In this document: in pieces, positions 1 through 40,674 of the stretch
Numbering within the stretch: the stretch's first letter is position 1
How the letters are laid out: each line of letters opens with the position of its first letter
Source of the DNA: Gammaproteobacteria bacterium
GTDB taxonomy: Bacteria > Pseudomonadota > Gammaproteobacteria > SURF-13
DNA length: 40,674 nt
NCBI GenBank assembly: GCA_003599485.1
Contig: QZKM01000016.1
Span: 1 to 40,674 of the forward strand
Direction of reading: 5' to 3'
The notes under the pieces: model-generated
The model's input: the letters and a program-made list of their open reading frames with translations, nothing else
Database searches by the model: none
What the model was told of the DNA's origin: nothing
Made by a program: the position numbers and the translations under genes

Positions 1-207
1 TCCACCATCACCGACATGAACACCCAGATCGCCTCCGCCGCCGAAGAACAGAGCGCGGTGGCCGAGGAGATCAACCGCAATATCGTCAGTATCAGCCAGG
101 TGGCAAGCCAAGCCTCGAATGGCTCACAACAGACCGCGGCGGCCAGCGGCCAATTGGCCCAGCTCGCCGCGCAACTGCAGTCGGTGGTGGGGCGGTTCAA
201 GGTGTAG
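1..207 (+). CDS. Methyl-accepting chemotaxis protein, C-terminal end (partial)
   Basis: The window opens inside this gene; frame 1 is open from base 1 to the TAG at 205-207 and gives 68 residues. The visible part is the last helix of an MCP cytoplasmic signalling domain: the run EEQSAVAEEINRNI, then a Ser/Ala/Gln-rich amphipathic helix, is the usual C-terminal arm that packs against the other arm of the MCP hairpin. MCPs sense ligands and control CheA kinase through CheW in polar arrays; partners CheA and CheW are encoded downstream. No C-terminal CheR/CheB-binding pentapeptide is visible (the protein ends VVGRFKV). The sensor part lies outside the window, so the ligand cannot be inferred. 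Confidence 0.9.
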   Translation, partial: STITDMNTQIASAAEEQSAVAEEINRNIVSISQVASQASNGSQQTAAASGQLAQLAAQLQSVVGRFKV

Positions 208-305
208 GCCGCGCCAAATGGGGGGCGGGGCGCCCACCGGGTTGATTTTAACTGGTAAAATTATGTTAGACTTTAATATTTTAGAGTCCGAACCCCGGAG
301 ACGGC

Positions 306-2543
306 ATGCAGGGACAGTTCGTCCAGAAAAACAGGGAGGGCAGCACGCGTAAAGAGACCCCCGCTCTTAATCAGCAGTTTCTGCAATTCCTTCACATCAA
401 CGAGAATGATCTCACCATCCTGGCGCGCTACCGCGAGGCGCTGCTGCAGGGCAGGGAGCGTTTTGCGCGCGTTTTTTACGACTACCTGTTCGCCTTTCCC
501 GCCACGGCGCAGGTGCTGGAAGCCTATCAGGCGCAAGGCAATCACATTGAGCACCTGGTCAAAAGACAAACGGAACATCTGGTCGAGTTGCTTTCCGGCA
601 ATGTAGATGCGGAGTCCGCCGCGCACATGATCCACATCGGCGAGGTGCACTACCGTTACAACATCGAGCCGGTGTGGATCATGGGGGCGTACTGGCTGTA
701 CCTGGATCATCTGCAAACCATCATGGCGAGTTCCAACGCCATTGAGGCGTCGCACCGCGCCGCGCTGGAGGATGCCGTCACCAAGCTGTTGTTCCGCGAC
801 ATGGGTATGCTGCTGGAGGGTTACTGGAGCTGCGCATTTTCCGCTTTACATCAGGAAAAGGACCGGGTGGATGAACTGCAAGGCCAGGTGCAGAGCATGC
901 TGCAGAATATTCCCCAACTGCTGTGGTCGGTGGACGTGATGGACAATCGCCTGCTCTATGTCAGCCCCACCTCGCGTCAGATTTGCCCCATTGCAGCGGA
1001 GATGCCCATCCCCTGCCTGGGCTGGACCGTACCCGCCGACCGTGAACTGGTGGAGCGCGCCTGGCAGCGTGCGCTGAAAGGCGAGCGCGTCGAGGTGGAG
1101 AGCAGGCTGCGCGCCCCCGGTGGCGGCGAGCGCTGGTTCAGCCGCGTGTTCCACCCGTTTTTGAACGCGCAGGGCAAGGTGGTGCGCGTGGATGGCGTGA
1201 TGGAGGACATTTCCGATTCCAAGGAAACGCGCGAACAGTTGCGCCGCCTGGCGACCACCGACACGCTCACCGGTCTGCCCAACCGCATGCTGTGGTATGA
1301 CCGGGTCACGCAGGCCATCGCCGCCGCTCGCCGCGAACGCGGGCGTCAGGTGGCGGTGATGATTCTGGACCTCAACCACTTCAAGATCATCAACGACACC
1401 CTGGGCCATCCAGCCGGAGACGAAATACTGTACGCCATTGCCCAGCGCCTGCGCACTGCGCTGCGCGAGGCCGACACGCTGGCGCGCCTGGGCGGAGACG
1501 AATTCGCCATCCTGCTGCCGGACGTGAAAAACGGCGCGCAGGACGCGGGCAAGGTGGCCGAGAATATCCTGACCTGTTTCAGCGAGCCGCTGTGGCACGA
1601 GGACAATGAAATTTATCTGGGCGCCTCCATCGGTATCGCCGTGTATCCGGAGCACGGCCACGACGTGGATACCCTGGTGCGGCGCGCCGATATCGCCATG
1701 TACGGCGCCAAGGGCAGCCATACCGGCCATCTGTTTTACAACGCCGAGGCGGATACCAACACCGCGCAGCGCCTGCAGTTGTCGAGCAGCCTGCGCCATG
1801 CGCTGCAACGCGGTGAACTGGAACTGTATTATCAACCCAAGGTGCATTTTAAAAGCGGCCGGGTGCAGGGTGTAGAGGCGTTGCTGCGCTGGCGCCATCC
1901 GCAGATGGGACTGCTGGAGCCGGATCAGTTCCTGCCCATCGCCGAGCAAACCGGTCTCATCAATTCCATTACCGAGTGGGTGTTGAAGAACGCCGCCGCC
2001 CAGGCGCAGACTTGGCGCGCCGATGATATCGAGCTGCCCATCGCCGTCAACGTGTCGCCACGCACCTTTCAATCGCCGCGTTTCGTCGAGATGCTGCGCG
2101 AAGCCCTGAGTGAATATTCAGGCAACGAAGCGTTATTGGAAATGGAGATCACCGAGAATGTGCTGATGGCGGACATCGCGCGCGCCCAGGAGATACTCGG
2201 CAAGCTGAGCGCCATGGGCGTCGCCATCTCGATTGATGATTTCGGCACCGGCTATTCATCGCTGGCCTATCTCAAGCAGTTGCCGATAGATACGCTCAAG
2301 ATAGACAAATCCTTCGTGCTGGACATGGCGCGCAACGAGAACGACGCGATCATCGTGCGCTCCACCATTGACCTCGGCCATAATCTCGGCTTTGAGGTGG
2401 TGGCCGAAGGCGTCGAGACCACCGAGGTGATGAATTTGCTGGAAAGCCTGGGCTGCGACTATATCCAGGGTTACCACATCGGCCAGCCTATGCCCGCCAC
2501 AGAGTTGCGCGCCTGGCTTGCCGGCGGCAATTGGCGTTTGTAA
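306..2543 (+). CDS. Globin-coupled PAS-GGDEF-EAL cyclic-di-GMP protein
   Basis: This 745-residue protein probably makes and/or breaks c-di-GMP in response to a gas bound at haem. Residues about 20-175 resemble a globin-coupled sensor: IGEVHYRYNIEP with H115 as the likely proximal haem ligand, followed by W..GAY. A PAS-like segment follows at about 190-310. The GGDEF domain has an intact active site (GGDEF, 396-400) and an I-site RxxD (READ) exactly five residues before it, so product inhibition is expected. The EAL domain starts near 485 with EAL at 524-526 and DDFGTGYSS further on, so both catalytic halves look intact. The ATG at 306 has GGAG five bases upstream. It stands alone between the MCP and the fliL promoter. 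The haem role is inferred from family resemblance; which activity dominates cannot be told from sequence. Confidence 0.9.
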   Translation: MQGQFVQKNREGSTRKETPALNQQFLQFLHINENDLTILARYREALLQGRERFARVFYDYLFAFPATAQVLEAYQAQGNHIEHLVKRQTEHLVELLSGNVDAESAAHMIHIGEVHYRYNIEPVWIMGAYWLYLDHLQTIMASSNAIEASHRAALEDAVTKLLFRDMGMLLEGYWSCAFSALHQEKDRVDELQGQVQSMLQNIPQLLWSVDVMDNRLLYVSPTSRQICPIAAEMPIPCLGWTVPADRELVERAWQRALKGERVEVESRLRAPGGGERWFSRVFHPFLNAQGKVVRVDGVMEDISDSKETREQLRRLATTDTLTGLPNRMLWYDRVTQAIAAARRERGRQVAVMILDLNHFKIINDTLGHPAGDEILYAIAQRLRTALREADTLARLGGDEFAILLPDVKNGAQDAGKVAENILTCFSEPLWHEDNEIYLGASIGIAVYPEHGHDVDTLVRRADIAMYGAKGSHTGHLFYNAEADTNTAQRLQLSSSLRHALQRGELELYYQPKVHFKSGRVQGVEALLRWRHPQMGLLEPDQFLPIAEQTGLINSITEWVLKNAAAQAQTWRADDIELPIAVNVSPRTFQSPRFVEMLREALSEYSGNEALLEMEITENVLMADIARAQEILGKLSAMGVAISIDDFGTGYSSLAYLKQLPIDTLKIDKSFVLDMARNENDAIIVRSTIDLGHNLGFEVVAEGVETTEVMNLLESLGCDYIQGYHIGQPMPATELRAWLAGGNWRL

Positions 2544-2709
2544 ACACCTGCCTATAAAATCAGCACCGCCGTTTTGATCGCGGGTTGCCCAGGCAACACG
2601 TCGAAATCCCGCCACCTGCTGTAAGCGCATCGTCAATGCGCTGTCACCCGTAATACTCCCTGTCTCGCGGCCACGCGGTCTTACCCGCCATCCGGGGCGT
2701 TGCCACGGA

Positions 2710-2725
2710 TGGCATAGCTCTTGCA
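2710..2725 (+). promoter_or_regulatory. Sigma-54 promoter of the fliL operon
   Basis: TGGCATAGCTCTTGCA matches the RpoN consensus TGGCAC-N5-TTGCA, with the invariant GG and GC at the correct spacing. A start site about 12 bases past the -12 GC would give a leader of roughly 25 bases before the fliL ATG at 2762. In polar-flagellated gammaproteobacteria such operons are switched on by RpoN with a FleQ/FlrA-type activator. The rest of the 218-bp gap (2544-2761) shows only a small hairpin, GTTGCC-CA-GGCAAC, at 2584-2597. Confidence 0.75.
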
Positions 2726-2761
2726 AACCCACCTCATGGAAGTGCGGCGTGGAGAGATGAA

Positions 2762-3358
2762 ATGGCAAAGGCTGCGGTGGTAAACGACGAAGACCTGGAG
2801 CTGGACACCGATAAGCAGGCTCCGCCCAGAAAGGGCTCGCTGAAGAAAATTATCCTGTGGGCAGCGCTGGGCCTGGTGACGCTCGGCGGCATCGGCGCGG
2901 GCGCGTTGTTTCTCACCGGCAATGTGGAAAAGTTGACCAGTTGGCTTTCCGGCGCCGAGGCGGCGGAGAGCGAGGCAGCGTCCCCGAACGGCAAGAGCGC
3001 CAAGGGCAAAAAGGCGGGCAAGAAAAAAGAACCGCCCGCGCCAGCGCAATATTACGCCTTTGATCCGCCATTTGTAGTGAACTTTGCGGACGAAACGCAC
3101 GTGCGTTTTCTCCAGGTCAGCATGGAAGTGATGACGCGCGACCCTCAGGTGGTTGAGACGGTCAAGACGCACACTCCGGCGATCCGAAACAGCATCCTGC
3201 TGCTGCTGGGCAGCCAGACCTACGCCGATCTCATCACGCGCGAAGGCAAGGAGAAGATACGCGCCGACAGCCTGGCCGAAATTCAGAAGGTGCTGAAGGA
3301 CCAGACCGGCAAGGACGGCGTGGAGGCCGTGTATTTCACCGGATTCGTGATGCAATAA
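2762..3358 (+). CDS. fliL: Flagellar basal-body protein FliL
   Basis: This 198-residue single-pass inner-membrane protein associates with the stators and supports motor torque. It has a charged cytoplasmic N-terminus, one transmembrane helix at about 29-52 (IILWAALGLVTLGGIGAGAL), a Lys/Ala/Gly-rich linker, and a periplasmic FliL domain with the typical segments FVVNFAD and RFLQVSMEVM. The ATG at 2762 follows a purine-rich GGAGAG. It is the first gene of a tightly packed operon (fliM starts five bases after its stop) and lies directly behind the sigma-54-type promoter. The long Lys/Gly linker (about residues 78-98) may be low-complexity spacing. Confidence 0.93.
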   Translation: MAKAAVVNDEDLELDTDKQAPPRKGSLKKIILWAALGLVTLGGIGAGALFLTGNVEKLTSWLSGAEAAESEAASPNGKSAKGKKAGKKKEPPAPAQYYAFDPPFVVNFADETHVRFLQVSMEVMTRDPQVVETVKTHTPAIRNSILLLLGSQTYADLITREGKEKIRADSLAEIQKVLKDQTGKDGVEAVYFTGFVMQ

Positions 3359-3363
3359 CGGCC

Positions 3364-4353
3364 ATGGCGATCAGCGACGTATTATCCCAGGACGAGATTG
3401 ATTCGCTGCTCAAGGGCGTAGACAGCGGCGCGGTTGAGACTGACAACGACAAGCCGGTCAACGACGGCGAACTGACTCAGTATGATTTCAATAATCAGGA
3501 CCGCATCGTGCGCGGGCGCATGCCCACGCTGGAGATGGTCAACGAGCGCTTCGCGCGCTATTTCCGCATCAGCCTGTTCAACCTGCTGCGCCGCTCGGCG
3601 GAGATTTCCGTAGGACAGGTGCAGATGATCAAATTCTCCGAATACGTGCACAGCCTGTTCGTGCCGACCAGTTTGAACCTGACGCGCGTCAAGCCGCTGC
3701 GCGGCACCTCGCTGTTCATACTGGACCCCAAGCTGGTGTTCATCATGGTTGACAATTTCTTCGGCGGCGATGGGCGTTTTCACGCCAAGATCGAGGGACG
3801 TGAGTTCACGCCTACCGAGTTGCGCGTCATCCACATGATTTTGCAGCAGGCGTATAAGGATCTGGCGGAGTCCTGGTCGCCGGTGATGCCGGTGCAGTTC
3901 GAATATATGAATTCCGAGGTGAATCCGCAGTTCGCCAACATCGTCAGTCCCAGCGAGGTGGTGGTGGTGACCAGCTTCCGCATCGAGTTGGAAGGCGGCG
4001 GAGGGGATATGCACATCACCATGCCGTACTCGATGCTGGAACCGATCCGCGAACTGCTGGACGCCGGCGTGCAAAGCGATCGCGCGGAACTGGATGAGCG
4101 CTGGACCAATTCACTGCGTGAGGAAATGAAGGAGGCGGAGCTGGAGGTCAGTTCCACACTGGTTACCACGCAGATCAGCTTGCGTGAGTTGATGCACCTC
4201 AAACCCGGAGACGTGATTCCGGTTGAGCTGCCGCCGCTGGTCACGCTGTGCGCGGAGGACATTCCTATGTTTCGCTGTCACTACGGTATGGCGCGCGGCA
4301 ACAATGCGCTCAAGGTAGCCGAACCGGTCAAGCATGGTACACCGGTACATTAA
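3364..4353 (+). CDS. fliM: Flagellar motor switch protein FliM
   Basis: FliM is the C-ring subunit that binds phosphorylated CheY and flips rotation direction. The 329-residue product matches the family length. The N-terminal CheY-P docking motif LSQDEIDSLLKG is present at residues 7-18. The middle CheC-like domain and the C-terminal SPOA domain (LKPGDVIPVELPP) that pairs with FliN follow. It lies between fliL and fliN in the canonical order, and fliN begins 23 bases after its stop. No truncation or unusual codon use is seen. Confidence 0.96.
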   Translation: MAISDVLSQDEIDSLLKGVDSGAVETDNDKPVNDGELTQYDFNNQDRIVRGRMPTLEMVNERFARYFRISLFNLLRRSAEISVGQVQMIKFSEYVHSLFVPTSLNLTRVKPLRGTSLFILDPKLVFIMVDNFFGGDGRFHAKIEGREFTPTELRVIHMILQQAYKDLAESWSPVMPVQFEYMNSEVNPQFANIVSPSEVVVVTSFRIELEGGGGDMHITMPYSMLEPIRELLDAGVQSDRAELDERWTNSLREEMKEAELEVSSTLVTTQISLRELMHLKPGDVIPVELPPLVTLCAEDIPMFRCHYGMARGNNALKVAEPVKHGTPVH

Positions 4354-4376
4354 TCCAGGGCAGTCAGGAGAAATTT

Positions 4377-4805
4377 ATGCAAACGGAAACAGCCGGTAGC
4401 GGAACGGACGATTGGAACGCGGCGCTGGCCGAACAGGCGGCGGCAGAGCAGCCGCAAGACAAGGCGGTGGTAGCGGAGAAAGACAGCTATGCGCGCGCCC
4501 AGTTCCAGGACTTGCAGTCCGGCGCCGTGACTCAGGCGGGCAGCGAGCAGAATCTGGAAGTGATACTGGATATCCCGGTGACCATCGCCATGGAAATCGG
4601 ACGTACCAGAATCAGCATCCGTAATTTGCTGCAGCTTAATCAGGGCTCGGTGATCGAGCTGGACCGCCTGGCGGGCGAGCCGCTGGACGTGCTGGTAAAC
4701 GGCTGCCTGATCGCGCATGGCGAGGTGGTGGTGGTGAATGAAAAGTTCGGTATTCGTTTGACCGACGTGGTGAGCGCCGCCGAACGCGTCAAGAAGCTCA
4801 AGTAA
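4377..4805 (+). CDS. fliN: Flagellar motor switch protein FliN
   Basis: FliN forms the lower C-ring and also serves as a docking point for the export ATPase complex. The open frame extends upstream to 4248 inside fliM, but the ATG at 4377 is preferred: it follows a clear CAGGAG ribosome site and gives 142 residues, the normal FliN size. The N-terminal 55 residues are Ala/Gln/Glu-rich and variable. The C-terminal SPOA domain (VILDIPVTIAMEIGRT, then LNQGSVIELDRLAGEPLD) is fully typical. Together with FliM it makes the switch that CheY-P addresses. Confidence 0.95.
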   Translation: MQTETAGSGTDDWNAALAEQAAAEQPQDKAVVAEKDSYARAQFQDLQSGAVTQAGSEQNLEVILDIPVTIAMEIGRTRISIRNLLQLNQGSVIELDRLAGEPLDVLVNGCLIAHGEVVVVNEKFGIRLTDVVSAAERVKKLK

Positions 4806-4808
4806 CCG

Positions 4809-5261
4809 ATGCGATACATGTTGGCAAACCGGTTCAGCGCCGCTGGCGCGCTGTGCTTCATCCCACTCTCATGGGCGTGCGCGGGTGAGAGCGCGGCGCA
4901 CCTGCCGGCCGAGCCGGTGTCGTTCGGCAATTTTATACAGATGGCGCTGGGATTGGCTCTGGTGCTGGCGGCGATCATGCTGGCGGCCTGGCTGCTGCGC
5001 CGCTTTTCCCATCTGACCGGTGCGACGCATGGGGCGCTGCGCGTGATAGGAGGAGTGTCGCTGGGACAGCGTGAGCGTGTGGTGCTGATGCAGGCCGGTT
5101 CCAAACAGATTCTGCTCGGCGTAGCGCCGGGGCGCGTGCAAACCCTGTATGTGCTGGACGAACCGCTGCCCGTTACGGCAGGCGCGGAACAGGCGGGCGG
5201 TTTCGCGCAGCATCTGGCGCAGCGCTTGAACCGCTTGCGTACGGGGAATCCGGCGCCGTGA
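4809..5261 (+). CDS. fliO: Flagellar export protein FliO
   Basis: FliO is a small inner-membrane factor that helps assemble the FliP ring of the flagellar export gate. The 150-residue product has a signal-like N-terminus, a transmembrane helix at about 45-63 ([19 protein letters not shown]), and the conserved cytoplasmic stretch [19 protein letters not shown] followed by [10 protein letters not shown], the most recognisable part of the family. It starts three bases after fliN and its TGA overlaps the GTG start of fliP, implying translational coupling. Sequence conservation in FliO is low in general, but position and the conserved core make the call secure. Confidence 0.9.
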
Positions 5262-5989
5262 ATCTGCTGCGTATCGCACTTTTTCTGTTACCGGGCGCGA
5301 CGTGGGCCGATCCGGGTCTGAGCGCGTTCAGTGTGACCACCGGCGCGGACGGCAGCCAGACCTATACGCTCAGCATCCAGATATTGGCGCTGATGACGGC
5401 GCTGACGTTGCTGCCCGCGGCGCTCATGATGATGACGTCGTTCACGCGCATCATCATCGTGCTGGCGATTTTGCGTCTGGCCCTGGGCACGGGGCAGGCG
5501 CCCACCAACCAGATATTGATCGGACTGGCGTTGTTTCTTACCTTGTTTATCATGGCGCCGGTGTTTGAGCGCTCCTATCAGGATGCGGTGCAGCCCTATA
5601 TGAGCGGCCGGTTACAGGCCGAACCCGCGCTGCAAAAAGCGGTTACCCCATTCAAGGAATTCATGCTGCGCCAGACGCGCGATGGAGATCTCGCCTTGTT
5701 CACGCGCTTGTCGGGGAGGGACGGCGTGGAGTCGGAGCAGGATGTGCCGCTCACCCTGTTGATGCCGGCGTTCATCACCAGCGAACTGAAGACCGCGTTT
5801 CAAATAGGGTTCCTGCTGTTCATCCCGTTTCTGGTGATTGATCTGGTGGTGGCGAGCGTGCTGATGGCGATGGGCATGATGATGCTTTCGCCGCTGGTGA
5901 TTTCGCTGCCGTTCAAGATCATGTTGTTTGTGCTGGTGGACGGCTGGGCCCTGGTGGTGGGCACGCTCGCTTCCAGTTTTTACACATAA
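5258..5989 (+). CDS. fliP: Flagellar export gate protein FliP
   Basis: FliP forms the pentameric core of the export gate with FliQ and FliR. The 243-residue product starts with GTG at 5258, overlapping the fliO stop as GTGA, and carries a cleavable signal peptide ([15 protein letters not shown]). Hallmarks include [37 protein letters not shown] and the C-terminal membrane segment [20 protein letters not shown]. These are among the most conserved stretches of flagellar and type III secretion gates. No earlier plausible ATG exists in this frame, which supports the GTG. Confidence 0.95.
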
Positions 5990-6004
5990 CGGGAGCCACG
6001 CGTC

Positions 6005-6274
6005 ATGACGCCGGAAACTGTCATCGTCTTCATGCAGCAGGCCATGCAGGTGACCTTGCTGCTGCTCGCCGCGCTGCTGGCGCCGGTGCTCATCGTAGGT
6101 TTGCTGGTGAGTGTGTTCCAGGCCGCCACCCAGATTAATGAAATGACCCTGAGCTTTGTTCCCAAGCTGATCGCCGCGGCGTTGGTGTTTGTCATTGGCG
6201 GGCCGTGGATGCTGCAACTGATGGTGAACTACACGCGCAACCTGATCGAGAGCATTCCCGGTCTTATCGGATAA
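6005..6274 (+). CDS. fliQ: Flagellar export gate protein FliQ
   Basis: FliQ is an 89-residue hairpin membrane protein of which several copies wrap the FliP-FliR core of the export gate. The sequence shows the standard N-terminus (MTPETVIVFMQQAMQVT), two transmembrane helices (about 17-38 and 54-76) and the conserved loop VFQAATQINEMTLSF. It lies 15 bases after fliP and two bases before fliR, in the canonical order. Length and motifs are normal. Confidence 0.95.
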   Translation: MTPETVIVFMQQAMQVTLLLLAALLAPVLIVGLLVSVFQAATQINEMTLSFVPKLIAAALVFVIGGPWMLQLMVNYTRNLIESIPGLIG

Positions 6275-6276
6275 CC

Positions 6277-7053
6277 ATGCACTTTACCGGCGCTGAAATT
6301 GCCGCCTGGGCCGGTTCTTACCTGTGGCCGTTTTTCCGCATCGCGGCGCTGGTCACTGCCGCGCCGCTGCTCGGCATGCGCGGCGTGCCGATGCGCCTCA
6401 GGCTGGCGGTGGCGGTGGCGCTGACTCTGGTCATTGCGCCCATGGGCGAATCGCCGCCGCAGGTGGAACTGTTCAGCGCCGCGGCGCTGGCGATCGTGGC
6501 GCAGCAGGTGCTGATCGGGCTGGCAATGGGGTTTGCGCTGCAACTGGTGTTCGAGGCCTTCGTGCTCGGCGGCCAGGTCATTTCGCTCAGCATGGGCTTG
6601 GGGCTGGCCTCGGTGAATGATCCGGTGAGCGGCGTGGCGGTACCCACGTTGAGCCAGTTTTACACCTTTACCGTGACGTTATTGTTTCTGGCGCTCAACG
6701 GCCATCTGATTCTGGTTGAGGTGCTGGCGGGCAGTTTCCGCACCCTGCCGATCGCGGTGCGGGGTTTGGATGGCGACGGACTGTGGGCGCTGCTGAATTG
6801 GACCGGGCAGATATTCAGCGGGGCGCTGCTCATCGCCTTGCCCGCCGTGGCCGCGCTGCTCCTGGCCAACATCGGCTTTGGCGTGCTGACCCGCTCCGCG
6901 CCGCAGTTGAATATTTTCGCCGTGGGGTTTCTCGTGTTCATGCTGCTCGGCTTCGTGGCGGTGTATCTCACCGTGCCGGGTCTGGTCATGCAACTGGGTG
7001 TGCTCATGGACAGCGTATTTGGCTTGTTAAAGGAAATCACCCTGGGATACTGA
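6277..7053 (+). CDS. fliR: Flagellar export gate protein FliR
   Basis: FliR is the single-copy subunit that completes the FliPQR export channel. The frame is open from 6205, but the upstream part overlaps fliQ and reads as nonsense; the ATG at 6277, two bases after the fliQ stop, gives MHFTGAEIAAWAG and 258 residues, the normal length. Six hydrophobic segments are visible, with family-typical stretches such as FFRIAALVTAAPLLG, LGLASVNDPVSG and FLALNGHLILVEV. flhB starts three bases downstream. Confidence 0.94.
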   Translation: MHFTGAEIAAWAGSYLWPFFRIAALVTAAPLLGMRGVPMRLRLAVAVALTLVIAPMGESPPQVELFSAAALAIVAQQVLIGLAMGFALQLVFEAFVLGGQVISLSMGLGLASVNDPVSGVAVPTLSQFYTFTVTLLFLALNGHLILVEVLAGSFRTLPIAVRGLDGDGLWALLNWTGQIFSGALLIALPAVAALLLANIGFGVLTRSAPQLNIFAVGFLVFMLLGFVAVYLTVPGLVMQLGVLMDSVFGLLKEITLGY

Positions 7054-7056
7054 ACC

Positions 7057-8208
7057 ATGCAACGCAATGACGGCCAGGAACGCAATGAACCGGCGACGCA
7101 AAAACGCCTTGATGATGCGCGCAAGGAAGGACGGATTCCGCGCTCGCGCGAGCTGAACAGCTTCGCCATGCTGCTTGCCGCCTCGGCCGGGCTGTTGTGG
7201 CTGGGACAGGACTTAAGCCGGGCATTGCTGGACGTGTTGCGGCGGGGTCTGCAACTTGACCGCGCCCAGGCGTTCAGCGTGACGGCGCCGGGCGAATCCC
7301 TGCTGCACGCGCTGTATGCGTCGTTGGCCGCCATGGCGCCGTTGCTGCTGCTGCTGTGCGCGGTGGCGCTGCTGGCGCCGCTGTTTGTCGGCGGCTGGTC
7401 TTTCAGCACCAAGGCCTGCGCGTTCAAGGCGAACAGACTCAATCCGGTGCAGGGACTGGGACGGATATTCTCCGCCCACGGCGCCGGGGAGCTTGCCAAG
7501 GCGCTGCTCAAACTGGCGTTGACCGGCGCCGCCACGCTGTGGCTGCTATGGCATTACGCCGCGCCGATACTGGGACTCGGCCATGAGCCGGTGGAGAGCG
7601 CGGTGGCGCACACGGTGCAACTCATGGCCTGGAGCCTGTTCACGGTGAGCGCCACGCTGTGCGTGGTGACGGCGGCGGATATCCCGCTGCAACTCTGGCA
7701 GCATGCGAAGCAACTCAAGATGACGCGTCAGGAAGTCCGCGACGAACTCAAGCAGACGGACGGCAACCCCGAAGTGCGAGGCCGGATACGCGCGGTGCAG
7801 CGCGAGATGGCGCGCCGGCGCATGATGACCGAAGTTCCGAAGGCGGACGTCATCATCACCAACCCCACTCACTACGCCGTGGCGCTGCGCTATGACCAGG
7901 GCAGGATGCGCGCCCCCAGCGTGGTGGCCAAGGGGCGCGGCCCGGTGGCGGAAAAGATCCGCGCGCTGGGCGCGGAATCAGGCGTGGCGCTGCTCTCGGC
8001 CCCGCCGCTGGCGCGCGCGCTTTACTACAGCACCGAGCTTAATCAGGAGATACCCGCCGGGCTGTATCACGCCGTGGCGCAGGTGCTGGCCTATGTCTAT
8101 CAGTTGCGCAAGGCGGCGCGGGAAGGGGCGGTGCGGGAGGCGGCGGCGCCGGATTTTGCGGATATGCCCATTCCGGATGAGTTGCGGCGCGATGCCGGGG
8201 AGGATTAG
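7057..8208 (+). CDS. flhB: Flagellar export switch protein FlhB
   Basis: FlhB sits at the export gate and switches substrate class from rod/hook to filament after self-cleavage. The 383-residue product has four transmembrane helices in its first half and a cytoplasmic domain with the autocleavage motif NPTH at residues 269-272, the same numbering as in Salmonella FlhB. The N-terminus (ERNEPATQKRLDDARKEG) is typical. The tail after about 355 is Ala/Arg/Glu-rich and variable, as usual. It starts three bases after fliR and ends three bases before flhA, so the gate genes form one transcription unit. Confidence 0.96.
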   Translation: MQRNDGQERNEPATQKRLDDARKEGRIPRSRELNSFAMLLAASAGLLWLGQDLSRALLDVLRRGLQLDRAQAFSVTAPGESLLHALYASLAAMAPLLLLLCAVALLAPLFVGGWSFSTKACAFKANRLNPVQGLGRIFSAHGAGELAKALLKLALTGAATLWLLWHYAAPILGLGHEPVESAVAHTVQLMAWSLFTVSATLCVVTAADIPLQLWQHAKQLKMTRQEVRDELKQTDGNPEVRGRIRAVQREMARRRMMTEVPKADVIITNPTHYAVALRYDQGRMRAPSVVAKGRGPVAEKIRALGAESGVALLSAPPLARALYYSTELNQEIPAGLYHAVAQVLAYVYQLRKAAREGAVREAAAPDFADMPIPDELRRDAGED

Positions 8209-8211
8209 TTC

Positions 8212-10281
8212 ATGGCCGGAGCAAACACACTGATTTCACTGCGCGGCTTGAGCCGCAGCGGCCTGGGCGCGCTGCTGTTGATGATTACCGTGCTGGCGAT
8301 GCTGGTGGTGCCGCTTTCGCCGCTGATGCTGGATATCCTGTTTACCTTTAATATCACGCTGGCGCTGGTGGTGCTGCTGGTGGTGGTGTACGCTCAGCGT
8401 CCGCTGGATTTCGCGGTATTCCCCACGGTATTGCTGATCGCCACCCTGTTGCGCCTGGGGCTCAACATCGCCTCTACGCGCGTGGTGCTGCTGCATGGCC
8501 ACACCGGCGGCGACGCGGCGGGGCAGGTGATCGAGGCGTTCGGCAAGTTCGTGGTGGGCGGCAGCTACACCGTGGGAATCGTGGTGTTCGTGATTCTGGT
8601 CATCATCAACTTCGTGGTCATCACCAAGGGCGCCGGGCGCATCTCCGAAGTGAGCGCGCGCTTCACCCTGGACGCCATGCCCGGCAAACAGATGGGCATA
8701 GACGCCGATCTCAACGCCGGGTTGATTACGCAGGAAGAAGCCAAACAGCGGCGCGCCGAGGTGACGCAGGAGGCGGATTTCTACGGCGCAATGGACGGCG
8801 CCAGCAAGTTTGTGCGCGGCGACGCCATCGCCGGCATACTGGTGGTGTTGATCAATCTGATCGGTGGGTTCGCCATCGGCATGTGGCAACACGGTCTCGG
8901 CTTCAGCGAGGCGCTGCACAATTACACGCTGCTCACCATCGGCGACGGACTGGTGGCGCAGATTCCGGCGCTGGTGCTGTCCACCGCCGCCGCCATCATG
9001 GTGACGCGCGTGTCCAGCGCGCAGGACATGGGCGAACAAATCCTTGCCCAGTTGTTCGGCAATCCACGCGCGCTGGGCGTAGCCGCCGCCATCATGGGCG
9101 TCATGGGACTGGTGCCGGGCATGCCCAACGCCGCGTTCCTCACCCTGGCCGCGGTGGCTGGCGGCAGCGCCTACCTCATCGCGGAGCGGCGCCGTGAAGC
9201 GGCGCTGCAACCCGCGAGCGCGCCGGTTGCGGACGCGCCGGCGGAAACGCGCGATCTCGGCTGGGAAGACATGGCGCCGATGGATATCATCGGCCTTGAG
9301 GTCGGCTACCGCCTGATTCCGCTGGTGGATAAACATCAGAACGGACAGCTCATGACGCGCATCAAGGGGGTGCGCAAGAAACTTTCCCATGAACTGGGTT
9401 TTCTGGTGCCGCCGGTGCACATCCGCGACAACCTGGACCTCGCGCCCAACGCCTATCGCATCATACTCATGGGGGTCACCGTGGGGCAGGCCGAGGTGTA
9501 TCCGGAACGCGAACTGGCCATCAATCCGGGGCGGGTATTCGGCAGCGTGCCGGGCCTGCCCGCCAAAGACCCGGCGTTCGGTCTGGAGGCGTTGTGGATC
9601 GAGCCCGCGCAACGCGATCAGGCGCAAACGCAAGGCTACACCGTGGTGGACGCCAGCACGGTGGTGGCCACCCATCTCAACAGTTTGCTGCAAAACCACG
9701 CCCAGGAACTGCTGGGGCGCGACGACGTGCAGCAACTGCTCAACAATCTGGCCAAGACCTCGCCCAAGCTGGTGGAGGAACTCACGCCCAAGGTGTTGTC
9801 GCTCGGAGTGGTGCAGCGCGTGCTGCAAAACCTGCTGCAGGAGAACATCCCGATACGCGACCTGCGCCGCATCGCCGAGACGCTGGCGGAGCATGCCTCC
9901 AGAACCCAGGACCCGCAAGCGCTCACCGCAGCGGTGCGCATTGCACTGGGGCCGTCCATCATGCAGCACATCAACGGCGGCGCGCCGGAGCTTGCTTTCA
10001 TCGCGCTCGGGCCGGATTTGGAACAGATATTGCAGAAATCATTACAGATGACTGAAGGGCCTGGCATCGAGCCGGGTCTGGCCCAGCGCATGCAGCAAGG
10101 CCTCGCGGATGCAGCGAGGCGGCAAGAGCTTGCCAACCAGACCCCGGTGCTGATTACCACGGCGGCGTTGCGGCAATTTTTGTCGCGTTTTGTGCGCCAC
10201 CGTATTCCGGGGCTGCACGTGTTGTCATACCCGGAGATACCCGACAACCAGCAGATACGGGTGGTGGCGACGGTTGGGTGA
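8212..10281 (+). CDS. flhA: Flagellar export gate protein FlhA
   Basis: FlhA is the large export-gate protein that couples proton flow to secretion and docks chaperone-substrate complexes. The 689-residue product has about eight transmembrane helices within the first 330 residues, including the FHIPEP-family stretch FPTVLLIATLLRLGLNIAST, and a C-terminal cytoplasmic nonameric-ring domain (about 345-689). It begins three bases after flhB. Its TGA lies inside the first copy of a short repeat (10271-10305), so the last codon and stop are formed by repeat DNA. A 577-codon antisense open frame in this gene is a GC-bias shadow. Confidence 0.97.
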   Translation: MAGANTLISLRGLSRSGLGALLLMITVLAMLVVPLSPLMLDILFTFNITLALVVLLVVVYAQRPLDFAVFPTVLLIATLLRLGLNIASTRVVLLHGHTGGDAAGQVIEAFGKFVVGGSYTVGIVVFVILVIINFVVITKGAGRISEVSARFTLDAMPGKQMGIDADLNAGLITQEEAKQRRAEVTQEADFYGAMDGASKFVRGDAIAGILVVLINLIGGFAIGMWQHGLGFSEALHNYTLLTIGDGLVAQIPALVLSTAAAIMVTRVSSAQDMGEQILAQLFGNPRALGVAAAIMGVMGLVPGMPNAAFLTLAAVAGGSAYLIAERRREAALQPASAPVADAPAETRDLGWEDMAPMDIIGLEVGYRLIPLVDKHQNGQLMTRIKGVRKKLSHELGFLVPPVHIRDNLDLAPNAYRIILMGVTVGQAEVYPERELAINPGRVFGSVPGLPAKDPAFGLEALWIEPAQRDQAQTQGYTVVDASTVVATHLNSLLQNHAQELLGRDDVQQLLNNLAKTSPKLVEELTPKVLSLGVVQRVLQNLLQENIPIRDLRRIAETLAEHASRTQDPQALTAAVRIALGPSIMQHINGGAPELAFIALGPDLEQILQKSLQMTEGPGIEPGLAQRMQQGLADAARRQELANQTPVLITTAALRQFLSRFVRHRIPGLHVLSYPEIPDNQQIRVVATVG

Positions 10282-10305
10282 GCCGCGAAGCGGCGAACGA
10301 CAGGC
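10271..10305 (+). repeat. REP-like direct repeat, copy 1
   Basis: This 35-bp unit recurs at 10392-10426 with about three mismatches and contains the small hairpin GCCGC-GAA-GCGGC. Copy 1 covers the flhA stop codon. A second hairpin, AGGCCAT-GG-ATGGCCT, follows at 10302-10317. Confidence 0.75.
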
Positions 10306-10391
10306 CATGGATGGCCTGGCCGGTGGTTATTGTGGCTGGGCTGTTGAGCCATGGACGGCATTGCAAAGGTTTGTTTTGTAGAGCATCGGTT

Positions 10392-10426
10392 CGGTTGAAT
10401 GAGCCGCGAAGCGGCGAATGACAGGC
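10392..10426 (+). repeat. REP-like direct repeat, copy 2
   Basis: This is the second copy of the unit at 10271-10305, in the same orientation and 121 bases further on, with the same GCCGC-GAA-GCGGC hairpin. The two copies make up a good part of the 210-bp flhA-flhF gap and lie just before a sigma-54-like site. Confidence 0.75.
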
Positions 10427-10436
10427 GGGAAAGACT

Positions 10437-10452
10437 TGGCCGGGTTTTTGCG
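10437..10452 (+). promoter_or_regulatory. Candidate sigma-54 promoter of flhF
   Basis: TGGCCGGGTTTTTGCG has TGGC and TTGC at exact RpoN spacing; the positions after TGGC are weaker than at fliL. It lies 40 bases before the flhF GTG, which fits an internal promoter for flhF-flhG-fliA. The call rests on pattern only. Confidence 0.45.
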
Positions 10453-10491
10453 CCTGGCCATCAGCTGAAAATTTAAGACGGAGAGCAACCA

Positions 10492-11724
10492 GTGAAGATC
10501 AAACGCTTTTTCGCAAAGGATATACGCGAAACCCTGCGCCAGGTGCGTGAAGAGTTGGGCAGCGACGCGGTGATCCTGTCCAACCAGCCGGCGTCGGGCG
10601 GGATCGAGATCGTCGCGGCCATGGATTACGACGAGTCGCTGGTCAACGGCATGGGCGGCTTGCCGCGCAAGTCCACGGAAGCCAAACGCAAGCCCGCCCG
10701 GGAAGCCGGCGCGCGCGCCGTGTCCGGGACGGCTGTTGAAGCCGCGTCCGAACCGGACGCCGGGCAGAAAATCATCTGGGCGCAGGACCCGGCCATGCTG
10801 GCCATGGGGCGCGAATTGAAATCGCTGCGCGCGCTGCTCGAACGGCAGATGTCCGGTCTCGCCTGGGGTGAGATGGGGCGGCGTCATCCGCTGCGCGCCA
10901 AATTGATGCGGCATCTGATGGATCTCGATTTAAGCCCGGCGCTGTGTCAACGCATGGCCGGCGCGGCGCCGGAAGACGTGAAATTTGAACGGGCCTGGCG
11001 CCACAGTCTGGCGCTGCTGGCCCATAAACTGCCGGTGACCGGCGATGACATTCTGAGCCGCGGTGGCGTGGCGGCGCTGATCGGCCCCACCGGGGTGGGC
11101 AAGACCACCACGGTGGCGAAACTCGCCGCGCACTTCGCGATGCGCCACGGCGCGCACTCGGTGGCGATGGTGACCACCGACAACTACCGCATCGGCGCGC
11201 GCGAACAGCTCATGATCTACGGCCGCATCCTGGGTGTGCCGGTGCATATGGTGAACAGCGCCGATGAACTGCACACGGTGTTGCAGGAGCTGAAAGGCAA
11301 ACGCCTGGTGCTGATAGACAGCACCGGGATGAGCCCGCGCGACCGGCGCGTCGCCCAGCAGCTCGCGCTGTTGAAACACGGTCATACGCCGCTGCGGAGC
11401 TATCTGGTGCTGGCCGCGACCAGCCCGGGGCCTGTGTTATCCGAGGTGGCGCGCGCCTACCGCGCCGTGGAACTGAGCGGTTGCATCTTCACCAAGCTGG
11501 ATGAAGCGAATCAACTGGGCGCGGCGCTGTCGTTCGCCATTGAGCGGCAACTGCCGGTTGCGTATGTGAGCCATGGTCAGCGCGTGCCGGAGGATTTGCA
11601 GGCGGCGCGTGCGCATAGCCTGATTGTGCGCTGCGTCACCATGAAACAGCAGTATGGGGCCTCCATGGACGACGTTACGCTGGAGCGATACCTGGGCAGG
11701 GAGCTGGCGCATGCTCAACTCTGA
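10492..11724 (+). CDS. flhF: Flagellar placement GTPase FlhF
   Basis: FlhF is an SRP-type GTPase that marks the cell pole for flagellar assembly. The 410-residue product starts with GTG at 10492, giving the standard N-terminus MKIKRFFAKDIRETLRQVRE. A charged variable B region (about 50-100) precedes the NG domain. The GTPase motifs are GPTGVGKTT (198-206), DSTG in place of the usual DTAG (276-279) and TKLDE (334-338). It follows a 210-bp gap after flhA, the largest break in the left half of the cluster, and overlaps flhG by 14 bases, so the two antagonists are probably translated together. Confidence 0.95.
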   Translation: MKIKRFFAKDIRETLRQVREELGSDAVILSNQPASGGIEIVAAMDYDESLVNGMGGLPRKSTEAKRKPAREAGARAVSGTAVEAASEPDAGQKIIWAQDPAMLAMGRELKSLRALLERQMSGLAWGEMGRRHPLRAKLMRHLMDLDLSPALCQRMAGAAPEDVKFERAWRHSLALLAHKLPVTGDDILSRGGVAALIGPTGVGKTTTVAKLAAHFAMRHGAHSVAMVTTDNYRIGAREQLMIYGRILGVPVHMVNSADELHTVLQELKGKRLVLIDSTGMSPRDRRVAQQLALLKHGHTPLRSYLVLAATSPGPVLSEVARAYRAVELSGCIFTKLDEANQLGAALSFAIERQLPVAYVSHGQRVPEDLQAARAHSLIVRCVTMKQQYGASMDDVTLERYLGRELAHAQL

Positions 11725-12610
11725 CAGATATAACGACCAGGCGGCGGGATTGCGGCGCATGGCGCAACCGCGTCCGGTGCGCGTGATCGCGGTAACCAGC
11801 GGCAAGGGCGGCGTGGGCAAAACCAATGTATCGGTTAATCTCGCCGTGGCGCTGGCGCAGATCAACAAACAGGTGCTGCTGATGGACGCCGATCTCGGCC
11901 TGGCCAACGTGGACGTGCTGCTGGGACTCAATCCCGCGCACAATCTGTCGCATGTGCTGAACGGGGAGCGCAGCCTGGAGCAGATCATCCTGCCGGGTCC
12001 CGCGGGCTTGCGCATCGTGCCTGCCGCCTCCGGGATACAAAGCATGGCGCAGCTCAACACCATGCAGATTGCCGGCCTGGTGCACGCCTTCAGCGAGCTG
12101 AGCGGAAATCTTGACGTGCTGATGATAGACACCGCCGCCGGCATTTCCGGCAACGTGATTAACTTCACGCGCGCCGCGCAGGAGATCGTGGTGGTGGTGT
12201 GCGATGAGCCTTCCTCCATCACCGACGCCTACGCGCTGATCAAGCTGCTGAGCCGCGAGCACGGCAGGCAGCGTTTCCGGGTTCTCGCCAGCATGACGCG
12301 CCACCCCGGCGAGGGCCGTGAGTTGTTCATGAAGCTGGTGCGCGCCTCCGACCGTTTTCTCGACGTGGTGCTGGAATACATGGGCGCTGTGCCGCATGAC
12401 GATGATCTGCGCAAGGCGGTGCAGCGTCAACGCGCCGCGGTGGAGATGTTCCCGCGCAGCCACGCGGCGCTGGCCTTCAAGGAGATGGCGCGGAGCACGG
12501 AACGCTGGCCCATGGCCGCCGGACCTTCCGGCCAACTGGAATTTTTCGTGGAGCGTTTTCTGCGCGCGCGCTACAGCACGGTGATGAGCCCGCCTGAGGT
12601 CACGCAATGA
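11711..12610 (+). CDS. flhG: Flagellar number regulator FlhG/FleN, MinD-like ATPase
   Basis: FlhG (FleN) is a MinD/ParA-type ATPase that limits the number of polar flagella by acting on FlhF and, in pseudomonads and vibrios, on the sigma-54 activator FleQ/FlrA. The frame is open upstream to 11654, but ATG 11711 gives MLNSDRYNDQAAGLRRMAQ, whose DQAxxLR motif (9-15) is the known FlhF-GTPase-stimulating helix; this fixes the start. The deviant Walker A KGGVGKT is at 32-38 and MDADLGLANVDVLLGL follows. The product is 299 residues. Its ATG lies inside flhF and its TGA overlaps the fliA ATG. Confidence 0.95.
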   Translation: MLNSDRYNDQAAGLRRMAQPRPVRVIAVTSGKGGVGKTNVSVNLAVALAQINKQVLLMDADLGLANVDVLLGLNPAHNLSHVLNGERSLEQIILPGPAGLRIVPAASGIQSMAQLNTMQIAGLVHAFSELSGNLDVLMIDTAAGISGNVINFTRAAQEIVVVVCDEPSSITDAYALIKLLSREHGRQRFRVLASMTRHPGEGRELFMKLVRASDRFLDVVLEYMGAVPHDDDLRKAVQRQRAAVEMFPRSHAALAFKEMARSTERWPMAAGPSGQLEFFVERFLRARYSTVMSPPEVTQ

Positions 12611-13368
12611 GCAGCGTGGCGCTTTATATCTCCACCCAGCCGGGCGCGCAGGAAGAACTGGTCGCGCGTCACGCGCCGCTTGTCAAGCGCATCGCCTACC
12701 ATTTGATAAGCCGCTTGCCGCCCAGCGTGCAGGCCGACGACCTGATTCAGGCCGGCATGGTCGGACTATTGGAGGCGGCGAAGCAATATGACGCCAAGCG
12801 CGGCGCCAGTTTCGAGACTTATGCGGGTATCCGCATCCGCGGGGCGATGCTGGATGAAGTGCGCAAGAGCGACTGGACGCCGCGCTCGGTGCACCGCAAG
12901 GCGCGTGAAGTGGCGCAGGCGGTGCGCGAGATCGAAAACACCCTGGGACACGATGCGCGCGATCATGAGATCGCCGAGTTTATGGGCATGGCCTTGCACG
13001 AGTACCAGCAGTTTCTGCAGGACGCCATGACCTGCCACATCTTCAGTTTCGAGGACCTGCGCAAGCACGAGGATGACGAACTGCCCATCGCGGATCAGGG
13101 GCCCAGTCCATTCGAGCACCTGCAGAACATCAATTTTCAGCAGCATCTCGCCGGTCTGGTGGAGGATCTGCCGGAGCGCGAGCGCCTGGTGATCGCCCTG
13201 TATTACAACGAAGAGCTCAATCTGCGTGAGATCGGCGAAGTGCTGGGCGTCACCGAGTCGCGCGTGAGCCAGATACACGGCCAGGCGCTGTTGCGCCTGC
13301 GCGCGCGGCTGCATGAGCGGGATGAGGGTCATAACAAGCAGCACACACCTCGGCGGGAACAGACATAG
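12607..13368 (+). CDS. fliA: Flagellar sigma factor FliA (sigma-28)
   Basis: FliA directs RNA polymerase to late flagellar, chemotaxis and motility genes. The 253-residue product shows sigma region 2 ([19 protein letters not shown], then [20 protein letters not shown]), region 3, and region 4 with [20 protein letters not shown] as the -35-binding helix-turn-helix. Its ATG overlaps the flhG stop (ATGA). A good FliA-type promoter is seen elsewhere in the window before the convergent REC-GGDEF-EAL gene. Length and motifs are normal. Confidence 0.96.
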
Positions 13369-13388
13369 AGTCAGGAAGGAGGCAGGGC

Positions 13389-13787
13389 GTGGACAAGAAC
13401 ATGAAGATACTGATTGTGGATGACTTCTCCACCATGCGGCGCATTATCAAGAATCTGCTGCGCGATCTCGGATTCAATAACACCAGCGAGGCGGACGACG
13501 GCAACACCGCGCTGCCCATGCTGCAGAACGGCGACTTTGATTTTCTGGTCACCGATTGGAACATGCCAGGCATGCAGGGCATAGACCTGCTGCGCGCGGT
13601 GCGCGCCGACGCCAAGCTGGCCAAGCTGCCGGTGCTGATGGTGACCGCGGAGGCCAAGCGCGACCAGATCGTGGAGGCGGCGCAGGCGGGCGTGAACGGT
13701 TATGTCGTCAAGCCGTTCACAGCAGTTACGCTGAAGGAGAAGATAGACAAGATATTTGAGCGTATCGAAGCAACGGCAAGCGCTTAG
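13389..13787 (+). CDS. cheY: Chemotaxis response regulator CheY
   Basis: CheY is phosphorylated by CheA and then binds FliM to change rotation. The 132-residue single REC domain has all key residues: acidic pair D11-D12, phospho-acceptor D56 (TDWNMPG), T86, Y105 and K108. The start is GTG at 13389 behind a strong AAGGAGG ribosome site; an in-frame ATG four codons on (MKILIVDD) would be the alternative. It begins 20 bases after fliA, and cheZ follows after 32 bases. Confidence 0.95.
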
Positions 13788-13819
13788 CCCCGCATTTCTA
13801 ACAATTAAGGAAACGTCTA

Positions 13820-14554
13820 ATGGACGCAGTACTGGACAGGCAACAATTGCTGACACGCGCACGCGCCCTGGTGCAGCAAATGGAGACGGGAGACATGCAG
13901 CAGGCGGAGCAGTTGATAGACGAGATCAGCCAGCTGCGCGAGTCCGGCCTGTTCCAGCAGGTCGGGAAGCTTACCCGCGAACTGCACGAGTCGCTGAACA
14001 GCTTCCGCTTCGATGAGCGCATCGCCGAACTGGCCGAACAGGACATACCTGACGCCAGGCAACGGTTGAACTACGTCATCAGCATGACCGAACAGGCGGC
14101 GCACCGCACACTGACTTCGGTTGAGGCCGCCCTGCCGTTGTCGGATGACCTGCGTGACAAGGCCGGCGCGCTCAAGGACAGATGGCAACGCCTGCTGCGG
14201 CGTGAGCTGGACGCGCAACAATTCAAGGTGCTGTCGGGCGAAGTGGCTGACTTTCTCGACCTGGCTGAACAGAACTGCGCCATGACCCACCAGCATTTAT
14301 CCGATGTGTTAATGGCGCAGGACTACCAGGACATCACCGGCCAGATTATCCGCCGGGTGATTTCGCTGGTGCAGGGCGTGGAAGAAAGCCTGGTCAAGCT
14401 GGTGCGCATTTCCGGGCAACGCATGGCGCCGGTGCGCGTGAATGGTGCGCACAAGCACGAACTGGAGGGCCCGCAGATCAATTCTCACGCCCGTACCGAT
14501 GTAGCGGCCAATCAGGATGACGTGGACAATTTACTGTCCAGTCTGGGGTTTTAA
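13820..14554 (+). CDS. cheZ: CheY-P phosphatase CheZ
   Basis: CheZ dephosphorylates CheY-P and so ends the signal. The 244-residue helical protein carries the active-site segment AQDYQDITGQIIRRV (D168-Q175 region), which supplies the acidic and Gln residues used in catalysis, and a C-terminal peptide that normally binds CheY (DVDNLLSSLGF at the very end). ATG 13820 follows AAGGA. It starts 32 bases after cheY and its stop is 19 bases before the cheA ATG. Confidence 0.94.
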   Translation: MDAVLDRQQLLTRARALVQQMETGDMQQAEQLIDEISQLRESGLFQQVGKLTRELHESLNSFRFDERIAELAEQDIPDARQRLNYVISMTEQAAHRTLTSVEAALPLSDDLRDKAGALKDRWQRLLRRELDAQQFKVLSGEVADFLDLAEQNCAMTHQHLSDVLMAQDYQDITGQIIRRVISLVQGVEESLVKLVRISGQRMAPVRVNGAHKHELEGPQINSHARTDVAANQDDVDNLLSSLGF

Positions 14555-14573
14555 CAGCCAAGGGTCCGGCCCG

Positions 14574-16550
14574 ATGGAAGACGATAACGAAATCCTGCAA
14601 GACTTTCTGGTCGAGGCGGGCGAGATACTGGACAAGCTGGGCGAGCAACTGGTGGAGCTGGAGGCGCGCCCCGGCGACAGCGATTTGCTGAACGCCGTGT
14701 TCCGCGGATTCCATACCGTCAAGGGCGGAGCTGGATTCCTGAATATCACGCCCCTGGTCGAGGTCTGTCACCGTGCGGAGGACGTATTCAACGTGCTGCG
14801 TCAGGGCGCGCGCAAGGTGGACGCGGAACTCATGGACGTGATGTTGCGCGTGCTCGATATCGTCAATGCGATGATGGACGCGGTGCGCGCCGGGCGCGAC
14901 CCGGAGCACGCCGACGCCGCATTGTTGGCGCAGCTTGACGGTCTCGCCAAACCGGATGCGCCGCCGGGTCACGGTAAGGCTACTTCCGCCGGGACGGAGC
15001 AAGGCGAGGCGAACGATACGGTTTATCAGCAGTTGCTCGACACGCTTGCGCCGCCGGCGTCCGAGGCCAACGCCACGGCCGGCGCGGACAAGCCCGGGGC
15101 GGCTTCGCCGCCCAAGGGCGATGAAATCACCGATAGCGAGTTCGAGGCGCTGCTCGACCAGTTGCAGTCAATTCCGAAGTCGGCGGAGCCGCAGCAGGAC
15201 AAGACACAGCCGGCCAAGGCCGATGAAATCAGCGATGCGGAGTTCGACGCCTTGCTCGATGAGTTGCACGGCCCGGCCGGGCGCAAAATCACGCCGCCGG
15301 GGCCTGCCGCCGCGCGGGAGAAGCCGAAAGGCGCAGCGCCCGCGCCCGTCAAGGCTGAAACGCAGGAGCAGGCAACGGCTGAAACCTCGGTGCGGGTGGA
15401 CACCAAGCGCCTGGACGACATCATGAACATGGTCGGCGAGCTGGTGTTGTCGCGCAACCGGCTGGTGCGCCTGCAAAGCGGACTGAATAACGAGGAGGTG
15501 GCGCAGGCGGTGGCGACGCTGGACCTGGTCACTTCCGACTTGCAAACGGCGGTGATGAAGACGCGCATGCAGCCGATCAAGAAGGTATTCGGGCGTTTCC
15601 CGCGCGTGGTGCGCGACATCTCGCGCAGCATGAAGAAGGAAGTCACCCTGGAACTACAGGGCGAGGACACCGATCTGGACAAGAATCTGGTCGAGGCGCT
15701 GGCCGATCCGCTGGTGCATCTGGTGCGCAACGCGGTGGATCACGGCGTGGAGACGCCGGAGGCGCGGACGGCGGCGGGCAAGGCGCGCGCCGGCACGGTG
15801 ATTCTGGCCGCCGAGCAGGAGGGCGACCATATCCTGCTCACCATCGCCGATGACGGCGCCGGCATGGATGCCGAGGTGCTGCGGCGCAAAGTGGTGGAAA
15901 AGGGCTTGATGGACGCCGAGGCCGCGGCACGCCTGACGCAGCGTGACTGCTACAACCTGATTTTCCTTCCCGGTTTTTCCACCAAGAGCGAGATCACCGA
16001 TATCTCCGGGCGCGGGGTGGGGATGGACGTGGTGAAGACGCGCATCGCGCAATTGAACGGCACGGTGGAAATCGAATCGCAAAAGGGCAAAGGCACGCGC
16101 TTCATGATTAAAGTGCCGCTCACGCTCGCCATCATTCCCACGCTGATGGTGATGGTCGGCGCGCGCATCTTCGCCCTGCCGCTCATGAATGTGCACGAGA
16201 TATTCGATCTGGACTTGAGCCGCACCAATACCATAGACGGCCAGCCCACGATCATGGTGCGCGATCACGCACTGCCCTTGTATTACCTCAATCCCTGGCT
16301 GCTGCACGACGCGCCGGCGTCCAAAACCGGCGGCTGCCGTCATGTGGTGATGGTGAACTACGGCATCCAGCGCGTGGGCTTCGTGGTGGACCAGCTCCTG
16401 GGGCAGGAAGAAGTGGTGATCAAGCCGCTGGGCGCCGCCCTGCATGGCACGCCCGGTCTGGCCGGCGCCACCATCACCGGCGACGGGCGCATCGCACTGA
16501 TACTGGACGTGCCGGGATTGATGAAGGCCTACGCGCGCAAGGCCGCCTAG
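14574..16550 (+). CDS. cheA: Chemotaxis histidine kinase CheA
   Basis: CheA is the autokinase of chemoreceptor arrays and phosphorylates CheY and CheB. From ATG 14574 the product has 658 residues; the frame also extends into cheZ, but that part is not CheA-like. Order: Hpt (P1) with phospho-site H47 in [10 protein letters not shown]; a long Ala/Pro/Lys-rich linker; P3 dimerisation helices from about 275; P4 kinase with N box LVRNAVDHG (383-391), G1 DDGAGM (426-431) and G2 GRGVGMD (479-485); and the CheW-like P5 (about 515-655). The linker holds two near-identical motifs, [15 protein letters not shown] (183-197) and [15 protein letters not shown] (217-231), and no standard P2 domain. Such linker motifs may contact the polar ParP/ParC system encoded downstream; this is inference. 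Confidence 0.96.
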
Positions 16551-16561
16551 GGAACAGACTC

Positions 16562-17614
16562 ATGACAGTGCGCGTACTGGTTGTGGATGACTCCGCATTC
16601 TTCCGGCGCCGCGTCACGGAGATGCTGGAGTCTGATCCGAGGCTCAAGGTGATCGGCGCCGCCGCCAACGGCGCCGAAGGCGTGGAGCGCACGCTCGCGC
16701 TCAAGCCCGACGTAGTCACCATGGATATCGAGATGCCGCTGCTGGACGGCATCAGCGCGGTGCGCCGGATCATGGCCGTGAGGCCGACGCCGGTGCTGAT
16801 GTTTTCCTCGCTCACTACCGAAGGCGCGCAGGCCACGTTGAATGCGCTGGAGGCGGGCGCGCTGGATTTTCTCCCCAAGCGCTTTGAAGACATCGCGCAG
16901 GATCGCGATACGGCGAAGCGGCTGTTGTGCGAGCGTGTGCACACCCTGGGTGAGCAGGGTCTGCGCCATGCCCGTTCCGCCGCCGCGTCATCCGGCGCGC
17001 CCGCTCATGGGCCCGCCGCGCGCGCCATCAAGTGCAACGGCAGCGCGCATTACAAGCTGGTGGCGATCGGCACCTCGACCGGCGGACCGGTGGCGCTGCA
17101 GAAGATACTTACCGCGTTGCCGGCGAATTTTCCGTTGCCGCTGCTGCTGGTGCAGCACATGCCGGCGAATTTCACCGCCGCCTTCGCCGAGCGGCTTAAT
17201 CAATTGTGCGCGATCACGGTCAGGGAGGCCAAGGACGGCGATGTGCTCACGCCCGGCGCCGCGCTGCTTGCGCCGGGCGGCTGTCAGATGATGATCGAAG
17301 GCCGTAACGGCGCGACGGCAGTGCGCATCACCAAGGGACTGGGCAATGAAATTTACAAACCATGCATAGACACCACGTTTACCTCGCTCGCCCAGGCGTG
17401 CCCCGGCCCGGTGCTGGCGTTGATACTCACCGGCATGGGCGCCGACGGGCGCGAAGGCGCGCGCCGCCTCAAGCAGGGCGGCGCCTCGATCTGGGCGCAG
17501 GATGAGGCGAGCTGTGTGGTATACGGCATGCCCATGGCGGTGGTGGAAGCGGGCCTCGCCGATCAAGTGGTCCCGCTCGCGCAAATCGGAGCCTGCCTGG
17601 CCGAGGCGGTGTAA
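16562..17614 (+). CDS. cheB: Chemoreceptor methylesterase CheB
   Basis: CheB removes methyl groups from receptor glutamates and resets sensitivity. The 350-residue protein has a REC domain with phospho-acceptor D55 ([12 protein letters not shown]) and a C-terminal esterase domain with the catalytic triad S172 (GTSTGGP), H199 (VQHMPANFT) and D295 (GMGADGREG). It lies between cheA and motC, 12 bases after cheA. No cheR is in the window; it is presumably elsewhere. Confidence 0.96.
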
Positions 17615-17617
17615 CGC

Positions 17618-18358
17618 ATGGATATATTGACGCTCATCGGAACGGCGCTGGCCTTCATCGCCATCTTGGGCGGACAGGCCCTGGAGGGAGGGCATCTCAG
17701 TTCGCTGCTCAACGGGCCTGCGATACTTATCGTGCTGGGCGGTACAGTCGGGGCGATATTGATACAGACCCCGCTCGGGATTTTCCTGCGCTCGCTCAAA
17801 ATAGTTTCATGGATCGTACTGCCGCCCAAGCAGCAGAGCAAGGCGGCCATCGAAAAGATCGTGAAGTGGAGCAATACCGCGCGCAAGGAGGGCTTGCTCG
17901 GGTTGGAAACCATCGCCGAGTCGGAGCCGGACCTGTTCGCGCGCAAAGGACTGCAACTACTGGTGGACGGCAGCGAACCGGAAGTGATCCGCAAGATACT
18001 GGAAGTGGACATGGACGCCAAGGAGCATTACGACACGCAGGCGGCCAAGGTATACGAAGGCATGGGCGGATACAGCCCCACCATCGGCATCATCGGCGCG
18101 GTAATGGGCCTGATTCACGTGATGGGCAACCTCGCCGATCCCTCCAAGCTCGGCGGCGGCATCGCGGTGGCGTTCGTCGCCACCATTTACGGCGTGGGTC
18201 TGGCCAATCTTTTTTTTATACCCATGGGTAGCAAGCTGAAGAGCCTGGTGCACGATCAAACGCAATTCCGCACCATGATCATGGAAGGCATCATCTCCAT
18301 CGCGCAGGGGGAGAATCCGCGCAATATCGAGACCAAGCTGCAGGGGTATATGCATTAA
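17618..18358 (+). CDS. motC: Flagellar stator protein MotC (MotA/PomA family)
   Basis: This is the four-TM stator subunit that forms an ion channel with the MotB-type partner and pushes on FliG. The 246-residue product starts MDILTLIGTALAFIAILGG and has a cytoplasmic loop with the RKEGLLGLE motif that carries torque-generating charges. The last two transmembrane helices include YSPTIGIIGAVMGLIHVMG and VAFVATIYGVGLANLFFIP, both highly conserved. A stator pair in the che cluster is the MotC/MotD arrangement of Pseudomonas. Ion specificity (H+ or Na+) cannot be settled from the sequence. Confidence 0.93.
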   Translation: MDILTLIGTALAFIAILGGQALEGGHLSSLLNGPAILIVLGGTVGAILIQTPLGIFLRSLKIVSWIVLPPKQQSKAAIEKIVKWSNTARKEGLLGLETIAESEPDLFARKGLQLLVDGSEPEVIRKILEVDMDAKEHYDTQAAKVYEGMGGYSPTIGIIGAVMGLIHVMGNLADPSKLGGGIAVAFVATIYGVGLANLFFIPMGSKLKSLVHDQTQFRTMIMEGIISIAQGENPRNIETKLQGYMH

Positions 18359-18376
18359 TTACAGGGAAAAGGGCAA

Positions 18377-18434
18377 AGGGTAAAGGGAAAAGGAAAGATA
18401 CAGGTTCCCCCCTTTCCCCTTGTACCTTTACCCT
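18377..18434. repeat. Purine/pyrimidine inverted repeat between motC and motD
   Basis: A G/A-rich left arm (18377-18397) is answered by a C/T-rich right arm (18412-18434) around a 14-base loop. The outer ten bases pair perfectly (AGGGTAAAGG with CCTTTACCCT); the inner part pairs with gaps. The left side also contains tandem AAAGGG/AAAAGGG units. There is no T-run, so a terminator is not obvious. The motD ATG is nine bases downstream. Confidence 0.7.
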
Positions 18435-18442
18435 GATTTAAT

Positions 18443-19858
18443 ATGGCGCGCAAACGAAAACATGAAGAACACGTCAATCACGAACGTTGGCTGGTGTCCT
18501 ACGCCGACTTCATCACCCTGCTGTTCGCCTTTTTCGTGGTGATGTACGCCATTTCCTCGCTTAACCAGGGGAAATACCGCGTGCTCGCGGATTCCCTGGT
18601 GGCGGCGTTCCGTTCCGCGCCCAAGAGCATGGTGCCGATACAGGCGGGTGCCCCGGACAGGGCGGCCCCATCTCAGTCGCCCCAGCACGACTCCAGGACT
18701 ATTACCGTCCCAAATTCGCAGGAACCGCACTCGCTGGCGCCGTTCAATACGCAGCGCGTGCCCAGTAAAACACCGACGCGCGAGTCCAGCAATCAACCGT
18801 TTACCAAGCAGGCGCACGCCGGGGAGCAGGACTTGCCGCGCATCGCCGGGCAGATCGAGCAGGCCATGGCGCCGCTGATTGAACGGCAACTGGTGGCGGT
18901 GCGCCGTGACGACAAGCAGCGCTGGCTTGAGGTGGAGATCAAATCCAGCATCCTGTTCGGGAGCGGCAGCGCACGCATGGAGCGCGAGGCGCTCCCGGTG
19001 CTTGAGCGTCTGGGCGCAATCATGAGTCAGTTCACCAATCCCATCGAGGTGCGTGGCTACACCGACAACAAGCCGATCAACAGCCAGTTGTTCCCCTCCA
19101 ATTGGGAACTTTCCGCCGCGCGGGCAGCGAGCGTAGTACATCTATTGACAGAGTTTGGAGTCGCGCCGGAGCGGCTGGCGGCCATCGGCTATGGCGAATA
19201 TCAACCGCTGGCGGACAATGAAACCGAGCTGGGGCGCAGTCAGAATCGCCGCGTGAGCCTGTTGATCCTGGCGGATGACACGTTGCAGCGCAGTTTGCAG
19301 GCGGAGCATCCAGAACTGATACAGCCGGAGGCCCGGCGCGAAACGCCGCCCCCTTCGGGCATCGCCGCCGCGCCGGAGACCGCTGCGCCGGTAGCAGAGG
19401 ACAAGGGCGGGGTGAATACAGCGCCTCCCGCCACTGTCATTTCGCCAGCATCCATACCCGATGAGACACGGCGCGTGACAGCCGGTGTTCCTGTTCCAGC
19501 CGCATCCAGTCCCGCGAAGCATGATCCCGTCGGCTCGGCGCCCGCCGTCGCCATCGTGCCTGAAACACCGGCCGCGCCCGTGGCGGAGTCCGTGCAACAG
19601 CAAGCCGCCCCGCCGGACGTGCGCGTCAACACGCCTTACACCGCGGTGGAAACATCCGTCCCGGAAGTGATTTACCAGGCGCCCGCAGAAACCGGGGCGG
19701 CAGTGCGCCCGGCCGATGCGCCCGCGCCACCCGTTGCCGCGCGGCGCATGATACCAGGCATTGCGCCGCCGATACAATTGGCGCCGCCGGTACAACTGAA
19801 TTTACCCATGCCAGCGCCTGTTTCCGCAGTGCGTCCACGGCAGCAGGAGGCGCATTGA
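18443..19858 (+). CDS. motD: Flagellar stator protein MotD (MotB family) with long C-terminal tail
   Basis: MotB/MotD anchors the stator to peptidoglycan. After a basic start, one transmembrane helix (about 20-38, YADFITLLFAFFVVMYAIS) carries the essential ion-carrying Asp at position 22. Residues about 160-277 are an OmpA-like peptidoglycan-binding domain (GYTDNKPINSQ, NWELSAARAASVV, GRSQNRRVSLLI). MotB-family proteins usually end near here at about 270-320 residues; this one continues for about 194 more residues as a Pro/Ala/Val-rich, low-complexity periplasmic tail. No frameshift or fused domain is seen, and codon use in the tail matches the cluster. Its TGA overlaps the parC ATG. Confidence 0.93.
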   Translation: MARKRKHEEHVNHERWLVSYADFITLLFAFFVVMYAISSLNQGKYRVLADSLVAAFRSAPKSMVPIQAGAPDRAAPSQSPQHDSRTITVPNSQEPHSLAPFNTQRVPSKTPTRESSNQPFTKQAHAGEQDLPRIAGQIEQAMAPLIERQLVAVRRDDKQRWLEVEIKSSILFGSGSARMEREALPVLERLGAIMSQFTNPIEVRGYTDNKPINSQLFPSNWELSAARAASVVHLLTEFGVAPERLAAIGYGEYQPLADNETELGRSQNRRVSLLILADDTLQRSLQAEHPELIQPEARRETPPPSGIAAAPETAAPVAEDKGGVNTAPPATVISPASIPDETRRVTAGVPVPAASSPAKHDPVGSAPAVAIVPETPAAPVAESVQQQAAPPDVRVNTPYTAVETSVPEVIYQAPAETGAAVRPADAPAPPVAARRMIPGIAPPIQLAPPVQLNLPMPAPVSAVRPRQQEAH

Positions 19859-20691
19859 TGCGCGTGTGGAGCGTAGCCAACCAGAAAGGCGGGGTGGGCA
19901 AGACCACCAGCGCGATCACGCTCGCCGGACTGCTGGCCGCGCGCGGACACAAGACCCTGCTGATGGATCTGGACCCGCACGGATCGCTCACCAGTTATTT
20001 CGGCGGTGATCCGGATAACGGCGCGACGGGCGTCTATGGTCTGTTTCAAAATTCCGCGGCGCCGACGCTCAAGGGTCTGGTGCAGACGACGCGGTTCCCG
20101 CGGCTTTACTATGTCCCGGCCACCACCGCGCTGGCCACGCTGGATCGCCAGTGCGGCGCCGCGGATGGAATGGGTCTGGTGCTGACGCGGGCGCTGGTGC
20201 AGGTTTCGCGCCTGTTCGACACGGTGCTGCTGGATTGCCCGCCGGTGCTCGGAGTGTTGATGGTCAACGCGCTCGCCGCCTGCGACCGGCTTCTGATTCC
20301 GGTGCAGACCGAGTTTCTGGCGCTCAAGGGCCTGGAACGCATGTTGCGCACGCTCACCATGATTCAGCGCGCGCGCGCATCGTCGCTTGAATATATTCTG
20401 GTGCCCACCCTCTATGACCGGCGCACGCGCGCGGCGCAGGATGCCTTGCGCGTCCTGCACGAACGCTATGACGAGAACTGCTGGAACGGCGAGATCCCGG
20501 TGGATACCCGGTTTCGTGAAGCGAGCCGCATTGGCGCGCCACTCTCCAGTTACCAGCCCGCTGCGCGTGGCGCGCTTGCCTATAACGCGCTGCTCGATCA
20601 TCTGCTGGCTCCCTCCATGGCGGTGCAGGAAGTGGCGCACGCGAGGACGCCGCGGATGACCCCGCCGGCGATGACGGCCTATGCAGGATAA
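19858..20691 (+). CDS. parC: ParC, ParA-like ATPase for polar chemotaxis arrays
   Basis: This ParA/MinD-type ATPase is expected to place chemoreceptor arrays at the pole, as ParC does in Vibrio. The 277-residue product has the deviant Walker A KGGVGKTT (10-17), Walker A' MDLDPHGSL and Walker B TVLLDCPP. ATG 19858 overlaps the motD stop (TGATG); a TTG one codon earlier is less likely. The location between a stator gene and two CheW-domain genes, and the absence of a parB partner, separate it from chromosome-partitioning ParA. The link to polar arrays is inferred from synteny with studied systems. Confidence 0.9.
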   Translation: MRVWSVANQKGGVGKTTSAITLAGLLAARGHKTLLMDLDPHGSLTSYFGGDPDNGATGVYGLFQNSAAPTLKGLVQTTRFPRLYYVPATTALATLDRQCGAADGMGLVLTRALVQVSRLFDTVLLDCPPVLGVLMVNALAACDRLLIPVQTEFLALKGLERMLRTLTMIQRARASSLEYILVPTLYDRRTRAAQDALRVLHERYDENCWNGEIPVDTRFREASRIGAPLSSYQPAARGALAYNALLDHLLAPSMAVQEVAHARTPRMTPPAMTAYAG

Positions 20692-21274
20692 TCTCGCCCC
20701 CGTCTTGACGGCGCCCAAGCTGGCGCTGACGGTCTATCTCGAAGCCCTGCTGCGCGACATGCCGGAGCAGGTTCCCGGCGCCGGGTTAACACCGGATGCG
20801 GCGCTGGCCGTTCAACCGGCGCGTCCCTCCAAGCCTTTCGCCTGTTTGCTGTTCACGGCGGGCGGGTTTCACCTGGCCGCGCCCCTGGACGGGCTGGGCG
20901 GCGTGACGCCCTGGGCGCCGCTTACTACGCTTCCCGCGCAGGCGGCGCACATTCTCGGCTTGCTTTCGCACTTGGACAAACAGGTGAGGGTGCTGGACCC
21001 GCTGCCGCTGTTGCGCCCGCGCGCTGCGGCCCGCCCCCGTTCGCATGCCGCGCACAGCATCGTGCTCAGCGCCTCGCGCGAGTGGGGTCTGGCGTGCGAG
21101 TCGGTGAGCGGTATCGTCACGGTTCACCCCGAACGGGTGCGCTGGCGCAACGGCGGCACGGAAACACAACCGTGGCTGAGCGGCATAGTCAGTGACCGGA
21201 TGTGCGCCTTGCTCGATATGGAGCCGCTTGCGCGCTGGATAGAACGCAAGTCTGCCGGCGGATTCACCCATTAA
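20681..21274 (+). CDS. parP: ParP-like CheW-domain protein
   Basis: This 197-residue protein overlaps parC by 11 bases. Residues about 50-190 look like a diverged CheW/AIF domain (FACLLFTAGGFHLAAPLDGL, a middle region with HILGLLSHLDKQVRVLDPLPLL, and SIVLSASREWGLACESV). In Vibrio, ParP joins the CheA-receptor lattice through such a domain and connects it to ParC at the pole. Here the N-terminal ParC-binding region is short (about 45 residues), so the protein is smaller than the studied ParP. Sequence alone cannot exclude a simple second CheW, but gene order strongly favours ParP. Confidence 0.82.
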   Translation: MQDNLAPVLTAPKLALTVYLEALLRDMPEQVPGAGLTPDAALAVQPARPSKPFACLLFTAGGFHLAAPLDGLGGVTPWAPLTTLPAQAAHILGLLSHLDKQVRVLDPLPLLRPRAAARPRSHAAHSIVLSASREWGLACESVSGIVTVHPERVRWRNGGTETQPWLSGIVSDRMCALLDMEPLARWIERKSAGGFTH

Positions 21275-21287
21275 AACCGGCGAAGAC

Positions 21288-21303
21288 TGGCACATTTTAT
21301 GCA
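21288..21303 (+). promoter_or_regulatory. Candidate sigma-54 promoter of cheW
   Basis: TGGCACATTTTATGCA has TGGCAC at -24 and TGCA at -12 with exact RpoN spacing (one mismatch in the -12 TT). It lies in the 90-bp gap between parP and cheW and would give a leader of about 50 bases. Confidence 0.55.
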
Positions 21304-21364
21304 CAAATCAAGGCATCGGCAGCAATGCCCCATTTTTGACGCGGCCTGAAACGAGGAACAAGCC

Positions 21365-21841
21365 ATGAATCATGCAGCACAGTCAGCCAAAGACCCGGTT
21401 CTGCAGTGGGTGACGTTCCGTCTCGACAACGAGACCTACGGCATCAACGTGATGCAGATTCAGGAGGTGATCCGCGTGAACGATATCGCTCCGGTGCCGG
21501 GCGCGCCCGATTACGTGCTCGGCATCATCAACCTGCGCGGCAACGTGGTGACGGTGATGGATACCCGCCAGCGCTTCGGGCTTGCGCCGCGCGACATGGA
21601 CGATGGCACGCGCGTGGTCATCATTGAAACCGGCGGGCACGTGATGGGCCTGCTGGTGGACAGCGTGGCCGAAGTGGTGGACATCCACGCCTCGCAGATC
21701 GAGAGCGCGCCCAACGTCGGTAACGACGACAGCGCGCGCTTCATACAGGGCGTGTGCAGCCGCGACGGCGAGCTGCTCATCCTGGTGGACCTGGACAAAC
21801 TGCTTTCCGCGCAAGAGTGGAAAGAGGTCAGTTCGTTATAG
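21365..21841 (+). CDS. cheW: Chemotaxis coupling protein CheW
   Basis: CheW links receptors to CheA in the array. The 158-residue product has a full CheW domain (WVTFRLDNETYGINVMQIQE, PDYVLGIINLRGNVVTVMD, MGLLVDSVAEVVDI, and LILVDLDKLLSAQEW). ATG 21365 is preceded by GAGGAA. It has its own 90-bp upstream gap with a sigma-54-like promoter, so its dosage may be set separately from cheA. Confidence 0.95.
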   Translation: MNHAAQSAKDPVLQWVTFRLDNETYGINVMQIQEVIRVNDIAPVPGAPDYVLGIINLRGNVVTVMDTRQRFGLAPRDMDDGTRVVIIETGGHVMGLLVDSVAEVVDIHASQIESAPNVGNDDSARFIQGVCSRDGELLILVDLDKLLSAQEWKEVSSL

Positions 21842-21863
21842 GGGGCGCGGGAGCGGGACGGAC

Positions 21864-22037
21864 ATGAACGCCGAGGTGCATGAGATACCCGCCTGGCGGC
21901 CGATCCGTCCGGTGTCACCCAGCAAACAGCAGGGTGATAGAAAACCGCCGTCCGGCAGACCGCCACCGGAAAAACCGGCGCATGACGCGCCGGGCAAGGG
22001 CGGGGACGGCGATCCGCACATAGATGAATACGCGTAG
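21864..22037 (+). CDS. Small Pro-rich hypothetical protein
   Basis: A 57-residue open frame fits between cheW (22 bases before) and the DUF2802 gene (12 bases after), in the same direction. It is rich in Pro, Lys and Gly and begins MNAEVHEIPAWRPIRPV and ends GDPHIDEYA. GGGA precedes the ATG by about seven bases, and the third codon positions are GC-biased like those of its neighbours. No domain is recognised and no function is proposed; the charged, Pro-rich composition suggests a disordered peptide. It is below the length many gene callers keep. Confidence 0.6.
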   Translation: MNAEVHEIPAWRPIRPVSPSKQQGDRKPPSGRPPPEKPAHDAPGKGGDGDPHIDEYA

Positions 22038-22049
22038 TCAGACGATATT

Positions 22050-22466
22050 ATGCAAAGTGATCCGATACTGCTGGTCATAGCCTTGTTCGCGGTATTGTGG
22101 GCGCTCGCCGTCACGGCGAGGTCACGCGCGGCGCACAGGCGCTGCCAAGAACTTGTGGCGCGCCATTCCGCGCCAGCCCTCGCCACGGCGGCGCAGGAAG
22201 AGCGGGGCGAGCACATGTCGGCCGTGGATGCGCGCCTGGTGGAGCTGGAGCAGCGGCTGCGCCGGCTTGGCGAGCAGCAAAAGAAACCGGCGGTGCGTGA
22301 TACGATGCACCCGCATTATGAACCGGCGATCCGGCTTGCCCGCAAGGGTGCGGACGTGGATGAACTGGTGGCCACCTGCGGACTGGCGCGCGGCGAGGCG
22401 GAGCTCATCGCCCTGATGCACCACCGCAAGGATACCTCCGCCGCGACCGCGCGCAACGCGACTTAA
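22050..22466 (+). CDS. DUF2802 protein
   Basis: This 138-residue protein has an N-terminal transmembrane helix (LLVIALFAVLWALAVTA), a charged coiled-coil-like region (VDARLVELEQRLRRLGEQQ) and a C-terminal DUF2802 segment with the typical pattern YEPAIRLARKGADVDELVATCGLARGEAELI. DUF2802 genes routinely close che/flagellar clusters in gammaproteobacteria, next to cheW, but their role is unknown. It is the last gene before the double hairpin terminator. Confidence 0.88.
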   Translation: MQSDPILLVIALFAVLWALAVTARSRAAHRRCQELVARHSAPALATAAQEERGEHMSAVDARLVELEQRLRRLGEQQKKPAVRDTMHPHYEPAIRLARKGADVDELVATCGLARGEAELIALMHHRKDTSAATARNAT

Positions 22467-22472
22467 CAGGTT

Positions 22473-22504
22473 GTTGAAAAAGCCCTTCCATGGGCTTTTT
22501 CAAC
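22473..22504 (+). terminator. Rho-independent terminator of the che cluster
   Basis: A perfect 13-bp stem (GTTGAAAAAGCCC / GGGCTTTTTCAAC) with a six-base loop starts seven bases after the DUF2802 stop. The A-run and T-run within the stem would let it act on both strands, which suits the convergent gene downstream. Confidence 0.85.
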
Positions 22505-22506
22505 TC

Positions 22507-22536
22507 GCAAAGCGAAAAGTGTCATTTTCGCTTTGC
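22507..22536. terminator. Second hairpin, probable bidirectional terminator
   Basis: A perfect 12-bp stem (GCAAAGCGAAAA / TTTTCGCTTTGC) with a six-base loop lies two bases after the first hairpin and is followed by TATATTTTTC. Together the two hairpins separate the flagellar cluster from the minus-strand GGDEF-EAL gene ending at 22622. Confidence 0.75.
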
Positions 22537-22621
22537 TATATTTTTCAAGCACATAAAGCGTTTTTGAAAAATGGCGGCACATCCCTGTGCCGCAGAAACC
22601 CCTGACTTATTCAGAGCCTCT

Positions 22622-24454
22622 TCAGGCCGGGTACAGCAGCGCCTGGGGCCGCCCGATGTGGTAGCCCTGCACATAGTCCACGCCATACTCCTTGAGCAGT
22701 TCCAGGGTCTCGGCGTTTTCCACGAATTCGGCCACGGTGCGTTTGCCGAGCTGGCGAGCGATCTCGATCATGGATTTGACCAGCGCCTGATCCGCCGGGT
22801 CGCCGGCCAGATTGACGATAAAGCTGCCGTCAATCTTCAGATAATCCACGGGGAAGTGCTTCAGATAATTGAACGAGTTGAATCCCGCGCCGAAATCATC
22901 CAGCGCGAACCGGCATCCCAGATCGCGCAACTGCTGCACCATGTCGCGCATGAGCGGGAGATTGGCGATGGCGGCGGTTTCGGTGATTTCGAACACCACG
23001 TTGCGCGGATTGACGCCGCTCTGTTGCAGCTTGTCACGCACCAGCGGCAGCAAGCGGTGATTTTGCAGCACCTTGGTGGACAGGTTGATGTTGAGGGCCA
23101 GCTCCGGGGAACTGTGCTGCAATTGTTGCAGCAGGTCCAGCACCTGCGTGACGACCCACAGGTCAATCTCATGCACCAGCCCCATGCGTTCAGCCACCGG
23201 AATGAATTCCGCGGGGGGCAGCAGTTGATTGGAGTGGCCCTGCATCCGCACCAGGGCCTCATAGTGCGTCATGCGCCCTCCGTTGACCTCCATGATGGGC
23301 TGAAACTGCAGGTGCAGCTTGCCGTTGGCGAGCGCGTCCTGAATCAGCGGCGCCCAATGAGCGTCGTTCTTCAGTAAATGCACGCTTCGGTCCTCCAGAG
23401 TGTAGAGGTGCACCTGGTTGCGGCCGTGCGTCTTGGCCGCGTAACACGCCTGATCGGCGCGCGCCAGCAGGGTGTGCGCGTCTATATACTCGTCCGGTTG
23501 CAGCATGGCGACGCCGATGCTGGCGCTCACCCGGTAGCTGCGTTCACGGGTTTCAAAATGAAATTTATCCAGGCTGCGGCGCAGCGCCTCGGCGCCGGCC
23601 AGCGCCTGTTCCTGAGTGGTGTTTTCCATGAGCAAGACGAACTCATCCGAACTGATGCGCGCCAGCGTATGGTCATAGGCGCATTGGCGGCGCAGCAGGT
23701 CGGCGATGGCGGCCAGCAGCCTGTCGCCCATCTGGTGACTCTGCATGTCGTTGATGAGGCGGAACTGATCCAGGTCTATATATAACAGCGCGCCGGGGCG
23801 AGTCTTGACGCGTACGCGCAGCGCCGCGACTTCCAGCATCTGCTCCAGACGCCGGCGATTGTACAGGCCGGTGAGGTCGTCGTGCGCGGCGAGATAGTGC
23901 AGGCGCGCTTCATGCACCCTGGATTCCGCCGCGGCGTTTTGCAGTTCCAGCGCGCGCCATTTGTGTTGTTCTCGCTCGCGTTTGAGAAACATGGCCGAGA
24001 CCAGGTGTGAGGCCAGCTCCACGCCGCGGATCGGCATGCACAGCACATGCGTGGCGTTGGTCTCACGGGTGACACGCATTATCTGATTTTTCCAGTCTGG
24101 CTCGCCGCAGATCATGATGACCGGAATAGAATCATAGAGGGCGTGATTACCCAGTTTGCGGCACAGCGCATGGTTGTCCTCGATGCTCTGCTGCATGTCC
24201 AGCAGCAGCAAGTCAATGCTGCACACGCCGTTCAGGACGCTTTGCTGCAGACGCGGCCAGACTTCGTCAGTATTGCAGGCGCCAATATTGTGGCAACCAA
24301 GGCTGTTGAGCAGCGTCCTGATGCGCAAGGACTGGGGACGGTTGTTATTCACCAGCAGGATGCGCGTCTGTTGCAGTTGCTGCGTAAGCCCGGTGGCTGC
24401 GGCCGGACTCTTATCGGCCCGCTGGGGCAGGGATTTTTTGAGGAAATCGAACAT
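22622..24454 (-). CDS. REC-like/degenerate GGDEF/EAL protein, probable c-di-GMP phosphodiesterase
   Basis: This 610-residue protein has three parts. Residues about 30-155 form a receiver-like fold with D86 at the phospho-acceptor place (DLLLLDM), but the usual acidic pocket is VNNN (35-38), so normal phosphorylation is doubtful. The GGDEF domain (about 185-350) has SSDEF (268-272) instead of GGDEF and is probably inactive or GTP-sensing. The EAL domain (about 365-605) keeps EAL (399-401), FEITET (488-493), DDFGAG (519-524) and YLKID, so hydrolysis of c-di-GMP is likely. A FliA-type promoter lies just upstream. It is convergent with the che cluster, and the pair suggests control of motility versus attachment. 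No clear ribosome site precedes the ATG. Confidence 0.9.
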   Translation of the reverse strand: MFDFLKKSLPQRADKSPAAATGLTQQLQQTRILLVNNNRPQSLRIRTLLNSLGCHNIGACNTDEVWPRLQQSVLNGVCSIDLLLLDMQQSIEDNHALCRKLGNHALYDSIPVIMICGEPDWKNQIMRVTRETNATHVLCMPIRGVELASHLVSAMFLKREREQHKWRALELQNAAAESRVHEARLHYLAAHDDLTGLYNRRRLEQMLEVAALRVRVKTRPGALLYIDLDQFRLINDMQSHQMGDRLLAAIADLLRRQCAYDHTLARISSDEFVLLMENTTQEQALAGAEALRRSLDKFHFETRERSYRVSASIGVAMLQPDEYIDAHTLLARADQACYAAKTHGRNQVHLYTLEDRSVHLLKNDAHWAPLIQDALANGKLHLQFQPIMEVNGGRMTHYEALVRMQGHSNQLLPPAEFIPVAERMGLVHEIDLWVVTQVLDLLQQLQHSSPELALNINLSTKVLQNHRLLPLVRDKLQQSGVNPRNVVFEITETAAIANLPLMRDMVQQLRDLGCRFALDDFGAGFNSFNYLKHFPVDYLKIDGSFIVNLAGDPADQALVKSMIEIARQLGKRTVAEFVENAETLELLKEYGVDYVQGYHIGRPQALLYPA

Positions 24455-24483
24455 GAGCGCACGCCGGGTCTGGATTACCTATG

Positions 24484-24510
24484 GTAACGGCGGTCGGTGC
24501 GTAATCTTTA
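24484..24510 (-). promoter_or_regulatory. FliA (sigma-28) promoter of the REC-GGDEF-EAL gene
   Basis: On the minus strand, TAAA-N15-GCCGTTAC matches the flagellar sigma-28 pattern TAAA-N15-GCCGATAA with exact spacing and six of eight -10 bases. The expected start site is about 20-25 bases before the ATG at 24454. Confidence 0.65.
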
Positions 24511-24574
24511 GAGTTGATTTGCGGCGCCTGTGAGTCAACCCCGCGATTTGGAAAGGAATTTGCATGTAACGGGC

Positions 24575-25456
24575 ATGAATATGCGGCAGACGCGGCAAGT
24601 CAGGGGCGGCGCACGGGAAGGCAACGTGTGTCATTTGTGGTACATGCAAAACGGCGGGCGGGTGCGCGGACCGTTCCCGGCCGGAGTAATAGGGCGCTAT
24701 ATTCTGAGAGGCGAGCTCACCGCAGAGGATGTGTTAAGCCGGGATAAAAAACAGTGGAGCCAGGTGCGTGAACTGGCGCAATTCGCTCAATTGCTGTTAC
24801 GGCCCGCAAGCGATCTCCCGCAACCCTCTGCGCGCTTGCAGGTGCTGCTCAATACGGCTTATGGGCGCCATGCGCCGCTGTTGTCTCACGCCGGGACGCA
24901 GGCGGAAGCCGCGCCGCTTGTGCGCCACAGCACCGCGCCGCCGCGCGAGCGGGTGTGGCCGCAGTTGTTGATGGGCGTCGCGATACTGTCCGCTGTGGTG
25001 TGGCTGGCGATACGCTATTCCGCGCCGCTTGATACGGTCGAGATACAGTGCGATGCTGCCGCCGCTGCCGGCGTCAACTGGGACGGATGTCACAAAGAAG
25101 GCGCGCAATTGGCGGGCGCCGCGCTGGATTACGCCACATTGAACAACACGTATCTGCAACAGGCCAGTCTGCGCGCCGCGCGCATGCAGAACGCTACCCT
25201 GATCTTCGCGCAATTGAGCGGCGCAGACCTGAGCTACGCGGACTTGCGCGGGGCGAGCCTGCTCGGCGCGCAGATGCAGGGCGCGAACCTGTCCTCGGCC
25301 AACTTGCAGGGCGCGGACTTATCCTATGCCGATCTGTCCGGCGCCGGGCTGGGCGGGGCCGATCTCACGGGCGCGAAACTGGATCACGTCATCTGGTGGG
25401 ACGGCGGCGTGTGCGCCGCGGGTTCAGTGGGGGAGTGTTTGGCATCATCGCCTTGA
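24575..25456 (+). CDS. GYF-like / transmembrane / pentapeptide-repeat protein
   Basis: From ATG 24575 the product has 293 residues; a GTG at 24530 would add 15, and neither start has a well-spaced ribosome site (AAGGA lies 17 bases before the ATG). The N-terminal part resembles a GYF_2-type domain (WYMQNGGRVRGPFPAGVI, then the W of KKQWSQVREL). One transmembrane helix follows (LLMGVAILSAVVWLAIRY). The C-terminal third is a run of pentapeptide repeats A(D/N)LSx (GADLSYADLRGASLLGAQM), ending in a WWDGGVC...GEC cap. Four Cys flank the repeat block. The repeats would form a right-handed beta-helix, probably outside the cytoplasm. No function is assigned. The gene diverges from the REC-GGDEF-EAL gene. 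Confidence 0.8.
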   Translation: MNMRQTRQVRGGAREGNVCHLWYMQNGGRVRGPFPAGVIGRYILRGELTAEDVLSRDKKQWSQVRELAQFAQLLLRPASDLPQPSARLQVLLNTAYGRHAPLLSHAGTQAEAAPLVRHSTAPPRERVWPQLLMGVAILSAVVWLAIRYSAPLDTVEIQCDAAAAAGVNWDGCHKEGAQLAGAALDYATLNNTYLQQASLRAARMQNATLIFAQLSGADLSYADLRGASLLGAQMQGANLSSANLQGADLSYADLSGAGLGGADLTGAKLDHVIWWDGGVCAAGSVGECLASSP

Positions 25457-25487
25457 CGAGCCTGGCGCAGCGGGGTATAAAGCCCGG

Positions 25488-25871
25488 ATGCTTTGCTATC
25501 TGAACCGCGGTCAGACGCGATACCGGCGCACGTTGAGCGCGTTGCTCGCCGTTCTGTGGCTGAATCTGATCGCCCTGCCGTGCGTCATGGCGCAGCCGTT
25601 TTCCGCGGCGGGGGAAGACTGCCTCTCCTGCCCTGCAGAAGATGATGCCGCGCAAGCATCCGCCATGGACTGCGCAAGCGCGCAGCATTGCGCGGTGATG
25701 CTGGATGAGCAATCCGGCACTCTGGCCAAGGCGTTGCCGTATGCCATGACGCCACCCGTCATGCAGCCGTTGTGGGCGTATGCCGTGCCTGGGCAGCGCA
25801 CTGTTTTTTATCCCCCCTCGTTTTCCCCTACGTTTACCCCGCTGGAGAGGTTGCCCATACTGCGCATTTGA
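25488..25871 (+). CDS. Small exported Cys-rich protein before the efflux operon
   Basis: This 127-residue protein has a signal-peptide-like N-terminus (RRTLSALLAVLWLNLIALPC, cleavage near MAQ). The mature part carries two Cys pairs (EDCLSCPAED and MDCASAQHC), the rest being Pro-rich. The frame is open from 25326, but the upstream part overlaps the pentapeptide gene and the ATG at 25488 is the first with a secretory start. It lies 51 bases before the outer-membrane efflux gene in the same direction. Small Cys-containing secreted proteins often precede heavy-metal efflux genes, so a metal-binding role is possible but unproven. Confidence 0.7.
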   Translation: MLCYLNRGQTRYRRTLSALLAVLWLNLIALPCVMAQPFSAAGEDCLSCPAEDDAAQASAMDCASAQHCAVMLDEQSGTLAKALPYAMTPPVMQPLWAYAVPGQRTVFYPPSFSPTFTPLERLPILRI

Positions 25872-25922
25872 TCGTTCGCCTTTGAAAAATCCTCTGTTGC
25901 ACGGTTTTCAAGGAGAACGAAC

Positions 25923-27176
25923 ATGCGTTGCCTATTGCCGGCCATATATGGCCTGTTGCTGTGCGCCGCCGTATTAAACACGGCGGCGGATGAGAGTACA
26001 CTCCCGCTCACGCTCGCCGAGGCGGAACGCCTGGCCCTGGAGAGCGACCCCCTCACGCGCCGCTACGGCGCGCAGGCGCAAGCCTACGCCGAACAAGCCG
26101 TTGCCGACGCGCAATTGCCCGACCCCAGCCTGACCCTCGGCGCGCAAAATCTGCCAACGGACAACTTTGACGCCACGCAAGACGACATGACCATGCTGCA
26201 ACTCGGCGTGCGCCAAATGTTTCCGCCCGGCGCGACGTTGCAACAGCGCGCCGCGCAAAGCAGCGCGCTGTCCGACGCCGAGACCGCGCGCGCCGGGGAG
26301 CAAAAACGTAAAGTGCTGAACGAACTGCGCCTCAGTTGGCTGGAATGGTTTTACCAGGTGCGCGCCATCGAGACGGTGAAAAAGAGCCGCGTGCTGCTGC
26401 AACAACTGGCGCAGGCCACGCAGTCCCAGTACAGCGCAGGGCTGGCGAGCGCGCAGGATATGCTCGGCGCGGAGTTGGAGTTGCGCAAACTTAAGGAACG
26501 CGAGGCCGAGTTACGCACCGCGCGCGATACGGCGCAGGCGGACCTCATCAAATGGCTGGGTCATGCTGCGCTGAACCGTCCTCTGTCCGTGGAGTTTCCT
26601 GCACTGCCTGAGCCCGATAGCAAGGCTCGCCTTCAAGTGCAACTGGAACATCATCCACTGCTGCAGGCGGAAGACGCCACGGTGCGCGCGGGTGAAAGTG
26701 AAGTGGCCATGGTGCGCGAGCAATACAAACCCGCGTGGAGCGTGGGCGTGGATTACGGCCTGCGCGGCGCGGGGCGCAGCGATTTTCTCTCTGCGGGCGT
26801 AACCGTGGAATTGCCGCTCTTTCCCGCCAGGCGCCAGGACCGGCGCCTGGCGGCGAGCCAGCAGCAGGCCCAGGCCGCGCGTTACGAGCGCGACGACCGG
26901 CTGCGCGAGTTGACGCACCGGCTGGACAGCGCCTACGCGCGGTGGGACGGTCTGGGTGAGAGCGTGGCGATTTATGAAAAGGAGATTGTTCCGCAAGCCG
27001 GGCAGAATGCCGCGCTTGCGCTCAAGTCCTATCAGAACGACGGCGCGGATTTCACGCTGGTGATGCGCGCGCGCGTCACATTACTGGAAACACAACTGGA
27101 GGCGCTGCGCCTGCGCGTGGAACGCGCCAAGGCCCAGGCCGATTTGATCTATCTTTCAGGTGATGCTCATGAATAA
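25923..27176 (+). CDS. cusC: Outer-membrane efflux channel, CusC/CzcC family
   Basis: This 417-residue TolC-type protein provides the outer-membrane exit duct of a metal efflux pump. A signal peptide (LLPAIYGLLLCAAVLNTAA) is followed by two OEP repeats rich in long alpha-helices; the segment DAQLPDPSLTLGAQNLP and the related later stretch are typical of the CzcC/CusC branch. ATG 25923 has a good AAGGAGAA ribosome site. It overlaps the adaptor gene by eight bases. CusC versus CzcC cannot be separated from this subunit alone; the RND partner points to the Cus class. Confidence 0.88.
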   Translation: MRCLLPAIYGLLLCAAVLNTAADESTLPLTLAEAERLALESDPLTRRYGAQAQAYAEQAVADAQLPDPSLTLGAQNLPTDNFDATQDDMTMLQLGVRQMFPPGATLQQRAAQSSALSDAETARAGEQKRKVLNELRLSWLEWFYQVRAIETVKKSRVLLQQLAQATQSQYSAGLASAQDMLGAELELRKLKEREAELRTARDTAQADLIKWLGHAALNRPLSVEFPALPEPDSKARLQVQLEHHPLLQAEDATVRAGESEVAMVREQYKPAWSVGVDYGLRGAGRSDFLSAGVTVELPLFPARRQDRRLAASQQQAQAARYERDDRLRELTHRLDSAYARWDGLGESVAIYEKEIVPQAGQNAALALKSYQNDGADFTLVMRARVTLLETQLEALRLRVERAKAQADLIYLSGDAHE

Positions 27177-28380
27177 GAAAATCTGGTTGCTCGCATTAGT
27201 TCTGGTGGTTACCGGCGTGGTGACAGGCGCTCTGGTGCAGCGGTACGTTGCGTCCATGTCCATGCCGCCCCAGGGAGAAGTGGCTGAGAAAAAAATCCTG
27301 TTTTACCGCCACCCCATGGACCCTGCCATCACCTCGGACAAGCCGGCCAAGGACGACATGGATATGGATTACATTCCTGTGTACGAGGGAGAGGAAACGG
27401 GCGCGGATGCGTCCACGGTCAGCATCTCGCCTCAGGTGGTGAACAACATGGGCGTGCGCACGGCGCGCGTTGCGCGCACGCCACTGGCGCAGATCGTCAG
27501 CGCCGTGGGCTACATCGGTGTGGATGAAGGCAGGCTGCACCACCTGCACGTGCGCAGCGAAGGCTGGGTGGAAGGCGTGCGGGTGAAGTTCGTGGGCCAG
27601 CGCGTGCGCGCGGGCGAAATCCTGTTCGAGATGTATTCGCCAAAACTGCTCACCACGCAGCAGGAATATCTCCAGGCGCATGATGACCCCATGTTGCGCC
27701 GCGCCGCGCGCGCGCGTTTGCAAGCCTTGGGCATGGCGGAGGCGGAGATCAGGCGGCTGGAAACCACACGCAAGCCCCGGCGCGCCGTCGCTTTTTATGC
27801 CCCGGCGGACGGTGTAGTGACGGTGCTTGCTATCCGCCCAGGCATGTATCTGCAACCGGATACCGAGGCCGTGACACTGGCTGATCTGGCCAGCGTGTGG
27901 GTGCAGGTGGATATATTCCCGCAACAGGCGGCTTTGCTGCGCGCGGGCCAGGAGGCGGAAGTACGCAGCGCCGATGCGCCGGGGAAAGTTTGGCGAGGCA
28001 AGGTGGACTATCTCTACCCGGAAATAGACCCGGTCACGCGCACACTCAAGGCGCGGCTGCGCTTTGACAACCCTGATGAAATCCTGAAACCCAATATGTA
28101 CGCCGAGGTGAGCATCGCGGCGGGCGAGGCGCGCGAAGCGCTCACCGTCCCGCGCGAAGCGGTGATCCAGACCGGCAGCGGGCGGCGTGTGATCGTGGCC
28201 CTGGACGCGGGAAAGTTCGCGCCGCGCGCCGTCGAAACCGGCATGGAGGCGGGCGAGCGGACGGAAATTTTGTCCGGGCTCAAGGAAGGTGAAGCGTTGG
28301 TGATTTCCGGCCAGTTCCTGATTGACTCCGAGGCGAGCCTCAAGGCGGCGTTCACGCGCATGTCGGGAGAAACGCCATGA
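27169..28380 (+). CDS. cusB: Periplasmic adaptor, CusB family, with heavy-metal-binding N-terminus
   Basis: This membrane-fusion protein links the RND pump to the outer-membrane duct. ATG 27169 is preferred over GTG 27160 and ATG 27163 because AGG at 27158-27160 is then correctly spaced; it gives 403 residues. An N-terminal anchor ([18 protein letters not shown]) is followed by a heavy-metal-binding YHS-like module at 44-72 (YRHPMDP, then [11 protein letters not shown]). Barrel-sandwich and beta-barrel parts follow ([39 protein letters not shown]). Met-rich stretches fit Cu(I)/Ag(I) binding. Its TGA overlaps the RND gene start (ATGA). Confidence 0.9.
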
Positions 28381-31300
28381 TTGCCCGCATCATAGTCTGG
28401 TCGCTCGCCAACCGTTTTCTGGTGTTGCTGCTTGCGCTCCTTCTGGCCGGCTGGGGCGTGTATGCGGTGAACAAGACCGCGGTGGACGCCATTCCCGACT
28501 TGTCCGATGTGCAGGTGATTATCAAGACCACTTATCCCGGCCAGGCGCCGCAAGTGGTGGAAGACCAGGTTACCTATCCGCTCACCACCGTCATGCTTGC
28601 GGCGCCGGGCGCGGTGCGTGTGTACGGCTACTCGTTTTTCGGCGACTCGTACGTGTACGTATTGTTTGAAGACGGCACGGATCTTTATTGGGCGCGCTCG
28701 CGCGTGCTGGAATATTTGAATCAGGTGTCCGAACGCCTGCCCAGGGAGGCGCGCCCCGCGCTGGGGCCGGATGCCACCGGCGTGGGCTGGGTGTATGAAT
28801 ACGCGCTCGCCGACCGCAGCGGCAAACATGATCTTGCGCAGCTAAGAAGCCTGCAAGACTGGTTTCTCAAATTCGAGTTGCGCAGCGTGCCCGGTGTGGC
28901 CGAAGTCGCCACCCTGGGCGGCATGGTGAAGCAGTATCAGGTGATCGTGCATCCGGCGCGCCTGCGCGCGTATAACCTCGACCTGTCCGCGCTGCGTAAC
29001 GCGATCGAGCGCGCGGGACAGGAGAGCGGCGGCGCGGTGATCGAAATGGCCGAGGCGGAATATCTCATTCGCGCCAGGGGTTACATCACCGGCATCGAAG
29101 ACCTGCGCGCCGTGCCTTTGGGGATAACGCAAAACGGCACACCCGTGCTGCTGGAAGACGTGGCCGAGATACGCATCGGCCCGGAACTGCGCCAGGGCAT
29201 CGCCGAGCTGAATGGCGAAGGCGAAGTGGTGGGGGGCATCGTGGTGATGCGCTCCGGAAAAAACGCGCAACAGGTGATCAAGGGCGTAAAGGCAAAACTC
29301 GCCGAGCTTAAAAAACAGTTGCCCGAAGGCGTGGAAATCATTGAGACTTACGATCGCTCCGGCCTGATTGAGCGCGCGGTGAGTAACCTCACGCAAAAGC
29401 TCATCGAGGAGTTCATCGTCGTGGCCCTGGTGTGCCTCGCCTTTCTGTTTCACCTGCGCTCGGCGCTGGTGGCGGTGGTGAGCCTGCCGCTCGGCATTCT
29501 CGCGGCTTATATCGTGATGCATCACCAGGGTATCAACGCCAACATCATGTCGCTCGGCGGCATCGCCATTGCCATCGGCGCCATGGTGGACGCGGCCATC
29601 GTGATGATAGAAAACGCGCACAAACACCTGGAGCGCGATTCAGGGCAAGATCATTGGGCCATCATGCAAAAGGCCGCCACCGAAGTCGGGCCGCCGCTGT
29701 TTTTCGCGCTGCTGATTATCACCCTGAGCTTTCTCCCCGTGTTCACCCTGGAAGCCCAGGAAGGCCGCCTGTTCGCGCCGCTCGCCTACACCAAGACCTA
29801 CGCCATGGCCGCGGCGGCGGGATTGTCCATCACGCTGGTGCCGGTGCTCATGGGTTATTTCATCCGCGGCAGGATTGCGCCGGAGCAGAAGAATCCCTTG
29901 AATCGCGCGCTCATCCGCGCCTATCGCCCGCTTGTCGCCCGCCTGCTGCACACTCCGAAGACCGTGCTCGTGGTGTCGCTGCTGCTGGTGCTCAGCATCG
30001 CCTGGCCGTTAAGCCGTCTCGGTTCCGAGTTCATGCCCGACATGGACGAGGGTGACTTGATGTATATGCCCACTTTGCTGCCGGGCGTGTCCATCGGCAA
30101 GGCGCAGGAATTCTTGCAGCAGTCCGACAAACTCATCAAGACCGTGCCGGAGGTGAAGAGCGTATTCGGGAAAGTAGGGCGCGCCGACACCGCCACCGAC
30201 CCCGCGCCGCTCACCATGCTGGAGACGCTGATTCAGTTCAAGCCCGGGGATCAGTGGCGCCCCGGCATGACGCCGGAAAAGCTGAGGCAGGAACTGGATC
30301 GCGTAGTACGTTTCCCCGGCGTGAGCAACGTGTGGGTGATGCCGATCAAGACACGCATAGACATGCTCGCCACCGGCATCAAGACGCCGCTGGGCGTGAA
30401 AATCGCCGGGCCTGATCTCAAACAGATCGAAGACCTGGGCAAACAAATCGAGCAGGCGCTGCGCAAAGTGCCGGGCACGGCGTCGGCCTACGCCGAGCGC
30501 GTCACCGGCGGGCGTTACATCAATATCGCCATAGACCGCCGCGCCGCCGCGCGCTTCAATCTCAATATCGCCGGCGTGCACGAAGTCGTGCGCACCGCCA
30601 TCGGCGGCATGAACGTCGCGGAAAGCGTGGAGGGGCGCGAGCGCTATCCGGTGAACCTGCGCTACCCGCAACAGGTGCGCGATTCGGTGGAACAATTGCG
30701 CCAATTGCCGATAGTCACGCCCGCGGGCGCGCACATTCCATTGGGCCAGGTCGCGCGCATCGAAATCGCCGACGGGCCGGACATGATTAAAAGCGAAAAC
30801 GCGCGCCTGAGCGGCTGGGTCTATGCTTACATCGAAGGCCGCGATCTCGGCTCCTACGTGCAGGACGCCAAGCGCGCGCTGCAAGATGAACTGAAGCTGC
30901 CGCCCGGCTACACCCTCACCTGGGCCGGGCAATATCAATATCTGGAGCGCGCCAGGGAGCGGTTGCAATACGTCATTCCGGTCACGCTCGCCATCATCTT
31001 GCTGCTGCTCTATTTGAGTTTCCGCAATTTCACCCAGGCCTGCATGGTGCTCGGCGCCGTGCCGCTCGCCCTGATCGGCGGATTCTGGATACTCTATCTA
31101 TTAGGTTACAACCTGTCCGTCGCCGTGGGCGTCGGCCTCATCGCCCTGGCCGGCCTCAGCGCCGAGTTCGGCGTGGTCATGCTGGTCTATCTCGATCAGG
31201 CCTGCAAACGACTGCAACCCAAAACGCTTATCGAACTGCGCGCCGCCGTGATGGAAGGCGCCGTCATGCGCGTGCGCCCGCTCGCCATGACCGCCTCCGT

Positions 31301-31469
31301 CATCATCGCCGGCTTGCTCCCCATCATGATCGGCGCAGGCGCGGGCTCGGAAGTCATGAAACGCATCGCCGCCCCCATGGTCGGCGGCATGATCACCGCC
31401 CCGCTGGTGTCGCTGTTCCTGATCCCGGTGCTGTATTTGCTCTGGAAAGGCCGTAAACTCAGCCCATAA
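28377..31469 (+). CDS. cusA: Heavy-metal RND efflux pump, CusA family
   Basis: This 1030-residue proton-driven pump exports metal ions from the periplasm or cytoplasm. It has the 12-TM RND plan with two large periplasmic loops. The TM4 motif [20 protein letters not shown] carries the charged relay residues and is characteristic of the monovalent-cation (Cu/Ag) HME subgroup rather than CzcA. Met-rich loop segments ([16 protein letters not shown]) fit a Met relay. The start overlaps the CusB stop. No two-component regulator or CusF-like chaperone lies in the window, so the inducer cannot be read from context. Confidence 0.93.
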
Positions 31470-31511
31470 ACTCAGTTAAAATAAGACGCTTGAGCGGGGG
31501 CAAAGGCTGGT

Positions 31512-34500
31512 ATGCCGCAACCAGAACAACAAGCCAGGGGGAATATTGATCGCTTGCTCAAGCTCGCGGGCTGGATTGTCTCTGAGCCGGAGCAAGCCAA
31601 CATCCATGCCGGACGCGGCATCGCCATCCGCGAGTTTCCGCTCAAGGCCGGGCATGGTTTTGCGGATTATCTGCTCTATGTGGATGGCAAGGCCGCCGGG
31701 GTGATCGAGGCCAAGAAGGAAGGTGTCACGCTTACCGGCGTGGAAATCCAGGCGGCCAAATACGTCCAGGGACTGCCCGGTGGCCTGCCGCGTTGGGGGA
31801 GTCCACTGCCTTTCTCATACCAATCCACCGGGGCCGAAACGCGGTTCACCAACGGCCTCGATCCGTCGCCACGCTCCCGCCCGGTGTTCGCCTTTCACCG
31901 CCCCGAAACCCTCGCCGATTTTCTCGAAGTAGGGCGGATTAAGGAGCGCAGCGACGAATCCGCCAGCGCCGCCGCCGAAGCGGCGGCCACCTACGATGCT
32001 GGCCGCGGCACCTTCCTCCACCGCCTGCAACACCTGCCGCCACTCAAGACCGAAGGCCTGTGGCCCGCCCAGATCAAGGCCATCGAGAACCTCGAACAAT
32101 CGCTTAAAGCGAACCGCCCGCGCGCCCTGATCCAGATGGCCACGGGCTCGGGCAAGACCTTCACCGCCATCAGCTTCATCTACCGGCTGCTGAAGTTCGC
32201 CGGTGCCCGGCGCATCCTGTTCCTGGTGGACCGCGGCAACCTCGGCGACCAGACGCTCAAGGAGTTCCAGCAGTACACCTCGCCCTACAACAACTTCAAG
32301 TTCACCGAGGAGTACATCGTCCAGCGCCTGTCGAGCAACACGCTCGACACCACCGCGCGCGTCTGCATCTGCACCATCCAGCGCATGTACTCGATGCTGA
32401 AGGGCAAGGATCTGCCCGAAGACCTCGAAGAAGTCTCCGTAGACCAGCTCGGAAGCCTGTTCCGGGGGAACGGGCAACGCAGGGCGTCGCCAGACAAGGC
32501 GCGAGGCGAGCGAGCAGCGGAGTTGACAGATGAGTCAATGAGCAGCGGAGCGACCCGAGCAACGCCGTATGGCGACGGCCTGCTAAGCCCGACCGAGCCG
32601 ATCGAGTACAACCCGGCGATTCCGATCGAGAGCTTCGATGTCATCGTCACCGACGAATGCCACCGCTCGATCTACAACCTCTGGGCGCAGGTGCTGGAGT
32701 ATTTCGACGCCACCCTCATCGGCCTCACCGCCACGCCCAGCAAGCAGACCTTCGGCTTCTTCCACCAGAACCTGGTGATGGAATACAACCACGAAATGGC
32801 CGTGGCCGACGGCGTCAACGTCAACTACGACGTCTACCGCATCCGCACCGCCATCAGCGAGGCCGGCTCCAAGGTGGAGGCCGGCTACTACGTGGAAAAG
32901 CGCGAGCGCGAGACGCGCAAGACCCGCTGGGAGGAGCTGGAGGACGACTTCGCCTACGATCCCAACCAGCTCGACCGCGAGGTAGTCACGCCGGACCAGA
33001 TTCGCACCGTCGTCAAGACCTTCAAGGACAAGCTCTTCAGCGAAATCTTCCCCGGGCGCAGCGAGGTGCCCAAGACCCTCGTCTTTGCCAAGGACGACAA
33101 CCACGCCGAGAACATCGTCGAAATCCTGCGCGAGGAATTCGCCAAGGGCAACGAATTCGCCCAGAAGATCACCTACCGCACCACCGGCGACACGCCGCAG
33201 AACCTCATCAAGTCGTTTCGCAACAGCTACCACCCGCGCATCGCCGTCACCGTGGACATGATCGCCACCGGCACCGACATCAAGCCGGTGGAAATCGTCA
33301 TGTTCATGCGCGCGGTCAAGTCGCGCTCGTTCTTCGAGCAGATGAAGGGCCGCGGCGTGCGCGTCATCAAGGACGACGACCTCAGGGCCGTCACCCCGGA
33401 CGCCAAGGCCAAGGACCACTTCGTCATCGTGGACGCCGTCGGCGTCTGCGAGCAGGACAAGACCGACGCCCGGCCGATGGAGAAAAAGCCGAGCGTCTCG
33501 TTCGCCGACCTGCTCAAGGCCGTGAGCTTCGGCAACACCGAAGACGACGTGCTCACTTCCGTCGCCGGGCGCCTGGCGCGCATGGAACACCGTCTGAGCC
33601 CGGAGGACGACAGGAAAATCCGTCAGGCTAGCGGCGGCCTGGGACTCAAAGACCTCGCCCACCGCATCATCCAATCCCTCGACCCCGATGCCGTTCTCCC
33701 TCTCCCTCCGGGAAAGGGCCGGGGTGAGGGCGAAACGTTGGGCCGTCATTCCCGCGAAGGCGGGAATCCAGAAGTTCAATTAGCCGAAGCCCGCGCACGC
33801 GCCGTGCACGACGCCGTCAAACCGCTGCACGCCCCGGCCCTGCGCAACCTGTTAATCGAGATCAAGCAAAAGAACGAAATCACCATTGACCATGTTAGCC
33901 AGGACCAAGTCATCGAAGCCGGACCCAGCCAAGCTACCCTAGACCGTACAAAGGGGCTGGTGCAGTCGTTCGAAAAATTTATCCGGGACCACAAGGACGA
34001 AATCACGGCATTGCAGATTCTCTATTCAATGCCGCATGCAAAGCGCCGCCTCAGCTACGAGCACATCCAAGAATTGGCTGACCGCATTTCTGCGCCGCCG
34101 CATCTTTGGAACGAGTCCCAGTTATGGAACGCATATAAAGCGCTGGAAAAATCAAAAGCCAGCGGCTCGCCTGCGCCCACAGGGCAGGCAGGCAAACGAA
34201 TCCTCACCGATCTCGTGTCGCTGGTGCGCTTCGCCATCCACCAGGACAACGAACTCATCCCGTTCCCCGATCGCGTCAACGCCAACTTCAAGGCTTGGCT
34301 CGCCACCCAAGGCCGTCATTCCCGCGAAGGCGGGAATCCAGAGCCTTTCACCCCAGAACAAATGAAATGGCTCGAAATGATCCGCGACCACATCGCCGCG
34401 AACCTCAGCATCGAGCCGGACGACTTCGAGTACGCGCCATTCTCACAACAAGGCGGTCTCGGCAAGGCCCATCAGTTGTTCACGGACAGACTGGGCATGA

Positions 34501-34535
34501 TACTTGATGAACTTAACCGGAAGCTCGTCGCGTAA
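31512..34535 (+). CDS. hsdR: Type I restriction enzyme R subunit HsdR
   Basis: HsdR is the translocating nuclease of a type I restriction complex. The 1007-residue product has an N-terminal PD-(D/E)xK nuclease (D52 in ADYLLYVDG; EAK at 66-68), then a superfamily-2 helicase with Walker A ATGSGKT (210-216), DECH box (381-384), GLTATPS and the late motif MKGRGVRV, and a C-terminal EcoEI-type domain. The frame is intact. At least five palindromic repeats lie inside it: a 101-bp element (residues about 324-357), units at 729-754, about 886-894 and 934-944. They encode low-complexity peptides between conserved blocks. The DECH box is intact. Whether the enzyme works is unclear, since the locus retains only an hsdM stub. 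Confidence 0.93.
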   Translation: MPQPEQQARGNIDRLLKLAGWIVSEPEQANIHAGRGIAIREFPLKAGHGFADYLLYVDGKAAGVIEAKKEGVTLTGVEIQAAKYVQGLPGGLPRWGSPLPFSYQSTGAETRFTNGLDPSPRSRPVFAFHRPETLADFLEVGRIKERSDESASAAAEAAATYDAGRGTFLHRLQHLPPLKTEGLWPAQIKAIENLEQSLKANRPRALIQMATGSGKTFTAISFIYRLLKFAGARRILFLVDRGNLGDQTLKEFQQYTSPYNNFKFTEEYIVQRLSSNTLDTTARVCICTIQRMYSMLKGKDLPEDLEEVSVDQLGSLFRGNGQRRASPDKARGERAAELTDESMSSGATRATPYGDGLLSPTEPIEYNPAIPIESFDVIVTDECHRSIYNLWAQVLEYFDATLIGLTATPSKQTFGFFHQNLVMEYNHEMAVADGVNVNYDVYRIRTAISEAGSKVEAGYYVEKRERETRKTRWEELEDDFAYDPNQLDREVVTPDQIRTVVKTFKDKLFSEIFPGRSEVPKTLVFAKDDNHAENIVEILREEFAKGNEFAQKITYRTTGDTPQNLIKSFRNSYHPRIAVTVDMIATGTDIKPVEIVMFMRAVKSRSFFEQMKGRGVRVIKDDDLRAVTPDAKAKDHFVIVDAVGVCEQDKTDARPMEKKPSVSFADLLKAVSFGNTEDDVLTSVAGRLARMEHRLSPEDDRKIRQASGGLGLKDLAHRIIQSLDPDAVLPLPPGKGRGEGETLGRHSREGGNPEVQLAEARARAVHDAVKPLHAPALRNLLIEIKQKNEITIDHVSQDQVIEAGPSQATLDRTKGLVQSFEKFIRDHKDEITALQILYSMPHAKRRLSYEHIQELADRISAPPHLWNESQLWNAYKALEKSKASGSPAPTGQAGKRILTDLVSLVRFAIHQDNELIPFPDRVNANFKAWLATQGRHSREGGNPEPFTPEQMKWLEMIRDHIAANLSIEPDDFEYAPFSQQGGLGKAHQLFTDRLGMILDELNRKLVA
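32481..32581. repeat. 101-bp structured repeat inserted in hsdR
   Basis: The ends AGGGCGTCGCCA and TGGCGACGGCCT are inverted repeats (11 of 12). Inside are a direct repeat GAGCAGCGGA (32512-32521, 32540-32549) around a hairpin TTGAC/GTCAA. The reading frame stays open through it, adding about 34 residues between hsdR blocks just before the DECH box. It looks like a small non-coding mobile repeat. Confidence 0.75.
33698..33730. repeat. CT/GA-rich palindromic repeat in hsdR
   Basis: CCCTCTCCCT at the left and GGGGTGAGGG at the right form a hairpin around CCGGGAAAGGGCC. Repeats of this composition are common intergenic elements in proteobacteria; here it is read as Leu-Pro-Pro-Gly protein sequence. 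Confidence 0.65.
33741..33772. repeat. REP palindrome in hsdR, copy 1
   Basis: The core ATTCCCGC-GAAG-GCGGGAAT is a perfect stem of eight with a four-base loop. The 32-bp unit is identical to 34311-34342 and is read in the same frame (peptide GRHSREGGNPE). Confidence 0.88.
34169..34193. repeat. GC-rich GCAGGC repeat in hsdR
   Basis: A 25-bp unit beginning GCCTGCGCCCACAGGGCAG and ending in GCAGGC has relatives in hsdS (36122-36149) and the hsdM remnant (40182-40210). It is read as PAPTGQAGK. The family relation is a visual judgement. Confidence 0.5.
34311..34342. repeat. REP palindrome in hsdR, copy 2
   Basis: This copy is identical over 32 bp to 33741-33772, lies 570 bp (190 codons) away and is in the same reading frame. 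It has the same ATTCCCGC/GCGGGAAT hairpin. Confidence 0.88.
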
Positions 34536-34640
34536 GGAACAAGGCGCAGGAAATGGAACATCAATCTCCCATGATCCACGACTGTGTTCAGACAACGATC
34601 CGGAAGGGCCTATATGAGCTACCAAATTGGCGCCTCAAGT

Positions 34641-34665
34641 TTGAGGTCACAATTTGTGACCTCAA
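34641..34665. promoter_or_regulatory. Perfect 25-bp palindrome upstream of the ORF6N gene
   Basis: TTGAGGTCACAA-T-TTGTGACCTCAA is a perfect palindrome about 75 bases before the ORF6N ATG. Its 19-bp core AGGTCACAAwTTGTGACCT recurs inside the gene at 34960-34978. It may be an operator for a dimeric repressor; no factor is known from the sequence. The rest of the 202-bp gap shows no gene. Confidence 0.55.
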
Positions 34666-34737
34666 GAAAGCGAAATAGGCTTCATCAATAGCAACAGCTA
34701 ACAAGTCACGCAAAAACATATATAAGGAGCCGGATCA

Positions 34738-35274
34738 ATGGGAGTTAAGAAACCAGAGAAGGGCGGAGTCGTCATTCCCATGGAACGCATCAAGCAGGCA
34801 ATTTTTCTGATACGAGGCCACAAAGTGATGCTGGACAGTGATCTGGCGGATCTCTATGAGGTGGAGATCAAGGCCTTGAACCAGGCCGTCAAACGCAATA
34901 TCGGGCGATTCCCGGACGACTTTATGTTCCAGCTTACCGCCGAGGAAGCTACACGTTTAAGGTCACAAATTGTGACCTTAAAGACCGGGCGCGGGGAACA
35001 CCGGAAATACCTGCCCTACGCGTTCACCGAGCAGGGTGTGGCGATGCTTTCCAGCGTCCTGCACAGCGACCGTGCTATCCATGTCAACATCGAGATCATG
35101 CGCGCCTTCGTGCGGCTGCGGCAGATGCTCGCCTCCAACGTGGACTTGGCCCGCAAGCTCGTGGCGCTCGAAAAGAAGTATGACGCGCAGTTCAAGGCGG
35201 TGTTCGACGCCATACGGGAGCTAATGACCCCGTCGGAGCCGAAAAAGAAACGCCCCATCGGTTTCGGCCCGTAG
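34738..35274 (+). CDS. ORF6N-domain protein in the restriction island
   Basis: This 178-residue protein contains an ORF6N DNA-binding domain (about 14-130): [40 protein letters not shown] and [18 protein letters not shown] are diagnostic. The C-terminal part is a charged helix ending in a basic patch (PKKKRP). ORF6N/KilA-N genes are common in phages and as passengers inside type I restriction loci, where their role is not settled. The ATG has a strong AAGGAG ribosome site. Residues about 73-82 ([10 protein letters not shown]) are encoded by a perfect 27-bp palindrome that shares its core with an upstream palindrome, which suggests the protein or a neighbour may bind there; this is inference. 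Confidence 0.9.
34956..34982. promoter_or_regulatory. Perfect 27-bp palindrome inside the ORF6N gene
   Basis: TTTAAGGTCACAA-A-TTGTGACCTTAAA is a perfect palindrome within the coding sequence. The 19-bp core equals that at 34644-34662 except for the central base; centres are 316 bp apart. It may be a second operator or a structural repeat. Confidence 0.5.
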
Positions 35275-35300
35275 GAAGACAAGTAAAATAGTTAATGCAG

Positions 35301-35330
35301 GGTGGGTTAGTCCGAAGGGCGTAACCCACC
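35301..35330. repeat. GGTGGGTTA/TAACCCACC repeat, copy 1
   Basis: Nine-base perfect arms surround GTCCGAAGGGCG. This copy is intergenic between the ORF6N gene and hsdS. It is one of a pair exactly 100 bp apart. Confidence 0.85.
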
Positions 35331-35378
35331 GATCCAACCAGATAGGATCATTGAAGAATTGAACGAGACGTTGGCGGC

Positions 35379-36860
35379 ATGACAACTCAAAAAAATGTAG
35401 GGTGGGTTAGGCCGGAGGCCGTAACCCACCAAGACGACAAAGCAGGTTGGCGAAATGCCACACTTGGGGAATTTGTCGCGACCCGCTCTAGAGGCATTGT
35501 ACCCCATAAGACGCCGGGAATAACTTTCGAGTTGTACAGTGTCCCGAGTCTCGACACAGGCGCACCGGAGATCGTGAGGGGTGGTGAGATCGGTTCAAAC
35601 AAGCAGATCGTCGATGAAGGCACTGTGCTTCTTTGCAAGATCAACCCACGCATCAATCGTTCTTGGGTTGTCTCATCGCACACGGCGAACCAGAAGATTG
35701 CATCAACCGAGTGGATTACGTTTTTACCAAACGAGGCGTTCGAGCCGAAATATCTTGCGTACTATCTGAAACAAGATGCTGTACGCGATTTCCTTGCTGC
35801 CAACGCGTCTGGCGTGGGTGGATCGCTGATGCGTGTTAAGCCGGCGACTCTTAAAGACTACCCATTCCCGCTCGCACCCCTCGACCAACAAAAACGCATC
35901 GTCGCGGAAATCGAAAAACAATTCTCCCGCCTCGACGAAGCCGTCGCCAACCTCAAGCGCGTCAAGGCCAACCTCAAGCGCTACAAAGCCGCCGTCCTCC
36001 AAGCTGCCGTCGAAGGCCGCCTCGTCGAAACCGAAGCAGAAATCGCCCGCCGCGAAGACTGCAGCTACGAGACCGGCGCCCAACTCCTGCAACGCATCCT
36101 CGAAACCCGCCGCAGCCAATGGCTTGCCCGCGCCAACAAGGCAGGCGGGAAAGGCAAGGGCAAATACAAAGAACCCGCCGTACCCGACACCACCGACCTC
36201 CCCGAATTGCCGGAGGGGTGGGTGTGGGCGACTCTCGGAATGATTCTTTCAGATATTGAAGCGGGGAAGAGCTTCAAGTGTGAAGAGCGGCCACCAATGA
36301 AGGATGAAATTGGGGTTGTAAAGGTTAGCGCCGTGACATGGGGCGAATTTGATGAGAGCGAAAGTAAGACATGCCGCGACAAACGGCTGGTCAATGAGAA
36401 GTTGCTGGTTCGGTCCGGTGATTTTCTTTTTAGCAGGGCCAATACGATCGAGCTAGTAGGAGCTTGCGTCATCGCCAAGAAAGTAATCAGCAATGTTATG
36501 TTGAGCGACAAGATTCTTCGCTTTCGGCTGCTCAGTGGATTGGAGCAGTGGGTTCTTTATAACCTTCGTAGCACTTTCGGCCGTGAAGAAATTGAACGTC
36601 TCGCAACGGGCAATCAGGAATCAATGAGAAACATCGGCCAAGACCGAATAAGAGCTATTCGGATCCCGTTGCCACCGCTGGATGAATGTAAACGTATCGT
36701 CGCAGATATCGAACGCCGTTTCTCGCTTGTGGGCGAGACCGAAGGTCAAATCAACGCTAACCTCAAGCGCGCCGAACGTCTCCGTCAATCGACTCTTCAT
36801 GTGATGTTCAAGTGGGGAAACTCCGCGGCGCATTCAAAACACGCTACTTCTCATTGCTAA
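35379..36860 (+). CDS. hsdS: Type I restriction specificity subunit HsdS
   Basis: HsdS recognises the bipartite DNA target for the type I complex. The 493-residue product has two target-recognition domains, each followed by the conserved dimer-forming helix: LAPLDQQKRIVAEIEKQFSR (about 165-185) and LPPLDECKRIVADIERRFS (about 427-445). The first 20 residues (MTTQKNVGWVRPEAVTHQD) are encoded largely by a GGTGGGTTA repeat, so the original start may have been lost or the protein extended; real HsdS sequence begins near GWRNATLG. A GCAGGC-type repeat is read through at about 249-257. Base use in the second half turns AT-rich, fitting recombination of specificity domains. Confidence 0.9.
   Translation: MTTQKNVGWVRPEAVTHQDDKAGWRNATLGEFVATRSRGIVPHKTPGITFELYSVPSLDTGAPEIVRGGEIGSNKQIVDEGTVLLCKINPRINRSWVVSSHTANQKIASTEWITFLPNEAFEPKYLAYYLKQDAVRDFLAANASGVGGSLMRVKPATLKDYPFPLAPLDQQKRIVAEIEKQFSRLDEAVANLKRVKANLKRYKAAVLQAAVEGRLVETEAEIARREDCSYETGAQLLQRILETRRSQWLARANKAGGKGKGKYKEPAVPDTTDLPELPEGWVWATLGMILSDIEAGKSFKCEERPPMKDEIGVVKVSAVTWGEFDESESKTCRDKRLVNEKLLVRSGDFLFSRANTIELVGACVIAKKVISNVMLSDKILRFRLLSGLEQWVLYNLRSTFGREEIERLATGNQESMRNIGQDRIRAIRIPLPPLDECKRIVADIERRFSLVGETEGQINANLKRAERLRQSTLHVMFKWGNSAAHSKHATSHC
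35401..35430. repeat. GGTGGGTTA/TAACCCACC repeat, copy 2, in the hsdS start
   Basis: The same nine-base arms as copy 1, here with an inner GGCC-GGA-GGCC palindrome, lie eight codons into hsdS and are translated as GWVRPEAVTH. Confidence 0.85.
36122..36149. repeat. GCAGGC-type repeat in hsdS
   Basis: A 28-bp unit starting GCTTGCCCGCGCCAACAAG and ending GCAGGCGGG resembles the repeat at 34169-34193 in hsdR. It is read in frame as Ala/Gly/Lys residues in the linker between the two halves of HsdS. Confidence 0.45.
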
Positions 36861-36875
36861 GCAAGGAAGACAAAC

Positions 36876-38287
36876 ATGCCGACGACAAAACTTCTTCCGA
36901 TAAAACAACTCAAGTTGGATTTGAGTAACTTTCGTACCGTGCCTCAGTCAAGCGAAACAAACGCGATTCACGCGATGATCTCGATCAACCCAGACTGGTT
37001 CTGGGCATTGACGGAGAGTCTTTTGGAGGACGGCTATCATCCGACTGAGAATATTATTGTGTTGAAGGACGGGAAGAAGAAACAAGATCTGATGGTAAAA
37101 GAGGGAAATCGCCGTATTGGTGCTCTAAAACTGATCTTCGGCTACATCAGTCGCAGCCAATTCGCTCTTCCTTCTCATATTGAAGAAAAGATTGCGGGTG
37201 TGAGCAAAGAGTGGAAGGCAGCAAATCAAAATGTGCCGTGTGCGATCTATGGTCCGGCGGAAGCCAAGTTTGTTGACAAGATTGTGACCCTGACACATGG
37301 CAAGGGAGAAAAAGCTGGGCGTGACAAATGGAATGCTGTAGCGAGAGCACGCCACAATCGCGACAAACTTGCCGCTAGTGAACCTGCACTGGATCTTCTA
37401 GAAAAGTATCTTGAAAAAGGGAAGAACATTACCCCCAACAGAGTGAACGGTGGGGTGGTATCTACCCTTTAACAGTACTGGAAGAGGCAATCAAGCGACT
37501 TGCGACTAGATTCGGAGCAGCAACATCACGAGAGCTATCGGACAAATACCCAGACCAGATCAAATTGCGAGTTGCGCTTGAGAACATTCTCAGAGACATC
37601 GGGTTAGAGGTCCTTGATTTCGAAACGATACGTGACAAGAACGAAGATTTTGGTCTGGCAAGATATGGAATCCCGGCGTCAACGAAACCTGGAAAAACGT
37701 CTGCCACGCAGACCGGTGGCTCTTCAACTGCAGGTGGAGCTTCAACAGGGGCAGCTGGAACGACTGGTACGAAAGGAAGTGCGAGTGCGACCAACACCAA
37801 ACAGTCCAAAGCCGTGTCTTTGGATGACCCTAGAGCCATAATTCGTGCCCTGAAAAAATTCACCCCAAGGGGGCGCAATCGCGAAAAGCTTGTAACGCTA
37901 TTAATGGAGGCGCGGAGCCTCAAGCTTGAAAAGCATCCGCATGCTTTTTGTTTTCTTCTCAGGAGCATGTTCGAAATATCAGCAAAGGCATATTGCATGG
38001 ATCATGCTGCAAGTGGTGGCCCCAAACACACGAAGGCGAATGGAGAAGACAGGGCGCTGGCAGATGTTCTACGAGACATCACAAATCATCTAACGAAGAA
38101 CAACTCCGACAAGCAAATGACAAGAGCACTGCATGGGGCTATGACCGAGATAGGGAAGAAAGAAGGAATTCTTTCCGTCACATCTATGAACCAACTTGTT
38201 CACAACCCTAGGTTCTCTATAAATGAGAACCACATAAGCACACTGTTTGGGAATATCTTCCCGCTGCTCGAAGAAATGAATCGGTAG
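36876..38287 (+). pseudogene. ParB-like domain protein, frameshifted
   Basis: Two reading frames form one gene of about 470 codons. The 5' part (36876-37472) has a ParB/Srx-like N-terminal domain: LKLDLSNFRTVPQS, then VKEGNRRIGALKL (74-86), close to the ParB GxRR box. The 3' frame continues without a break from before 37442 (ERWGGIYPLTVLEEAIKRL) to 38287. Restoring one C in the C5 run at 37432-37436 joins them as ITPQQSERWGGIYP. The middle is a Gly/Ser/Thr linker, and the C-terminal domain is helical and ends with SMNQLVHNPRFS, resembling HEPN-associated modules; I do not recognise it firmly. The gene lies 15 bases after hsdS in AT-rich DNA. The break may be real decay, phase variation or a sequencing error. 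Confidence 0.75.
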
Positions 38288-38322
38288 TTGCATAGCTTGT
38301 TAAATATTAGAGGACGAACTGA

Positions 38323-39208
38323 ATGAGTCGCTATAAGACGCCCCTTCGCTATCCGGGAGGAAAACAAAAGCTTGCGCCCTTTATCCTTGAAGTAATGAAG
38401 GAGAACGAATTGGTGGGTGGGCACTATGCGGAACCGTATGCTGGAGGCGCTGGGGTCGCAATAGACCTGCTGCTGAGCGGCAAGGTTTCGCATATTCACT
38501 TGAATGACACCTGCCCCGGCATTTACGCATTTTGGCGATCTGTCCTAACACAGACAGAGGCGCTTTGTCGTCGAATATCACGCGCGTCGATGACCATAGA
38601 AGAATGGCGGCGCCACAAAGAAATTCTCTCGCGACCAACCGAACATGAGCAAATCGATGTCGGATTCAGTATGTTTTACCTAAATCGATGTAATCGATCC
38701 GGAATTATTTCGGGAGGCGTGATCGGAGGACTGAAGCAGGGGGGGGCGATGGAAAATGGACGCGCGCTTCCCGCGTAACGAATTGATCAGACGTATTGAG
38801 GCGATCGCGGGAATGAAGAAGTCAATTACGCTGAAGAAGTGGGACGCTGAGAGATTTATTCGGGAGTACATACCTGGACTACCGAAGAACACGCTTGTTT
38901 ACTGTGACCCACCATACTTTCACAAAGCGGATCGGTTATATCGAAATCACTACAAGCCGGAAGATCACGAACGAATCGCGCGGATCATCCAACGACACAT
39001 CAGACACTATTGGGTCGCTTCTTATGATAATGCTCCAGAAATCCGGAAGTACTACTCGCAGCGAAGGTGCTTTTTGTATGGACTCCAATACAACGCAGCT
39101 ACAGCGTACAAAGGCACCGAGGTATTCTTCCTCTCAGACAGGTTAAGGTTACCGGCACGATCATCGTTGTCGTTCATTGACCGTCCATTAAAAAAATTGG
39201 TTGCGTGA
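38323..39208 (+). pseudogene. D12-class DNA adenine methyltransferase, frameshifted at a G8 run
   Basis: The 5' frame (from 38323) has the N-terminal motif PLRYPGGKQKL and the AdoMet-binding YAEPYAGGAGVAIDLL. The catalytic motif DPPY (VYCDPPYFHKAD) is in the second frame (38756-39208). The frames join if one G is removed from the eight-G run at 38739-38746, giving KQGGRWKMDARFPRNEL, which is what the family shows there; the restored enzyme would have about 294 residues. It would methylate adenine N6 in a short target. The frame lies at a homopolymer, so phase variation or sequencing error are both possible. It lies 35 bases after the ParB-like gene. Confidence 0.82.
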
Positions 39209-39275
39209 CGCTAGCTAGCAAGAAACCATTCTAGAACTCTGAAACTACGGCAACGTCTTGCGCTCGGGTTGACGA

Positions 39276-39980
39276 ATGCGACTTCAGAAAATTGATATGG
39301 AAGAAAAGGTGAAGCTCCCATTGTTCGATAGATTGCTACCTATAGCAGGCGTTTCGTTCGGTTTGTTGGCGCTTTTTGTACAAGGCGTGCCAGACTGGGT
39401 CAAATATACAGCGTCGTCAATCGGTCTTCTGCTCGCAGTTGCCTGGCTATTCTCAAAGGTTGGTTGGGTAGGAAGAGCAATTAAATTCCGGTTGTTTCGT
39501 TCCAGGTTGTCAAAAGATCAGGCAGTTAGGTTGAGTGTGTTGCTCGATGAGATAAGCAACCATATGTCGTACTCGTATACGTTAAGCCCATTTTATGTTT
39601 GGCATAGCTGCTCAAATGAACATAGCGGCAAGTTGAGAATGAACTACAGCTATCACGGCGCTATCCAGAATTGGCTGAATGACCTTAAGGAGAGGCTTGG
39701 TGACCCACGTAATAATACCCTCTTGCTTATCGGCTCCCTCTCGAAGGCGATATTCGAAGCCGCCAGACTTGCAGAACAGGTCGAGCGCGAACTGAATGGC
39801 TTGTTGCTGGAAAAAGGACTATCTGAGAGCGCCAAAAGAAAGATTCAGAAAGACTGGGAGTCGGCGCGAGGTCACTTTAACCAGTGGATTGATAAATGGC
39901 AGACGCTATTTAAGGAGATTGAGAAATCAGTCAAGACAGGCGGTGCTCATTACATCCGACCGCTGGGTATGATCGGCTAG
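39276..39980 (+). CDS. Two-TM membrane protein of unknown function
   Basis: This 234-residue protein has two close transmembrane helices near the N-terminus (about 20-38 and 41-65, LLPIAGVSFGLLALFVQGV and SSIGLLLAVAWLFSKVGWV) and a long cytoplasmic helical region with charged coiled-coil character (LAEQVERELNGLLLEKGLSE). An ATG at 39297 is an alternative start. It lies 67 bases after the methyltransferase gene and two bases before the hsdM remnant, in AT-rich DNA. No family is recognised. Membrane-anchored helical proteins are common effectors in defence loci, but there is no direct evidence for that here. Confidence 0.75.
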   Translation: MRLQKIDMEEKVKLPLFDRLLPIAGVSFGLLALFVQGVPDWVKYTASSIGLLLAVAWLFSKVGWVGRAIKFRLFRSRLSKDQAVRLSVLLDEISNHMSYSYTLSPFYVWHSCSNEHSGKLRMNYSYHGAIQNWLNDLKERLGDPRNNTLLLIGSLSKAIFEAARLAEQVERELNGLLLEKGLSESAKRKIQKDWESARGHFNQWIDKWQTLFKEIEKSVKTGGAHYIRPLGMIG

Positions 39981-39982
39981 TT

Positions 39983-40264
39983 GTGCTTGAAGACGCCATA
40001 AGACTAGTTTTAGAGACAAAAGTAGTGACATCGAATGCCATCGTCCAAAAACTCTGGAACTACTGCAACGTTCTGCGCCACGACGGCATGTCGTATGGCG
40101 ACTACGTCGAGCAGTTGACGTATTTGCTGTTCCTCAAGATGGCCGACGAGCGCACCAAGGCGCCGTACCTGCTTGCGCGCGGCCTGTCTGCGTGCGACGC
40201 ACAGGCAGGCGCGCAGGCAAGCAACCAGAAGAGCACCAGGTTAACTAAACAACATGCAAGATAA
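39983..40264 (+). pseudogene. hsdM: HsdM N-terminal remnant
   Basis: Only about 65 residues match a type I methyltransferase subunit: VQKLWNYCNVLRHDGMSYGD followed by YVEQLTYLLFLKMADERTKAP is the standard HsdM start. The frame then runs through a GCAGGC-type repeat (40182-40210) and stops after 93 codons; normal HsdM has about 480-700 residues and its NPPF catalytic motif is missing. It starts with GTG at 39983, two bases after the two-TM gene. Without HsdM the HsdR-HsdS pair cannot form an active type I enzyme unless a methyltransferase is supplied in trans. Confidence 0.85.
40182..40210. repeat. GCCTG-type imperfect palindrome at the hsdM break
   Basis: GCCTGTCTGCGTGC at the left and GCACAGGCAGGC at the right form an imperfect hairpin where the HsdM homology ends. 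It resembles the repeats at 34169-34193 and 36122-36149. Confidence 0.55.
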
Positions 40265-40516
40265 AATTCGCTACGAGTTGACGGCCCATGCGGCAACGGT
40301 GATGGCCGAGCGCAAGATTCCTGCTGCGTGGGTGGAGCGGGTCTTGCAGAGTCCAGGGCGGACGGAACCGGACAAAGTCGACCCCGAATTGCGTCATGCC
40401 TGGGCTGCATCACCGAGCATGATGACCGGATATTGCGGGGAGTCTATAATGTAGCCGTGAATCCTTGGCGTATTGTTACCGTCTATTTTAACCGGGGTCA
40501 GAGAGGCAAGCTATGA
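40254..40516 (+). pseudogene. DUF4258 protein, frameshifted
   Basis: The N-terminal half (MQDKIRYELTAHAATVMAER, then IPAAWVERVL) and the second-frame C-terminal half (ITEHDDRILRGVYN, then WRIVTVYFNRG) together make an 87-residue DUF4258 protein. The frames join if one base is restored at about 40406-40409 (TGGGCTGC-ATCACC). DUF4258 proteins are often small toxin-like partners of DUF2283 proteins. Its TGA overlaps the DUF2283 ATG (ATGA), the usual arrangement. The break is not at a homopolymer, so true decay is plausible. Confidence 0.75.
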
Positions 40517-40575
40517 AAATGCGCTATGACGAAGAATCCGACGCACTGTACCTGCGCTTCGATGAATCAAAGATC
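40513..40575 (+). pseudogene. DUF2283 protein, truncated by an insertion sequence
   Basis: The first 21 codons (MKMRYDEESDALYLRFDESK...) are a clear DUF2283 N-terminus. The match stops exactly where the IS3-like end begins at 40576. The rest of the gene would be on the far side of the insertion, outside the window. It is the likely partner of the overlapping DUF4258 gene. Confidence 0.8.
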
Positions 40576-40674
40576 TGGGCTTCCCACGGTATTCAGGACA
40601 CCCCCGAACCGGTTTGTGAGGCTGCCTCAAACGCCTCGGGGCTAATGCCGCCCAGATGGCTGTGGCGGCGGGTT
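40576..40674 (-). mobile_element. IS3-family insertion sequence, right end (partial)
   Basis: The element begins with TGGGCTTCCCACGGTATT, a TG-start end as in IS3 relatives, directly after codon 21 of the DUF2283 gene. It carries the 3' end of a transposase on the minus strand and runs off the window. Confidence 0.78.
40593..40674 (-). CDS. IS3-family transposase OrfB, C-terminal end (partial)
   Basis: On the minus strand, from 40673 down to the TGA at 40593, 26 residues read TRRHSHLGGISPEAFEAASQ and then TGSGVS. RRHSHLGGISPEAF is the familiar C-terminal signature of IS3-family DDE transposases (OrfB). The rest of the transposase lies beyond the window. Confidence 0.85.
   Translation of the reverse strand, partial: TRRHSHLGGISPEAFEAASQTGSGVS

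Follow-up and report, generated by a model that had tools for sequence, protein, structure and literature searches.

A folded palindromic element in frame at one codon of hsdR genes from Gammaproteobacteria to Nitrospira

Palindromic repeats that are translated as part of bacterial proteins are already known, best as the scattered insertions of Rickettsia. Excerpts of one study describe the Rickettsia palindromic elements (RPEs) as palindromes of 105-146 bp fused in frame inside conserved genes (PMC2229807), and those of a second source give their size as about 150 bp (PMC10969869). In-frame fusions are likewise described for several bacterial MITEs in the available parts of PMC2229807, PMC10969869 and PMC2759123, and intragenic palindromes and MITEs are also treated in a portion of PMC5896051. 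REPs are another palindromic class found inside genes, for which flexible linkers or loops have been suggested as places where insertions are tolerated; they measure 20-40 bp and bear a GTAG or CGTC tetranucleotide tag, according to excerpts of PMC3733652.

The element considered here is 119 bp long and lies within the hsdR gene of a 40,674-nucleotide stretch of DNA from a Gammaproteobacteria bacterium, hereafter the window. As read from its sequence, it resembles the RPEs in being a palindrome in frame inside a conserved protein gene, a likeness drawn from the descriptions in PMC2229807 and PMC10969869. Whereas RPEs occur in many Rickettsia genes, as far as those excerpts go, the hsdR element occupies one codon of one gene from Gammaproteobacteria to Nitrospira. 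With MITEs such as ERIC/RU-1, NEMIS and QMITE it shares small size, the lack of a gene of its own and inverted ends; 4-bp duplications accompany 15 of 26 elements with one arm type and none of the eight hsdR copies. As a family, too, it is short, multi-copy, without its own gene and bounded by terminal inverted repeats. In contrast to MITEs, its core is constant while its arms differ by genome, and no parent transposase element was seen in 19 regions. Like the CGTC and GTAG REPs it is palindromic, intragenic and placed in a seemingly tolerant loop or linker, but at 119 bp and with several internal loops it falls outside the REP class. None of the excerpts of PMC2229807, PMC10969869, PMC3733652, PMC2759123 and PMC5896051 describes an element that has repeatedly settled at a single codon of a single gene in bacteria this far apart. 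In the open-access literature we recognised no report of the hsdR element or of repeats in hsdR.

The hsdR gene and the element within it

The gene, the element and its parts are placed in the window as follows.

31512-34535, plus strand: hsdR, EcoEI-type type I restriction R subunit, 1007 aa (ORF intact; Pfam EcoEI_R_C, ResIII, SWI2_SNF2, DEAD, Helicase_C, HSDR_N)
32472-32590, plus strand: whole structured element, 119 bp, ends GGGC...GCCC, in the hsdR reading frame (same 119 nt, indel-free across 7 hsdR genes, and in an eighth; fold z -5.61)
32472-32492, plus strand: left arm, forming helices 1 and 2 with 32570-32590 (fold)
32493-32569, plus strand: conserved core GACAAGGCGC...GCAACGC, common to free-standing elements (alignments A3, A4)
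32512-32522, plus strand: internal direct repeat GAGCAGCGGAG, copy 1 (sequence)
32522-32539, plus strand: tip hairpin with a TTGAC/GTCAA stem whose letters covary across the family (covariation, fold)
32540-32550, plus strand: internal direct repeat GAGCAGCGGAG, copy 2 (sequence)
32570-32590, plus strand: right arm (fold)
32652-32663, plus strand: DECH box, helicase motif II (sequence; D381, E382 and H384 invariant in 6 rows)

The original prediction described a structured repeat with an internal direct repeat around a hairpin, and this is borne out, as GAGCAGCGGAG occurs twice and flanks the TTGAC/GTCAA hairpin. The predicted bounds of 32481-32581 (101 bp) enclose a real repeat but are too short, the actual limits being 32472-32590 (119 bp). 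Terminal inverted repeats expected to be near-perfect are present, as 25-nt arms at 32471-32495 and 32567-32591, but are imperfect (80% complementary). The segment is in frame and precedes the DECH box by 21 residues, as foreseen in outline, but adds 41 residues and not about 34. Folded as RNA, the 119-nt element reaches -60 kcal/mol (z -5.61), better than all 200 dinucleotide shuffles; the 101 nt originally delimited (z -4.05 as RNA) and a 136-nt stretch (z -3.94 as DNA) each beat 200 of 200 dinucleotide shuffles as well.

An alignment of HsdR homologues, proposed earlier as a check, confirmed that the segment is extra. It comprised 18 other close HsdRs and the window, 19 rows in all, with L169 dropped as a duplicate of L124 (L, G and C numbers are our handles for loci, genomes and contigs). 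The spacing from TIQR to YN is 78 residues in the window HsdR and 77-79 in the seven carriers that include it, which corresponds to an insert of 40-42 residues, versus 37 in 12 of 12 insert-free rows. Eleven more distant HsdRs (L038-L048) also lack the insert, which is absent from 23 of the 31 HsdRs compared. Because all 12 close insert-free spacings equal 37 and the 11 more distant HsdRs are insert-free, the empty gene is most likely the ancestral state. Structure prediction for HsdR (six rows) gave a mean pLDDT of 34.3, too low to be used.

Upstream of hsdR lies a gene (28377-31469) that presumably encodes an RND transporter, and a Pfam scan of the ORFs beside hsdR placed an ORF6N-domain gene at 34738-35274 and HsdS at 35379-36860. 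No hsdM adjoins hsdR among the ORFs scanned for PF02384 (the ORF6N protein, HsdS and six further ORFs to 39980); the one PF02384 match genome-wide (39.6 bits) is on contig C2, away from hsdR and hsdS (31512-36860). A D12-class adenine methyltransferase (PF02086) is seemingly split into overlapping ORFs at 38323-38778 and 38756-39208.

Other repeats are found in and around the same gene. Two identical 32-nt copies of GGCCGTCATTCCCGCGAAGGCGGGAATCCAGA lie in frame within this HsdR at 33741-33772 and 34311-34342, with the peptide GRHSREGGNPE; these HSREGGNP-coding repeats resemble dRS3/CGTC-type REPs, the kind treated in PMC3733652. HsdR linkers near residues 150, 740 and 935 hold low-complexity repeat-like peptides that differ by species (LPLPPGEG, PLPQGEGRGEG, GRHPGESRGPGIT), with examples in the window at about 33696-33740 and in L032, L034, L035 and L122, and several kinds of repeat may recur at the same HsdR linkers. 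A 37-nt direct repeat occurs at 35294-35330 and 35394-35430, the second copy encoding roughly residues 6-17 of the predicted HsdS. Before and inside the ORF6N-domain gene, at 34640-34665 and 34957-34982, are two near-palindromes of 26 nt, TTTGAGGTCACAATTTGTGACCTCAA and a sequence much like it, with 291 nt between them.

A wider family of folded repeats

A DNA search with the 101-nt window copy detected free-standing elements elsewhere, in other genomes (E 5.0e-7 at best), and a plain DNA search of its own genome at E≤0.001 returned the window copy alone. A covariance model, R1, was built from eight cores (alignment A3), a training set that included the window copy and the hsdR copy L036. R1 matches at least 44 of 95 genomes at E≤0.01, the window's own included, with at least 45 matches in one genome; these genome counts are lower bounds, as 47 candidates were scored per genome, and the E-values are rough. 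Further copies in the genome, for which a search had been suggested, were thus found with the covariance model: C8:17992 scores best at 71.6 bits, followed by members at 37.2, 32.4 and 25.2 bits, none of the four being spanned by a stop-free frame of at least 100 codons. The reading of the element as single-copy in its genome, which came from the plain DNA search, was dropped once the model had found them. No Rfam family matched positions 31500-34600 at E≤1.

The paired positions of the family covary. Both sides have changed in some sequence for 14 of the 23 pairs in alignment A3. Alignment A4 (35 matches from 34 loci), itself fitted to the R1 structure, has 93.3% of its cells paired versus 66.5% when shuffled, and a covariation score of 0.695 versus 0.202; the signal is gone when partners are slid by 1-3 columns. 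The core is constant across the family and the arms vary between genomes. For elements with CCTC ends, a set of 26 in which some have nested repeats and some lack the core, identical 4-bp flanks occur in 15 where 1.85 are expected after shuffling, and because of this excess we conclude that they have probably moved by a process duplicating 4 bp. A search for matching end pairs found none of transposase size in 19 regions of 5 genomes. When 44 copies were scanned for terminal repeats, 7, including L124, L156 and L163, gave none under a 12-nt rule, and among the terminal repeats of the rest some were plainly chance, lying inside or outside the ends.

The family is also varied in its arrangement. 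In genome G003, L103 and L104 have a further stretch nested within the core, and L105 has been reduced to its two ends (45 nt); each of the three has identical 4-bp flanks. Magnetococcales genomes have the same core with other ends, for instance GGGCGTGTTGACAT...ATGTCAACACGCCC (loci L123, L128, L130, L132, L134, L135, L140, L142, L144, L147, L154, L159 and L161). In L127 and L148 the core seemingly forms tandem arrays, judging from repeated peptides in the spanning frames. A phage or plasmid origin was considered and rejected: phages gave no match, plasmids one weak match of 33 nt (E 0.8), and viral contigs did not contain the hsdR-type string, 2 of their 59 general pattern matches passing R1 at E≤0.001.

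Carriers, their descent and conservation of the insert

A pattern scan of one genome from each of 84,980 species, which required exact core blocks, gave 44 stretches. Five of these fall in hsdR, where the insert takes the same codon and frame each time; by their record titles they come from Gammaproteobacteria (L124), Rhodocyclaceae (L155), Hydrogenophilaceae (L162), Nitrospira sp. UBA2083 (L156) and Nitrospira defluvii (L163). L036 came from an HsdR protein search. L272 was found by searching, at the DNA level, 175 genomes from the family that includes the L156 genome; 3 of the 175 matched, and the Nitrospira-family carriers number three (L156, L163, L272). All eight hsdR copies, that of the window and seven others, share codon, strand and frame. 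The insertion had been proposed as a rare single event, a claim that does not survive: seven other hsdR genes, the Nitrospira family included, carry it at the same codon, and the same segment in HsdRs of distant species, named beforehand as evidence to the contrary, is present in the Nitrospira family, Rhodocyclaceae and Hydrogenophilaceae. Searches for the element itself brought up six of the eight carriers, which makes the set a biased one. An HsdR-protein search made regardless of the insert found it in 2 of the 24 other genomes of the class with a match (G155 and G689), the aligned part of the G689 hsdR being equal to L124.

The window frame is complete (1007 aa) and L124 aligns with it over residues 19-1007. 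Frames of L155 and L036 stop early, at 550 and 568 codons and downstream of the insert, and the remaining four carrier frames run to the end of the available sequence. The contigs of L156, L162 and L163 stop 864, 330 and 540 nt past the element, possibly because of poor assembly of hsdR there.

Arms of the window type are found in hsdR: all five scan elements that have them are in this gene, and in 369 genomes of the class, with at most two candidates scored per genome, the matches reaching the left arm from position 1 are those of the window, G689 and G155, all in hsdR. Four other matches in that search cover at most positions 15-109, three with different arms and the fourth being L269 in G697. 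No free-standing donor with hsdR-type arms was found in the species scan (exact core blocks) or among the 369 genomes (up to two candidates each). As for a target-site duplication, which had been suggested as a check, none of the eight hsdR copies is flanked by a direct repeat of 2, 3, 4, 5, 6, 8 or 9 bp. In each of seven hsdR elements at least one antisense frame is open, yet all eight copies sit in the same sense frame. Insertion into other proteins was also considered, by listing the ORFs that span the 39 scan matches outside hsdR; those viewed were put down by eye to chance frames, to tandem arrays (L127, L148) or to readthrough into the gene next door, and the candidate was rejected.

After removal of the insert and linker columns, the 19-row HsdR tree, built before L272 was found and so without it, requires 5 label changes, at least 4 of them forced by well-supported branches. 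L155 pairs with the insert-free L035 (98/97) and L036 with the insert-free L170 (99/97), and a single clade for the seven carriers is rejected (AU p 4.5e-12, 19 HsdRs). Trees of the flanking DNA, in which few branches are well supported, reject one carrier clade as well (left p 1.1e-4, right p 0.0067). An earlier tree of 13 rows had given an AU p of 0.05 for one clade; a four-carrier group of the window, L124, L162 and L036, at p 0.517 with 13 rows, is rejected with 19 (p 0.0054). Divergence of the element is uncorrelated with that of HsdR (Mantel p 0.25, n=7). Third-position identity in the flanks is about equal in carrier-carrier and carrier-empty pairs, or lower in the former, a pattern that gives no hint of gene conversion on a wider scale. 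Recombination from hsdR to hsdR as the carrier of the insert was rejected, since the flanks are no more alike among carriers and both reject one clade; short recombination tracts between hsdR genes may nonetheless have occurred.

Within the element, codon positions 1, 2 and 3 are about equally conserved (0.776, 0.825 and 0.823), versus 0.860, 0.891 and 0.642 over residues 200-316 of hsdR. The insert had been called domesticated; it is indeed repeat-derived and in frame, but a selected protein function finds no support, as conservation of the insert lacks codon periodicity. Carriers fall into a main subtype, A (window, L162, L155, L156, L163, L272), and a B-type (L124, L036). Third positions among A-type carriers are 0.87-1.00 identical in the element versus 0.45-0.74 in the aligned rest of hsdR, an excess over conserved neighbouring codons in 15 of 15 pairs (Fisher p 2.3e-6 to 0.031, for pairs that are not independent and without correction for their number); between L156 and L163, for instance, 38 of 39 are identical in the element versus 0.47 in hsdR. 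Pairs with L124 or L036 have a significant excess in 0 of 13, and over all 28 pairs the element's third positions are ahead of hsdR in 24. In the seven hsdR copies alone, 4 of 36 pairs have changed on both sides, a count not above shuffles (139 of 500 reach it), and the covariation score of 0.188 beats 500 of 500 shuffles. Since A-type third positions are conserved far above the surrounding hsdR, their conservation would mean constraint at the level of nucleic acid or recent renewal.

Explanations and what the element may mean

The account that we consider somewhat probable, from sequence comparison, is that a translated palindromic element, like the RPEs, reached one tolerant loop of HsdR repeatedly and is constrained as nucleic acid or was recently renewed. 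A hairpin-forming, non-autonomous, MITE-like element would arrive at the loop before motif II, and ribosomes would read through it to give HsdR a 41-residue loop; if the loop tolerates the extra residues, arrival in frame would leave the enzyme whole. Several arrivals, through target preference or through hsdR-to-hsdR transfer without a trace in the flanks, would explain the distribution in place of one gain and many losses, and the core would be kept for its fold as DNA or RNA, whether this serves mobility or acts in the mRNA, and not for its peptide. Counted for this account are the multi-copy covarying family, the 4-bp duplications, the shared site, strand and frame in 8/8 and the clade rejections; counted against it are the lack of a target duplication at hsdR, of a same-arm donor and of a transposase-sized element, the B-type pairs without excess, the biased carrier set and, in the hsdR copies alone, double changes no commoner than in shuffles.

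Several of these observations also bear on a different history, in which one ancient insertion into hsdR spread with the gene by inheritance and horizontal transfer, was often and precisely lost, and has a fold that functions in hsdR mRNA or DNA. The identity of codon, strand and frame in all eight copies fits it, as do the restriction of hsdR-type arms to hsdR in the species scan and the 369-genome search and the absence of target duplications (0/8). Neither G749 nor G752 has a family match at E≤0.001 other than its hsdR copy, a finding that agrees with arrival together with hsdR better than with local transposition. The Nitrospira-family carriers, too, look inherited: L156 and L163 form a supported clade (100/98), the HsdRs of L163 and L272 are 90% identical, and the elements are still 96-97% identical. 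A single ancient insertion is nevertheless rather unlikely, as carriers do not form one clade on either flank, and the 11 more distant insert-free HsdRs make the empty state look ancestral. Tree topology as such would still allow one gain and many losses, but loss would have had to bring the spacing back to exactly 37 residues in all 12 of the close insert-free HsdRs, which disfavours repeated imprecise loss.

Tolerance alone, with palindromes landing everywhere and in-frame insertions surviving in flexible HsdR loops without any target preference, would agree with the different repeat-like peptides that collect in different species at the linkers near residues 150, 740 and 935. Residues 300-316, just left of the site, are also the least conserved bin examined (third-position identity 0.35-0.47). 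We hold it to be quite improbable, since a single subfamily is present at the site, on one strand although an antisense frame is open in 7 of 7 copies examined, and that subfamily was found nowhere else in the species scan or the 369-genome search. The window's genome is in 50 contigs and most carriers are metagenome assemblies by their titles, circumstances that could suggest an assembly artefact or a chance hairpin; the same 119 nt in eight separate assemblies and the covarying pairs across the family leave this next to no credence, and the independent copies have already refuted it.

A bolder form of the repeated-arrival account, in which a mobile folded element homes to one hsdR codon across phyla, enters it in the translated frame every time and is maintained at the nucleotide level, is tentative and on present evidence doubtful. 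If this is true, an anti-phage restriction gene would harbour a counterpart of an intein or intron that dispenses with splicing, and the fold of the element would serve transposition or the control of hsdR expression. With third codon positions that are, in the main subtype, far more conserved than the hsdR around them, the element is a case in which the use of a protein gene as a safe site by a selfish element could be tested.
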